Below are positions 1 through 64,000 of a stretch of DNA of 64,000 nt, in pieces. The number at the start of each line of letters is the position of its first letter. The stretch's first letter is position 1. The notes under the pieces were generated by a model. It was not told the origin of the DNA and did not search any database. It saw only the letters and a list, made by a program, of their open reading frames with translations. The position numbers were made by a program, and so were the translations under genes. Origin of the DNA: Chloroflexota bacterium (GTDB lineage: Bacteria; Chloroflexota; Limnocylindria; Limnocylindrales; CSP1-4); the NCBI GenBank assembly GCA_030447745.1, contig JAUJOH010000004.1, positions 98,435 to 162,434 on the forward strand. Direction: 5' to 3'.

Positions 1-146
1 CCGCCGCTCGCGGGCGGTCACCGCGTCGCTGGAACGGCCTTCGCCTTCGCCGGCGAACCCGCCACCTTGCGGAGGCGGCGCCTGGCGGGCTCCTCCGTGC
101 CGACCAGCGTCTCGTTGTCCTCGCCGCGGATGAACGCCTCGACGCG

Positions 147-1271
147 CTAGAACGCGATGTCGTCGTGGATCTGCTGCGGCGGCGACTTCATGAAGTACGA
201 CGAGGGCCCCACGAGCGTGCCGGCGAGCCCGCGGTCGAGGCCCAGCTTCAGGCAGCGGATCGCGTCCGTGATGACGCCGGCGGAGTTCGGTGAGTCCCAG
301 ACCTCGAGCTTGAGCTCCGCGTTCAGCGGCACGTCGCCGAACGTCGTGCCCTCCATCCGGATGTAGCACCACTTGCGGTCCTGCAGCCAGGGCACGTGGT
401 CGCTGGGGCCGACGTGGACGTCATCCGGGTGGAGCTCGTAGTCGAGCATCGAGGTGACGGCGTTCGTCTTGGAGATCTTCTTCGACTCCAGCCGCTCGCG
501 CTCGAGCATGTTCAGGAAGTCCGTGTTGCCACCGAAGTTGAGCTGGTAGGTCCGGTCCAGCCGAACGCCGCGGTCCATGAACAGGCGGGTGAGGACGCGG
601 TGGCTGATCGTGGCGCCGACCTGGCTCTTGATGTCGTCGCCGATCACTGGCAGCCCGTGGTCCGCGAAGCGGCGCTGCCAGTACGGCTCGCGGCCGATGA
701 AGACCGGGATGGCGTTGATGAAGCCGACCCCCGCCTGGAGCGCCTGCTCGACGTACCACTTCGTCGCCTGCTCCGAGCCGACCGGGAGGTACGACACGAG
801 GACGTCGACCTCGCGCTCCTTGAGGATGCCGACGATGTCCGCCGTGGGGCCGGGCGCCTTCTCGATGATCTGGCCCAGGTACTTGCCGATGCCGTCGTGG
901 GTCATCCCGCGCTCGACCGGGACGCCGAGGTTCGGCACCTTCTGGAAGACGTAGGTGTTGTTCGGCTTCTCGAGGATCGCCTCGGACAGGTCCCTGCCGA
1001 CCTTGTTCTTGTCCACGTCGAACGCAGCGACGAACTCGATGTCGCGGACGTGGTAGCCGCCGAGGTTGACGTGCATGAGCCCCGGGACGAAGTCGTCGTC
1101 GTTCGCCTTCTCGTAGTAGTAGCGGCCCTGCACGAGGCTGCTCGCGCAGTTCCCGACGCCGACGATCGCGACCCGGATCTTGCCGTCGCCCCGACGGCCC
1201 GAGCCGGCCCACGTGTTCTGGGCTGTCGACCCGTTCTTGCCATTGCTGCCGTTCTTGCCGTTGGTGGACAT
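147..1271 (-). CDS. ino1: Inositol-3-phosphate synthase (MIPS family)
   Basis: 374 aa; [16 protein letters not shown] Rossmann motif, [17 protein letters not shown]. The frame stays open past the TAG to a TGA at 18-20. Confidence 0.93.
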
Positions 1272-1292
1272 GGTCTCCCGAAGCTCCTTGAA

Positions 1293-1985
1293 CTACCGAT
1301 CGATCTGGCTGAGCTGGCGTCTGACGTGGAGGATCCGCTGGACGACGGTGACCGCGGAGAGGATCGCGATGAGGCCGAGGGCGATGCCGAGGGACCAGGC
1401 GGCCTCGGCCCGGACGGCGTCCCACGACACCAGCAGGTTCTCCATCCCCGGTGGAACCGTGGAACGCAGGCCGCCGAGGGCGCCGCACACGATCAGACCG
1501 ACTGACAGGATCACGAGCCGCTCAGGTCGTGGCGCGAAGCCGACCTCGCCGTGGAGGTTGAGCGCCTCGGCCTTGGCCCGGGTGTAGGTCACGACCGAGG
1601 CGAACGCGAGCGCCGCGCCCGCGAGGCCGACGCCGGGCAGGAAGCCGGCGGCAGCGCAGCCGAAGGCGACGCCGGCAAGGACGAGGCTCTCCCCGGTGCG
1701 GTCCAGCGTCGAGTCGAGGAAGGCGCCGAAGCGCGACGCCCGCCCGGTCGCGCGCGCGAGGGCGCCGTCGAACATGTCGAAGATCCCGAACGTGAGAACG
1801 AGGAGACCCGCCGCCACCCACAGCTCGGACGCCGCGGCGACGGCCGCGAGGCACGTGCCGAGGAATCCGACCACGGTGAGCGTGTTCGGCGTCACGCCGG
1901 AGCGCCCGAGCGCGACGGCGACGGGAACGGCCATGGCCCGCAGGCGGTGGCGCGTCCCGGCCGAGACGAGGGAGCGGTTGATCAC
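1293..1985 (-). CDS. CDP-alcohol phosphatidyltransferase family protein
   Basis: FDMFDGALARATGRASRFGAFLDSTLDR (DGxxAR..G.fD..D type motif). GTG start at 1985 overlaps the stop of the upstream ArsR gene; the supplied ORF is over-extended to 2054. Confidence 0.88.
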   Translation of the reverse strand: MINRSLVSAGTRHRLRAMAVPVAVALGRSGVTPNTLTVVGFLGTCLAAVAAASELWVAAGLLVLTFGIFDMFDGALARATGRASRFGAFLDSTLDRTGESLVLAGVAFGCAAAGFLPGVGLAGAALAFASVVTYTRAKAEALNLHGEVGFAPRPERLVILSVGLIVCGALGGLRSTVPPGMENLLVSWDAVRAEAAWSLGIALGLIAILSAVTVVQRILHVRRQLSQIDR

Positions 1986-2236
1986 GAGGTCGCGCTCCGC
2001 GGCCGCGCGCCGAGCCCGAGGACCACGCGCTCGCGCTCGACGAACGCCTCCCACGCCTCCGGGCGGAGCCGGCAGACAGTCTCGCGGCCCTTGCGCCGCG
2101 TCTCCACGAGCCCGGCGGCCCGCAGCCGTCCGATGTGCCAGCTGACGAGCGGCTGCGAGAGCCCGACTTCCCCGATCAGATCCGTCACGGACGCCTCGCC
2201 GCCTGCCAGGTGCTGGACGATGCGCATCCGGTTCAC
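1982..2236 (-). CDS. ArsR-family winged-helix regulator (N-terminus probably incomplete in the ORF call)
   Basis: RMRIVQHLAGGEASVTDLIGEVGLSQPLVSWHIGRLRAAGLVETRRKGRETVCRL; in-frame upstream sequence LRALRVVHKALADVN also fits the fold. Confidence 0.85.
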   Translation of the reverse strand: MNRMRIVQHLAGGEASVTDLIGEVGLSQPLVSWHIGRLRAAGLVETRRKGRETVCRLRPEAWEAFVERERVVLGLGARPRSATS

Positions 2237-2383
2237 GTCCGCGAGCGCCTTGTGGACGACGCGAAGGGCACGGAGCTCATCCGGCTGATCGACGATCGTG
2301 GCGAGCGTCGAGCGGATCCGGGCGGGGGAGGGACTCAGGGCAGGGCTCCGGCTGGTGCGGTCGACCGATCAACACGCATTTAT

Positions 2384-2399
2384 ATCAATCGGCGTTGAT
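2384..2399. promoter_or_regulatory. Candidate ArsR-type operator ATCAA-N6-TTGAT
   Basis: Perfect 5-bp inverted repeat ATCAAtcggcgTTGAT just upstream of the ArsR reading frame; an extra ATCAA half-site at 2368-2372. Confidence 0.6.
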
Positions 2400-3029
2400 G
2401 CTACGTGAGCCGAACGATCGCTGTCAAGGACGAGGCGGCGGTGGCTTCGGTACGCCGGGCGAAACCCAGTGGACCACGGCACACGGCGCATGGCCGGACC
2501 TGCGTGCCGTTCTGGCCAGGGTCGACGGTCGTCGGGCGTGATATGCCCGTCGGCCGCATGCGGCGCGAGTGGTACCGGTGCCTCGCTGTGCTTCGGGCGC
2601 TCTCCCGGCGGGCGATGCCGGCGGCCGCGTCGTGTCGGCGTCCCCCCGGTTGCCGGCATGCCCGGCGGGACTGCTATGCGTCACGAGTCACGGAAACACG
2701 GCCAGCGGTGCGCCGGTGGACTGCAAGGACGCCGGATCCGCCCGACACGGTACGGGCGCGATCGTGGCGGGAGCGTCGCGACGGGCGTCCCATCGCCTCC
2801 GCACGGCCAACCAGCCCGCCGGCGAATATCTGGCCCGCGTAACGGCCCGCACGACGCGAAGCAGTACACCAGCGAATAAAGGGCAGGGTCGTCGGCCGCG
2901 GGCACAGTGCCGAGATCCGCCGCCCCGGGCCCGATGCTCGGCGCGACGAGCCAGACGGGCGCCCGGTTCGCGGGCCGTACCGCATCCGACCCCCGTGCCG
3001 GGGCGCACTTCCGGCAGTGACCACGCCGC

Positions 3030-3035
3030 TACACT
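3030..3035 (+). promoter_or_regulatory. Candidate -10 element (TACACT) of a leaderless transcript
   Basis: TACACT ends 6 nt before ATG at 3042, placing the predicted TSS at or near the start codon. Confidence 0.4.
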
Positions 3036-3041
3036 CGGCGA

Positions 3042-4691
3042 ATGAGCCGGGGTTCCTCGCTCGTCCTGCTCGCCGTCTTCGGCGCCGGTGTTTTTCTGGC
3101 CGGGCTCGAGCTGATGATCACGGCGGTCGCGCTGCCGGCGATCGTCACGGACCTCGCCGACTGGACCCAGCTCCGCAAGGCCTCGTGGGTCGTGCAGGCG
3201 TACCTGCTCGTGTACGTCGTCACGATGCCGCTCGCCGGCCGGCTCTCCGACCTGTGGGGCGCTCGCCGGCTGCTCCTCGGCGCGCTCGCGGTCTTCATCG
3301 TCGGGTCGGCGCTGTGCGGGGCGGCTCGCAACCTCGATCAGCTGATCGCTGCCCGGCTCGTCCAGGCGCTCGGCGGCGGCGCGCTCGTGCCGATCGCGAC
3401 GGCCGCCGCATCGCACCTGTACCAGGGCCACGCCCGGCCGCGCGCCCTCGGCGTCGTCGGCGCGCTCACCTTCCTCGGGATGGCGGCCGGGCCGTTCCTC
3501 GGGGCGGCGATCCTCGACACGGTCTACGTCGACGCGGCGCTCGCGCGCGCCGGAGTCGGCGGCGCCCTCGTCGACCTGCTCGCGCCGTCCTGGCGGTGGG
3601 TGTTCTACGTCAACGTGCCGATCGGCATCGTGGCGCTCCTTCTCGGCTGGGCGGCCTCGTCCGGCTGGGACACGCCGCGGCGGACCGGGCGCGTCGACGT
3701 GTCCGGCGGCACCGTGTTCACCATCGCGCTGGCGGCTGCCCTCGTGGGGGTCACCCTGGTCGGCCTGGAGGGCGGTGGCCTGCTCGGGATCCCGCCGGCG
3801 GCGCTCGTGACCGGGCTGCTCATCGTGGCCTTCCTGGCCACCCTGGTGACGATCGTGCTCGGCCTGCGGTCCGACGACCCGTACCTCGACCCGCGGCTGT
3901 TCCGGAGCGGCGTCTTCAGCGCCGCCGTCCTCGTCTCGCTCCTGACCGGGTACGCCTTCGCGACGGCCATCATCGGCGGCGCCGTCTTCGTCGACCGCGT
4001 GCTCTACGGCGGACCGGATCTACAGCGCCTGGCGCTCGGGTCGCTGGCCGGCGCGACGGCGATCGGCGCGCTGGTCTCGGGTTTCGCGGTGCGGCTGCTG
4101 TCGCTCCGGCTCGTGACGCTCGTGGGGCTCGCGGCCAGCGGGGCGAGCCTCGTGGCCATGTCGCAATGGGCGACCGGGACGTCGATCGAGGCGGTCGCGA
4201 TCACGCTGGCCGTCTTCGGGCTCGGGTTCGGGCTGACCGTGACGCCCCGTTCGACCGCTGCGGTCGAGGCCGTCGGCCGGCGCGCCTTCGGTGTCGCGTC
4301 GGCGACCGTGACGGTCGCGCGGATGATCGGCATGGCCGTCGGCCTGGCCGTGCTCACCGCGTACGGCTCGACGACGATCGAGCGGCTCTACGATCAGGTC
4401 TACGCAACGCCGGAGGCGTACAAGCAGTTCATCCCGGCGGAGCTGCAGGACCGCCCGCTGCGAGACGGCCTCGTGGTCGAGGCGCTCGAGACCTGGGCGG
4501 CCGGCGAGGGCGCCCGGATCATGGTCGGCATCTTTCTCGTCGCCGCCGTCCTCAGCGCAGCCGCCGTGCCACCCGCCCTCGCGATGGGGCAGCGCACGGC
4601 CGAGCACCCCGATCCCGCCGGCGAGCACCGTCGCGGCGGGCCACTGGAGACCGATGGCACGGACGACGCCGAGCCCACCCTCGCGCTCTGA
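3042..4691 (+). CDS. MFS transporter, DHA2-like (14-TMS drug:H+ antiporter type)
   Basis: 549 aa, multiple hydrophobic helices, LAGRLSDLWGARRLLL motif A. Confidence 0.88.
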   Translation: MSRGSSLVLLAVFGAGVFLAGLELMITAVALPAIVTDLADWTQLRKASWVVQAYLLVYVVTMPLAGRLSDLWGARRLLLGALAVFIVGSALCGAARNLDQLIAARLVQALGGGALVPIATAAASHLYQGHARPRALGVVGALTFLGMAAGPFLGAAILDTVYVDAALARAGVGGALVDLLAPSWRWVFYVNVPIGIVALLLGWAASSGWDTPRRTGRVDVSGGTVFTIALAAALVGVTLVGLEGGGLLGIPPAALVTGLLIVAFLATLVTIVLGLRSDDPYLDPRLFRSGVFSAAVLVSLLTGYAFATAIIGGAVFVDRVLYGGPDLQRLALGSLAGATAIGALVSGFAVRLLSLRLVTLVGLAASGASLVAMSQWATGTSIEAVAITLAVFGLGFGLTVTPRSTAAVEAVGRRAFGVASATVTVARMIGMAVGLAVLTAYGSTTIERLYDQVYATPEAYKQFIPAELQDRPLRDGLVVEALETWAAGEGARIMVGIFLVAAVLSAAAVPPALAMGQRTAEHPDPAGEHRRGGPLETDGTDDAEPTLAL

Positions 4692-5733
4692 CGGCGCCCC
4701 GCGGGGGCGCGACGCGACGGCCGCCCGGAACGCGGTCGCGCTGCCGCGGCACCAGGAGACCCAGCGCCGCAGGCACGTCCACGTCCTGGGCATCGGCCCC
4801 GACGGCGCGCGGGTCGAGGTGGACGGCCTCGATGGTCTCGAGCGCGCGTTCCGCGACCCTCGGCTCCGGCTGTGGATCGATGCCGCCGAGCCCGACCACG
4901 AGACGCTCCAGCGGCTGGCGGGCATCCTGGGGCTGCACCCGCTGGTCGTCGAGGACATCCAGGAGCAGAACCAGCGGGCCAAGGCGGAGCGCCTCGAGGG
5001 CAGCCTCCACCTCGTCCTGTTCGCCCTGATGTACGAGGGCGAGGTCGTCGAGTCGGAGGTCGACTTCGTCCTGACCGAGCGGTACCTGTTCACCGTCCAC
5101 GAGGCGGACTGGGACCCACACCAGGCACCGCAGGTCCGTCGGGACCCGGCGGCGCTGCTCGCGAACGGCCCGGACTACCTCCTCTACGCGATCGCGGACT
5201 GGCTCGTCGACGGCTACTTCCCGGTCCTCGACCGGCTGACGGACGAGATCGACGAGCTCCAGGACGAGGTGGTCTCGCGCAACTCGAGCTGGAACCTCGA
5301 GCGCCTCTTCGTCCTGAAGCGCGAGCTGATCGGGATGCGTCGAGCGACGACCCCCGCGCGCGAGATCTTCAACCAGCTCACGAACCGCGAGCTCGGGCTC
5401 GTGCAGCCCGCGCACGTCATCTACTACCGCGACGTCTACGACCACCTGATCCGGGTCACGGAGGAGCTCGACACGTACCGGGAGCTCGTGTCCGGGACGC
5501 TGGACGTCTACCTCACGTCGGTCAACAACAACCTGTCGAACATCATGAAGCGGCTCACCGGCGTCACGGTGATCCTCGCCGGGGTGGGTGCGGTGGCCGG
5601 GATCTTCGGGATGAGCGAGGCCGGGACGGCGCTGGCGGGCGGCGAGGCACGGGGGTTCTGGATCGTCGCGGCGACCGTCGTCGCGCTCGCGGCGGGGGTG
5701 GCGATCCTCCTTCGCAGCATCGACTGGATCTGA
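4654..5733 (+). CDS. corA: CorA-family divalent cation transporter
   Basis: 359 aa; YLFTVHE, YYRDVYDHL, LYLTSVNNNLSNIMKRLT and C-terminal TM pair; GMN signature reads GMS. Confidence 0.88.
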   Translation: MARTTPSPPSRSDGAPRGRDATAARNAVALPRHQETQRRRHVHVLGIGPDGARVEVDGLDGLERAFRDPRLRLWIDAAEPDHETLQRLAGILGLHPLVVEDIQEQNQRAKAERLEGSLHLVLFALMYEGEVVESEVDFVLTERYLFTVHEADWDPHQAPQVRRDPAALLANGPDYLLYAIADWLVDGYFPVLDRLTDEIDELQDEVVSRNSSWNLERLFVLKRELIGMRRATTPAREIFNQLTNRELGLVQPAHVIYYRDVYDHLIRVTEELDTYRELVSGTLDVYLTSVNNNLSNIMKRLTGVTVILAGVGAVAGIFGMSEAGTALAGGEARGFWIVAATVVALAAGVAILLRSIDWI

Positions 5734-5792
5734 CGTGCACGCCGGGCGCGGGATCGCGCTCACCGGCCTGCCGCCGCGCTAGCTGCGGCTCG

Positions 5793-6550
5793 CTAGCTGC
5801 ACTCCACCGGCGCGGCGCTCGGGTGCGCGTCCTCGGGGTCCGGCGCCGGACCGCTCGACAGCGGCTCGGCAACGACCTGGAGCTTGGGTACGGTTCCGCG
5901 CGGCCCCTCGGATGTCTGGAGCCACAGCTGCTCGTGGTCCGCGTTGAGCGCCTCGTCAAGATCGGTCTGGTGGCGCCGGACCTCCGTGATCGCGTAGAGG
6001 AAGAGCTGTTCGTCATTCGTCCAGACCTGGACGACCATGCCGAGCATCCCAGCGCCGTCGCGCACCTCGGACTGGCGGAGCAGCGGCAGGAACATCCCCT
6101 CCCGTGCATGCGCGTAGAGGTAGATGGCGCGCCCCTCTCCCGGCTGTCCGAGCTCACGGATGTACATCTACATCGCGACGTCGCACAGCGGGTAGTCGTC
6201 CGCGCCGGCCGGTGGCAGGATGACCGGCAGGTCGATCCGGAGGGCCGGCACCGCAACCCGGGTCGCGGCGCGATCGACCGGGACGGATGGGTCCGCGCTG
6301 CTCGACGGGCTCGGTGACGCCGGACTCGACGGCCGGATCGTGCCGGACGGTGCGACCGAGCTCGCCGGCGCGGACGCGGGCGGCGTCGCCGCGCGCGGCT
6401 CGGGGACGCGGCCGGCGAGTCGGACGGCGGCACGCCCGCGGTCGCGGGGTCCGTCCACGTCACGAGTCCGGCGGTCACGATCGCAACGCCGGCCGCCGTG
6501 AGCAGCGCCGGGATGAAACGAGCGCGGACGCCGTCCAGGAGTTTCGCCAT
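5793..6550 (-). pseudogene. Sortase-like protein, interrupted (in-frame TAG plus linker frameshift)
   Basis: MAKLLDGVRARFIPALLTAAGVAIV TM start, LRIDLPVILPPAGADDYPLCDVAM / TAG / MYIRELGQPGEGRAIYLYAHAREGMFLPLL...LWLQTSEGP; pieces lie in different ORFs. Confidence 0.65.
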
Positions 6551-6619
6551 CAGACTGCTGAGCCTAGCAGGCGAGTCGCGCGGGCTTGAGCGCCGGTTCT
6601 TGCTGGTACCCTCGCCGCG

Positions 6620-7300
6620 ATGTCGTCCCGTATGCCGGTGGTCGCCGGGCTGGTGACGGGGGTGCTCGCGGCGGCGGGCGTCCTCGCCCTTGCGTTCAGC
6701 CTTGCCCCGGATCGCGGGACCGCCGGTCCGACGCTGCCGCCTCCGCCGTCCTCGCCGGACAGCGCCGCCACCGGCCTTTTCACGTCGCCACTCGGCTCGG
6801 CGTCAGGCGGGACGAGCGGCTCAGCGCCACCCGGCGACAGCCCCAGCCCAGCGCTGGCCGGCTTCCACGTCGGCGAGCCGGCACCGCCGCTGCGGCTGCC
6901 CCAGCTCGGCGGCGGAACGGTCGAACTCGCCGCCCTGCGCGGCAAGCCGGTGTGGGTCCACTTCTTGGCCACGTGGTGCCCGCCCTGCCAGGACGAGCTG
7001 CCGCTGATGAACGGCTACGCCGCGCGCTACGCCGACGAGGGTCTCGTCGTGGTGGCCGTCGACGTGCGCGAGGACGAAGGCACGGTTGCCACCTTCGCCG
7101 AGCGGCTGGGGGTCACGTTTCCAGTCGCCCTGGACACCAACGGGACGGCGCAGCGCGCGTGGGAGGCCGCCGCCCTGCCGGTCCACTTCTGGGTCGACGC
7201 CGACGGCGTGGTTCGCGACGGCGCGCTCGGCGGGATCGGCCCGGACGTCATGGCCGCCGGGTTGCGGACGATCCTGCCCGGGGTTGAGGTCACGCCCTGA
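6620..7300 (+). CDS. TlpA-like thioredoxin-fold membrane-anchored protein
   Basis: N-terminal TM, VWVHFLATWCPPCQDELPLMN (WCPPC). Confidence 0.9.
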   Translation: MSSRMPVVAGLVTGVLAAAGVLALAFSLAPDRGTAGPTLPPPPSSPDSAATGLFTSPLGSASGGTSGSAPPGDSPSPALAGFHVGEPAPPLRLPQLGGGTVELAALRGKPVWVHFLATWCPPCQDELPLMNGYAARYADEGLVVVAVDVREDEGTVATFAERLGVTFPVALDTNGTAQRAWEAAALPVHFWVDADGVVRDGALGGIGPDVMAAGLRTILPGVEVTP

Positions 7301-7368
7301 GCGGGGTCGACGCGCCGCTGGCCGGCTCCCCGCGACTCCCCGCCGGGCTCCCCGCGGCACGGGCGCGG

Positions 7369-8232
7369 GTGGCTCCGCTCCTGGCCGCCGGCGGCCGCCT
7401 GCTCGTGGTCACCGACTTCGACGGCACGTTGGCCCCGATCTCCATCGACCCGCTCGCCACGGTCATCGAGCCGCTCGGCCGGCGCGCGGTGCGGCGCCTG
7501 GCGCGGGTCGCCGACAGGCGCCCGGACCGGCTGGCGCTCGTCGTCCTGTCCGGCCGGCTCGCGGCCGACGTGGCGGGGCGGGTCCGTGTCGGGGGCGTGC
7601 GCTATCTCGGCAACCACGGCCTCGAGGGCGGGACCGTGCGGCGCGGCCGGCCGGCGGAGGCGATGGAGGTCGTCGTCGACGCCGCCCTCGGGCGCTGGCA
7701 GGCGCCCACGGCGGCGATCGCCGACGGCGTGCTGGCGGCCCTCGGCCGGCCGGGCTGGCTGTTCTTCGAACCCAAGGGGCCGACCGTCGCCTTCCACTTC
7801 CGCCAGGCGCCGGACCCGGACGCCGCGCGGGTCGCCGTCATCGAGGCGATCGAGGCGACGGAGCGCGCGCTCGGGGTGGAGGGTCTCGTCCAGGTCGAGG
7901 GTCGCCGCGTGGTCGAGCTGCGGCCGGCAACCGCGGGCGGCAAGGGCGTCGCGATGGAGCGGTTGATCCGGGACGAGCGACCACGCGCCGTGCTGACCCT
8001 CGGTGACGACGTCAGCGACGCCGAGGCGTTCGCGGTCGTCCGCGCAGCCCGCGAGCGCGGCGAGCTCGACGGTCTCGCCGTCGTCGTCCAGGGCGCCCGC
8101 GAGACCGGGCCTGCCGTGCGGGCCGCCGCGGACGTCGAGCTGGCGTCCCCCCGCGAGGCTGCCCGGCTCATGTCCGCGCTGGCCGGAGCGCTCGAGCGGG
8201 AGGACGCGGACCGTGGCGCCGTCAGGCGCTGA
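7369..8232 (+). CDS. otsB: Trehalose-phosphatase
   Basis: VVTDFDGTLAPI HAD motif, NHGLEG, LTLGDDVSDAEAF. Confidence 0.92.
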   Translation: MAPLLAAGGRLLVVTDFDGTLAPISIDPLATVIEPLGRRAVRRLARVADRRPDRLALVVLSGRLAADVAGRVRVGGVRYLGNHGLEGGTVRRGRPAEAMEVVVDAALGRWQAPTAAIADGVLAALGRPGWLFFEPKGPTVAFHFRQAPDPDAARVAVIEAIEATERALGVEGLVQVEGRRVVELRPATAGGKGVAMERLIRDERPRAVLTLGDDVSDAEAFAVVRAARERGELDGLAVVVQGARETGPAVRAAADVELASPREAARLMSALAGALEREDADRGAVRR

Positions 8233-9412
8233 GCACCACCTTCACGCACTCGTCCTGCTTGTTCTTGAACATCTCGTAGCCCGCGGGCGCCTCCTCGAGC
8301 GGCAGCCGGTGGGTGATCACGAACGTCGGGTCGATGTCGCCGTTCTGGATCCGCTCGAGGAGGGGCTGCATGTAGCGGTGGACGTGGCACTGGCCGGCCC
8401 TGATCGTCAGCGAGCGGTTCATCACGGAGCCGATCGGGAACTTGTCGACGAAGCCGCCGTAGACGCCGACGATCGAGACCACGCCGCCGTTGCGGCAGTT
8501 CGTGATGGCCTCGCGGAGCGCGCTCGGGCGGTCCGTCTCGAGCTTCATCGCCTGCTTGACCCGGTCGTACGCGTAGTCCACGCGCGGCGAGTGCGCCTCC
8601 ATGCCGACCGCGTCGATGCAGGCGTCCGGGCCGCGCCCGCCGGTCATCGCCTTGAGCGTCTCGGAGACATCCTGCTCCTCGTAGTTGATCGTCTCGGCGC
8701 GGGCATGCTCGCGCGCCATCCGGAGCCGGTAGGCGAAGCGATCGATGGCGATCACGCGCTCGGCGCCGCGCAGGTACGCGCTCACGACGGCGTACAGGCC
8801 GATGGGTCCGGCGCCCCACACGGCCACGGTGTCGCCGGGCCTGATGTCGCACATCTCGGCGGCCATCCAGGCCGTCGGGAGGACGTCCGAGAGGAAGAGG
8901 ACCTGGTCGTCGGTCATTCCGTCCGGGACCTTCAGCGGGCCGACATCGGCGAAGGGAACCCGGGCGTACTCCGCCTGACCGCCGGGGTAGCCGCCGGTCA
9001 GGTGCGAGTAGCCGAAGACTCCGCCGGTCGGGAAGCCGTACAGCTTCTCCTGCAGCCACCCGTTCGGGTTGGAGTTCTCACACACGGAGAAGAGGCCCTG
9101 CTGGCAGGACCAGCACCGCCCGCACGCGATCGGGAACGGCACGACGACGCGGTCGCCGACCCGCAGGTTCGCCACCTCCGGCCCGAGCTCGACGACCTCG
9201 CCCATGAACTCGTGGCCGAGGATGTCACCGTTCATCACGGTCGGGATGTAGCCGTCGTAGAGGTGCAGGTCAGACCCGCAGATCGCGGTGGAGCTGATCT
9301 TCAGGATCGCGTCCTGCGCGTTCAGGATCTTCGGGTCCGGGACGTCCCTGACCTCGACCGAGTTGCGCCCGGCCCACGTGTTCGCTCGCATGACCTTCTC
9401 CCTGGTCTTCAC
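8222..9412 (-). CDS. Zinc-dependent alcohol/formaldehyde dehydrogenase family
   Basis: STAICGSDLHLYDG, GHEFMGEV, CGRCWSCQQGLFSVCE, VAVWGAGPIGL. Confidence 0.92.
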   Translation of the reverse strand: MKTREKVMRANTWAGRNSVEVRDVPDPKILNAQDAILKISSTAICGSDLHLYDGYIPTVMNGDILGHEFMGEVVELGPEVANLRVGDRVVVPFPIACGRCWSCQQGLFSVCENSNPNGWLQEKLYGFPTGGVFGYSHLTGGYPGGQAEYARVPFADVGPLKVPDGMTDDQVLFLSDVLPTAWMAAEMCDIRPGDTVAVWGAGPIGLYAVVSAYLRGAERVIAIDRFAYRLRMAREHARAETINYEEQDVSETLKAMTGGRGPDACIDAVGMEAHSPRVDYAYDRVKQAMKLETDRPSALREAITNCRNGGVVSIVGVYGGFVDKFPIGSVMNRSLTIRAGQCHVHRYMQPLLERIQNGDIDPTFVITHRLPLEEAPAGYEMFKNKQDECVKVVLSA

Positions 9413-9476
9413 GGCCGCGCGCTTCGGCGCAGCCCTGTCGTCGGCGGTTGCCGTTCGCTTGGCGGCAGTTCCGCGG

Positions 9477-10421
9477 TCAGGCGTCGTCGCCGACGGGCTG
9501 CGCCGGACGCTGCCGGATGCGGCGCTCGCCGATCGTGCCCTCGGAACGGACGATCTCGCCGATCTCGAGCACCTGCTTGAAGCGGCGCAGGTCGTCCCAC
9601 GTCTGCTGCCTGGGCTCCTCGCCGGCCAGGCGGGCCACGATCGTCCCGAACGCCCCGCCGGGAGCGCTGTACTCGAGGTCGACGTGGACGCGCGTCCCGC
9701 GGCCGCCCGGCGCGTCCTCGAACCGGACAGTGCCGGCGTTCGTGACGTCGGCGCCCTCGAGCGACCGCCACGAGATGCGCTCGTTTGGCCGGTCCTCGAT
9801 CAGCTCGGCGTCCCACTCGACGGTTGCGCCGCCGGGGGCATTGGCCTTCCAGTGGGAGCGTCGGCCCTCGGCGTCGAGCTCGCGGACCTCCTCCAGGTGG
9901 AGCATGAACTGCGGCAGGCGGGTGAAGTCGCGCCAGAACGCGTAGACCTCCTCGCGCGGCCGGTTGACCGTGACGGCCGCAGTCACCAGCCGAGCGCTCT
10001 TGTCACCGGTCAGTCGACCGGCCTCCTCGCCGCTCCGGCTGCCCGACCCGTTCTTCGCGGCTTCACGCGTGACGAGGACGGTCCCGAGCACGTCCACGGC
10101 CGTGATCGCGGCCACGCCGGCGATCGCGCCGCCAACCCGGTCGCGACGCGTGTCGCCGGACCGCGCGGCCCGCGCGAGCAGCGCGAGGTCCATTGCGTCG
10201 CCGGCCACCCGCGACCACATCCAGACCGGCCGCGGCTGCGCGAGCAGGCCGGCGGCGGCGCCCAGCTCGCGCGCACCGACCGCGCGCACGCCCGCCCGGC
10301 GGTCGGACCTCGGCGGCACGCCGATCCACGTCGAGAAGCGGTTCGGTGGCGGGACCTGCAGGAGCCCGAGGGAGAGGCTGAATGACACGAGCCCACGGGC
10401 GACGGTTCGTCCGCTCGCCAT
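9477..10421 (-). CDS. SRPBCC-family (cyclase/dehydrase-like) protein
   Basis: VTVNRPREEVYAFWRDFTRLPQFMLHLEEV, IEDRPNERISWRSLEGADVTNAGTVRF; ATG at 10421 (supplied ORF over-extended). Confidence 0.83.
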   Translation of the reverse strand: MASGRTVARGLVSFSLSLGLLQVPPPNRFSTWIGVPPRSDRRAGVRAVGARELGAAAGLLAQPRPVWMWSRVAGDAMDLALLARAARSGDTRRDRVGGAIAGVAAITAVDVLGTVLVTREAAKNGSGSRSGEEAGRLTGDKSARLVTAAVTVNRPREEVYAFWRDFTRLPQFMLHLEEVRELDAEGRRSHWKANAPGGATVEWDAELIEDRPNERISWRSLEGADVTNAGTVRFEDAPGGRGTRVHVDLEYSAPGGAFGTIVARLAGEEPRQQTWDDLRRFKQVLEIGEIVRSEGTIGERRIRQRPAQPVGDDA

Positions 10422-10609
10422 CGTGTGTCTACCTCCGCGTGGAGCGGGCGCCCGGACGGGCGCGGCATCAGCTCGTCCCGGACAGGAAGCGCCCGGGCGC
10501 GTTGCCCGGAGCGGCGGAGGGTCGGAAGGGCCGTTGCGAAGGCGTGTCAGGTACCCGTCGGTGTGGCCGATCCGCGGCACCCACGCATCGGCCGACCGCG
10601 AGCGTGGGG

Positions 10610-12238
10610 CTAGACCGCCTCGCTCTCGACGCCGCGGACGGTGTCCCGCAGGCGGCGCGACGGCGGAACGAGGCCGCGCCGCACCGCCGCCACGTCGCGC
10701 AGCTGACGCGTCAGCCACCAGTCGAGGTCCTGCTGCCGGACGAGGGCGCGCAGTCGCCGGAGCCGGGCGCGGCGCTCCTCGGCCGGCATGGCAAGCCCGC
10801 GCTCCATCGCCGTCGCCGTCCCGACGACGTCGGCGGCAGCAATCGAGAGTGCGTCGGCGGCCAGCTGCTCGGCCGCGCCGGCGGTCTCCGACAGGACGAG
10901 GACTGGGTCCCGCTCACCGACGAGGATGGCCTCCTTGGCCACCAGGTTCATGCCGTCGACGAGCGGGTTCACGAGCACCACCTCGGCTAGCCGGAGCGCC
11001 GCGATTGCCATGGCGTAGTCGGACCCGTCGTAGATCCAGATCGGCTGCTCGTCCGGCTCCGCCATGCCGTTGATCCGGGCGACCACCTCGCGGACCGCCG
11101 ACCCGTACTCGGCATACTCGGCGATCTCCGTCCGCGTGGGCGCCTGGACGGCCAGGAACCGGACCTGGTGGCGGAGCTCCGGTCGGCGATCGAGGAGCGT
11201 CTCGAGGGCGAGAAAACCGCGGAGCGCGTTCTTCGAGGGCTCGATCCGGTCCGCGCGAACGATGAGCCGCGGTCGCCCGGCCCGGTCCAGTCGGTCGCTC
11301 AGCCGCTCCAGCCGCTGCTCGACGGCGTTCGAGGCCGCGAAGCGGAGGAGCCCGTCGGGGTCGACCGAGATGGGGTAGGCGCGCACGCGGATCCGCCGTC
11401 CGCGCCACGCGACGTTGCGGCCGTCGCGGTCGACCCGCGCATCGCGCACGAAGCTGGCCACGGTGTCGAGGAAGTGCGACGCGTAGCGGTCCGTCTGGAG
11501 GCCGACGATGTCGCACGCGAGCAGCCCCTCGCAGATCGGCCGGCGGAGCGACTGCGGGATGAGCCGCCACTGGCTCTCGGACGGCCACGGGATGTGGTTG
11601 AAATGGAGAATCGTCGCGTCCGGCAGGCGCTCGCGGATCCGTGCCGCCGCCAGGTACAGGTGGTAGTCCTGCAGCAGGAACACGGGGTTCGTGGTGTCTG
11701 CGGCCGCGTCGACGGCCGCGTCGGCGAGCTGGACGTTCGCCGGTCGGTAGCCCTTGCGCCACGCGTCGATCAGGGTGTCGTCGATCATGGGCGCGTACGC
11801 GTTGGCGTACATCTCGTGCTGGACGAACCACAGGAACGGGTTCGAGAAGCTCCGGTAGTGCCGGTCGTAGACCTCGTCGCTCAGGCTGACGTAGACGAGG
11901 CGCAGGTCCTGCCCCGGGAGCGTCTCCTCCAGCAGCTCGCGTACCCGCGCGTCGCCCGGACCGCTGCGCCCGTCGTTGAGCACCCGTGCCGCTGCCCGGT
12001 CGCCCTCGGTCAGGCTCGCCGCGACCCATGTCAGCGGCGCGTGCCGGCCGAGCTCCGCGAGCGCCGTGACGAGCCCGCCGGACCCGCGCGCGGCGGTCAG
12101 CCGGCCGTCGCCCGCATCAGCTCGGTCGAAGGTGATCGGTCCACGGTTGGAGACGACGACCAACCGGCCGGTGTCGCCGAGGAGCTCGCGCAGCAGCGCG
12201 CGGCGCGTGTCGTCTGGCACGGACACAGCATGCCCCAT
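10610..12238 (-). CDS. otsA: Trehalose-6-phosphate synthase
   Basis: LVVVSNRGPITF, FLLQDYHLYLAAARIRERLPDATILHFNHIPWP, RADRIEPSKNALRGF; 543 aa from ATG 12238. Confidence 0.93.
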   Translation of the reverse strand: MGHAVSVPDDTRRALLRELLGDTGRLVVVSNRGPITFDRADAGDGRLTAARGSGGLVTALAELGRHAPLTWVAASLTEGDRAAARVLNDGRSGPGDARVRELLEETLPGQDLRLVYVSLSDEVYDRHYRSFSNPFLWFVQHEMYANAYAPMIDDTLIDAWRKGYRPANVQLADAAVDAAADTTNPVFLLQDYHLYLAAARIRERLPDATILHFNHIPWPSESQWRLIPQSLRRPICEGLLACDIVGLQTDRYASHFLDTVASFVRDARVDRDGRNVAWRGRRIRVRAYPISVDPDGLLRFAASNAVEQRLERLSDRLDRAGRPRLIVRADRIEPSKNALRGFLALETLLDRRPELRHQVRFLAVQAPTRTEIAEYAEYGSAVREVVARINGMAEPDEQPIWIYDGSDYAMAIAALRLAEVVLVNPLVDGMNLVAKEAILVGERDPVLVLSETAGAAEQLAADALSIAAADVVGTATAMERGLAMPAEERRARLRRLRALVRQQDLDWWLTRQLRDVAAVRRGLVPPSRRLRDTVRGVESEAV

Positions 12239-12282
12239 CGAGGGGACCTCGGCACCAGCTGACCCAGCAGCGCCGTCGCGGA

Positions 12283-13749
12283 TCAGCCGATGGCGCGCGC
12301 GGCCCGGCCGACGACCTCGAGCAGGGGCCCGGGGATCAGCCCGAGGAGGATCGTCAGCGCCGTGGCCGCCGCGAGCCCGCCCCACAGGAGGCGACCGTGG
12401 GCGACGGCCGGTGCGTCCGTCTCCGAGTCGCGCATGAACATGTAGACGACCACGCGGAGGTAGTAGAAGGCGGCCGCGGCCGCATTGAGGACGGCGATGA
12501 CGGCGAGGATCGCGACGGCGCCGCCGGCCTGGACCGCGGCGAGGATCACGTACGCCTTGGCGAAGAAGCCGGCGGTCGGCGGGATGCCGGTCAGGGACAG
12601 CAGGAAGAGCGTCATGAGCACGCCGAGGAGGGGTTCGCGGCGCCCGAGTCCGGCGAAGGTGCCCAGGTTCGACGTCACGCCCGTCCGCTTCTGCAGCGCC
12701 GCGACGACGGCGAACGCACCGAGGTTCATGAACGAGTAGGCGGCGCCGTAGTAGAGCAGCCCCTCGAGGCCCTCCATCCGGCCGGCGGCCCACGCCGCGA
12801 GCCCGAGCAGCATGTACCCGGTGTGGGCGATGGAGCTGTAGGCCAGCATCCGCTTGACGTTGTTCTGGGTCAGGGCAACCAGGTTGCCGAGCGTCATGGT
12901 GACCGCCGCCAGGACGATCACCACCGGCAGCCAGTCGGCGCGCAGGCCGCCCATCGCCTCGACGAACAGCCGCAGGATCAGCGCGAACGCGCCGACCTTC
13001 GGCCCGACGGACAGGTAGCCGGTGATCGGCGTCGGCGAGCCCTGGTAGGCGTCCGGCGTCCAGTAGTGGAACGGCACGGCCGCGATCTTGAACGCGACGC
13101 CCGTGGTCATGAACGCGAGGCCCATCGCGAGGCCGGCGGAGAGCGTCCCCTGGCCCGCCGCGAAGGCGCCCAGCGCGCCGGCCACGTCGGCCACGCGGGT
13201 GGACCCGGTGAGGCCCCACACGAACGCGAGACCGAACAGGAAGATGGCGCTCGAGAACGAGCCGAGCAGGAAGTACTTGATCGCGCCCTCGGTCGAGTAG
13301 CCGTCCGACTTGTGGAAGGCCGCCAGCATGTAGCCGGGCAGCACCATCAGCTCGAGCCCGAGGAACAGGAGCAGCAGGTCCGTCGACGCGGCCAGCAGCA
13401 TCGCTCCGGTCATCGCGAAAATCAGGACGACAGCGAACTCCCCAACCGGCAGCGCCCGCGGCACGAGGTAGTCCGGCGCGAACGTGATCGTCAGCGCGAT
13501 GATCGCCACGAAGAGGACGTGCAGGAACGTCGTCAGCGCGTCGACGGTGTACGCGCCGCCGAACGCGACCCGCTCCTCGCCGCCGACCGCCACGGCGGCA
13601 AACGCCACCACCCCGAGCGCGACGAGCGCAGTCAGGACGACCGCCGTCCGTCGACCCGGCAGGGCGAGGTCGACCAGCAGGACGGCGATCGCGGCGAGCA
13701 CGGCCGCGACGAGCGGCAGCACGGCGACGAGGTCCGGCGGCAGCGTCAC
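12283..13749 (-). CDS. nuoN: NADH-quinone oxidoreductase subunit N
   Basis: Proton-pumping subunit pattern: FHYWTPDAYQGSPTPITGYLSVGPKVGAFA, LLSLTGIPPTAGFFAK. Confidence 0.93.
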   Translation of the reverse strand: MTLPPDLVAVLPLVAAVLAAIAVLLVDLALPGRRTAVVLTALVALGVVAFAAVAVGGEERVAFGGAYTVDALTTFLHVLFVAIIALTITFAPDYLVPRALPVGEFAVVLIFAMTGAMLLAASTDLLLLFLGLELMVLPGYMLAAFHKSDGYSTEGAIKYFLLGSFSSAIFLFGLAFVWGLTGSTRVADVAGALGAFAAGQGTLSAGLAMGLAFMTTGVAFKIAAVPFHYWTPDAYQGSPTPITGYLSVGPKVGAFALILRLFVEAMGGLRADWLPVVIVLAAVTMTLGNLVALTQNNVKRMLAYSSIAHTGYMLLGLAAWAAGRMEGLEGLLYYGAAYSFMNLGAFAVVAALQKRTGVTSNLGTFAGLGRREPLLGVLMTLFLLSLTGIPPTAGFFAKAYVILAAVQAGGAVAILAVIAVLNAAAAAFYYLRVVVYMFMRDSETDAPAVAHGRLLWGGLAAATALTILLGLIPGPLLEVVGRAARAIG

Positions 13750-13765
13750 GGGCGGTTCTCGCTCG

Positions 13766-15289
13766 TCATGGCCACAGCGCGAACCGGATCGGCCCGGCCT
13801 CGGCGACGCCACCGAGGACGGAACCAACCGAGCCGCCGATCAGCTCGAGGACGAGACCCGGGAACAGCCCGAGCGCGACGACCAGCGCGGCCAGCGGAGC
13901 GAGCGTCAGGATCTCGACCGGCCGCATGTCGGTCAGGTGATGCCCGAGGCCCCGCAGGAAGTCCGACACGTCGCCGGTCGCCACGCGCTGGAACATCCAG
14001 AGCAGGTAGCCGGCGGCAAGGATCATCACGAACGTTGCGACCGTCGCGACGAGCGGGCTGAAGTCGAAGGCCCCGACCAGCGTCAGGAACTCGCCCACGA
14101 AGCCGGACAGCCCGGGCAGCCCGACCGACGCGAACACGAAGAAGCCGAACACCGCGGCGTAGACCGGGGTGGCCCCCGCGAGCCCGCCCATCTTCGCGAT
14201 CGTCCGGTCGTGCGTCCGCTCGTAGATGACCCCGACGAGGAGGAAGAGGCCGCCGGTGATGATCCCGTGGTTGACCATCTGCAGGATCGCGCCCTGGAGT
14301 CCCTGCTCCGTGAAGACGAAGATCCCGAGCGTGACGAAGCCCATGTGGCTGACCGATGAGTAGGCCACCAGCTTCTTCAGGTCCGGCTGGACGAGGGCCA
14401 CGATGGCGCCGTAGATGATCCCGATCAGGCTGAGCACGATGATCGCCGGCGCGAACGTCTGCGCCGCGTCCGGGTAGAACGGCACGGCGTAGCGCATGAA
14501 GCCGTAGCCGCCCAGCTTGAGGAGGATCCCGGCCAGGATCACCGAGCCGGCCGTCGGCGCCTCGACGTGCGCGTCCGGCAGCCAGGTGTGGAACGGGAAC
14601 ATCGGGATCTTGATCGCGAAGGCGAGGAAGAAGGCCAGGAACGCGAAGATCTGGAGCGCCGGATCGAACGTCGTGTTGCTCAGTACCGTGAGGTCGAACG
14701 CACCTCGCCAGCTCCCGGTCTGGGCCTGATACGCGAAGGCCGTGGCCAGGATCGCGACCAGCATCAGCAGCGACCCGACGAGCGTGTAGAGGACGAACTT
14801 GATCGTGGCGTAGATCCGGTTCGCCCCACCCCAGATGCCGATGATCAGGTACATCGGCACGAGCACGATCTCGAAGAAGATGTAGAAGAGGAACGTGTCG
14901 AGCGCCAGGAACACGCCGACCATCCCGACCTCGAGGATCAGGAACGAGACCATGTACTCCTTGATCCGTTCCTGGATCGGCCGGAACGAGGCGAGGATCG
15001 AGATCCACATGAGCGTCGTGGTCAGGACGACGAGGATCAGCGACAGGCCGTCGACCCCGAGCTTGTACTGGATGCCGAACAGCGGGATCCAGTCGAGCGT
15101 CTCGACGAACTGGAAGTCCGGCCGCGGCACGTACCCGATCAGCAGGATCAGCGACACGACCCACGTCAGGAGGGCGGTCCCGAGGGCTACCGGGCGCGCC
15201 GCTCCGCGCGGCAGGGCGGCGACCAGGACGGCCCCGAGCAGCGGCAGGAAGGTCACGATGCTGAGGATCGGGATGCCGCTGACGTTCAT
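13766..15289 (-). CDS. nuoM: NADH-quinone oxidoreductase subunit M
   Basis: FPFHTWLPDAHVEAPTAGSVILAGILLKLGGYG. Confidence 0.95.
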   Translation of the reverse strand: MNVSGIPILSIVTFLPLLGAVLVAALPRGAARPVALGTALLTWVVSLILLIGYVPRPDFQFVETLDWIPLFGIQYKLGVDGLSLILVVLTTTLMWISILASFRPIQERIKEYMVSFLILEVGMVGVFLALDTFLFYIFFEIVLVPMYLIIGIWGGANRIYATIKFVLYTLVGSLLMLVAILATAFAYQAQTGSWRGAFDLTVLSNTTFDPALQIFAFLAFFLAFAIKIPMFPFHTWLPDAHVEAPTAGSVILAGILLKLGGYGFMRYAVPFYPDAAQTFAPAIIVLSLIGIIYGAIVALVQPDLKKLVAYSSVSHMGFVTLGIFVFTEQGLQGAILQMVNHGIITGGLFLLVGVIYERTHDRTIAKMGGLAGATPVYAAVFGFFVFASVGLPGLSGFVGEFLTLVGAFDFSPLVATVATFVMILAAGYLLWMFQRVATGDVSDFLRGLGHHLTDMRPVEILTLAPLAALVVALGLFPGLVLELIGGSVGSVLGGVAEAGPIRFALWP

Positions 15290-15293
15290 GCGT

Positions 15294-17351
15294 TCAGCGC
15301 CCCGAGATCAGCAGGTACGAGCCGGCCATCGCCAGCAGCCCGATCGCGATGCCGAGCGCGTAGTTCTGGACCCGGCCGGTCTGGACCCGTGACAGTCCGC
15401 CGCCCGAGCGCCGGGTCACGCTCCCGATCGCGTTGACGGTCCCGTCGACGATCTCGCGGTCGAACCACCACAGCGCCGCCGCGACCCGACCGCCGATCCG
15501 GATGAACAGCAGGTCGTTCAGCTCGTCGAACCACCACTTGTTGAGCGAGGCGCGGTACAGGAACGGCGCGCGGGCCGTGAGCGCGCGGACCTCCTCCGGC
15601 CGGCCACTCCGGCGGAGCGGCCCGATTTCCAGGCCGAACAGCCGCCAGGCGAGGACGGCGCCGATCGCCGCGACCGCGACGCTGGCGCCGATCAGCGCGC
15701 CGTCGATGCCGAACAGCTGGTACTCCGCCTCGGCGTGGTGGAGGAGCTCGGTCGCCTCGTGGAACACCGGCTCGAGCCAGTGGTGGAGCAGGCCCGGCTC
15801 CGTGCTCCCGAAGAGCGGGCCCAGCGGCGGCCCGGGCCACGACAGCGCGATGCCCAGCAGGACCGACGGCACGGCGAGGAGCCAGAGCGGGATCGTCATG
15901 ACCCTCGGCGACTCGTGGATCCGCGGCTCGACGTGCGGGTCGACCCGGCTGTCGCCCCAGAACGTGAGGCCCATGAGCCGGAACATGTAGAACGCGGTCA
16001 TGATCGCGACCACGAGGCCGATCGCCCAGACCCACGCGAAGCCGAGCTTGAACGCCTCGCCGAGGATCTCGTCCTTGCTGAAGAAGCCGGCCAGCGGTGG
16101 GATGCCGGAGATCGCGATCGTCCCGATCAGCATCGTCCGGTAGGTGCTCGGGATCTTTCGCGCGAGGCCGCCCATCCGGCGCATGTCCTGCTCCTCGTGG
16201 ACCGCGTGGATCACCGACCCCGAGCCGAGGAAGAGCAGGCCCTTGAAGAAGCCGTGCGTCATGAGGTGGAAGATCGCGGCCGTGAACGCGCCGCTGCCGA
16301 GGGCCGCGAACATGTACCCGAGCTGGCTCAGCGTCGAGTAGGCGAGGACACGCTTGATGTCCGTCTGGGTCATCGCGATCGAGGCCGCCAGGATGGCCGT
16401 GAAGATGCCGATCGCCGCCACGACCACGAGCGCCTCCGGCGCCGAGGCGAACAGCGGGTTGGCCCGCGCCACCAGGTAGACGCCGGCGTTGACCATCGTC
16501 GCCGCGTGGATCAGGGCGGAGACCGGTGTGGGGCCCTCCATCGCGTCCGGCAGCCAGACGTGGAGCGGGAACTGGGCACTCTTGCCCATCGCCCCGGCGA
16601 AGAGCAGCAGGGCCGTGATCGTCAGGGGGATGGCGTTCGCGTCGCCCTGCTCGACGAGCCGACCGAGCGACTCCCGGACGTCGAGCGTGCCGGTGTTGAC
16701 CCAGATGGCCATGATCCCGAGCGCGAACCCCACGTCGCCGACCCGGTTGACGATGAATGCCTTCTTGCTGGCGAGGGCCGCCGAGCGCTTGCGGTACCAG
16801 AACCCGATCAGGAGGTAGCTCGACAGGCCCACGAGCTCCCAGCCGGCGAAGATGACCAGCCAGTTGTCCGCCATCACGAGCAGGAGCATCGAGAACATGA
16901 ACAGGTTGAGATAGGCGAAGAACCGCCAGTAGCCCGGGTCGTGCGCCATGTACCCGATCGAGTAGATGTGCACGAGCATGCCGATCGTCGTGACCACGAT
17001 CAGCAGCACGGCCGTCAGGTTGTCGACGAGGAACGCCGCGTCGACCTGGAACCGCTCGCCGGCCGGGATCCACTCGTAGAGCAGGACCCGCGCGCCCTCC
17101 TCGCCGAACCCGCCGGTCAGCGCCTCGAAGCAGACGACCATCGCGATCGCCCACGTCACGACGACGATGCCGACCGGGATCCAGTGGGCCTGCCTGCCGA
17201 GCCGCCGCCCGATCGCCGCGCTGATCGCGAAACCGACCAACGGCAGCAGCACGATGAGCGGGATGAGGAGGTTGAAGATCGGGTCCACGGCGCCCGCTTC
17301 GGCGCCGCCCTCCTCGGCCGCGGCGAGGACGATCGGGAGCGTCAGGTTCAT
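15294..17351 (-). CDS. nuoL: NADH-quinone oxidoreductase subunit L
   Basis: FPLHVWLPDAMEGPTPVSALIHAATMVNAGVYL, GIPPLAGFFSKDEIL. Confidence 0.95.
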   Translation of the reverse strand: MNLTLPIVLAAAEEGGAEAGAVDPIFNLLIPLIVLLPLVGFAISAAIGRRLGRQAHWIPVGIVVVTWAIAMVVCFEALTGGFGEEGARVLLYEWIPAGERFQVDAAFLVDNLTAVLLIVVTTIGMLVHIYSIGYMAHDPGYWRFFAYLNLFMFSMLLLVMADNWLVIFAGWELVGLSSYLLIGFWYRKRSAALASKKAFIVNRVGDVGFALGIMAIWVNTGTLDVRESLGRLVEQGDANAIPLTITALLLFAGAMGKSAQFPLHVWLPDAMEGPTPVSALIHAATMVNAGVYLVARANPLFASAPEALVVVAAIGIFTAILAASIAMTQTDIKRVLAYSTLSQLGYMFAALGSGAFTAAIFHLMTHGFFKGLLFLGSGSVIHAVHEEQDMRRMGGLARKIPSTYRTMLIGTIAISGIPPLAGFFSKDEILGEAFKLGFAWVWAIGLVVAIMTAFYMFRLMGLTFWGDSRVDPHVEPRIHESPRVMTIPLWLLAVPSVLLGIALSWPGPPLGPLFGSTEPGLLHHWLEPVFHEATELLHHAEAEYQLFGIDGALIGASVAVAAIGAVLAWRLFGLEIGPLRRSGRPEEVRALTARAPFLYRASLNKWWFDELNDLLFIRIGGRVAAALWWFDREIVDGTVNAIGSVTRRSGGGLSRVQTGRVQNYALGIAIGLLAMAGSYLLISGR

Positions 17352-17364
17352 CGGACCAGGCGGC

Positions 17365-17676
17365 TCACCGGCGCATCGCGTCGTACTCGTCGACCAGCGG
17401 TGTCCGGCGGTTGCGGTAGATCGCGATGACAATCGCCAGCCCGACCGTCGCCTCCGCCGCGGCCACCGCCATGACCATCAGCGCGATGACCGAGCCATCG
17501 GCACGGAGCGGCTCGACGAACGAGCCGAACGCGATGATCGCGAGGTTGACGGCGTTGAGCATCAGCTCGATCGACATGAGCATGCTGATCGCGTTGCGTC
17601 GGGCGAGGAAGCCGAACGTGCCGATTGCGAAGAGGATCCCGGACAGGGTCAGGTAGACGTCGAGCGAGTCGCTCAC
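17365..17676 (-). CDS. nuoK: NADH-quinone oxidoreductase subunit K
   Basis: 103 aa; [25 protein letters not shown]. Confidence 0.94.
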
Positions 17677-18269
17677 GGCGGCCCACCTTCCTCCCGCTTC
17701 GCGACGTAGACGCCACCGATGACCGCTGCCAGCAGCAGCACGCTGACCACCTCGAACGCCAGCACGTAGTCGCGGAACAGCACCTGCGCCAGGGCATCCG
17801 TCGCCGTGTGGAGCCGCGTCCCCAGCTCGCCCCAGTCGGTCGCGGCCACCGTGATGACGACGATCAGGGCGAGGATGACCGACGCAACCGCGGCCCCGAG
17901 CGCCTGCGTCTGGAAGACGAGCGACGCCGGCGCATCCTTGGTCTGGGTCAGCATGATCGCGAACAGGATCAGCACGCTGATCGCGCCGATGTAGATCAGC
18001 ACCTGGGCCGCCGCGACGAGCGGCGCGCCGGCGATGACGTAGATCCCGGCCAGGGCGCCGAAGCAGACGATCATCGCCAGCCCGCAGCGGATGATGTCGC
18101 GCATCGTCACGACCAAGAGGCCGGAGAGCAGCATCACCTCGGCGAGGAGGAAGAAGAGCAGGTCCTCGTTGAAGCGGATCACGCCGAGGAACGCCAGACC
18201 GACCGGCAGGGAGACGAGCGCGCCCACGATGAGCAGCGGCGCGCCGATGTTCAGGAGGCTGCGCGGCAC
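17673..18269 (-). CDS. nuoJ: NADH-quinone oxidoreductase subunit J
   Basis: [22 protein letters not shown]; 4-bp overlap with nuoK. Confidence 0.92.
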
Positions 18270-18275
18270 CGCCGA

Positions 18276-20957
18276 CTACCCGTGGTGTGCGCCGGCGCCC
18301 GGGCCGATTCCGGTCAACGACCCGTTCGCGTCGCCGCCGCCGTGGCCGTGGCCGGCATGGCCACCGCTCCGGTTGCCGCCGTGGCCGCCTTGGCCGTTGC
18401 CGTTGGCTGCCAGCGAGGCCGGCAGCACCGGCAGCATCCGGTCCGACTCGACGACCCGGCCTTCGGCCCTCGCCCGCTCCAGCCAGTCGCGCTCCTTGCG
18501 GATGTAGGTGACCTCCGTCTCGCGATCGATCTGCGCGATCGCGAGCAGGTCGATCATCGGGTCCTCGCGACTCGAGTGCGCGAGCTCAACGTCCGCGCCG
18601 TCGCGCAGCGCGTCGTAGGGGCAGGCGTCGACGCAGATGCCGCACAGGATGCAGCGGCTCTCGTCGACGTCGTACTTCTGGAGGACACGCGGCTTGGGCA
18701 TCAGGGCGCCGGTCGGGCACGTCTCCGCGCACCGACCGCACGAGACGCAGGGCGTGTCGTTGAGGCTCATGTCGAGCGGCGTCGTGACGAGGGTGTCGAA
18801 CCCGATCCGCATGAAGTCATAGCACGCGGCGCCGACCACCTCGGCGCACACGTTGGCGCATCGGCCGCAGTCGATGCAGCGCGACGGCTCCCGCAGGATG
18901 AACGCGTGGGAGTCGTCCCGGATGTAGTCGTGGTTGAGGCCGGTGAAACGGTTCTCCGTCACGCTCCGGTAGCCCGCGCCGCTGTGGTGCTGCGGCTCGA
19001 GCGTCCTCAGCGTCGTCCCGTACTCGATCCCGAGCCGCCGGAGATCGCAGAAGCCGATCGCCTCGCACGTGCACTGGAGGCAGCGCGTCGACTCGGCCAT
19101 CGCCTCCTGCTGCGAGTACGGGATCTCGTACTCGACGTAGCTCCGGTTCCGGAGCTCCGGCTCCATCGCCGTCAGGCGGTAGCGCGGCTCCTTGGTCTCG
19201 CTCGTGAACGGCACGATCGAGAGGAACTCCGGCTGCGGCTCGGCCAGCGTCTGCCGGGTCTTGATCGCGTCGAGGTCCAGGCCCTTGAGATAGGCGTCGA
19301 CGGCGTAGGCGGCGCGACGCCCCTCGGCGACTGCCTGGACGACCGTGGCGGCGCCGATCCGCACGTCGCCCGTGCCGAAGACCCCGGGGCGGCCGGTCGC
19401 GAAGGTGACGGCGTCCGCCTTGAGCCGCTTCTGCTTCGTCGCCTCGACGCCCGTTGAGCCGGGACCGACCCACGACAGGTCCGGCCCCTGGCCGATCGCC
19501 AGCAGGACGCGGTCGCAGGGAATGACGAACTCCGTCCCGGGAGACGGCTCGGGGCGCCGTCGGCCGGAGGCGTCCGGCTCTCCGAGCTGCATGCGGATGA
19601 ACTCGACACCGGTCAGCCGGCCGGTCTTCTCGTCCGTGACGACACGGACCGGCCCGGCCTGGAAGATGGCGGTCGCCCCCTCCTCGATCGCCTCGTGGAC
19701 CTCGTTCGCGGCCGGCATGTCCTTCATGTCCCGACGGTAGACGAGGGTCACCTCCTTGGCGCCCTGCCGGACGGACGTCCGGGTGCAGTCCATGGAGGTG
19801 AAGCCACCGCCGATGACCACGACGCGGCTGCCGGCGTGCCCCTCGACCTCGAGTCCGAGCGTCGCCGTCCGCAGGTACTTGAGGCCGTCGAGCACCCCCG
19901 GCGCGTCCTCGCCCGGGATGCCCAGCTTGTTCGTGTCGTAGCAGCCGATCGCGACGAGGACCGCGTCGTAGCCCTGGTACTGCAGGTCGTCCAGCGTGAA
20001 GTCGCGACCGAGCGCCTGGTTCACGAGCACCTGACCGCCGAGCCGCGTCACCGCCTCGTACTCGGCGTCGAGCACCTCGACCTTGGGGAGCCGGTACTGC
20101 GGGATCCCGTAGCGCAGCATCCCGCCCGGCGCCGGGTCGCGCTCGAAGACGGTGACGTCGTGGCCGGCGATCAGGAGGTAGTAGGCGGCCGCCATGCCGG
20201 CCGGCCCGGAACCGATGACCGCGGCGCGGCGGCCGGTCTTCGGCTGGAGCTCGAACGGGACCGGCGGGTCGACGTCGTCGTCGAGCATCGCGCGGAGCAC
20301 CTGGTCGCCGGCGTAGCGGTGGGTGTCACGGATCGCGATCGCCTCATCGACCTCGTCGCGCCGGCAGTGCTCCTCGCACGGCGCCGGGCAGACGCGGCCG
20401 AGGACGGACGGGAACGGGATCGTCCGCTTGAAGATCCGGGCCGACTCCCGGAAATTGGCCTCGGCGTTGGCCTTCAGGAAGCCTGGGATGTCGATGTGGC
20501 TCGGGCACTTGTTCTGGCAGGGCGGCAGGCAGTAGGCGTTGTGGTCGCTGAAGATCAGCTCGAGGTTGGTCGCCCGGAGCCGGCGCACCTGCTCGGTCTG
20601 CGTCGCGACCTTCATGCCGGCGTCCGCGCGCTGCGTGCAGGAGATGGGGGGGTGCTCGGCACCCTCCACCTCGACGACGCACATGCGGCACGCGCCGAAC
20701 CCCGGCAGCTTGGGCTCGTAGCACAGGGTCGGGATCTCGATCCCGTTGTCGCGGCAGACCTCGAGGATCGTCTGGCCCTCGAAACCCTCGACGACGCGCC
20801 CGTCGACCTCGATCCGGATCGGCGGCGTGGACTGCGGTCGCTGCGGAGCCTGGGTGGTGATCAGGCGCTCCGCGAGCGTGTCCGCGCGCGCCTCGACCGT
20901 GTCGAGCGCGGCAGGGCGGTCGGGGCGGTTGTCCGGTCGGACGATCAGGTCGGTCAT
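18276..20957 (-). CDS. Composite NuoG-position subunit: 2Fe-2S domain + GltD-like FAD/NAD(P) module + multiple 4Fe-4S motifs
   Basis: 893 aa; [120 protein letters not shown]. Confidence 0.9.
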
Positions 20958-20971
20958 TGCGCCAGCGGGTC

Positions 20972-22318
20972 TCAGAGGGCGGCGCCGACCGCGATGGGGC
21001 GGCAGACGCCGGCGGGGCAGGAGCTGCGCAGCAGGTGGTCATCCAGCTCCGAGCGGAAGTATCGCATCCCGCTCGTGAGGGGGAGGGTGGCGAGCCGCTC
21101 GTGGTCGCACAGCGCGCTGTCGGTCATGTCGGCCGACAGGTCCGCGAGCAACTGCAGGTCCGTGGGACGCGGGCGGCCGTCCGTGATCCGGGCCGCGATC
21201 TCGACGAGCCGGCGCGTGCCGATGCGGCACGGGATGGTCTTTCCGCATGCCTCGGTGGAGCAGAAGGCGGTGAGCAGCCGGGCCAGGTCGACGATGCAAG
21301 CCCGGTCGTCCGCGGCGATCACCGACCCTGAGCCGATGTGCGCGCCCACCGCGCGAAGCGCGTCGAAGTCGTACGGCGTATCGAGGAGCTCCGGCGGCAC
21401 CAGACCGCCGGACGGGCCGCCGATCACGACGGCCTTCAGCGAGTGGCGCCGAGGCGGCTGCCCACCGAGCGCGATCACCTCGCGGAGCGGTGTCCCGAGC
21501 GGGACCTCCGCCACGCCGGCCCGTTCCGGCCCGCGGACCTGGACGAGGATCGTCCCTGTCGCGCGCGCGCTGCCGATCCCGGCCCACGCCGGCGCACCGT
21601 TGACGACGATCCACGGCACGGCCGCAAGCGTCTGAACGTTCTGGACGACCGTCGGCATGCCGAACAGGCCGCGCTCCGCGGGGTAGGGCGGTCGCTGCTC
21701 CGGCTGGCCGCGCCGCCCCTCGAGAGCCTTGAGGAGAACCGTCTCCTCGCCCAGCATGTAGGCGCCCTGGACCGGGCGGACCAGGACGTTGACGTCGTGA
21801 CCGGAGCCGAGCACGTCCTCGCCCAGGAAGCCCGCCTCCTCGGCGGCGGCCACGACACCTTCCAGCCGGCGGACCGCCTCGACGTCGCCGGCCCGGACGG
21901 CGACGATCGCATCCGTCGCACCGACGGCGATGGCGGCGATCGCCAGTCCCTCCACCACGCCGAACGGATCAGCCTCGATCAACGCCCGATCGGTCAGCGA
22001 GCCCGGATCGGCCCCGTAGCCGTGCGCGACGACGTATCGTGGGGCGCCGTGGGCCGCCGCGGCCCGCCACTTGGCGGCCGTCGGGTAGCCGGCGCCACCG
22101 CGGCCACGCAGCCCGGCCGTCGCAACCGTCGCGATCGTGCCCGCCGGGCCGAGATCACGGACGGCGCGCCGGAGTCCCTCGAACGCGCCTGCGGCGACCG
22201 CCGCATCGAGCGCGGCAGACGGATCGTCGAAGCCCATCGCCGGGTGGTCCTTGAGGGCCGCGGCGCGCGCGAGCAGGACGCTCGGCCATTCGGCCGGCGT
22301 CCGGATGATCGTGGTCAT
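20972..22318 (-). CDS. nuoF: NuoF-like subunit with degenerate cofactor motifs
   Basis: GLRGRGGAGYPTAAKW, GAYMLGEETVLLKALEG, GMPTVVQNVQTL, STEACGKTIPCR; ATG at 22318. Confidence 0.85.
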   Translation of the reverse strand: MTTIIRTPAEWPSVLLARAAALKDHPAMGFDDPSAALDAAVAAGAFEGLRRAVRDLGPAGTIATVATAGLRGRGGAGYPTAAKWRAAAAHGAPRYVVAHGYGADPGSLTDRALIEADPFGVVEGLAIAAIAVGATDAIVAVRAGDVEAVRRLEGVVAAAEEAGFLGEDVLGSGHDVNVLVRPVQGAYMLGEETVLLKALEGRRGQPEQRPPYPAERGLFGMPTVVQNVQTLAAVPWIVVNGAPAWAGIGSARATGTILVQVRGPERAGVAEVPLGTPLREVIALGGQPPRRHSLKAVVIGGPSGGLVPPELLDTPYDFDALRAVGAHIGSGSVIAADDRACIVDLARLLTAFCSTEACGKTIPCRIGTRRLVEIAARITDGRPRPTDLQLLADLSADMTDSALCDHERLATLPLTSGMRYFRSELDDHLLRSSCPAGVCRPIAVGAAL

Positions 22319-22322
22319 CCGA

Positions 22323-22997
22323 TCAGTGAACCGCCCCGGCTGCGGCCCCCCGGCCGTCGAGTGCCGCACCCAGGCTCGCGAGGTAGACGGATTCGTCCGG
22401 TCGGGCGGAGGCGGCGACCCGTGCCTGCCCGGCGTCGCGCGGCGGATCGAGCCGGAGGTGGCCGTAGTAGGACGCCGTGCCGTAGATGAGCGCGTAGTAG
22501 GCGCCGCTCCGGAAGCTGATCTGCTTGAGCGCGGCCACGGGCAGGTAGCCGTACACGGCCTGGACCGCCTCGAGGATCGACAGCATCCGCTTCGGGTCGT
22601 AGTCGTGGTCGTCGAGGATCGCCTCGACCGGCGACATGTCGAGCTGCTCGAAGTGCTCGTACGCGCGATCCGGAACCGTGCGACCGGAGCGCCGCAGCGC
22701 CGACTCCTCGCGGCGCTCCGCGTACTGCTCCGGCGGACCCCAGTGGACGTGATAGCGGCCCTTCGTGTCGATGCCGCCCATGTCGATGCACTCGATCGGG
22801 CAGGCCTGTGCGCACTGGAAGCACGTCTCGCACTTGAGCGCGCCCCACTCGTCGTAGAGGAGCTGCAGACGGCCACGGAACTTGGGCGAAACGTCCGCCC
22901 GGACCTCCGGGTAGCGGATCGTCGCCTTCGGCTCGAAGAAGCGGCGGAGCGTCAGGGCCATGCCCTTGGCCAGCCCGAGCCCCGGGATGAAGCTCAC
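22323..22997 (-). CDS. NuoI-like ferredoxin fused to truncated NuoE-like domain
   Basis: CETCFQCAQACPIECIDM (one 4Fe-4S motif) followed by MLSILEAVQAVYGYLPVAALKQIS (NuoE helical domain); no NuoE 2Fe-2S cysteines. Confidence 0.82.
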   Translation of the reverse strand: MSFIPGLGLAKGMALTLRRFFEPKATIRYPEVRADVSPKFRGRLQLLYDEWGALKCETCFQCAQACPIECIDMGGIDTKGRYHVHWGPPEQYAERREESALRRSGRTVPDRAYEHFEQLDMSPVEAILDDHDYDPKRMLSILEAVQAVYGYLPVAALKQISFRSGAYYALIYGTASYYGHLRLDPPRDAGQARVAASARPDESVYLASLGAALDGRGAAAGAVH

Positions 22998-22998
22998 G

Positions 22999-24342
22999 TC
23001 AGGCGCCCAGCTCGCGGACGAGGACGACCGCGCCCGCGGTGACGAACAGGTTGAGCAGGGACGCGGGCAGCAGCCACTTCCAGGCGAACCCCATCAGCTG
23101 GTCGATCCGGACCCGCGGCAGGGTTCCGCGCATCCACACGAAGATGAAGACGAAGGTGTACGTCTTGAGCATAAACCAGAGCAGTCCGGCGACCCACTCG
23201 AGGCTCACGAAGGCCCACCCGAGCACGGCCGCAACGGCCACGATGTTGAACAGGACGAACCCGATGACGAGCGCCTGCCAGAAGGGCATCGAGCTGCGCA
23301 GCAGGTAGAACGGCATGGCCAGGATCAGCGTCCCGACCACCGGCACGACGGCGACCAGGATCAGCAGCGCGATCCCGAGGGACCCTGGGTCGAACGCCAG
23401 GGCGATCTCCGGGAACGGGAAGGGCGCGTTCCAGCCACCGAAGAAGAGCGTCACGGTCAGCGCCGAGACGATGAAGACGTTCACGTACTCGGCGAAGAAG
23501 AAGAACCCGAAGCGCATCCCGGAGTACTCGGTCGCGAACCCGGCGACGATCTCGGAGTCCGCCTCGGTCAGGTCGAACGGCGTCCGGTTGGCCTCCGCGG
23601 TGGCGGCGATGAAGAAGATCAGGAAGCCGAGCGGCTGCTGCCAGATGTACCAGTCCGTGAACCAGCCGGCCTGGTTCAGTACGAGCTGGTTGAGACTCAT
23701 CGTGCCGGCCAGGATCAGCAGCCCCACGACCGAGAGCACGAGCGGCACCTCGTAGCTGATCACCTGGGCCGCGGACCGCAGGCCGCCCAGCAGCGAGTAC
23801 TTGTTGAAGCTCGACCAGCCGCCCATCAGCAGGCCCACCACGCCGAGCCCGGAGATCGCGAAGAAGTAGAGCAGCGCGATGTTCATGTCCTGGCCGAACA
23901 GCCCCGGGGCGAACGGGATCACGAGCAGCGTCATCACGCTGGCCAAGTAGGTCACCACCGGCGCGAGCGTGAAGACGGGGGCGTCCGCGCCGGTTGGCGT
24001 GAAGTCCTCCTTCATCAGCACCTTGAGCCCGTGCACGACGGACAGGAGCGAGCCGAAGGGCCCCACGCGATCTGGTCCGAGGCGCAGGTTCATCAGCGCG
24101 ATGATCTTCATCTCCATGTAGATGATCAGGAATGCCGTCGGGATGGTCATCAGCAGGACGACCGTGGCCGCGCCGACGAACCGGACGAGCGGGAGGTTCG
24201 CGCCGAGGAGCTCGAGGATCGGCTCGCTGAAGATGATCAGCGCGATCAGCGCGCCGGTCAGCAGGCCGCCCAGCAGGAACAGGCCGAGCAGCACCCGCCC
24301 CGGAATGGTGAGCCGGTTCCACGTCCGCGCGACGAACGTCAC
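22999..24342 (-). CDS. nuoH: NADH-quinone oxidoreductase subunit H
   Basis: MKIIALMNLRLGPDRVGPFG, RTPFDLTEADSEIVAGFATEYSGMRF; GTG start at 24342. Confidence 0.95.
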   Translation of the reverse strand: MTFVARTWNRLTIPGRVLLGLFLLGGLLTGALIALIIFSEPILELLGANLPLVRFVGAATVVLLMTIPTAFLIIYMEMKIIALMNLRLGPDRVGPFGSLLSVVHGLKVLMKEDFTPTGADAPVFTLAPVVTYLASVMTLLVIPFAPGLFGQDMNIALLYFFAISGLGVVGLLMGGWSSFNKYSLLGGLRSAAQVISYEVPLVLSVVGLLILAGTMSLNQLVLNQAGWFTDWYIWQQPLGFLIFFIAATAEANRTPFDLTEADSEIVAGFATEYSGMRFGFFFFAEYVNVFIVSALTVTLFFGGWNAPFPFPEIALAFDPGSLGIALLILVAVVPVVGTLILAMPFYLLRSSMPFWQALVIGFVLFNIVAVAAVLGWAFVSLEWVAGLLWFMLKTYTFVFIFVWMRGTLPRVRIDQLMGFAWKWLLPASLLNLFVTAGAVVLVRELGA

Positions 24343-24487
24343 GATGCGCCTCCGCGCGCTGCCTGACGGGCGCCCTCGGGCGTTCCCAGGCCAAGGCGGC
24401 GCCGAGGACGCGAGCGAGCGCACCCAAGTGTGCGTGAGCGAGCGCCCGCAGGCGCCAACGCAGGCATGGGACGAGCCGAGGCGCCCG

Positions 24488-25708
24488 TCACTTGTCGACG
24501 CCGCCCATGACGGGGTCGAGCGACGCCATCACCGCCATCGTGTCGGCGATCAGCTGCCCCTGCACGAGCTGTCCGACGGACTGGAGGTGGATGAAGGACG
24601 GGTCGTGGATCCGGAGGCGGAACGGCTGGTCCGTACCGTCGCTGATCGCGTACGCGGCGTACTGGCCGCGGGGCGACTCGACCGCCGCGTACGCGCGGCC
24701 CGGCCGCGGCCGGATGAGCCGCGGCAGCTTGGCCATGATCGGTCCGTCCGGCATCCGGTGGAGGCACTGGTCGATGATCCGCAGGCTCTGCTTGATCTCG
24801 TCGAGCCGGAGCAGGTAACGGGCCAGGCAGTCGCCCTCGATTCGGGTCGGGATGTCGAAGTCGAGCTCCTGGTAGACCGAGAACGGGTGCGCCCGGCGGA
24901 TGTCGAACGGCAGGCCGGTCGCCCGGAGGTTCGGGCCGGTCCAGCACATCTGCAGGGCCGTCTGGCCGTCGATCGTGCCGAGGCCGCGCATCCGGCGGAC
25001 GAAGATCTCGTTCGTGTTGAGCAGCGTGAGGTTCGCCTCGATCTGGTCGGTCGCCCGGGTCATCCAGTCGCCGAGGCGGCTCATGAAGTCGTGGTTCAGG
25101 TCGCCGTTGACGCCGCCGATCCGGAAGTAGTTGAACAGCATCCGCTGGCCCGTGAGGGCGCCAAGCATCTCCACGATCTCGTCGCGCTCGATGAACGACC
25201 ACAGGATCGGCGTCAGGCCGCCCAGGTCGAGCGCCATCCAGCCCATGAACAGGGCATGGCTGGCGATCCGGTTCAACTCGGCCGAGAGTACCCGGATGTA
25301 CTCGGCCCGGCGCGGCACCTCGACGTCGAGCAGCTTCTCGTAGGCCATCACCGGGGCCCACTCGTTGAAGAGCGCGCTGATGTACTCGAGCGGGTCGACC
25401 TGGCTGATCGTGTGGTGGTAGTCCGCGTTCTCGCACAGCTTCTCGACGCCGCGGTGGAGGTAGCCGACGACCGGGTCGAGGTCGACGACCTGCTCGCCTT
25501 CGAGCTTCAGGACCAGCCGGAGCACGCCGTGGGTCGACGGGTGCTGCGGGCCCATGTTGATGAACATCTGGCCGTCACCCAGGGTGTAGAACTCGGCCTC
25601 GCGCTCCGTCCGCGGCGGGTACGGCGGGACGGGCTCGAAGATGCCGAGCTCCTGGTCGAGCGTGATGCGCGGGTCGTCGGCGGAGGGGCGGCTGGAGGTG
25701 GCGGTCAT
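24488..25708 (-). CDS. nuoD: NADH-quinone oxidoreductase subunit D
   Basis: MGPQHPSTHGVLRLVLKLEGE, HRGVEKLCE, LDVEVPRRAEYIRVL. Confidence 0.95.
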   Translation of the reverse strand: MTATSSRPSADDPRITLDQELGIFEPVPPYPPRTEREAEFYTLGDGQMFINMGPQHPSTHGVLRLVLKLEGEQVVDLDPVVGYLHRGVEKLCENADYHHTISQVDPLEYISALFNEWAPVMAYEKLLDVEVPRRAEYIRVLSAELNRIASHALFMGWMALDLGGLTPILWSFIERDEIVEMLGALTGQRMLFNYFRIGGVNGDLNHDFMSRLGDWMTRATDQIEANLTLLNTNEIFVRRMRGLGTIDGQTALQMCWTGPNLRATGLPFDIRRAHPFSVYQELDFDIPTRIEGDCLARYLLRLDEIKQSLRIIDQCLHRMPDGPIMAKLPRLIRPRPGRAYAAVESPRGQYAAYAISDGTDQPFRLRIHDPSFIHLQSVGQLVQGQLIADTMAVMASLDPVMGGVDK

Positions 25709-25721
25709 CGGGGCGCGGGCC

Positions 25722-26270
25722 TCAGGCGCGGATCCGGCGGATGCTGGTCGCCGGTGGGGCGCTGCGCGGCACGTGGACCTGCTCCATGTGCCGGATGCCG
25801 GCGCCCGGTGAGCGAGCGGCGTCGTCGGGCAGGTAGAAGTCCTTGCGCAGCGGGAAGCTCGTGTACTCCGGCGGCATGTAGATCCGGCGCAGGTCCCGGT
25901 TGCCCTCGAACGTGATGCCGAACATGTCGTAGGCCTCGCGCTCCTGCCACTCGGCGCCCTGCCACAGGAACGTGACGGAGGGCACGCGAGGGTCGTCGCG
26001 CGACAGGCCGTCGGCGATGACGCGCAGCCAGTCCGGCGTGACGTCCGACCAGAGGTGGTAGACGACCTGCATCACGGTCCCCGTGTCCACGCCGGCCAGA
26101 TCGGCCAGGAAGGTGAACCGGAACTCCGGATCGTCGTGGAGGGTCCGGAGCACGTCCGTGACGCCCGCCGCGCCGATCCGGATCTCGGTCTCGTCGTGGC
26201 GCTGGCGGACCGGGCCGGTCAGCTTCGGTCCCAGGCGCGCCTCGAGGCGACGACGGAACACGCGGTCCAT
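25722..26270 (-). CDS. nuoC: NADH-quinone oxidoreductase subunit C
   Basis: WQEREAYDMFGITFEGNRDLRRIYMPPEYTSFPLRKDF. Confidence 0.94.
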   Translation of the reverse strand: MDRVFRRRLEARLGPKLTGPVRQRHDETEIRIGAAGVTDVLRTLHDDPEFRFTFLADLAGVDTGTVMQVVYHLWSDVTPDWLRVIADGLSRDDPRVPSVTFLWQGAEWQEREAYDMFGITFEGNRDLRRIYMPPEYTSFPLRKDFYLPDDAARSPGAGIRHMEQVHVPRSAPPATSIRRIRA

Positions 26271-26273
26271 CGG

Positions 26274-26975
26274 TCAGACGCCCTCGGGAACGGTGGGTCC
26301 GACGGCTCGCTCGTTCCAGTGGCCGCGGCGGTCCTTGATCAACTGCTGGAGCTTCATCATCCCGTAGATCAGCCCCTCCGGCCGCGGCGGGCAGCCCGGG
26401 ACGTAGACGTCGACCGGCATGATCCGGTCGATGCCCTCCACCGTCGAGTAGCTCCGCTTGTAGCGTCCGCCGGACGTCGTGCAGTCGCCCATCGCGACGC
26501 ACCACTTCGGCTCCGGCATCTGCTCCCAGAGCCGCAGGAGCGGGGCGGCCATCTTGGTCGTCAGCGTGCCCGCCACGATCAGCACGTCCGCCTGCCGTGG
26601 GCTGGCCCGGAACGGGAACATGCCCCAGCGGTCCATGTCGTTCTTCGATGTTGCGGCCGACATCATCTCGATCGCGCAGCACGCCAGGCCCGAGAGGAGC
26701 GGCCAGAGGCTGTTCGCCCGGATCAGGTCCAGCACGTAGTCCGCCTTGGTCGGGATCAGCTCGAGCGGACCCGTCCACCGCGCGTCGTCACGCTGTCCAC
26801 CGCCGGCAACCTCGAACTCGCGAAGGTGGGTGATGTCGGTCGGGCGCCCGCCGCCGTAGGCCATCGGGTCCGTCGACGTCCAGAGGGTGTTCGGGACGAC
26901 GATCGGCTCGGCCACGTCGGACGACTCGTGCGTGACGAGGATCGACGGCCGGTTGCTCGGCTGATCGGCGGGCAT
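26274..26975 (-). CDS. nuoB: NADH-quinone oxidoreductase subunit B
   Basis: [59 protein letters not shown] (N2 ligands intact); ATG at 26975. Confidence 0.95.
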
Positions 26976-27022
26976 CTGCGTGGCATCGGCCGGGCCGGTG
27001 CCGAGGCCCTGGGCCTCGCGGT

Positions 27023-27379
27023 CTAGCGCCAATTGAGCACACCCTTTCGCCAGGCGTACGCGAGCCCGAGGAGCAGGACCGCGACGAAGATCAACATGCT
27101 GACGAAGCCACCGAGCAGGAGGTCCTGGAAGGCGATCGCCCACAGGTAGATGAAGATCACCTCGATGTCGAAGGCGACGAACAGCAGCGCGTAGATGTAG
27201 AACGACAGGCCGAACCGCCCGTGGGTGTCGCCGTAGGTGTCGATCCCCGACTCGTACGGGAGCCCCTTGTGCTGGTCGCCGCGGGTGCGGTGCGAGATCA
27301 GCCAGGCGGCCCCGATCGTCAGGAACACGAACGAGACGCCGGCGAAGGCGAACCCGACGACGTACCACAGAGGGGTCAA
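27023..27379 (-). CDS. nuoA: NADH-quinone oxidoreductase subunit A
   Basis: [47 protein letters not shown] start at 27379 inferred. Confidence 0.9.
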
Positions 27380-27493
27380 GCGACCTCCGCGCGGCGCGCC
27401 GCTCCGCGCGGCGCGTTCCGTTGCCCAAGGGCCCGGATGGTGGGGGGACATGGGGCGCGCCGCACGCGATCGCCCGTGCCGCGGACCGACAAC

Positions 27494-27502
27494 ATTCTAG
27501 CA
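27494..27502 (-). promoter_or_regulatory. Candidate extended -10 promoter (TGCTAGAAT) upstream of nuoA
   Basis: TG-N-TAGAAT on the minus strand, about 115 bp upstream of nuoA. Confidence 0.35.
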
Positions 27503-27558
27503 GTCGGGTCCTTGGGGGGCCGCTGGCGCGCCAGATCCCGGGTGACTCCGAGCCGGCG

Positions 27559-27720
27559 GTTGGACCGCTGGCGAACCTAACCGACCGACGGGGCGGGCCG
27601 CTCAGCCGCCGCACGGCGCCGCAACCGCTGGTTGGACCGCTGGCGAACCCACCGACCGCCGGGGCGGGACCCTCAGCCGCCGCACGGCGCCGCAACCGCT
27701 GGTCGGACCACTGGCGAACC
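27559..27720. repeat. Tandem repeat, 72/71-bp unit, about 2.3 copies
   Basis: GTTGGACCGCTGGCGAAC starts at 27559 and 27631, GTCGGACCACTGGCGAAC at 27702, with conserved CTCAGCCGCCGCACGGCGCCGCAACCGCTG between. Confidence 0.9.
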
Positions 27721-28124
27721 CAACCTCGGTACGGTCCGGCGCGGCGGGTCGACTTTGAGGTACCCGACCGCCCTGCCTTATGGCTCCCGCCCGATGCCCC
27801 GGGCGCTGGCCACCCGCGACCCTGACGTCGAGCCAGGCACAACACCGCTGGCAGGGAGATCCGATGAACCACCCGCACCTCCGCCTCGCGACCCTCGATG
27901 GTGGCGCCCACGAGCTGCGAGCGCCATGCCCGGCACCGGGGCCGACCTCGTCGCGCGTCGCCAGGGCATCTGTCGCCGGCGCGGCCGGCTGGGCACCGGC
28001 GATCCTCGCCCGCGGCGCCGGCACGACCCTCGCCCTGTCGAGCGACGCGTTCGGGGCAACCACCGCCGCGGACGGCACGATCAAGCGGACCGCGCCACCG
28101 TGATGCGGACCGGCGACCGGCCCG

Positions 28125-29351
28125 TCAGCGGCCGCTCGTGGCGGAGGCCGATCGACGGTCGGCGAGGTCCCAGGCGAAGCCGCGGAGCGGCGGATCCGCC
28201 GGCAGGTCGCGCCCGAACGCCATGACGCGGAAGCGCCCCGTGGCAGCCGGGTCGAGCAGCCGCATCACCGCCGACCGGAGGGCGAGGTAGCGCTCCATCG
28301 TCGCCGTCGAGTCGGACTGGACCTCCCGGACCAGCTCGTCGATGCCCAGGCCGGCGAGGAATTCGGCCTGGGTGGTGACCCCGATGCGCGCCAGGCCGGC
28401 GGCGTCCGCCGCCCGCTCGACCGCGGTGACGTCGACGTGGGCCGTGAGGTCCTGCCGGCCAACGTTGACGAAGGGGTCGTCGTGCACCCGGTGGTTCACG
28501 TAGGCCGCGAGCGTGCCCGCCCGGCGTCGCGGCCCGTACAGCTCGGCCGCCGGGTGGCCATAGTCGATCAGCAGCACGAGCCCGCGCGCGAGCCCCGCCG
28601 CGACCTCCGCCATCCACGCGTCGAGCCCGAGCGCGATCTCGGCGACCTGCGCCTCGCGGAGCTCGATGCCCTCCGCGCGCAGCCGCGCCTCGAGCGCCGG
28701 GGTCGTCGGCGGGGCCAGCACCTCGGTGAAGCGATCGTCGACCCAGTCGACGAGGCGCTCGTGCAGCCGGCCGTCGCGCCACTCGACGCGGTGGACCGGC
28801 AGCGCGTCCAGGACCTCGTTGGCGAGGACCGTGCCCGTGATCGTCCCGGCCGTGACGGCCCGATGCCGACCGGCGTGCCCGCCGGCGTCGAGGCGGTCGC
28901 CGAACGCCGCGATGCGCGCGCGCTCGACCTCGACGGGCTCCCACGTGATCGCATCGCGGAGCGGCGAGCCGTCCGCGGCTAGACCGTCGAGCACGCTCAG
29001 CGCGAGCGCGCCCTCGCCGGCCCCGTGCTCCCGCACGACGAACGGGTCCGGCCGGTCCAATCGCTCCCAGACCTCGTGCAGCTGGCGGCTGAGCGCGCGG
29101 CCGAAGACCGGGTGCATCTCGGGCGCCGTCAGGAAGTCCGCGCCGGCCCGCCCGGGCCCTGGCCGACGCCTCCGGTAGTACCCGAGGCCCGGCTCGAGGA
29201 GGGCGCGCTCCATGTAGCGGGCGAAGGTGATCGGGCCGGTCGCCTCGATCTCGCGCCGGATCCGCTCGACGAGCTCCGGCTCGCTGCCGACGTCGAGGCG
29301 GCGCGGCGGCTCGCGGTGGAGCGCGGCTCCCAGCCCGTCGGGCCGTGTCAC
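28125..29351 (-). CDS. SAM-dependent methyltransferase, MidA/NDUFAF7-like (COG1565 type)
   Basis: GPITFARYMERALLEPGLGYY, DFLTAPEMHPVFGRALSRQL, GTVLANEVLDALPVHRVEW, LLIDYGH. Confidence 0.88.
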   Translation of the reverse strand: MTRPDGLGAALHREPPRRLDVGSEPELVERIRREIEATGPITFARYMERALLEPGLGYYRRRRPGPGRAGADFLTAPEMHPVFGRALSRQLHEVWERLDRPDPFVVREHGAGEGALALSVLDGLAADGSPLRDAITWEPVEVERARIAAFGDRLDAGGHAGRHRAVTAGTITGTVLANEVLDALPVHRVEWRDGRLHERLVDWVDDRFTEVLAPPTTPALEARLRAEGIELREAQVAEIALGLDAWMAEVAAGLARGLVLLIDYGHPAAELYGPRRRAGTLAAYVNHRVHDDPFVNVGRQDLTAHVDVTAVERAADAAGLARIGVTTQAEFLAGLGIDELVREVQSDSTATMERYLALRSAVMRLLDPAATGRFRVMAFGRDLPADPPLRGFAWDLADRRSASATSGR

Positions 29352-30406
29352 GGCGCGCCGCGAAGGGCGAGCGGAAGGCCGGGCCCGACGAGCGTGTGCC
29401 CGCCCAGCACGATCGGGATCGGGCTGTCGACCACCGCCCCGGTCAGCGACCGCAGCCAGGGATCATCGACCCGGTGCGGCAGGAGGAGGTCCGAGGCAAA
29501 GCGGTCCTCCGGGCTCGGCCAGCGCGCCTCGTCCGCGCCCAGGCGGTGCGCGAGCAGCACGCGCGTGTCGACGACGGCGGCATCCGCGATCTCGGCGAGG
29601 ATCGCGGCGAGCGCCGCGGGGCCGTCGCGGTCGAGCAGGAGCCCGAGGACGGAGCGCGGCGGCCGAGCGTTCGGCGCCCCGTCCCATCGTGCGGCGGCCG
29701 CCGCGGCCCGCAGGCCGCGTTCCTCGACGAGGGCCCGAACGCGGGCGGGGAGGCGTCGCTCGAGCCAGCCGATGGCCGCGCCGGACGTCCGGCCGGCGAC
29801 GAGCAGCTCCGCCCGAGGGTCGTGGGCGACGACGGCCAGGCCCGCCAGCCGCTCCCGCAGGACCGTCGTCGCCGCGTGGTCCGGCCACGGCGCGCCGATG
29901 AGCACCGCGTCGAGCGGGCCGTCGACGTCGATGCCGAGCCGTCGCCGCCCCCGGAGGTCGCGGACGGTGTAGCCCGCGACCTCGGCCAGCCAGCGGGGCA
30001 GGGCGTTGTCGCTCGGGAGGTCCGGGACTTCCAGGAGACATTCCGCCCGGGCGATCGCCACGGCATCGGCCGAGAAGCGGTTGTTCGCGAGCGCGAGCCG
30101 TTCCGGCGATGCGGCCGTCGCCACGAACGCGCGCAGGTCCGCTGCACAGGCGACGGCGAGGGACCCGGACCCGGCCAGGACCAGCCCGCCCGGGCGCTCG
30201 CGCCGCACGAGGTCGCGGACCCGGGATCCGAACGGTGTATCGTCGGGCGCGGTCGCGACCACCGAGACGTCCTCGGCGCCGGCGGCGCGAAACGTGGCGG
30301 CCAAGCGATCAGCGAGGGATCGCCGGACCACGGCGAGGTCGCGCTCGATCGCGCGCGCATCGGGTCGGGCGTCGAGGTGGAGCAGGCGGACGGCGACGCG
30401 CGGCAC
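29348..30406 (-). CDS. Conserved-looking protein of unknown function
   Basis: 352 aa, GC3-consistent frame, GTG start; no recognised catalytic motif. Confidence 0.6.
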   Translation of the reverse strand: MPRVAVRLLHLDARPDARAIERDLAVVRRSLADRLAATFRAAGAEDVSVVATAPDDTPFGSRVRDLVRRERPGGLVLAGSGSLAVACAADLRAFVATAASPERLALANNRFSADAVAIARAECLLEVPDLPSDNALPRWLAEVAGYTVRDLRGRRRLGIDVDGPLDAVLIGAPWPDHAATTVLRERLAGLAVVAHDPRAELLVAGRTSGAAIGWLERRLPARVRALVEERGLRAAAAAARWDGAPNARPPRSVLGLLLDRDGPAALAAILAEIADAAVVDTRVLLAHRLGADEARWPSPEDRFASDLLLPHRVDDPWLRSLTGAVVDSPIPIVLGGHTLVGPGLPLALRGAP

Positions 30407-30449
30407 CGATCGAGTCTAGCGAGCGAACGGGAGGCTCCCGACGGCACAG

Positions 30450-31048
30450 GTTCCGGCCTACATCGGTCTCGGCGCGAACGTCGGCGATGCCGCGGTGACG
30501 CTCGCCGCTGCCGTGCGGGCGCTCGCGGCCCTGCCCGGCGCTCGACTCGCCGGCGTGTCGCGCCTGTACGTCACCGCGCCCGTCGGCGTGGTGGACCAGC
30601 CGTCGTTCCACAACGCGGCCGTCGCCCTGCTCGTCCCGGGTGGTCGCACGCCGGAAACCGGCGCCACGGCACTGCTCGCCGCCCTGAAGCTGCTGGAGCG
30701 GTCGTTCGGCCGCCAGGCGCGCAAGCCTGGGGTCCCCGTGAGCTCGATCTCGACCTGCTCCTGTTCGGCGCGGCCCGGCTGTCGGTTCCCCGACCGGCCC
30801 TGGGCGAGCCGGCCGACCCCGCGAAGCTCGGGCGCCTGCTCGACGTCCCGCACCCCGAGGCGCACCGCCGGCTGTTCGTCCTCGCGCCGCTCGCCGGACC
30901 TCGCTCCGGGACTCGTGCCGCCGGGCTGGGGCGCGCCAAGTGCGCGACGGTCCGGGACCGGCAGGCGGCCGTCGAGGGCCCGGACAGCGTCCGGCCCGTC
31001 GCGCGGTGGGCGAACGCCGACGGCGGCTGGGTGTCGCTCGGCGGCTGA
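30450..31048 (+). pseudogene. folK: folK-like hydroxymethyldihydropterin pyrophosphokinase, multi-frameshift
   Basis: AYIGLGANVGDA..RLYVTAPVGVVDQPSFHNAAVAL (frame 0), AWGPRELDLDLLLFG..DVPHPEAHRRLFVLAPLA (other frame), DLAPGLVPPGWG (back to frame 0); no ATG/GTG/TTG before YIGLGANV. Confidence 0.75.
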
Positions 31049-31058
31049 CCCAGGACTG

Positions 31059-31769
31059 CTACGCGCGCAGCAGGCGCGTCGGCAGTGCCGTCTCGACGAC
31101 CTCCCCGTCGCGGGCGTCGACCCGGTACACCGTCGCGCCGGGCCGGGAGGCGACCGCCTCGACTGGCTCGCCGCCCAGGAAGTGGAGCGCTGCCCCGTCG
31201 TCGGCCGCCCATCCGCCCGGCAGTCCCTCGAGGAGCAGCTCGCGCAATCGCGGCCGGCGCCGAGGCTCGCCGTCGAGGTGCGGGCAGAAGCTGCCGTCGA
31301 TCAGCCCGAGGCCGCCGTCCAGCGCGTCGAGGTGCGGCCCGAACAGATCGGTGACGCCGTGGCTGAACCAGCAGATGGCGCCTGCCGAGACGCCGGCCAG
31401 GACGATCCCGCGCTGCCACGCCTCGCACAGGAGCTCGTCGACCCCGTGAAGCCGCCAGATCGCCAGCATGTTGGCCGTGTTCCCGCCGCCGACCCAGATC
31501 ACGTCCTGGTCGAGCAGCTTCTCCGGCGGATCCGCGGGGCGGCGGTTGAACAGCGGCAGCCAGGTCGGCCGGGCTCGACCGGCGAACGCGTCGTAGAAGG
31601 TCGCGACCCAGCCGAGCGCGTCGCCGCCGGCGGTCGGCACGAAGCAGACGCGCGGCCGATCGTGCGGCGTCAGCGACAGCACGAAGTCGTCGAGCAGGCG
31701 GTCTTCTCCGGCGTCCACCCCCAGCCCGCCGCCGCCGATCGCGACGATGTGTCGGTCGGGCGTCTTCAT
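31059..31769 (-). CDS. Peptidase E-like (S51 family) protein
   Basis: VWVGGGNTANMLAIWR, GVSAGAICWF nucleophile Ser; ATG at 31769. Confidence 0.88.
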   Translation of the reverse strand: MKTPDRHIVAIGGGGLGVDAGEDRLLDDFVLSLTPHDRPRVCFVPTAGGDALGWVATFYDAFAGRARPTWLPLFNRRPADPPEKLLDQDVIWVGGGNTANMLAIWRLHGVDELLCEAWQRGIVLAGVSAGAICWFSHGVTDLFGPHLDALDGGLGLIDGSFCPHLDGEPRRRPRLRELLLEGLPGGWAADDGAALHFLGGEPVEAVASRPGATVYRVDARDGEVVETALPTRLLRA

Positions 31770-31795
31770 CCGGCTGGTCCGGGCGGCACCGCCGC

Positions 31796-32782
31796 TTACA
31801 GCCGGACGGCCGGCGGGCGGTCGCGGTCGAACATGTGCACCGTGTCGATGAAGCGGACCTGCTTCGTCTGGTACGCCATCACGAGCGAGTGCGTGCGCGC
31901 CCCGCCACCGAAGAAGCGGACGCCCTGGAGGAGCTCGCCGTCGGTCACGCCGGTCGCGGCGAAGACGACCGAGTCGCCGGAGCACAGGTCCTGCGTCTGG
32001 TAGACGCGCGTCTCGTCACCGTGGCCCATGCGCGCCCCGCGCTCGCGCTCCTCGGTGCTCCGGTACCGGAAGCGGGCCTGGATCTCGCCACCGAGACAGC
32101 GCATGGCGGCCGCCGTGATGACCCCTTCTGGCGCGCCGCCGATGCCCATCACGGCGTGCACCCCGGTCCCGGACACCGCGCAGCTGATCGCCGCCGAGAG
32201 GTCGCCGTCGGAGATGAGCTTGATCCGCGCGCCCGTTGCCCGCAGCTCGCGGATCAGCCCTTCGTGCCGCGGCCGATCGAGGACGATCACGGCAATGTCG
32301 TTCACCCGCCGGCGAAGCGCTTCGGCAATCCGGTTGACGTTCTCGCGCGGCGGCAGGGTGATGTCCACGCAGCCCGCTGCGACCGGGCCGACGCACAGCT
32401 TCTCGAGATAGGTGTCCGGCGCGTGGACGAGGCCGCCCTTCTCGGACGCTGCGAGCACCGTGATCGCGTCGCCCTGACCGGTCGCCACGAGGTTGGTCCC
32501 CTCGAGCGGGTCGACGGCGATGTCGATCTCTGCCGCCTGGCGCCGGTCGTCGACGTCGGCTCGGCCGACCCGCTCGCCGATGTAGAGCATCGGCGCCTCG
32601 TCACGCTCGCCCTCGCCGATCACGATCGTGCCGCGGATCTCGAGCTCGTCCATCGCGGCACGCATCGCCTCGGTGGCCGCCCGGTCCGCGTCGTCGCGCT
32701 CGCCCCGGCCCATCAGCCGGGCGGAGGCGATCGCGGCCGCCTCGGTCACCCGGGTCATGTCGAGCGCGAGCTGCTGTTCCAA
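31796..32782 (-). CDS. glpX: Fructose-1,6-bisphosphatase class II
   Basis: [67 protein letters not shown] start at 32782. Confidence 0.93.
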
Positions 32783-32807
32783 CGATCCTCCTGCCCGGTG
32801 CCCTCCG

Positions 32808-32870
32808 AGGTCCGAGGCGGAGCCCGCGCAGCGCCTGCGCGGAGCCGCGCGCCATCGGCCCGAGGATTTC
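32808..32870. repeat. Dispersed structured repeat, copy 1
   Basis: CCGAGGCGGAGC..(stem-loop)..GCGCCATCGGCCCGA, shared with copy 2 near 40155. Confidence 0.65.
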
Positions 32871-34416
32871 AGTGCCGGAAGTGGCGCTTTCCCGTGAAGA
32901 CCATGGCCATGTGGTGGCGATCCGCGACCTCGATGGCCATCTCGTCGCGGATCGAGCCGCCGGGCTGGATGATCGCCGTGACGCCGGACTGCGCGGCCAG
33001 CTGGATGCCGTCCGGGAAGGGAAAGTACGCGTCGCTCGCCATGACGGACAGCTTGGCTCGGTCGCCGGCCCGCCGCAGGGCGATCTCCACCGAGACCTGC
33101 CGGCTGGCCTGCGCGGCTCCCACGCCCACGGTCGCCGCTCCGCGCGCCAGGACCACGGCGTTCGAGCGGACGTGGCGGACGGCGCGCCACGCGAACAGCA
33201 GGTCGGTCAGCTCCTCGAGCGTCGGGCGGCGGCGGGTGACGACCTGGAGCTGCCCGCGGTCGAGGCCGAGGGAATCGACGGTCTCGACGAGGAGCCCGCC
33301 GTCGATCCGCTTGAAGTCGAGGCTGGCGATCCCGTAGTCGCGCATCCCCTCCGTCGGATCGGGCGGGACGCCCAGGAGCTCGAGGCCGGGCTTGCCGCGC
33401 AGGATCCCCATCGCCGCGTGCGAGTACCCCGGCGCGACGACGGCCTCGTAGGAGTTGAGCGCGATCTCGCGCGCCGTCGCGCCGTCGAGCTCGCGGTTGA
33501 CGGCAACGATGCCGCCGAAGGACGACACGGGATCCGTCTCGAGCGCCTTCCGGTAGGCCTCGACAAGCTCGTCGTTGGACGCCAGCCCGACGGGGTCCGT
33601 GTGCTTCACGATGGCGACCGTCGGCGCCGTGTAATCCCGCGCGATCCGGTACGCCGCGTCGAGGTCGAGCAGGTTGTTGAACGACGGCCGGTTGCCCTGG
33701 ATCTGCGTCGCGTCGGCGGTCGTGGCTGACCGGTGCGTCGTCTCCCGGTAGAGCGCCGCTCGCTGGTGCGGGTTCTCGCCGTACCGGAGATCGTCGATCT
33801 TCTCGAGCACGACCGCCAGTCGTTTCGGAAAGACGTCGCCCGAGATCTGGTTGAGGTAGGCCGCGATCTCCGCGTGGTAGGCGGCGACCGCGCCGTACGC
33901 GTCCGCGGCCAGCAGCGCCCGGAACTCCGGGGAGACTCGGCCGAGCTCCTTCAGCTCGGCAACCAGCCGCCGGTAATGCTCCGGGCTCGCGACGGCCGCC
34001 ACGCCGGCGGCGTTCCGGGCGGCGGCCCCCAGCAGCGCGACCCCGCCGACGTCGATCATCTCGATCGCCTCGTCGATGCCGATCATCTGACGGCCGACCT
34101 CCGGGGCGAAGGGCTTGACGTTGACGACGACGAGGTCGATCAGCCCGATGCCGTGCTCGCCGAGCTCGTCGAGGTGGCCCTGGATGTCGCGCCGGGCGAG
34201 GATCCCCGCGTAGACCGCCGGGTGGAACGTCTTGACCTGACCGCCCACGAGCGCCGGGGCGTGGGTCAGCTCCGAGACGGGCTCGACGTCGATGCCGTCA
34301 GCGGCGAGGTGATCTCGCGTGCCGTCCGTGGCGTACATCTCGACGCCGAGTGCCTGGAGCTCGCGGGTCAGCTCCGAGACCCCCTGGCGGTTCGCGACTG
34401 ACAGCAGGGCTCGCAC
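32869..34416 (-). CDS. purH: Bifunctional AICAR transformylase/IMP cyclohydrolase
   Basis: [64 protein letters not shown] 34416 is one plausible start. Confidence 0.93.
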
Positions 34417-34559
34417 CCAGGCATTCCTCCCGGTTGGGCTGGCGGCGCGGACCCCGGGCAGGCGGAGCGACCGGCGGGCAACCCGGCACATCGGCGCAGG
34501 CGTCCTGCCGCCGAGTATAGCGACTGGCGTGGCATACTCGGACGCGGCCGGGCCGCTGC

Positions 34560-35072
34560 ATGCCGGTGAGCCACCGCGCGGCCAGCCGGACGAGCGGCAG
34601 GCGCGCCGCCGCGGCCGAACCCGTCGCACCGAGGACGCCCGTGACGCTTCCGCCCTGGGAGTACCTGTTCGCCGCCTTCAGCAGCCGGAACTTTCCTGAC
34701 CTGTTCCACCCGACGTGGATCGCATCCCTGGTCCTGCTGATCGCGCTGATCGTGCTCTACAACGTCCGGACCCGGCGACTCCACCGTCACCCACCCTACC
34801 TCGACATGTGGGAGTGGCTCTTGTGGAGCGGGCTGGTCACTTTCAGCCTCCTGATCGTCGGCGCGCTGTTCGTGTTCGACTTCTTCCTCGTGCTGACGAC
34901 GGCGATCGTGGGCCTGGCCGTCATGGCCTGGGTCCGCTTCCGGCGCTTCCCGCCGATCCTCGCGGCATACGAGCACCGGCTCGCCCGTCAGCGCTACCTG
35001 TCGCGGACGACGTTCTCCCGGCCGGAGGCGACCATCCGGCCCAAGCCCACGCGCCGCCGGCGCCGGCGTTAG
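34560..35072 (+). CDS. Small membrane protein of unknown function
   Basis: Two to three hydrophobic helices, basic C-terminal tail RPKPTRRRRRR. Confidence 0.6.
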   Translation: MPVSHRAASRTSGRRAAAAEPVAPRTPVTLPPWEYLFAAFSSRNFPDLFHPTWIASLVLLIALIVLYNVRTRRLHRHPPYLDMWEWLLWSGLVTFSLLIVGALFVFDFFLVLTTAIVGLAVMAWVRFRRFPPILAAYEHRLARQRYLSRTTFSRPEATIRPKPTRRRRRR

Positions 35073-35100
35073 CGCGCGGCTCGCCCCAGTCACCACGACC

Positions 35101-35577
35101 GTGCCGATCCAGATCGTCCGCTTCGGCGTCGGACACCGGCGGCCGGACGGGCCGCCGGGGACCAGGGGGATCACCGGGCAAGTGATCCACAGCGACGGCC
35201 GCGGGATCATCTCCGAGCTCGCGTTCCGGCGGAACGCGCTGATCGAGCCGCACTCGAACCCGAACACGACCTACTTCATCGTCATCGAGGGTGGAGGCTG
35301 GGTGCTCGTCGGTGACGAGCGGCTCCGCGTCGCCGCCGGCGAGGCGGTCATCTGGCCGCCGGACGTCGTTCACGGCGCGTGGACGGAGCACTCGCATATG
35401 CGGGCGTTCGTCGTCGAGCTGGCAGGAGCGGACGACGGCCTCGTGCACGGGATCCTGACCGGGCGCGCGCGGGAGCTGGCGCCGGGTGAGACGCCGGTCA
35501 GTCCGGGGGAAGGCCGCCTCGTCGATCCGCCGCCACGCGAGGACCGGTCCGACCGATCGAGCGGGGAGCCGCTCTAG
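35101..35577 (+). CDS. Cupin-domain protein
   Basis: PHSNPNTTYFIVIEGGGWVLVGDERLRVAAGEAVIWPPDVVHGAWTE. Confidence 0.8.
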   Translation: MPIQIVRFGVGHRRPDGPPGTRGITGQVIHSDGRGIISELAFRRNALIEPHSNPNTTYFIVIEGGGWVLVGDERLRVAAGEAVIWPPDVVHGAWTEHSHMRAFVVELAGADDGLVHGILTGRARELAPGETPVSPGEGRLVDPPPREDRSDRSSGEPL

Positions 35578-36227
35578 CGAGCGTGCGCCGCCGGTGCGCC
35601 GAGCAGCGCGCCGAGCTGGCCGAGGATCCGCGCCGTCGCACCCCACACGCGGAGGTCCGCCACGCGGTACGCGCCATACCGCAGCGGCCAGTCACGGACG
35701 ACGGCGTCGACGATCTCGATCTCCGCCTCGGGCAGGAAGGCGGCCACGGGTGCCAGCACGATCCGGGCGACCTCCGCCTCGGCGGCGGCCAGCACGGGCG
35801 TGCGATCGGCGATCGCGACGATCGGCGTCACCCGGAAGTCGCTGACCGGGATCCAGAACGGCTCGAGGCGCCCGACCACGCGGACGCCGGCGGCCTCCGG
35901 GTCGAGCCCGACCTCCTCCGCGGCCTCGCGCAGCGCCGTGGCCTCGAGATCCGCGTCGCCGGGCTCGACCCGTCCACCGGGGCACGACACCTCGCCGCTG
36001 TGGTTCCCGCCGCGGCTCGCGCGCTCGGTGAGCACCACGCACGCTTCGCCGGCATCGTCCGGGACGATGAGCACGAGGACCGCGGCCTCGCGCGGGGCTC
36101 CGGCGCCGAGCCGGACGGACGGCCGCGAGCGGTCGCCCCGGGCGACAACCGGCGCCAGCGCCGACGGTGGTGCCGGCAGCGTGTCCGGCGGCGAGGCGAG
36201 CCGTTCGGCGACCGCCTCGACCTTCAT
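35574..36227 (-). CDS. NUDIX hydrolase (CoA pyrophosphatase-like)
   Basis: GGRVEPGDADLEATALREAAEEVGL Nudix box; ATG at 36227. Confidence 0.9.
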   Translation of the reverse strand: MKVEAVAERLASPPDTLPAPPSALAPVVARGDRSRPSVRLGAGAPREAAVLVLIVPDDAGEACVVLTERASRGGNHSGEVSCPGGRVEPGDADLEATALREAAEEVGLDPEAAGVRVVGRLEPFWIPVSDFRVTPIVAIADRTPVLAAAEAEVARIVLAPVAAFLPEAEIEIVDAVVRDWPLRYGAYRVADLRVWGATARILGQLGALLGAPAAHAR

Positions 36228-36234
36228 GCCGGGC

Positions 36235-38982
36235 TCAGTTGACGAGGCCGCCGTCGCGGTTCGATCCGCCGTCCAGGTCCGGCAGGTCGAGTGGCGTCCG
36301 GGCTCCGCGGACGCCGGCCCCCGCGAGCTCGCCGGACGCGGTCCTGGCACGTGCATCGCGGTGCTCGCCCGCATCGGCCACGACCGTCCTCGAGTCCGCC
36401 GAGAAGACGAGCGTGCCGCTGACCGGGTCGGCGTCGAGCTTGACCGTGTCACCGGGTCTGAACTCGCCCCGCAGCAGGGCGCGCGCCAGCGGGTTCTCGA
36501 CGAGGCGCTGGATGGTCCGCTTGAGCGGCCGCGCGCCGAACGCCGGGTCGTAGCCCTCGCGCGCAATCAGCTCCCGCGCCGCCGGTGTCAGCTCGAGCGC
36601 GATCTCCTGGCCGGCGACACGCCGCTGCAGATCCGCGAGCAGGAGGTCGACGATGCGCGCCAGCTCCGCGTCGGTGAGCGCGTGGAACACGATCACCTCG
36701 TCGATCCGGTTGAGGAACTCCGGCCGGAACTGGAGGCGGAGCGTCTCCATCAGCTGGCGCCGCATGGCGTCGTGGTCCGCGGCCCCCCGTTCGGCCGCCG
36801 CCTGGATGTGCTGGCTGCCCACGTTGCTGGTCATGATCACGACGGTGTTCTTGAAGTCCACGGTCCGGCCCTGCGAGTCCGTCAGGCGACCGTCGTCGAG
36901 GACCTGGAGGAGGACGTTGAAGACGTCCTGGTGCGCCTTCTCGATCTCGTCGAGCAGGACGACCTGGTACGGCCGCCGGCGGACCGCCTCGGTCAGCTGG
37001 CCGCCCTCCTCGTAGCCGACGTAGCCGGGCGGCGCGCCGACCAGCCGCGAGACCGCGAACTTCTCCATGTACTCGCTCATGTCGATCCGGACCATCGCCT
37101 GCTCGTCGTCGAAGAGGAACTCGGCGAGCGCTCGCGCGAGCTCCGTCTTGCCGACGCCCGTGGGACCGAGGAACAGGAACGAGCCGATCGGACGGCGTGG
37201 ATCCTTGAGCCCGGCGCGGGCCCGGCGCACGGCGTCCGAGACGGCCTCGATGGCCTCGTCCTGGCCGACCACACGCGCGTGGAGCCGGTCCTCCATCTGG
37301 ATCAGCTTGGCCGTCTCGCCCTCCATCAGCCGCGTGACGGGGATTCCGGTCCAGGCCGCGACGATCTCCGCGATCGAGTCCGCCGTGACCTCCTCGCGCA
37401 GCAGGGAGCCCGGGCCCTGGAGCGTGGCCATGGCCGCCTCCTGCTCGGCCAGCCGCTGCTGCAGCTCGGGCAGCGTCCCGTACTGGAGCTTGGCGGCCGT
37501 CTCGTAGTCCGTCTCGCGCTGGGCCTGCTCGACCCGCACCTGGAGCTGCTCGAGCTCCTCCTTGGTGGCCCGGATCGCGGCCAGGGCCGCCTTCTCGGCC
37601 TCCCAGCGCTGCTTCATGCCGCCCGCCTCCTCGGAGAGCTCGGCGAGCTCGCGCTCCAGCGCCTCGAGCCGGTTGCGTGACGCGTCGTCCGTCTCCTTTC
37701 GCAGCGCCTCGCGCTCGATCTCGAGCTGGATCCGGCGCCGCTCGAGCTCGTCGAGCTCGACCGGCATCGAGTCGATCTCCATCCGCAGGCGCGACGCGGC
37801 CTCGTCGACGAGGTCGATCGCCTTGTCCGGCAGGAACCGCTCGGTGATGTAGCGGTGTGAGAGCGTGGCCGCCGCCACGAGCGCCGAATCGGTGATCCGG
37901 ACGCCGTGGTGGACCTCGTAGCGCTCGCGCAGGCCGCGCAGGATCGAGATCGTCTCCTCGACCGTGGGCTCGTCGACGAGCACCGGCTGGAAGCGACGCT
38001 CGAGCGCGGCGTCCTTCTCGATGTGCTTGCGGTACTCGTCGAGCGTCGTCGCGCCGATCGTGTGCAGCTCGCCGCGCGCGAGCATCGGCTTCAGCAGGTT
38101 GGAGGCGTCCATCGCGCCCTCCGCCGCCCCGGCCCCGACGACGGTGTGGAGCTCGTCGATGAACAGGATCACCTGGCCCTCGGCGTCCTTGATCTCCTTG
38201 AGGACCGCCTTGAGGCGCTCCTCGAACTCGCCCCTGAACTTCGCGCCGGCGATCAGCGCGCCGAGGTCCAGCGACACGACCCGCTTGTCCTTGAGCGTCT
38301 CCGGCACGTCGCCGCGGACGATCCGCTGGCCGAGCCCCTCGGCGATCGCCGTCTTGCCGACGCCGGGCTCGCCGATCAGCACGGGGTTGTTCTTGGTCCG
38401 CCGGCTGAGCACCTGGATGACCCGCCGGATCTCGTCGTCGCGGCCGATGACCGGATCGAGCCTGCCGGCCCGCGCCTCCGCGGTCAGGTCGCGGCCGTAC
38501 TTCTCGAGCGCGGCGTACGTGCCCTCGGGGTTCTGCGAGGTGACGCGCTGGCCGCCCCGGACGCTCTGGAGCGCCTGCAGGATCGCCTCGCGTCCGGCGC
38601 CGTTGCGCTCGAGAAGCTGCTGACCCTCGCCGCCCACCTCGGCCACGCCCAGCAGCAGGTGCTCCGTGGAGACGTACTCGTCGCCGAGACGACGGGCCTC
38701 CTCGTGGGCCCGGTCGACGACGCGCCGGGCGCGCGGGTCGAGGGTCAGCGAGCCGCCCTTGATCCGGGCCCGTCGCGCGAGCGTGGAGGCGACCTCGTTG
38801 CGGAAGGCCACGACGTCCACGCCGAGCCGTCGGAGCGTCTCGGCGGGCACCCCCTCGTCGTCCTCGACGAGGGCCGCCAGCAGGTGCTCCGCGTCGAGCA
38901 CCGGGCTGTCGAGGTTCTCGGCGGTCTGCTGTGCCCGCAGGACGGCCTGCTGGGCGCGTTCGGTGAAGCGATCGAGCTGCAT
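36235..38982 (-). CDS. clpB: ATP-dependent chaperone ClpB
   Basis: [54 protein letters not shown]-type middle domain. Confidence 0.96.
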
Positions 38983-38994
38983 GGTCCTGTCTCG

Positions 38995-40074
38995 TTAGCG
39001 CGGGTGGGTCTGGCGTGGGTTGGGTTGGCGGACGAGCTCCGCGAAGCGGCGCGCGGCCTCGCCGGCCTCGTCGGACAGCGCCGTCGGCAGGACGACGCGC
39101 GTCTTGACGTAGAGGTCGCCACTCCCCGTGTCGCGGAGGCGCGGCATGCCCTGGCCGGTCAGCCGGAAGGTCCGGCCGTTCTGCGTCCCCGGCGGGATGG
39201 TCAGCATCAGCCGGCCCTTGAGCGTCTGAACCGGCACCTCCGCGCCGAGCAGCGCCTCGCCCAGGGTGAGGGGTAGCTCACGTTCGAGGTCCGCGCCCCG
39301 CCGAGTGAAGACCGGATGCGGCCGGACGCGCACCGTGACCACGAGATCGGCGCCGTCCCCGCCCTTGCCGGTCAGGCGGATGCGGCTGCCGGTGTCGACG
39401 CCGCGCGGGATCGAGACTTCGAGCCGTCGCCCGTCGACCTCGACGAGCCGCGTCGTGCCGTGGAACGCCTCTTCCAGGGTCAGCTCCGCCGTGGCCTCCA
39501 CGACGGCCGGCTGGCGGGCCCGCGGCGAACCCGTCCGGCCCGTGCCGTGCCCTCGACCGACGGCCGCGCCGTCGATCCCCATCTGGGCAAGGACGTCCTC
39601 GATGGAACCCCCCGCAGCGGAGCTGCCGCGACGGCGGGCCGATCCGCCGCGCCTCGCTCCGGAGGCAGGGCCGGCCGTGTCCGGTTCGGCGCCGCCGAAC
39701 ATCATCCGGAAGAAGTCGGAGAAGCCGCCGACGTCCTCGCCGCCGGAGGTCCGGAACTCGTAGCGGACGTTGCCACCCGAGCCGAAGCCGCCGAAGGGCG
39801 CACCCCCGTAGGCGCCGCCCGCTCCCGCTCCGGCGCCGGCGCGGCTGAGCGCCTCCCAGTTCGCGCCGAGCTCGTCGTACTGCTTGCGCTTCTCGGGGTC
39901 ACCGAGGACCGCGTGAGCTTCGTTGACGTCCTTAAACCGCTGCTCGGCCGAGGTGTCGCCGGGCTTCACGTCCGGATGGTTCTGGCGCGCCAGCTTCCGG
40001 TACGCCTTCTTGATCTCGCTCTGGCTGGCGGTCCGTGGGACCCCCAGGATCTTGTAGTAGTCGCGGTATTCCAT
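38995..40074 (-). CDS. dnaJ: DnaJ-family co-chaperone without zinc-finger domain
   Basis: YRDYYKILGVPRTASQSEIKKAYRKLARQNHPDVKPG; G/F region; no CxxCxGxG repeats. Confidence 0.92.
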   Translation of the reverse strand: MEYRDYYKILGVPRTASQSEIKKAYRKLARQNHPDVKPGDTSAEQRFKDVNEAHAVLGDPEKRKQYDELGANWEALSRAGAGAGAGGAYGGAPFGGFGSGGNVRYEFRTSGGEDVGGFSDFFRMMFGGAEPDTAGPASGARRGGSARRRGSSAAGGSIEDVLAQMGIDGAAVGRGHGTGRTGSPRARQPAVVEATAELTLEEAFHGTTRLVEVDGRRLEVSIPRGVDTGSRIRLTGKGGDGADLVVTVRVRPHPVFTRRGADLERELPLTLGEALLGAEVPVQTLKGRLMLTIPPGTQNGRTFRLTGQGMPRLRDTGSGDLYVKTRVVLPTALSDEAGEAARRFAELVRQPNPRQTHPR

Positions 40075-40098
40075 CCCGGAACCCTCAGCGGGTGGGTG

Positions 40099-42714
<2,616 letters not shown>

Positions 42715-42723
42715 TCGGTGGGA

Positions 42724-42762
42724 TCGAGGTGCGGGGTCGAGGTGCGGGGTCGAGGTGCGGGA
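42724..42762. repeat. Three tandem 13-bp repeats (TCGAGGTGCGGGG) between hspR and lon
   Basis: Copies at 42724, 42737 and 42750; third differs by one base. Confidence 0.95.
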
Positions 42763-42775
42763 CGCTGGCGCTGTG

Positions 42776-43213
42776 CTAGCGGGCCGCCCGGGCGGCGGCC
42801 TTGGTGGTGGTGGTGGTGGTGGTGGTGGGCTCGGGCTCCTCGCCGGCGTGCGCCGTCCCTTCGGTGTAGAGGTGCTCGAGGATCCGTGTCCCCAGGCGCT
42901 CCTCCAGCTCGAAGAGAATCCGGACGCCCGCCAGATTGACGCCGAGGTTCTGTGTCAGGTGCCGGATCCAGAGCACCCGGCGGATATCGTTCTCGCTGTA
43001 GAGGCGGATGTTGGACGGCGTTCGCGCCGGGCAGACCAGGCCCTCTTCCTCGTAGATCCGCAGGGTCCGCGGGTGCACGCTGACGATGCTCGCCGCCACG
43101 CTGATCACGTAGACGGGTCGCTGCGGGTCCTGGCCCGGCCGGCGCTGCGCCACCCGCTCAGGCCTGCTCCGTCGGGGCGCTCGAGGCGCCTGCGTCGGTG
43201 CTGGAACCGCCAT
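42776..43213 (-). CDS. hspR: MerR-family heat-shock regulator HspR-like
   Basis: VYVISVAASIVSVHPRTLRIYEEEGLVCPARTPSNIRLYSENDIRRV; in a heat-shock operon. N-terminus overlaps hsp20, so the start may be downstream. Confidence 0.88.
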   Translation of the reverse strand: MAVPAPTQAPRAPRRSRPERVAQRRPGQDPQRPVYVISVAASIVSVHPRTLRIYEEEGLVCPARTPSNIRLYSENDIRRVLWIRHLTQNLGVNLAGVRILFELEERLGTRILEHLYTEGTAHAGEEPEPTTTTTTTTKAAARAAR

Positions 43214-43673
43214 CGCCGTTCGTCGAAGGGCTGATCCGGATCTGGCGGGGCTTGACCTGCTCCGCCTTGGGGATCCGCAGGGTGAGGACGCCGTTCTCGA
43301 ACGTCGCCTCCGCGCGATCCGGCTCGAGGCCGCTCGGCAGACTCACCGACCGGCTGAACTCGCCGCGCCGGATCTCCTGGACGAGGTAGCCGCCTTCGCT
43401 GCCCTCGCGCTCGTTGGCGCTGGTGGCGCGGATGGTCAGCGTCCCGTCCTCGACCGTGATCTCGACATCGTCCGGCCGGACGCCCGGCAGGGCCGCCTCG
43501 ACGACGAGCGCGTCCGTGGTGGTCGAGATGTCCAGCGCCAGCGGGCCGCCCTCCTGGACGGACGAGCCCCAGCCGCCGCGCGGTCGCACGTAGCTGTCTT
43601 CAAGAAGCCGATCCATCGCCTGGCGGAGCGAGAGAAGCTCGCCGAACGGCGAGGGACGGCGGGAGATCGTCAT
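43158..43673 (-). CDS. Hsp20/alpha-crystallin small heat-shock protein
   Basis: VVEAALPGVRPDDVEITVEDGTLTIRA..SVSLPSGLEPDRAEATFENGVLTLRIPK. Confidence 0.94.
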   Translation of the reverse strand: MTISRRPSPFGELLSLRQAMDRLLEDSYVRPRGGWGSSVQEGGPLALDISTTTDALVVEAALPGVRPDDVEITVEDGTLTIRATSANEREGSEGGYLVQEIRRGEFSRSVSLPSGLEPDRAEATFENGVLTLRIPKAEQVKPRQIRISPSTNGDGGSSTDAGASSAPTEQA

Positions 43674-43738
43674 GATCCGCCACCTCCGTGTTGCTGTGGG
43701 TCCGACAACGGACGTGCCCCCGTTGTGGGCACGCGGGC

Positions 43739-43768
43739 ATGCTAGAACGCTGCCAATGTCGTTGTCAA
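43739..43768 (-). promoter_or_regulatory. Sigma70-like promoter for the hsp20 operon
   Basis: TTGACA (43763-43768) - 18 bp - TAGCAT (43739-43744). Confidence 0.7.
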
Positions 43769-43802
43769 GGTTCGCGGGTGCCACACCCGCAGCCATGTTG
43801 TG

Positions 43803-44528
43803 TCATCGGGCGACGACGGGCTGACCCGCCGGCTCGCCCGCGATGACGGCGCCCACGACGCGCCAGGAGGTCACCGGACCGAAGGGTCCGGCGGCGGTCG
43901 AGCCGGCCGCGGGCCGGAGCTCCGCGACCCCGACCCGCTCGACGGTCACGAGTCGCTGCGACGTCGTCGGCAGGAGCCCGAACAGCTGCTCGCGGCTGAC
44001 CTGCCGGCGGGCGACCTCGAGCGCGAAGGCGCGGCCACCGCCCGGCGTTGCGCCGATATCGGTCCAGCGGAGACCGTCCAGCGGGCGCGCCGGATCCGTC
44101 TCGGCATCCGGGACGGCGGCCTCGATCCGGACCAGGGTGTTCGTGAGGGCCGTCGTCTGGCGGCTCCACGCCACCTCGAGCGCGCGGGCCGAGGCGGGCG
44201 GCGTGACGAACCGCGTCAGCGCTGCCTCGGCGCGAACGGCGCGCCAGTCGGCGAGGTACGCCTCGAGGGCGAGGGCCGGGTCCGCACCGCGGGCGGCGAC
44301 GACCCAGAAGCCGCTGCACAACGCCAGGACGAGCGGCGTCAGCCAGAGCAGGTCCGCGCCGCCGCCGCCCGGCGGCGCGCCGAGCGCCGCTCGCCGCCGC
44401 CGCGCCCGATGCCAGGCGTGGACGGCGATGGCGACCCAGGCAACGGCGATCGCGACGCCGAGGGCGAAGACCAGCGGCGCGCTCGTACCGCCGGCGTGCG
44501 GGGCCGCCGCGGCCAGCAGCCCGAGCAC
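43803..44528 (-). CDS. Membrane protein of unknown function (N-terminus likely extends upstream)
   Basis: N-terminal hydrophobic helices; upstream frame PPVLGDYLPSRVVSADGALRRSLVVWGWGQLAAGD is open and protein-like. Confidence 0.55.
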   Translation of the reverse strand: MLGLLAAAAPHAGGTSAPLVFALGVAIAVAWVAIAVHAWHRARRRRAALGAPPGGGGADLLWLTPLVLALCSGFWVVAARGADPALALEAYLADWRAVRAEAALTRFVTPPASARALEVAWSRQTTALTNTLVRIEAAVPDAETDPARPLDGLRWTDIGATPGGGRAFALEVARRQVSREQLFGLLPTTSQRLVTVERVGVAELRPAAGSTAAGPFGPVTSWRVVGAVIAGEPAGQPVVAR

Positions 44529-44814
44529 CGCCAGCTGGATCGCCGGGCCGAGGCGCCAGCGCCCGTCGCCGGCGGCCAGCTGCCCCCAGCCCCAGACGAC
44601 GAGCGATCGGCGGAGCGCCCCGTCCGCGGAGACGACCCGGGAGGGGAGGTAGTCACCGAGGACCGGCGGCCGCTTCCGGACCGGGGTGTCGAGCTCGCTC
44701 GCAGGTGGCTCGCCGGCGACCGGCGCGGTGGCCTCGCGACGCGGGGGCGCCTGGTCCGTCCGCCTGGGGCTCGCCGTCGCGCCGCCGCGTGGCGGTGTCG
44801 CGCGACCGCCCGGG

Positions 44815-45495
44815 TCAGCCGGCGTCGACGGCCTCCGCCTCGCCGATGAGCTGGCCGTGGAGCAACGCCTCGCACTCCGTCTTGCCGATCGCGATCACCT
44901 TGTCGCCCTCGCGGAGCACGGTGTCCGGGCGCAGCGGCGCGGCCACGCCCGCGCGGATCAAGGCGAACAGCGAGCATCCCTCCGGGATGTCCAGGTCCTT
45001 GGTCGCCCGGCCCACCGCCGGCGACCCGGCCTGGAGGTGCGCCTCGATCAGCTCGAGCTCGCCTTCGCCGAGCGCCGCCAGGTGCAGCAGCTCGTGGACG
45101 GGGATGTCCTGCTCGATGGAGCCCAGGATCATCCGGGTGGGGCTGATGATCTCGTCGACACCGAGGTGCTTGAACAGGCGCTCGTTCTTTGGGTTGTTCA
45201 CGCGCGCGATGGTGCGGCCGACGTCGAAGTGGTGGCGCGCCATCTGGCAGATCACGAGGTTGTCCTCGTCGTCGCCGGTGACGGCGGCGACGATGTCAGC
45301 GCGGTTGGCGCCCGCGTCAGCGAGGTACTTGCCCTCGCAGCCGTCGTGCGGCATCACGACCGATCCGATCTCGTCCGCGATCTGGTCCGCGCGAGCCCGG
45401 TCCTTCTCCATCAGCACGACCTCGTGGCCGTTCTCGATCAGCTCCCGGGTCAGGTAGTAGCCGACCTTGCCGCCACCGACCACCAGCACGAACAT
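44815..45495 (-). CDS. trkA: TrkA-type RCK (NAD-binding) regulatory protein
   Basis: MFVLVVGGGKVGYYLTRELIENGHEVVLMEKD; TrkA-C domain. Confidence 0.9.
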   Translation of the reverse strand: MFVLVVGGGKVGYYLTRELIENGHEVVLMEKDRARADQIADEIGSVVMPHDGCEGKYLADAGANRADIVAAVTGDDEDNLVICQMARHHFDVGRTIARVNNPKNERLFKHLGVDEIISPTRMILGSIEQDIPVHELLHLAALGEGELELIEAHLQAGSPAVGRATKDLDIPEGCSLFALIRAGVAAPLRPDTVLREGDKVIAIGKTECEALLHGQLIGEAEAVDAG

Positions 45496-45498
45496 CGC

Positions 45499-46014
45499 TC
45501 AGCCCTCCCGGACGCCGACGGCGCCTCCGGCGACGCCGGCCGGCGCCTCCGGCTCGTGGTGCTCCCCGCCGTCGTGCGTGCCACTCGGCGCAAGGATGCC
45601 CGGCAGCCCCGATCCCGTCAGGCCGAGGTACGCCGCGACCGCGTCCGTCATCAGCGTGGTCCGGCAGAGCGTCGCCAACCCGAGGTCGGCGTAGGCCGCG
45701 GCGCGCAGCGGGTCGTTGATCTTCGCGATGATCCGCCTCGCGCGCAGCGCCTCGACCGCCACCTGGGCCGCCATCACGTTCCGGTTGTCGCCCTCGGTCA
45801 GGGCGAGGAAGACGTCGGCCTCCTCCGCCCCGGCCCGGCGCAGCGTGTCCTCGTCCGTCCCGTCGCCGCGGATGGCGCTGCCCGAGAAGCTCGGCGGCAA
45901 CCGGTCGAAGGCTCGCGTCGCGACGTCGATGATGATCACCTCGTGCCCGGCCCGATCGAACAGCTCGGCGAGGGTCGCGCCGACGCGCCCGCACCCGACG
46001 ATGACCGTCTTCAC
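45499..46014 (-). CDS. Second TrkA-N (RCK) domain protein
   Basis: VKTVIVGCGRVGATLAELFDRAGHEVIIIDV; GTG at 46014. Confidence 0.88.
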   Translation of the reverse strand: MKTVIVGCGRVGATLAELFDRAGHEVIIIDVATRAFDRLPPSFSGSAIRGDGTDEDTLRRAGAEEADVFLALTEGDNRNVMAAQVAVEALRARRIIAKINDPLRAAAYADLGLATLCRTTLMTDAVAAYLGLTGSGLPGILAPSGTHDGGEHHEPEAPAGVAGGAVGVREG

Positions 46015-46469
46015 GATGCCTCCTGCGGCATGGGGTCCCGCACCACCCAGACGGCGCACGGGGCGTTCTTCAGGACGTACGGGATGGTCCGGCCCATCGC
46101 GAAATCGCCCCCGAACCGCTTGCGGAAGGGGAGGCCGACCACGACCAGGTCCGCTGCTCGCTCGGTTGCCTCGTCGACGATCGCCGCGCCGACGTCGCGC
46201 GCCTGGAGCAGGACGGTCTCGAGCGGCTGACGCTGGCGCTCCGCCACGCCCTCCGCCAGGTCGAGGATCCGCTGCGCATCGTCCGACGAGCCGGCGATGT
46301 CCGCGTCCAGCGGCAGCGTCCAGTTGATCTCCACGACGTGGACGCCGATCAGCTCGGCGCGGGCCGGCCGGGCGAGCTCGGCCACGAGCCGCACGATGAC
46401 GGCGTCGCTCGGTGCGCCGTTGAGGGCGACCAGGGCGCGGGTAAAGGCGGGTCGGTGCTGTTCGGGCAC
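46011..46469 (-). CDS. Universal stress protein (UspA family)
   Basis: RALVALNGAPSDAVIVRLVAELA..DLVVVGLPFRKRFGGDFAMGRTIPYVLKNAPCAVWVV. Confidence 0.85.
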   Translation of the reverse strand: MPEQHRPAFTRALVALNGAPSDAVIVRLVAELARPARAELIGVHVVEINWTLPLDADIAGSSDDAQRILDLAEGVAERQRQPLETVLLQARDVGAAIVDEATERAADLVVVGLPFRKRFGGDFAMGRTIPYVLKNAPCAVWVVRDPMPQEAS

Positions 46470-46622
46470 CTCGCGTGGCTTCCTCGGATGGGGCGGGGAC
46501 GCTGCGCGTCCCGGGGCTCCCGATGCTACAGCGTCGGGCGGAGCGCGTCCTCGCCGCCCGCGGCGCGAAGCTCCGATGCGGCGGAGGGCCCTCGACCGGC
46601 GCCCGCTGCGAGGCCGTGGGCC

Positions 46623-48638
46623 CTAGGCCGCTCGCCGGTATGGGATGTCGGCGACGACCGTGTGCTCGCGCCCCAGCAGGGCCCGCTTGAGCCGGCGCGC
46701 CGTCTGGTTGTAGAGCAGCCGGTCCCACCAGTGGCGCGCCACGTACTCCGGCAGGACGACGATCGTCACCGGCGCCGGGCGGTCCGGCGGCCAGGCCTGG
46801 TCGAGCACATCGAGGTATGCGAGCACCGGTCCGATCAGTGCCCGGTACGGGGACTGGACGATGACCAGCGGTACGTTCGGGATCTGCCGCTCCCACCGCT
46901 CCCGGAGCACCTCGGCCTCGTCCGGGTCGACGGTCACGAAGACGGCGCGCACGTCGTCCGCGATCGAGCGGCCGAAGATGACGGCCTGGATGACGGCCCG
47001 GTTGATGCCGTTGACCGGGATGACGACGCGCTCCTCGCGTTGCGGCCCGGCGATGACGAGGTCCTCTCGGACGTGGAGCTCCGTGGCCTGGGCGTCGTAC
47101 TCGCGGCGGATGAAGACCATCAGCGCGACCAGGGTTGGGATCAACAGGATCACGAACCAGGCCCCGCTGGTGAACTTGACGCTCGTCACGACGATGGCGA
47201 CGATCCCGGTCGCCAGGCAGCCGACCGCGTTGACGGCGAGCCGGTAGGCCCAGCCCGGGGGGCGGCCTCGCCACCAGTGCCGGATCATGCCGGCCTGGCT
47301 GATCGTGAAATCGATGAACACGCCGACGGCGTACAGCGGGATCAGCGCGTGCGTGTCTCCGCCGACCGCGATGACGAGACCGCCGGCCACCAGGCCGAGC
47401 AGGATGATCCCCGTCGAGAACGCGAGGCGGTCGCCGCGGAACGACAACTGGCGCGGGAAGAAGCCGTCCTGGGCGAGCACCGCGGCGAGGCGCGGGAAGG
47501 CGGCGAAGGACGTGTTCGCGGCCAGGAACAGCAGCAGCGCTGTGAATGCCTGGAAGGCGTAGAACGCAACCGAGTCGCCGTAGATGATCCGGGCGACCTG
47601 GGCGATGACGGTCTGCTTCGGTTCGTCGATCGGGTAGATCGCGTAGTTCGTGGCGAGGAAGGTGATGCCGATGAACAGCACGGCGAGGATTGCCGCCATC
47701 GCCATCAGCGTGCGAGCCGCGTTGCGCGACTCGGGCGGCTGGAAGGCGGGCACGCCGGTCGCGATCGCCTCGGTGCCGGTGAGCGCCACGGCCCCGGAGG
47801 CGAAGGCGCGCAGCAGGAGCACGGCACCCACCGCCTGGGCCGTCCCGGTCGTCGCCTCGACGACCTCCGGCGGCGGCGCCTGGTTGCCCTCGCCGAGCGC
47901 GAGGATCCGGTAGGCGCCGACGGCGATCATGGCCAGCGCGGAGAACAGGAAGAGGTAGGTCGGGACGGCGAAGATGTTGCCGGCCTCGCGGACCCCGCGC
48001 AGGTTGGCCAGGGTGATCAGCGCCAGCGCCGCGAGGCCGATCTCGACCCGGACGGGGTCCAGCGCCGGCGCGGCGGAGACGATCTGCTCGACCGCCGACG
48101 AGGTCGACACCGCGGCGGTCAGGTTGTAGTCGATCAGCAGGGCGGAGGCGGCGATCAGCGAGGCCAGCCGCCCGAAGTTGGCCTTGGAGACGGAGTACGA
48201 GCCGCCGCCGCTCGGGTAGGCGATGCAGACCTGCCGGTAGCTGAAGGCGACCACGGCGAGGAGGGCAGCAATCGCGATCGCGACCGGGAGCGCGAGCCCC
48301 ACGGCAAACGCCCCGAACCCGGCGATCGAGAAGGCCAGGATGACCTCCTCGGTCGCGTAGGCGGACGACGAGATCGCGTCGGAGCTGAAGATGGCCAGCG
48401 CCTTCTTCTTCGACAGCCGCTCGCCGATCTCCTCCTCGGAGTGGAGCGGCCGCCCGATCGCGATCGCCTTGAGACGCGCGGTCAGCCGGCCGGCGCCCGT
48501 GGTCGGAGCGCTCGCGGCCCGCTTCGCCACGAGCTGGTTCGGGCCGGTGTAGCGGAAGTACGCTGAGTGCGGCCGCTGGACCCGAACGCGACGGTCGCCG
48601 AGCTTCCGGCCGTGGATCGGCCGGCGGCCGCCGATCAT
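46623..48638 (-). CDS. APC-superfamily permease with C-terminal cytosolic domain (KimA/YdaO-like)
   Basis: KALAIFSSDAISSSAYATEEVI, GSYSVSKANFG, about 12 TM helices and about 170-aa cytosolic tail. Confidence 0.85.
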   Translation of the reverse strand: MIGGRRPIHGRKLGDRRVRVQRPHSAYFRYTGPNQLVAKRAASAPTTGAGRLTARLKAIAIGRPLHSEEEIGERLSKKKALAIFSSDAISSSAYATEEVILAFSIAGFGAFAVGLALPVAIAIAALLAVVAFSYRQVCIAYPSGGGSYSVSKANFGRLASLIAASALLIDYNLTAAVSTSSAVEQIVSAAPALDPVRVEIGLAALALITLANLRGVREAGNIFAVPTYLFLFSALAMIAVGAYRILALGEGNQAPPPEVVEATTGTAQAVGAVLLLRAFASGAVALTGTEAIATGVPAFQPPESRNAARTLMAMAAILAVLFIGITFLATNYAIYPIDEPKQTVIAQVARIIYGDSVAFYAFQAFTALLLFLAANTSFAAFPRLAAVLAQDGFFPRQLSFRGDRLAFSTGIILLGLVAGGLVIAVGGDTHALIPLYAVGVFIDFTISQAGMIRHWWRGRPPGWAYRLAVNAVGCLATGIVAIVVTSVKFTSGAWFVILLIPTLVALMVFIRREYDAQATELHVREDLVIAGPQREERVVIPVNGINRAVIQAVIFGRSIADDVRAVFVTVDPDEAEVLRERWERQIPNVPLVIVQSPYRALIGPVLAYLDVLDQAWPPDRPAPVTIVVLPEYVARHWWDRLLYNQTARRLKRALLGREHTVVADIPYRRAA

Positions 48639-48701
48639 GCGGCGCGCCGGGGGCTGACCGAGGGACCCTGATCGCAGCGGCGCGACGCTGCCGCTTCGCC
48701 C

Positions 48702-49424
48702 TCAGATGCCGTGGCCGAGCCTCCCGACGAGGCGGGCCGGCAGACCTGCGCTTGTCATCGCCGCCTGCACCGCGGCGACGTCGTACGTGACGCGGTGCCA
48801 GCTGCAGCGCGCGGCCTCCGTGTCGATCACCAGCCAGCTCGCCGTCGGATCACCGTCGCGCGGCTGTCCGACGCTGCCCGGGTTGAGGAGCATCGTCCGG
48901 CCGTCCAGCGGCATCTCCGAGCCGGCTGCCGGACTGATCGCCTCGACCCGCCCGTCGTCGTCCCGGAAGGCGACCGGCACGTGGGTGTGGCCGTGGAGGC
49001 CGTACGGCGTCTCGAGCGCCGCGAGGTTCGCCCGGGCGACCGGCACGGACGTGATGTACTCCCAGATCGGGTCGCGTGGGCTCGCGTGGACGAGCGTGAA
49101 GTCGCCCTCGGTCCGGCGCTCCGGCTGCGCTTCGAGCCAGGCCCGGGTCACCGGCGAGATCTCGTCGCGCGTCCACTCCATGGCAGCGCGGGCATCGGGG
49201 TTGAAGTACTCGATCTCGCGACCGCCGCACGCGGCGGCGTCGTGATTGCCCCGAACGCCGACGGCCTGGAGGCCGGCGAGGCGGTCCACGACGCCGTCCG
49301 GGTCCGGTCCGTAGCCGACGACGTCACCGAGGTGCCACACTGCGTCGACCCCGTCGAACGCAGCGATCACCGCGTCGAGCGCGACCAGGTTGGCATGGAT
49401 GTCCGACAACACGGCGACGCGCAT
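48702..49424 (-). CDS. Metallophosphoesterase (YfcE-like)
   Basis: VLSDIHANLVALDAV, HLGDVVGYGPDP, VRGNHDAA, GHTHVP. Confidence 0.92.
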   Translation of the reverse strand: MRVAVLSDIHANLVALDAVIAAFDGVDAVWHLGDVVGYGPDPDGVVDRLAGLQAVGVRGNHDAAACGGREIEYFNPDARAAMEWTRDEISPVTRAWLEAQPERRTEGDFTLVHASPRDPIWEYITSVPVARANLAALETPYGLHGHTHVPVAFRDDDGRVEAISPAAGSEMPLDGRTMLLNPGSVGQPRDGDPTASWLVIDTEAARCSWHRVTYDVAAVQAAMTSAGLPARLVGRLGHGI

Positions 49425-49745
49425 CGCGGGTCAGCGTAGCAGGGCCGCTACCACGGCCGCCGCCTTCGCGGCGGAAGATATCCGGGGCCGGCGGCAGGTC
49501 CTGGAAGCGCGTCGGGAGCGGGTCTCACGGCCGGCCCGGGTACCTCTCGTGTGAACCCGCGACCGTCCCGCGCAGAGCCGCTCCCGGCGTCGTGTGCTGC
49601 GCACCGCGGGCTGGCTCGGTCTTCCCGGACTCGTTCGGTTCGCGGCCCGGGTCTCCCCGTGCCCCTCGCGAGCCTGGTTACTCTTGCCGTGCGCCCCAGT
49701 GCGGATGGCGGACGCTACGGGGCCCCGGGACCGCTGTCAACGCGG

Positions 49746-49786
49746 TTATCCACGAATCCAGGTGGCGGGTGTGCGAGTGTGGACAA
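49746..49786. promoter_or_regulatory. Two DnaA-box-like 9-mers in inverted orientation
   Basis: TTATCCACG (49746-49754) and TGTGGACAA (49778-49786; TTGTCCACA on the minus strand). Confidence 0.4.
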
Positions 49787-49823
49787 CGCCGGCTCGACGA
49801 CCGAGCTTTCCACGCTCCGTCGG

Positions 49824-50174
49824 TCAGCCGGAGCGCGAGTTCGCGCGCACCGGCCGGCCGAGAGTCCGTCGGACGACGTCGATGACCTCGTCGACGTACT
49901 GGTCCGCGTCGCCTCGCTCGGCCGCCGTCCGGACGCAGCCCTGGACGTGGTCCTCGAGCAGGAGGATCGAGAGCGCGTCGACGGCGGCGCGAAGGGCGGC
50001 CGTCTGCTGGAGGATGTCGACGCAATACTCCTCGCGCTCGATCATCCGCGCGATCCCCCGAACCTGGCCCTCCATCCGGCTCAGCCGGCGGACGAGCTGC
50101 GCCTTGTCGCGGCTGTAGGAGTGGCGGAAGTGCGTCGTATCGGTGGGGTCGGAGCGTGTCGTCGGGGTCGCCAT
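49824..50174 (-). CDS. CsoR/FrmR-family metal-sensing repressor
   Basis: QLVRRLSRMEGQVRGIARMIEREEYCVDILQQTAALRAAVDALSILLLEDHVQGCV; ATG at 50174. Confidence 0.92.
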   Translation of the reverse strand: MATPTTRSDPTDTTHFRHSYSRDKAQLVRRLSRMEGQVRGIARMIEREEYCVDILQQTAALRAAVDALSILLLEDHVQGCVRTAAERGDADQYVDEVIDVVRRTLGRPVRANSRSG

Positions 50175-50212
50175 TCGGCGGCTCGTCCTCTGGAGCGGGT
50201 GGGAAAGACCGA

Positions 50213-50233
50213 TGATACCCACGGGGGGTATGG
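50213..50233. promoter_or_regulatory. CsoR-type operator (GATACCCACGGGGGGTATGG)
   Basis: ATACCC-N5-GGGTAT inverted repeat about 40 bp upstream of the CsoR start. Confidence 0.75.
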
Positions 50234-50310
50234 CACCGCAACCGGGCCGGCCACCCGAACGCGGGTGATCACCGACGTGGCGCTGGAGCGGACCGGTAGA
50301 CTGGGCGGCG

Positions 50311-50637
50311 ATGGATCCACGGGACCGTCCCTCCGACCTCGTAGACGGTGCCGAGTGCGGCGCGTGCGGGCGGCCCGTACCCCGGCGGGACGTCCGCCTC
50401 CTCGCCAGCCGCGACGACCTGGCCTTCGCCGAGCTGCCGTGCGCGGCATGCGGCAGCGTCAGCCTGGCGATCTTTGTCGGGCGCGACGCGGGTGGCGCGG
50501 TCGTGCCGGGAGCGTCCGGGGCGGCCGCCGTCGGCGGCGATGACGTGCTCGACATGCACCTCCTGCTCGAGGGCTGGACCGGCGACCTGCGCGGACTGCT
50601 CGGCGGCTCGACCGACGGGACGCCCGGCAGCCAGTGA
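50311..50637 (+). CDS. Small protein with two CxxC pairs (zinc-ribbon-like)
   Basis: ECGACGRPV...LPCAACGSVSLAIF; TAGACT ends 8 nt before ATG. Confidence 0.65.
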   Translation: MDPRDRPSDLVDGAECGACGRPVPRRDVRLLASRDDLAFAELPCAACGSVSLAIFVGRDAGGAVVPGASGAAAVGGDDVLDMHLLLEGWTGDLRGLLGGSTDGTPGSQ

Positions 50638-51254
50638 CCAATCCGGCCCCGCCGCCGACGTCCGGCTCGTCAGTCCCGGCGGATGCCCGTCCGGCGTTCG
50701 CCCACGCCAGCGAGGCGGAGATGGCGCGGATCCTCGACTTCTACGCCGTGCGCTGGGTGTACGAGCCGGACACCTTCCCGATCCTGTGGAACCTGGACGG
50801 CGACGTGGTGGAGAGCTTCTCACCGGACTTCTGGCTGCCGGACCTGGGCCTCTACCTCGAGATGACGACGCTCAGGCAGCGGCTGGTCAGGAAGAAGAAC
50901 CGGAAGCTCCGGCGGCTCCGGGAGCTCTACCCGGATGTCCGGGTGAAGCTGTTCTACGCCCGGGACTTCCGGGCGCTGATGCTGAAGTACGGCAAGCTTG
51001 CGCTCGTCGACGCCCTGTCGGGGACGCCCGGTCAGGTCGTCGGACGGCGCCGCCCGGCGCTCCCCGCGCGCGTCGACCTGGCCACCCTGGAGGTCGCCTC
51101 GATCGACGCCGCGGCGATCGTGGCTCCGGTCGACGGCGCGCCGATCGCCGTCCTGTCGGTGGAGGGCGGGAATTCGCTCGAGGCATCACCCTGCCGGCCC
51201 GTCAACCGGCCACCGACTCCGAGACGCCGTCCGACCCGACGGCCGAGGCCGTGA
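50634..51254 (+). CDS. Unknown protein with a possible PD-(D/E)xK-like fold
   Basis: YEPDTFPILWNLDGDVVESFSPDFWLPDLGLYLEMTTLRQRLVRKKNRKLRRLRELYPDVRV. Confidence 0.6.
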   Translation: MTNPAPPPTSGSSVPADARPAFAHASEAEMARILDFYAVRWVYEPDTFPILWNLDGDVVESFSPDFWLPDLGLYLEMTTLRQRLVRKKNRKLRRLRELYPDVRVKLFYARDFRALMLKYGKLALVDALSGTPGQVVGRRRPALPARVDLATLEVASIDAAAIVAPVDGAPIAVLSVEGGNSLEASPCRPVNRPPTPRRRPTRRPRP

Positions 51255-51393
51255 CGGAAGCGCGGGCCGCCGCGGCTGGATCGCGCGCTGCGGCTCCGCG
51301 CGACCCCGGTTCGGCGCGCGTCGGCTCAGCGCGGCGGCGCGGCGCCGGTCGTCGGGCGCGCCGGCGGCACGCGGCTGAGCGCCGCGTCACGAC

Positions 51394-51960
51394 GTGATCC
51401 GGCCCGTCGACCTCGTCGCCGACATCGGCGAGATCCTCGTCCCGGAGGCGCACATCCAGGCCAAGGTCGCCGAACTGGGCGCACGCATCAGCGCCGATTA
51501 CACGGACCGGCAGCTGACGCTCGTGAGCGTCCTCAAGGGGTCCCTGCCGTTCATGGCGGACCTGATGCGCGCGATCACGATCCCCGTCCGGATCGACCTG
51601 ATGGAGGTCAGCTCGTACGGTGGCACGGCCACGGAGTCGTCGGGTCTCGTGCGGATCCTGAAGGACCTGTCGGCGAGCATCGAGCGCGAGGACGTCCTGA
51701 TCGTCGAGGACATCGTCGACACCGGGTTGACCCTCAACTACCTGATTCGCTACCTGCGGGGCAAGAACCCGGCCACGCTCCGGATCTGCACGCTGCTCGA
51801 CAAACCCGCGCGGCGGCTCGTCGACATCCCGATCGACTACGTGGGGTTCACCATCCCGGACCAGTTCGTCGTCGGCTACGGGCTCGACTACGGCGAGGTG
51901 TACCGAAACCTCCGCTTCGTCGGCGTCCTGAAGCCCGAGGTCTACTCGGAGCCCGCATGA
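51394..51960 (+). CDS. hpt: Hypoxanthine phosphoribosyltransferase
   Basis: VSVLKGSLPFMADLMRAI, VLIVEDIVDTGLTLNYLI. Confidence 0.95.
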   Translation: MIRPVDLVADIGEILVPEAHIQAKVAELGARISADYTDRQLTLVSVLKGSLPFMADLMRAITIPVRIDLMEVSSYGGTATESSGLVRILKDLSASIEREDVLIVEDIVDTGLTLNYLIRYLRGKNPATLRICTLLDKPARRLVDIPIDYVGFTIPDQFVVGYGLDYGEVYRNLRFVGVLKPEVYSEPA

Positions 51961-52003
51961 CCCTCCACCGCGGCCCCCTGAGCCGCGGCCGGCGACCGCG
52001 ACC

Positions 52004-52381
52004 GTGGCGGCGGCCGTGGTGCTCGTCGCCTGTTTGCTCCCTTGGTACACGTTCGTTGGCGACCTGCCGCGCCTCCCGTTCGGGGCGTTCGACGGCAGCG
52101 GGATCCTCGCCTTCATCGCCGCGCTCGCAACGCTCGCGCTCGTTGCCCTGCCGTATGCCGCCGGCGACTCGCCCGCTCGCGCGGACCGCGGGCTGGCGTA
52201 CGCGCTGCTGGCCGGGCTGGCGGTGCTCGGGATCCTCCTCTGGCCGCTCGGCTTCATCGATCAGCCGGCGGGCCTGCTGCCGAACCGTGCGCTCGGCTTC
52301 TGGCTAGCCGTCCTCGGGACGGTGGGGCTGATTGCGGCCGCCCGCGACATCTCGCGCGAGCGGCCACTGCGCCGGCGGTAG
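52004..52381 (+). CDS. Small membrane protein
   Basis: 125 aa, about four hydrophobic segments. Confidence 0.55.
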   Translation: MAAAVVLVACLLPWYTFVGDLPRLPFGAFDGSGILAFIAALATLALVALPYAAGDSPARADRGLAYALLAGLAVLGILLWPLGFIDQPAGLLPNRALGFWLAVLGTVGLIAAARDISRERPLRRR

Positions 52382-52441
52382 GCTCGAGCGCGCTCCGGCG
52401 CTGACGTCGGCTGCGGGTCGCCACGCCGGACCCGGCGGCCG

Positions 52442-53735
52442 TCACGGCGCGGATGTCCGCCAGGCACGTGGCAGGTAGTTGTCCGGGGCACCGAAGGTGC
52501 CGACGGCCACGAGGTCGCCGCCCACGCCGACCACGGCGGCCGGTTCGGCCTGCGCGAGGGAAGGCTGGACCGGCGCTCGGTCCCACTCGAGCCCGTCCCT
52601 CGACCGCCAGCTCGTGCCCTGGCCGAACTGGAGACCGACCCAGTTGCCGATCGCGACCAGCTCGTCGCCGGAGACGACGACGTCCGTCATCCGGATCTTG
52701 CCGCCGTTCGGGTGGCGGCGCGACGCCTCGTCCGGGGCGCTCGTCCAGGCGCTCCCGTCGACGGACAGCCAGGCCATCGCCAGCCGCTCGTCCGGGTCAG
52801 ACCCGACCGCGACGAGCGAGCCATCTGGCCGTGCGGCGACCGAGACGGCGAGCCCGCGGGCGAGCGCCTCGTCGTCGACCCGTTCCGCCGCACCGCCGGC
52901 CGCCGATCGCCATGCGACCGAGGCCGTCGGACGGTGCGCCGGCCCGGTCGTCGCGACCGCGACCCACCCGCGGCTCGACACCGCGATGTCGCGGATCTCG
53001 GCAGCGTCCGGCCGGGGCAGCTCGACCGGGCGCCACGTGATCCCGTCGCCCGAATGCCACAGCCGCGCGTCCCGCTCGCCGATCTCCGGCCCGGCGGAGC
53101 CACCGGCCAGGAAACCGTCCGCGACCGGCACCACGCTCGTCATCCGCTCCGCCAGGTCACCCGAGACCGGGACCCGGTGGAGCGTCCACGCCCGACCGTC
53201 GGCCGATGTCCGGCCGCCGCCTCCCGCCCCGCGCGCCCGACCGCCAGCCAGCCGCGGCCGCGGGCCGCGGTCACCGCCACGGTGAAGGACTGCGGCGGCG
53301 CCTCGAGGCGCGACAGGCGCCACGTCCGAGGTCGCTGGACGACCAGGCCAGCGGCTGCCACGTCCCCCGCAGGCCGGCCGACCCAACCATGACCGCCCGC
53401 CGCCCATCGGTCGCGACGCCGGTGACGAGGACCTGGCCGGGAAGTGGCCCGGGTGGCCCGCCGTCCCGGGTCCGGCCGGTCCCGTCGGGAGGTCGGACGG
53501 AAGCGCGACCGCCTCGTCGGGTGTCTCGACGACCGTCACCGCCGCCCACGTCAGGCCGGGCACGGCCGACGCCGTCGGTGACGGTTTCGGCGACGGCCGG
53601 GCGGGTGCGGCGGTCTCGGCGGAGGGCGTGCCGGCCGTGGTGGCGGGCGACCGTGTCGGGCCGCGCGCAGCCTGGCGCCGCGATCGACACGGCGAGGGCC
53701 GCCGCGGTCAGCCGGAGGCGCACGAGCGGTGTCAC
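52442..53735 (-). pseudogene. Beta-propeller-like lipoprotein, split over several frames
   Basis: VTPLVRLRLTAAALAVSIAAPGCARP, then LVTGVATDGRRAVMVGSAGLRGTWQPLAWSSSDL, SFTVAVTAARGRGWLAVGRAG and SADGRAWTLHRVPVSGDLAERMTSVVPVADGFLAGGSAG, in different frames. Confidence 0.6.
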
Positions 53736-53769
53736 GGCGATGAGTGTCGGGCAGCCACGGCGGCGCCGC

Positions 53770-54183
53770 AACGGAACCACCGTCGCGTGGCGGTGGACGA
53801 GCGCCCGACCGCGGGAGTCCCCGCAGATCGCCGGTCCATCGGCGGCCGTCGCTCCCCTCGCGGGGTCACGGCGGTCGGTGATGGCCGGCTGGGCCTGCCG
53901 CGGCTGGTCGACGTCACGAGCGCGAACGCGGCGCGGATCTTCGGCCTCGCGGAAAGGCGCGATCCGCATCGGCGCCGACGCAGATCTGGCGATCGTCGAT
54001 CCCGATCGACCGGGGACGATCGACACCAGCCCGGTGGCTGACGCGGTCACGCGCCACGGGCGCGATCTGGCACGGCGGGAGGGTCACGGCGGCCGTCCTC
54101 GGCACGATCATGCGTGGCCGGATCGTCGTCCGGAACGGTGAGCTGGTCGGACCGCCCGGCTGGGGCCGCCTCGTGCGACCGCT
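53770..54183 (+). pseudogene. Relic of a cyclic amidohydrolase (dihydroorotase/allantoinase-like) C-terminus
   Basis: LGLPRLVDVTSANAARIFGLAER (frame 0), RKGAIRIGADADLAIVDPDRPGTID (frame 1), VTAAVLGTIMRGRIVVRNGELVGPPGWGRLVRP (frame 2). Confidence 0.65.
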
Positions 54184-54947
54184 CGCGGCGTCCGGCGGTC
54201 AGCCGCCGGGGCCGGTGATCCGTCGGTTGGCGCGACGAGCTCTCCACCAAGCCCGCCGTCGACCTCGAACGCCCACCAGAGCCGACGGCCGGCCTCGTCG
54301 TCGACCCGGAACACGTAGCGCCCCACCGGCCAGCCCTCTCCCGTTCCGCCGTCCGGCGGCGACCACAGCCGGCCGAGCCGCGTCTCGCCGCGGGACGGCA
54401 CCACCTGCCGGAGGGCGATCGGCTCGGCGGACCCGGCGACCACGCGCCAGGCGGTGACGCGGACGGAGCCGGCCAACCGGTTCGGCCCGGACACCGGGGC
54501 GCAGAACCCCGCGGCCTCCACGCGCACGCCGGCCAGGGGGACCGGCTCGATCGTCGGGTCCAGCGGGCCGTACGCCTCGACCGGTTCCATCGCCCGCCAG
54601 ACGCGGACCGTCCGATCGCGCCACGTCTCGCTCGAGGCGCTGCGCCAGGTCGCCGGACCCAGGCACCACGACCGCATCTCGGCGTCGGCCTCGCTGTGCG
54701 GCGCTGACGCCGCGGGTCGCGTCGGCACGCGGTGTGAGGGGACGGATCCCCGGGCGGAAGCGGCCGGGATCGTCGCCGCTCCGGAGCCGGGTCGCGGCTC
54801 GGGCGGGCTCCACGGCTTGGCGACGACCAGACCGAGCGCGAGCGCGGCGAGCACCGCCCAGCGACCAAGGCGCCGGGGTGCCGACCCGACACGCACTGGC
54901 TCGAACCGCGTCGTGGGGCGCTGTCCGGGCTCGTCGTCGCCGTCCAT
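54108..54947 (-). CDS. Membrane-anchored/secreted protein of unknown function
   Basis: 279 aa, single N-terminal TM (RWAVLAALALGLVVAKPW), Pro/Ala/Ser linker. Confidence 0.6.
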   Translation of the reverse strand: MDGDDEPGQRPTTRFEPVRVGSAPRRLGRWAVLAALALGLVVAKPWSPPEPRPGSGAATIPAASARGSVPSHRVPTRPAASAPHSEADAEMRSWCLGPATWRSASSETWRDRTVRVWRAMEPVEAYGPLDPTIEPVPLAGVRVEAAGFCAPVSGPNRLAGSVRVTAWRVVAGSAEPIALRQVVPSRGETRLGRLWSPPDGGTGEGWPVGRYVFRVDDEAGRRLWWAFEVDGGLGGELVAPTDGSPAPAADRRTPRAVARGGPSRAVRPAHRSGRRSGHA

Positions 54948-54993
54948 CCGTCATCCGCCGGCCGCACCGGCCGGCCCACCGGGCGGCCTTCGG

Positions 54994-55746
54994 TCAGTCC
55001 TCGCCGAGGTACGCCTTGCGGACCGATTCGTTCGACGCCACGTCGGCCGCCGAACCCGCCAGCACGACGTGCCCCGTCTGGAGCACGTACGCCCGATGGG
55101 CGACGTTCAGCGCCTGTTGGGCATTCTGCTCCACGAGCAGGATGGTCGTGCCCTGCTCGTTGATCTCCCGGATGATCGAGAAGATCTGCTGGACCAGGAT
55201 CGGCGACAGGCCGAGCGACGGCTCGTCGAGCAGCAGGAGGCGCGGCCGTGACATGAGCGCGCGCGCGATGGCGAGCATCTGCTGCTCGCCGCCGGAGAGC
55301 GTCCCGCCCTGCTGGTTGACCCGCTCCCGGAGCCGCGGAAAGAGCGTCATGACTCGCTCGAGCTCCGGCCCGATCTCCTTCTGGTTCCGGGTGAACGCGC
55401 CCATCTGGAGGTTCTCCTCGACCGACAGGCGTGAGAAGATCCGGCGCCCCTCGGGCGCGTGGCCGATGCCGGTCCGGACGAGGTGGTGGGCCGCCGTGCG
55501 CGAGATGTCCGATCCCTCGAACAGCACCCGGCCTTCGCGCGGGTGCAGGAGCCCGGAGATCGTCTTGAGGGTCGTCGTCTTGCCGGCGCCGTTCGCGCCG
55601 ATCAGCGTCACGACCTCGCCCTGCTCGACCTCGATCGACACGCCCTGGAGCGCGTGGATGTGCCCGTAGTACGTGTGGACGTCGTCGAGCATGAGCATCG
55701 GGCCGCGTGTTGCCGGCGCGGTGGCGACCGGCGCCGTGGCCGTCAT
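54994..55746 (-). CDS. livF: Branched-chain amino-acid ABC transporter ATPase LivF
   Basis: GANGAGKTTTLKTISGL, LSGGEQQMLAIARALMSRPRLLLLDEPS; ATG at 55746. Confidence 0.94.
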   Translation of the reverse strand: MTATAPVATAPATRGPMLMLDDVHTYYGHIHALQGVSIEVEQGEVVTLIGANGAGKTTTLKTISGLLHPREGRVLFEGSDISRTAAHHLVRTGIGHAPEGRRIFSRLSVEENLQMGAFTRNQKEIGPELERVMTLFPRLRERVNQQGGTLSGGEQQMLAIARALMSRPRLLLLDEPSLGLSPILVQQIFSIIREINEQGTTILLVEQNAQQALNVAHRAYVLQTGHVVLAGSAADVASNESVRKAYLGED

Positions 55747-56738
55747 GCTGCCGGCGCCCCGAGATAGGCCTCGACGACGCGCGGGTTGCGCCGCACCTCG
55801 TCCGGGGTGCCCTCGGCGATCTTCTCGCCGTGGTCGAGCACCGTGACGCGATCGCTGATGCCCATGACGACCTTCATGTCGTGCTCGATCAGCAGGATGG
55901 TCAGCCCGAGCTCCGTCCGCAGCTTGTTGATGAGGGCCATCATCTCCTGCGTCTCGCGCGGGTTCATGCCGGCCGTGGGTTCGTCGAGCAGGAGCAAGGC
56001 CGGATCGCTGCCCAGCGCGCGCGCGACCTCGAGCCGACGCTGGTCGCCGTAGGGCAGGTTCTTGGCCAGCTCCCCGTCCCGGTCCCGGAGGCCCACGAGG
56101 TGGAGCAGCTCGCGGGCGCGGATCTCGGCGCGCGCCTCCTCGGCGCGATCCTTGGGCGTCGAGAGCATCGCATCCCACCAGTTCGCCTTGAGCCGGCAGT
56201 GCATCCCGACGAGCACGTTCTCGAGGGCCGTCATGTTGTGGAACAGCCGGATGTTCTGGAACGTCCGGCCGAGGCCGGCCTCGACCATGTCGTTCGGGCG
56301 GGAGCTCCGGAAGATGCCGGCCCGGACGAGGAGCCGCCGGTACCAGAGGGGCCTGGCCACGGCTCCCAGGAGCATCACGATCAGCAGCAGCAGGGCGACG
56401 AAGCCCAGCGCGACGACGGCCGTCACGGGCGCTCGGGCCAGCCCAGCCCCCGCGGCGACCAGCGCCATGACGGCGGCCGGCCCGACCCACAGGAACGGCT
56501 CGAGGAACGCCCGGTGCGTCCGCGCGATCATCTGGCGGCCACGGAACCGGATCGCGCCGGCGGTCGGGTCGTAGATGCCGGCGATGATGTTGAAGAACGT
56601 CGTCTTGCCGGCACCGTTCGGTCCGATGAGGCTCACGATCGAACGCTCCGGGATCGTGAAGTCGATCCCGTTGACCGCCACGAGGCCGCCGAACCGCTTG
56701 GTGACCCGGCGCGCGTCGAGCAGGTTTGCGTCGGTCAT
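55743..56738 (-). CDS. livG: Branched-chain amino-acid ABC transporter ATPase LivG with internal hydrophobic insertion
   Basis: GPNGAGKTTFFNIIAGIYDPTAG, GLGRTFQNIRLF, LPYGDQRRLEVARALGSDPALLLLDEP; insertion at residues about 71-152. Confidence 0.93.
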   Translation of the reverse strand: MTDANLLDARRVTKRFGGLVAVNGIDFTIPERSIVSLIGPNGAGKTTFFNIIAGIYDPTAGAIRFRGRQMIARTHRAFLEPFLWVGPAAVMALVAAGAGLARAPVTAVVALGFVALLLLIVMLLGAVARPLWYRRLLVRAGIFRSSRPNDMVEAGLGRTFQNIRLFHNMTALENVLVGMHCRLKANWWDAMLSTPKDRAEEARAEIRARELLHLVGLRDRDGELAKNLPYGDQRRLEVARALGSDPALLLLDEPTAGMNPRETQEMMALINKLRTELGLTILLIEHDMKVVMGISDRVTVLDHGEKIAEGTPDEVRRNPRVVEAYLGAPAA

Positions 56739-58015
56739 GATCGGTCGTCTCCGTAGGGGCGCGCCGTGTCCTCGTCGGAGCCCGGCGGCGGCCCCATGGC
56801 GCCCACCACCACCGGGTCGGTCGGCTCGCCGCCGCCGGCGACGGTCTCGGATGCCGCCGCCGCCTCGAGGGCCTTCGCCTCGGCTTCCGGGTCCAGCTCC
56901 TCCGCGACACGCAGCTCCATCCGCCGCCGCTGGCTCGGGAACAGGCCCTCCGGCCGGAACAGCATCATCAGCACGAGCGCGATCCCGTACAGCAGGAACT
57001 GGTACTGGATGAAGTTGACCCGGGACAGGATGTCGAGGACCGGGATGCCCCGGAACGTGCTGACGAACTGGTTGAGCTGGGTCAGGAACGTGGACTGGAT
57101 GAGGGCGATGACGAACGCCCCAACGGCCACGCCCCAGATGTTGCCCATGCCGCCCAGCACGACCATGGCGAGCACGGTGAACGAGACGGCGAACAGGAAC
57201 TGGTCCGGGCTGACGATCGTGAGCTTGGAGGCGTTGAAGACGCCGGCGAAGCCGGCCGTCGTCGCGCCGATCGCGAAGGCGAGCAGCTTGGTCGTGACCG
57301 TGTTGATGCCGTTGGCGGCCGCCGCCAGCTCGTCCTCGCGGATCGCCATCCAGGCCCGGCCGATCCGTGAGTCCTGCAGTCGGTAGAGCAGGATCATCGT
57401 GATCGTGATGATGAAGACCATCACCACGAAGTACTTGAAGTTGTCCAGTGCGCCGAACGGACCGAGGATCGGCAGGTCCGGGCGGTAGATGCCGCCGATC
57501 CCGTTGGTGCCGCGCGTGTACTCGTCTGTGTTCAGGAAGACGATCGGCACGATCTCCCCGAAGCCGAGGGTCATGATCGCGAGGTAGTCGCCCCGGAGCC
57601 GCAGCGTCGGCGCGCCGAGCAGGAGGCCGAACAGCGCCGCCACGACCGCACCGAGGAACAGCATCAACAGGAACGGCGCGTGGTTGCCGCTGAACGGCGA
57701 GGCGCCGTAGGCGTACGTGTAGGCGCCGAAGGCGAAGAAGGCCGCGTAGCCGAGGTCGAGCAGACCGGCCAGCCCGACGACCACGTTGAGCCCGAGCGCG
57801 AGCAGCACGAACACGCCGGCGCTGGCGAAGCTGTTGAGCCATGCCTGGTGGAAGTTGAAGAGCGAGAACGGCGGGACGTACGGCAGGAAGTAGAGCAGGA
57901 AGCCGACCAGCGACATCCCGACCAGGATCGAGACCGTGCGGTGCCGCACGAGGACGTCCCGGAACTCGTCGCGCCCGAAGCGCCGACCGCGGCGACCGAC
58001 CGCGGCGGCGGTCAC
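56735..58015 (-). CDS. livM: Branched-chain amino-acid ABC transporter permease LivM
   Basis: GLNVVVGLAGLLDLGYAAFFAFGAY, GDYLAIMTLGFGEIV. Confidence 0.94.
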   Translation of the reverse strand: MTAAAVGRRGRRFGRDEFRDVLVRHRTVSILVGMSLVGFLLYFLPYVPPFSLFNFHQAWLNSFASAGVFVLLALGLNVVVGLAGLLDLGYAAFFAFGAYTYAYGASPFSGNHAPFLLMLFLGAVVAALFGLLLGAPTLRLRGDYLAIMTLGFGEIVPIVFLNTDEYTRGTNGIGGIYRPDLPILGPFGALDNFKYFVVMVFIITITMILLYRLQDSRIGRAWMAIREDELAAAANGINTVTTKLLAFAIGATTAGFAGVFNASKLTIVSPDQFLFAVSFTVLAMVVLGGMGNIWGVAVGAFVIALIQSTFLTQLNQFVSTFRGIPVLDILSRVNFIQYQFLLYGIALVLMMLFRPEGLFPSQRRRMELRVAEELDPEAEAKALEAAAASETVAGGGEPTDPVVVGAMGPPPGSDEDTARPYGDDRS

Positions 58016-59070
58016 GCCCGCTCTCCAACCTGCTGACCGAGGATCCCGGCCGGGCGGAAGACGAGGACGAGCGCGAGCACGACGAACACCACGAACTGGC
58101 TCCAGCGGGTCTGGCCGAGGGTGGTCGCGAACACCTCGACGAAGCCGATGATGAAGCCACCGAGGACTGCGCCGGTGATGTTGCCGATGCCGCCCAGGAC
58201 GGCCGACGTGAACGCCTTGAGCCCGGCGTTGAAGCCGAGGTCGCTCCGGACGTACCCGTAGGTCAGCCCCCAGACCACGCCGGCCGCCCCGGCCAGCGCT
58301 CCGCCCAGGAGGAACGTCAGCGCGATGGTCTGGTTGAGGTCGACGCCCATCAGGGCGGCCGCCTCACGATCCTGGGCCGTCGAGCGCATCGCGCGGCCGA
58401 GGCGGGTCCGCCCGACGAACGTCTGGAGCAGCACCATCAGGACCATCGCCAGCGCGAAGACGAACAGGCTGAGGTACGGGATCGTGATCTCGCCGATCGA
58501 CAGCCGCCAGTCCCGGATCGGGAAGATCTGCGGGCTGGACTCGTCGCCCGAACCTGCGATGACGAGCGCGATGTTCTGGAGGATGAACGACACGCCGATG
58601 GCCGTGATCAGCGGCGCCAGGCGCGGCGCATTCCGGAGCGGCCGGTAGAAGAACCGTTCGATCCCCACGTTGAGGAGGCCGATCAGCGGCATCGTCACGA
58701 GCAGCGCTGCGCCGATCAGGAGCAGGAGCACCGGCAGGTTGGTGATCGGCGCCGTGAGGCCCGTGTTCCCGAGGACCTGGACGAGGAAGAAGAGGGACAC
58801 GAAGGCCCCGACCATGAAGACGTCCCCGTGGGCGAAGTTGATGAGCTCGATGATCCCGTAGACCATCGTGTAGCCCAGCGCGACCAGGGCGTAGATCGCG
58901 CCCGTTGACAGCGCGTTTGCCACCTGCTGGAGCGCCGTGCCCTCGCCGATGCCGAAGACGAAGCGGAGCAGCAGGTAGTAGGCGGCGACGCCGCCGAGGC
59001 TGACGACCGGCAGGAACCAGGCCGGTCGGCGGCGCGAGGCGGGGCTGGCCGGGGTGGCGATCGCGGTCAC
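58012..59070 (-). CDS. livH: Branched-chain amino-acid ABC transporter permease LivH
   Basis: ALGYTMVYGIIELINFAHGDVFMVGAF. Confidence 0.94.
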   Translation of the reverse strand: MTAIATPASPASRRRPAWFLPVVSLGGVAAYYLLLRFVFGIGEGTALQQVANALSTGAIYALVALGYTMVYGIIELINFAHGDVFMVGAFVSLFFLVQVLGNTGLTAPITNLPVLLLLIGAALLVTMPLIGLLNVGIERFFYRPLRNAPRLAPLITAIGVSFILQNIALVIAGSGDESSPQIFPIRDWRLSIGEITIPYLSLFVFALAMVLMVLLQTFVGRTRLGRAMRSTAQDREAAALMGVDLNQTIALTFLLGGALAGAAGVVWGLTYGYVRSDLGFNAGLKAFTSAVLGGIGNITGAVLGGFIIGFVEVFATTLGQTRWSQFVVFVVLALVLVFRPAGILGQQVGERA

Positions 59071-59098
59071 CGGTGACCCTCAGTGGGGGGAGATATGG

Positions 59099-59131
59099 CA
59101 GGGCCGGGACCCCGGTGGGACCCCGGCCCTG
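59099..59131. terminator. Intercistronic hairpin between livK and livH
   Basis: CAGGGCCGGG (59099-59108) pairs with CCCGGCCCTG (59122-59131), 13-nt loop. Confidence 0.6.
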
Positions 59132-59150
59132 CGTGAACCGGTCGGAGTGG

Positions 59151-60467
59151 CTACTCCGCGCCGAAGTCGACCTGCTCCTTGAACGCCCAGTCCTTGGCCT
59201 CCGGGTCGTAGGCGTAGATCGAGATGATCCGCTGGCTCGTGTCCCCTTCAGGCGTGAAGGTGATCTCGCCGAGGATCGTGTCGTACGAGACGGACGAGTC
59301 CGTGCCGGCCGCACGCACGGCCTCTCGGAGTGCCGCCATGTCCGACCCGCCGCCGCCCTCGCCGGCCCGCCGCAGTGCGTCGAGGACGACCTGCGCACAG
59401 GCGTAGCCGGTGGCCGCGTACCCCGTCGCCTGCTCGCCGTACTCGGCCTCGTAGGCCGCGTCGAACTCGTCCTTCGCGGGGAAGTCGCCGATGCCCGCCA
59501 GCGTGCTGTACGAGTTCTTGGCGTCGTCGCCCGCAAGGTTCAGGAACGAGTCCGGCGTCTCGGCGCTGCCGTCGTTGATGCCGTCCGGGCCGACATACGG
59601 GATGTCGCCGAGACCGGCCGCCACGGCGGCCTTCAGGATGCGCGCCCCGCCGGTCGCCGTGACGCCGCCGAAGTAGATCGACTCCGGCTTCAGCGCCGCG
59701 GCGGCGGTCAGGATCGACTGGTAGTCCGTGGTGGTCTTGGGCACGCCTTCGTGGCCCACGACGGTGCCACCGCGCTCCTTGAACTCAGCCTCGAACGCAT
59801 CGGCGACACCCTTCCCGAAGGTCTCGGTGTCGTCGATGATGAAGACCGACTTCTTGCCCAGGTTGTCGATGATGTACTGGGCCGCGGCGGGACCCTGCAC
59901 GTCGTCCGTGGTGACGACGCGGATGTAGTTGTTCTTGTCCGGGTTCGGGCGCAACTCCTTGGCCGGATCGCCCTTGGTCAGGTCGGGGTTGGTGTTGGCC
60001 GGGCTGCACTGGAGCAGGCCGGCCTCGTTGCTGATCGGGATCTGTGCCGACGCGACGCTCGAGTTAAGCGGGCCGATGACCGCTACGATGCTCGGATCCT
60101 GGACGATCGTCTGCATGTTCGTGGCGCCCTGCTGCGGGTCGTGGGCGCCGTTGACGGCGTCGTCGTAGACGGCGGACTCGGGAACCTCGACGGCGTAGCC
60201 GCCCGCGGCTCCGCCCGCCTCCTTCACGGCGAGGCGAATGCCGTTGATGATCGGCTGCGACGCCGCGAGCTCGCTGCCCTCGAGCGGCAGCTCGACGGCG
60301 ATCTTGACCGTGCCCTTCGACGTGTCGCCGGCGGCCCCACTGCCGGCCGCGCTGCCGCCGGCACTGGCCGACGCGGAGCCGCCGGGGCTGGCGGCTGGCG
60401 TCTGGGTGCAGGCGCCGACGACGAGCGCGCCGCCCACCGCGAGGGCGCCGAGCTTCCGGAATCTCAT
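59151..60467 (-). CDS. livK: Branched-chain amino-acid ABC transporter substrate-binding lipoprotein
   Basis: LGALAVGGALVVGACTQ lipobox; IKIAVELPLEGSE-type periplasmic binding domain. Confidence 0.92.
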   Translation of the reverse strand: MRFRKLGALAVGGALVVGACTQTPAASPGGSASASAGGSAAGSGAAGDTSKGTVKIAVELPLEGSELAASQPIINGIRLAVKEAGGAAGGYAVEVPESAVYDDAVNGAHDPQQGATNMQTIVQDPSIVAVIGPLNSSVASAQIPISNEAGLLQCSPANTNPDLTKGDPAKELRPNPDKNNYIRVVTTDDVQGPAAAQYIIDNLGKKSVFIIDDTETFGKGVADAFEAEFKERGGTVVGHEGVPKTTTDYQSILTAAAALKPESIYFGGVTATGGARILKAAVAAGLGDIPYVGPDGINDGSAETPDSFLNLAGDDAKNSYSTLAGIGDFPAKDEFDAAYEAEYGEQATGYAATGYACAQVVLDALRRAGEGGGGSDMAALREAVRAAGTDSSVSYDTILGEITFTPEGDTSQRIISIYAYDPEAKDWAFKEQVDFGAE

Positions 60468-60712
60468 GCAATCTCCTCCTCGTCTCGATCGCCGGGCCGC
60501 CCGGCGATCTCGGTCGGTCCGCCGGCGACCGTTCGGCCGCGGTCCGGGCGACCGGTCCGATGCCCGGGTGCCTCGACCGGCCGGGCGGCGGTCGCCTCCT
60601 CAGGCGCGGACCGCAGATGCTGGCGGCAGAACGAGGTGACGGTGCGGTTCGGAGCGGCTGCGCGGGTACCGGGGCTCGAGCGGCGCGCAGGTGGCCGCCG
60701 AAGCGATGCCGT

Positions 60713-60740
60713 ATCATACGCACCGGCGCACCGATTGCAA
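60713..60740 (-). promoter_or_regulatory. Candidate promoter for the liv operon
   Basis: TTGCAA (60735-60740) - 16 bp - TATGAT (60713-60718). Confidence 0.5.
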
Positions 60741-61123
60741 ACGTCGATGCCCCGTGCCCCGGGTGTGGCTGTCGAGCGAGTGATCGCTCGCCACCCCGCG
60801 CGGTCGCCGGGCTCGATGCCCCCCCGTCGAGGCCCGGCCGGGGGCGCCGGTGGCAGCGGGGTTCGCCACCCCGGTGAGGTATCGACCCGTCGCCTTGGAA
60901 TACCTGGTCCGGACAGCCCGCATCACGGTCACCAACCGGCTCGTGACGCGGAGCGATGTCGCCCCGCGCCGGCGCTCGAGACAAGACACAAAGACGGACT
61001 TCGGACCGTCAACGGCACGGGACGTGGCCGCGGTCGGGGCCACCGCGGACCGTGCCTCCAGGGCGCTCGCCAGGCAGCCAGTCTGCGCCGGCGCGGCGCC
61101 AGAGCACTGATCAAGGAGCAACC

Positions 61124-62266
61124 GTGGGCAAGAACGTCGCCGTCTTCGTCGACGTGGCGAACATCTTCTACGCAGCCAAGGCGGCCGGCGTGGACATCGA
61201 CTACGTCACCCTGCTGAAGTCGGCCAGCGCCGGTCGGGATCTCGTCCGCGCGTACGCGTACACGGGCCTCGACCCGGACAACGAGAACCAGCGCAATTTC
61301 CACTCCTTCCTCGCTCGCAACGGCTATCGGGTCGTCAGCAAGGACATCCGGAAGTACGGCGACGGCAAGGTCAAGGCCAATCTCGACATCGAGCTCGTCG
61401 TCGACATGATGAAGACGGCCCGGAACCTCGACATCGCGATCGTCGTGTCGGGCGACGGCGACTTCGCGCCGGCCATCAGGGCGGTCCAGGAGCAGGGCGT
61501 CCGCGTCGAGGTCATCAGCTTCCGCGGCAACACGTCGTCGGACCTGATCGAGGTCGCGGACCAGTTCGCGGACATCACGGCCCTTGCCAGGGTCGAGAAG
61601 GGCTCGTCGCGGTCGGGCCGCCGCGTGGCGCTGGACGACGATGACCTGTCGATGACGGAGGTCCCGGACAAGCAGACCGAAGGCACCGGGGCCGGTCGCG
61701 GGCGCGGTCGCGGCGGTCGTGGGCGGCCGCGTCTGGACGAGCCGGCCGCGCGCCTCGAGCGCCGGCGCGAGCCGGTGGTGGTCACCGCCGGCGGCACGCC
61801 GCTCGTCGTCTTGCCCGGCGAGAAGCTGTCGCGGGTCGCCCCCGGAACGGCACCCGCCACCGACGAAGGCGTCGCGACGGGCGAGGATCCCGAGACCGGC
61901 TTGGTCGCCGGCTTCGGCGACGTCCCGGGCGAGCCGGTCGGCGATCGCGCGGACGACACGGAGCTCGACGCGGACGGTCGCCGGCCGCGCCGCCGCCGAG
62001 GCGGTCGTGGCCGGGGTCGCGGCCGGGCCCGCGGCGAGGGGCTGGAGCCGCTCGGCGCACCGGACGCGCCGCGACCGGAGCCGGTCGCGGTCGGCGACAC
62101 GCTGGAGGCGGAGGACGCGCGCGTCCTCGACGCGCCCCGGGCGCCGCGCACCACGCCGTTCGGCTCCGTGTGGGACTCGCAGCTCGGAACCTCCACGCCG
62201 ACGCCGTCTCGTCTCGAGGCACTCGGCGACGACGACGACGTCGAGGAGCCGGAAATCCCGGTGTAG
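61124..62266 (+). CDS. NYN-domain (LabA/DUF88-like) protein with RG-rich tail
   Basis: VAVFVDVANIFYAAK, DIELVVDMMKTARNLDIAIVVSGDGDFAPAIRAVQEQGVRVEVIS; GTG at 61124. Confidence 0.9.
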   Translation: MGKNVAVFVDVANIFYAAKAAGVDIDYVTLLKSASAGRDLVRAYAYTGLDPDNENQRNFHSFLARNGYRVVSKDIRKYGDGKVKANLDIELVVDMMKTARNLDIAIVVSGDGDFAPAIRAVQEQGVRVEVISFRGNTSSDLIEVADQFADITALARVEKGSSRSGRRVALDDDDLSMTEVPDKQTEGTGAGRGRGRGGRGRPRLDEPAARLERRREPVVVTAGGTPLVVLPGEKLSRVAPGTAPATDEGVATGEDPETGLVAGFGDVPGEPVGDRADDTELDADGRRPRRRRGGRGRGRGRARGEGLEPLGAPDAPRPEPVAVGDTLEAEDARVLDAPRAPRTTPFGSVWDSQLGTSTPTPSRLEALGDDDDVEEPEIPV

Positions 62267-63346
62267 CGGCTCGCCGAGCGCCGGCCGCGCGGCGGCGTCG
62301 CCGGCGGCGCTGGCGGGCCGGGCGGGCGCCGCGGCCAGGGCGGCCGCGGCGGCGGTGGCCGCGGCGGCAACCGGAGCGCCTACGCGGCCGCGATGGACCG
62401 TGAGCGCTACGGCCGGGGCGGCGGCGGTGGGATCAATCGCTATCCGGACGTCAGCGCCCGCGAGCGTCCGCCCCAGCGCGAGCGGGACGAGCGCGTCCCA
62501 CGGCCGACGGGCGGCGGCGGAGGCGGCGTCGCCGGCCCGGGTCGTCCGGCCGGCGACGAGCCGTGGAGCGAGGTTCCGCCGGAGCTCGAGGCGATGCTGC
62601 GCGCTCAGCTCGGCAGTCGAGGGGCGGCACGCCCGGAGGGGACGAGGTCCCAGGCGCGTCCGCCGCGAGGCGAGCGGCCGGAGGACGCCGGGACGCCGCG
62701 ACGCGCGGCCGACACCGATGCGGCGGGGCCCGATGCCGGAGCGCCGGCAGCCGCTGCCGACGCTGCGCCGCAGCCCGACTCGGTCGCGGCTGCGGTCACG
62801 CAACGGCCGGCCCGCCGCGGTCGCCGCACCGCGGCGGAGGTAGGCCTCGAGCTCGCGGCCGACGCGACCGCCGCAAGCCCTGTGGCGGTTCCGGATGCCG
62901 GGGCCGACGCGGTCCCGGCACGTCGCACCACACGGCGCCGAACCACATCGCCAGCACCGGCGGAGCCGGCAGCGGCCGAGGCGGGCGCCGCGCCTGCCTC
63001 GGCTTCGGCTGCGAGCGGCGGACCCGCCACCGGGGACGCGCCGGCGCCGAGGCGGCGCACGCGTCGTCGTGCCGCCGAGCCGGCCGAGGGCGCGGCGCCC
63101 GACGCGACACCCGACGCGCCGGCCCCGGCCGACACGGGCGCGGGCGCGGCCCCGGCCGGGACGGACGGGGGCGCGGCGCCGAAGCGGCGGACGACGCGCC
63201 GCAAGGCGGCCGATGCGGCCGGTGCCGACGCAGCCGCGGGCGCCTCCGGCGAAGGCTCCGGTCCCGCGGGCGAGGAGTCGCCGGCGTCGACGCCGCGGCG
63301 CCGGACGACCCGGCGGAAGGCAGCCGAGGGCGCGCCAGAGGCCTGA
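62267..63346 (+). CDS. RGG-rich low-complexity region, same frame as the NYN gene after a TAG
   Basis: RLAERRPRGGVAGGAGGPGGRRGQGGRGGGGGRGGNRSAYAAAMDRERYGRG...RRTTRRKAAEGAPEA. Annotated ATG at 62393. Confidence 0.6.
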   Translation, partial: RLAERRPRGGVAGGAGGPGGRRGQGGRGGGGRGGNRSAYAAAMDRERYGRGGGGGINRYPDVSARERPPQRERDERVPRPTGGGGGGVAGPGRPAGDEPWSEVPPELEAMLRAQLGSRGAARPEGTRSQARPPRGERPEDAGTPRRAADTDAAGPDAGAPAAAADAAPQPDSVAAAVTQRPARRGRRTAAEVGLELAADATAASPVAVPDAGADAVPARRTTRRRTTSPAPAEPAAAEAGAAPASASAASGGPATGDAPAPRRRTRRRAAEPAEGAAPDATPDAPAPADTGAGAAPAGTDGGAAPKRRTTRRKAADAAGADAAAGASGEGSGPAGEESPASTPRRRTTRRKAAEGAPEA

Positions 63347-63353
63347 TCGGGCC

Positions 63354-64000
63354 GTGGGATCGCGAGGAGCGGCAAGAGACGACGTGCCGGGCGGCGTCGG
63401 AGGCTTCCCCGCGGGGATCCTGACTCGGGGCCAGCCCGGCGCCACTCGCGCCGGGCTCGACCTCGTCGGCGGCGCCGGCGCGCAATCGGTGCTCCTCGTC
63501 GGACCGAACGGCGTCGGCAAGACGACACTCGCGCTCGACCTCGCCGCCGTCCTCCTGTGCACCGCGTCGCCCGAGCAGCGGCCGTGCCGGGCCTGCCGGG
63601 GCTGCCGCATGGTCGTCAGCGGGAACCACCCGGACCTGCACCGGCTGGCGCCGGACGGCCCGGGCGGCCAGATCCGCATCGGCTCCCGGTCCGACGCGGA
63701 ACCAGGGACCGTCCGGCGGCTCATCGCGGACCTTGCGCTCCTGCCCGTGGAGGGCGGTGCCCGGGTCGCCGTGCTCGAGCATGCCGATCGACTCAACGAC
63801 GATGCCCAGTCGGCATTCCTGAAGACGCTCGAGGAGCCGCCGGCTGGCGCGACGCTGATCCTGTGCGCGGACGAGGAGGAGCGTCTCCTGCCGACGGTCC
63901 GTTCCCGCTGCGCGCGGATACGGCTCGGGCCGCTGGGGGTGCGCGACATCGAGGCGCTGCTCGGCGCGCTCGCCGGGACGGACCCGCCGACCGCCGCCCG
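63354..64000 (+). CDS. holB: DNA polymerase III delta' subunit, partial (runs off window)
   Basis: VLLVGPNGVGKTTLALDLAAVLL, CRACRGCRMV, RVAVLEHADRLNDDAQSAFLKTLEEPPAGATLIL; absent from the ORF track. Confidence 0.88.
   Translation, partial: MGSRGAARDDVPGGVGGFPAGILTRGQPGATRAGLDLVGGAGAQSVLLVGPNGVGKTTLALDLAAVLLCTASPEQRPCRACRGCRMVVSGNHPDLHRLAPDGPGGQIRIGSRSDAEPGTVRRLIADLALLPVEGGARVAVLEHADRLNDDAQSAFLKTLEEPPAGATLILCADEEERLLPTVRSRCARIRLGPLGVRDIEALLGALAGTDPPTAA

Follow-up and report, generated by a model that had tools for sequence, protein, structure and literature searches.

A predicted NADPH-oxidising complex I of Limnocylindria with a StnC-like protein in the NuoG position and NuoI divided between two polypeptides

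The input of the 14-subunit complex I is usually held to be defined by oxidation of NADH at the FMN of NuoF. An exchange of this input has been predicted for the Nuo-Bfu complexes of Geobacter and other bacteria, where BfuABC stand in for NuoEFG, and the resulting complex, in which BfuB carries four defining domains, is predicted to confurcate electrons from NADH and ferredoxin (PMC9304861). In the transhydrogenase Stn, electrons from NADPH pass from the FAD of StnC along a chain of clusters to a NuoF-like subunit (PMC10482914), and recombinant StnC has been found to bind FAD and to oxidise NADPH (PMC7483475). StnC itself ends in an FdhF-like tail, which is only partial in the archaeal Nfn/Nso relatives (PMC10482914). 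Nuo-Bfu is the nearest published idea to the complex considered here (PMC9304861); we met no description of an NADPH-type complex I with a split NuoI in the literature searched, subscription papers and preprints being outside its scope.

We analysed a stretch of 64,000 nucleotides (the window) from a member of the Limnocylindrales, in which a complete nuo operon lies on the minus strand in the order nuoA-B-C-D-H-(I/E)-F-G-J-K-L-M-N and is syntenic in relatives (Table 1). The quinone module (B, C and D, with the ligands of cluster N2) and the membrane arm (A, H and J-N) are thus all encoded in a single operon. The gene in the G position codes for a protein of different type, which we refer to as the NuoG substitute. 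We propose that the product of the operon is a proton-pumping complex I with a substituted NADH module, electrons passing from NADPH through FAD, iron-sulphur clusters, a two-chain NuoI and N2 to quinone, a reading that the sequences favour with a probability of about two-thirds.

Table 1. Positions of the nuo genes and of the parts of the NuoG substitute in the window
Feature	Position	Strand	Basis or remark
nuoA	27023..27451	-	PF00507
nuoB, N2 ligands present (CC, C, C)	26274..26975	-	Pfam and sequence reading
nuoC	25722..26270	-	PF00329
nuoD, distinct clade, 25-aa deletion	24488..25708	-	Pfam, tree, alignment
nuoH	22999..24423	-	PF00146
Fusion of nuoI (first half) with nuoE (N-terminal part); 224 aa, a single CxxCxxCxxxCP motif	22323..22997	-	TIGR01971 1-64; PF01257 2-63 of 145
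nuoF, eroded	20972..22318	-	NADExEP to HGYGADP; N3 CGKCxPC to CGKTIPC
NuoG substitute, StnC/NfnA-like, 893 aa	18276..20957	-	2Fe-2S, GltD FAD/NADP(H) module, [4Fe-4S] motifs, NuoI second half
Fer2_4 [2Fe-2S] domain, residues 46-121, N1b-like	20595..20822	-	PF13510, 74.8 bits
Fer4_20 (GltD-type) cluster domain, residues 143-220	20298..20531	-	Pfam; conservation in homologues
GltD-type FAD/NAD(P)H domain, residues 243-560	19278..20231	-	PF07992; fold and sequence relatives
CxxCxCxxxxxC cluster motif, residues 626-637, as in StnC	19047..19082	-	PMC7483475; homologue conservation
StnC/formate-dehydrogenase/NuoG-type motif pair M1 (C694-C704), M2 (C737-C747)	18714..18878	-	Pfam and homologue conservation
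NuoI second half, residues 757-801 (M3 and NuoI-like tail)	18555..18689	-	TIGR01971 71-115; TYKY/NuoI profile match; whole-genome scan
nuoJ	17673..18269	-	PF00499
nuoK	17365..17676	-	PF00420
nuoL	15294..17432	-	PF00361/PF00662
nuoM	13766..15289	-	PF00361
nuoN	12283..13827	-	PF00361

NuoD from loci of this type is set apart from canonical NuoD in a tree, and it lacks a 25-residue segment (canonical ...MEALIHHFKLYTEG...) that canonical paralogues of NuoD in related genomes possess. NuoH, at 474 residues, has an insertion of approximately 70-75 residues ahead of its last segment, most of which is missing from two loci of the same class (L049 and L050). A scan for promoters and terminators gave nothing above chance. 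Upstream of nuoA, and likewise on the minus strand, is a PF02636 methyltransferase gene (28125-29351), presumably MidA/NDUFAF7-like; the mitochondrial member of the MidA/NDUFAF7 family modifies the NuoD homologue. Directly downstream of nuoN is a glycosyltransferase family 20 gene (10610-12259, trehalose-6-phosphate synthase-like), and the open reading frame at 7369-8232 is, by reading only, a likely trehalose-phosphatase.

The initial annotation had described the protein in the nuoG slot as a fusion of a 2Fe-2S domain, a GltD-like flavoprotein and a ferredoxin that replaces NuoG and has no molybdopterin-type domain. The open reading frame does read in this way and contains all of the motifs that had been quoted. 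Pfam places Fer2_4 at residues 46-121, Fer4_20 at 143-220, Pyr_redox_2 at 245-546 and Fer4 motifs at 694, 737 and 769, and there was no Pfam match to a molybdopterin family anywhere in the 893 residues. The NCBIfam NuoG model TIGR01973 scored 90 bits where the cut-off is 470, aligning with the N-terminus and one further stretch only; the NuoG combination of a [2Fe-2S] cluster, clusters N4/N5 and a molybdopterin-like domain is therefore not found at the locus, and no canonical NuoG exceeded the cut-off in 61 related genomes. Among 117 homologues of the substitute, C79, C90 and C93 were present in 114 (the other three having gaps) and C107 in 116, while C143, C147, C151, C190, C194 and C198 of the Fer4_20 domain were invariant, as was H139 just before them. 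Overall, the residues of cluster-ligand type and of the Rossmann and FAD/NADP(H) motifs that we checked were conserved in 114-117 of the 117, the sole varying position being S388, which was always S, A or T. The protein closes with a Gly/His-rich C-terminal tail of approximately 45 residues (18276-18410, minus strand).

Over residues 47-779 the closest solved relatives by sequence are 9bov_A and 9n5u_A (NfnABC) and 8oh5_C (StnABC), and the same three chains again came out best when folds were compared. The core common to StnC and the Nfn-BfuA proteins, namely an N-terminal [2Fe-2S] domain, GltD-type FAD and NADP(H) motifs and a C-terminal pair of Fe-S motifs, is present throughout. StnC Lys170, a ligand of the FAD-proximal cluster (PMC10482914), aligns with H213, which is His in 117/117 homologues, and we infer that H213 may take over as cluster ligand. 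The FdhF-like C-terminal domain with clusters C1/C2 is absent, as the alignment with StnC/NfnA stops near residue 780 and the tail that follows is NuoI-like. Judged by sequence, the NuoG substitute is a homologue of StnC/NfnA, the NADPH-oxidising subunit of the Stn/NfnABC transhydrogenases, minus the FdhF-like tail. By analogy with these relatives, NADPH is probably the electron donor.

In the dicluster ferredoxin fold, each cluster draws three of its Cys ligands from one of the two motifs and the fourth from its partner motif. NuoI ordinarily has both CxxCxxCxxxCP motifs on a single chain; at this locus the nuoI gene encodes one, and the second half lies elsewhere. On the NuoI model TIGR01971 (121 positions), the I/E fusion covers positions 1-64, and residues 757-801 of the NuoG substitute cover positions 71-115. 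Profile comparison gave the same division, with the C-terminus of the substitute matching the whole of the second half of NuoI/TYKY (for example 5lc5_I 104-157, E 2e-21) and the I/E fusion matching the first half (7ar7_I 23-87). Motif 3 and the tail after it are the sole NuoI-derived part of the substitute, and precisely the half that is absent from the nuoI gene. The initial annotation had seen here a NuoI-like double 4Fe-4S pair; the third motif is indeed NuoI-derived, but its supposed partner CVSCGRC is of StnC type and is not half of such a pair, since its partner, judged by homology, is the upstream CIDCGRC, the arrangement seen in StnC and formate dehydrogenase.

Paired TIGR01971 matches (1-65 and 71-116) recurred among the relatives in a scan of 61 genomes, and none of these genomes had an intact NuoI above the family cut-off. 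One motif in the I/E protein and three in the NuoG substitute were counted in all 98 readable loci of this type (some genomes contributing twice), the exceptions to the pattern being one canonical operon, one Stn-like locus and two loci that could not be read throughout. The canonical operon, L168, belongs to one of these Chloroflexota genomes and has an ordinary two-motif NuoI. We considered a frameshift or assembly error in nuoI and dismissed it, because the identical gene pair recurs in 98/98 readable loci; a NuoI hidden in the extra sequence between G and J of L049 was likewise rejected, the open reading frames there being unrelated. When modelled alone with AlphaFold, the I/E protein had well-folded NuoE helices, and residues 36-115, the NuoI half, were disordered (pLDDT <50), which fits a NuoI that is split. 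In the model of the NuoG substitute the GltD part was confident, and as the C-terminal Fe-S region (649-821) fell below 50, it speaks neither for nor against ligation in trans. Given that the clusters of this fold draw Cys from both motifs, N6a and N6b are probably each ligated across the two chains.

The initial annotation had also proposed that electrons enter through the GltD flavin and not through canonical NuoEF. Entry through the flavin stands as the best-supported route, the closest relatives being NADPH-oxidising enzymes, but nuoE and nuoF are present immediately upstream, in degenerate form. NuoE lacks its [2Fe-2S] thioredoxin-like domain in the window, where the N-terminal region only is left, and degenerate remnants are seen in several relatives. 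In NuoF the FMN-binding NADExEPG is replaced by HGYGADPG and the N3 motif (CxxCxxC..C) by CGKTIPC. The Asp of the FMN site (D94-equivalent) is gone in all readable homologues (about 102), and one of the four N3 Cys is lost in 85 of 91 sequences from within the class, although it is present in 12/12 from outside it. This erosion contrasts with the near-invariant ligand and FAD/NADP residues of the NuoG substitute. NuoF does retain the GRGG motif, the Glu pair and most N92-equivalents, so that weak binding of FMN or NADH may persist, yet its sequence makes it fairly likely that NuoF is inactive with NADH.

These retained features bear on a reading with two ports, in which NADH would still be oxidised at NuoF-FMN and the GltD site would be a second entry, giving a pumping transhydrogenase or a bifurcating or confurcating enzyme like Nuo-Bfu or Stn. 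Apart from the residues kept in NuoF and the retention of nuoE and nuoF in the operon, it draws on the precedents of Stn, which combines exactly such subunits (PMC10482914), and of Nuo-Bfu, predicted to be a complex I in which the input module bifurcates (PMC9304861). However, besides the loss of the FMN-site Asp throughout and of an N3 Cys in most Limnocylindria, the NuoE [2Fe-2S] domain needed for bifurcation in Stn is absent from the window. Pfam counterparts of two of the BfuB domains (IPR011538, IPR019554, IPR019575 and IPR017896) were found in NuoF (Complex1_51K and NADH_4Fe-4S); the SLBB and 4Fe-4S domains of BfuB were not detected, nor was either an N-terminal thioredoxin-like domain or the C-terminal ferredoxin domain that defines BfuB. 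As the bifurcating domains of NuoF and the [2Fe-2S] domain of NuoE are missing, a bifurcating function of Bfu/Stn type is disfavoured, and we regard two ports as unlikely.

The survey of this architecture in nuo operons that the initial annotation had suggested found the NuoG substitute in 58/61 relatives, some of the matches being weaker and GltD-only (0 to a few genomes affected), and in 71/301 sampled Chloroflexota at a strict cut-off. Identity was 74-94% within the order and about 50-59% over the class, and it follows from its retention in 58/61 relatives and from the near-invariance of its cluster and Rossmann residues that the open reading frame is not there by chance. The relatives are Limnocylindrales, including Ca. 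Limnocylindrus and Ca. Aquidulcis, and the best 80 matches in a scan of genome contigs were mostly named as Chloroflexi or its subgroups. Three relatives of 90-91% completeness (G004, G007 and G022) lacked both NuoF and a full NuoG substitute, a point against the proposed reading that may reflect a loss in the lineage or gaps in the assemblies.

The initial annotation had named a separate canonical nuoE-F-G set as a possible server of this complex; no such set was found in the window genome, where the one NuoF is that of the nuo operon (assembly 77% complete). Some relatives have extra NuoF-type genes, none accompanied by a NuoG over the cut-off, and these we infer to be parts of formate dehydrogenase or hydrogenase and not of complex I. 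Each of the five class genomes checked (the window genome and four others) had a single NuoD and a single NuoB. With no NuoG over the cut-off, we conclude that this type of complex I is class-wide in Limnocylindria and usually the only one. Several other Chloroflexota families have it beside a canonical complex I, its genes lying in two clusters, B-I/E-F-G and A-C-D-H. This two-locus arrangement was seen at L069, L167 (G122), L073 and L081, with J-N not nearby, and a second, solitary copy of the NuoG substitute occurs in some other Chloroflexota genomes. A further locus, L077, in a genome of 0.9 Mb (G188), is Stn-like and likely an outgroup; its StnC-type protein has 1210 residues, a long C-terminal tail included, and its NuoE-type partner is intact.

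In the mechanism that we favour, NADPH would be oxidised at the GltD-type FAD of the NuoG substitute, which would sit in the NuoG position, and electrons would pass through its own [4Fe-4S] and [2Fe-2S] clusters, of GltD and NuoG type, to the two-chain NuoI, composed of the first half on the NuoI-NuoE fusion and the second on the C-terminus of the substitute. From there they would reach N2 in NuoB and then quinone, with the intact membrane arm (A, H, J-N) pumping protons. The exit toward NuoI would be the counterpart of the dead-end cluster branch of StnC (PMC10482914), and NuoE and NuoF would be structural relics that no longer feed in NADH. NADPH would be supplied from NADH by the Pnt transhydrogenase; PntB occurs in 38/38 class genomes as against 72/263 others in the phylum sample, but this co-occurrence is weak as support because it is a single clade-level association, and Pnt is mostly missing from the Chloroflexota outside the class that have the NADPH-type complex.

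The anatomy does not fix the direction of flow, and since GltD-type/StnC modules are reversible (PMC10482914) the complex could instead run backwards, with quinol or the proton-motive force driving reduction of NADP+ in an NADPH-producing reverse electron transport. Against this, Pnt is universal in the class and already uses the proton-motive force to make NADPH from NADH, and the class genomes checked have no complex I besides the NADPH-type one, so that forward respiration would be left with no other pumping entry for NAD(P)H. We therefore think reverse operation improbable and flow toward quinone probable. Highly improbable is that the substitute acts as a soluble enzyme, of NAD(P)H or glutamate-synthase type, beside an 11-subunit complex fed by ferredoxin: it has a GltD-family domain and 11-subunit complexes are common (PMC11238625), but its position between nuoF and nuoJ is constant in same-order loci reaching that far, it travels with nuoB and I/E/F in other Chloroflexota, and it carries the missing NuoI half, without which NuoI could not bind both clusters as usual. 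Taken as a whole, a class-wide NADPH:quinone oxidoreductase of Limnocylindria, with the NADH site abandoned and N6a/N6b of a split NuoI each ligated by two polypeptides including the flavin-bearing input subunit, has somewhat better than even odds.

On this proposal, a natural lineage found from soil and groundwater to freshwater would have swapped its input for an NADPH-type flavoprotein and kept the pump, while NuoE and NuoF decayed. It would offer a direct test case for the modularity of complex I and for the sharing of a cluster-bearing ferredoxin fold between chains, and it bears on how a lineage might respire on its NADPH pool and not on NADH. Annotations of 'NADH dehydrogenase (nuoA-N)' in the abundant uncultured Limnocylindria may accordingly misstate the substrate.

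The window operon has in common with the canonical 14-subunit Nuo the gene order, nuoA-D, H and J-N, an intact N2 and the quinone-module and pump subunits; it differs in that NuoG is replaced, NuoI split, NuoE truncated and fused, NuoF eroded and NuoD of a separate clade. The 11-subunit complex I, Fpo (F420H2) and the photosynthetic NDH-1 (ferredoxin) likewise receive electrons in their core from a donor that is not NADH, as proposed here, but their input proteins are unlike those of the window, and NuoI is a single chain in all three. StnABC of Sporomusa ovata (8oh5) and NfnABC (9bov, 9n5u) have the same order of NuoG-like [2Fe-2S] domain, GltD FAD/NADP(H) module and Fe-S motifs as the NuoG substitute, with HxxxCxxxCxxxCP and CxxCxC motifs in both, and StnC pairs with NuoE/NuoF-like subunits much as the substitute has neighbours derived from nuoE and nuoF. 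They are, however, soluble bifurcating enzymes, whereas the gene for the substitute belongs to a complex I operon; the FdhF-like tail of StnC stands where the substitute has the NuoI half, and the NuoF-like subunit of Stn has the bifurcating domains that NuoF of this locus lacks. Nuo-Bfu resembles the window in that the N-module has been swapped for one of the Hyd/Stn family (PMC9304861), but two of the four BfuB domains are undetected in NuoF of the window, where the GltD module would provide the flavin site and the donor would be a different one.
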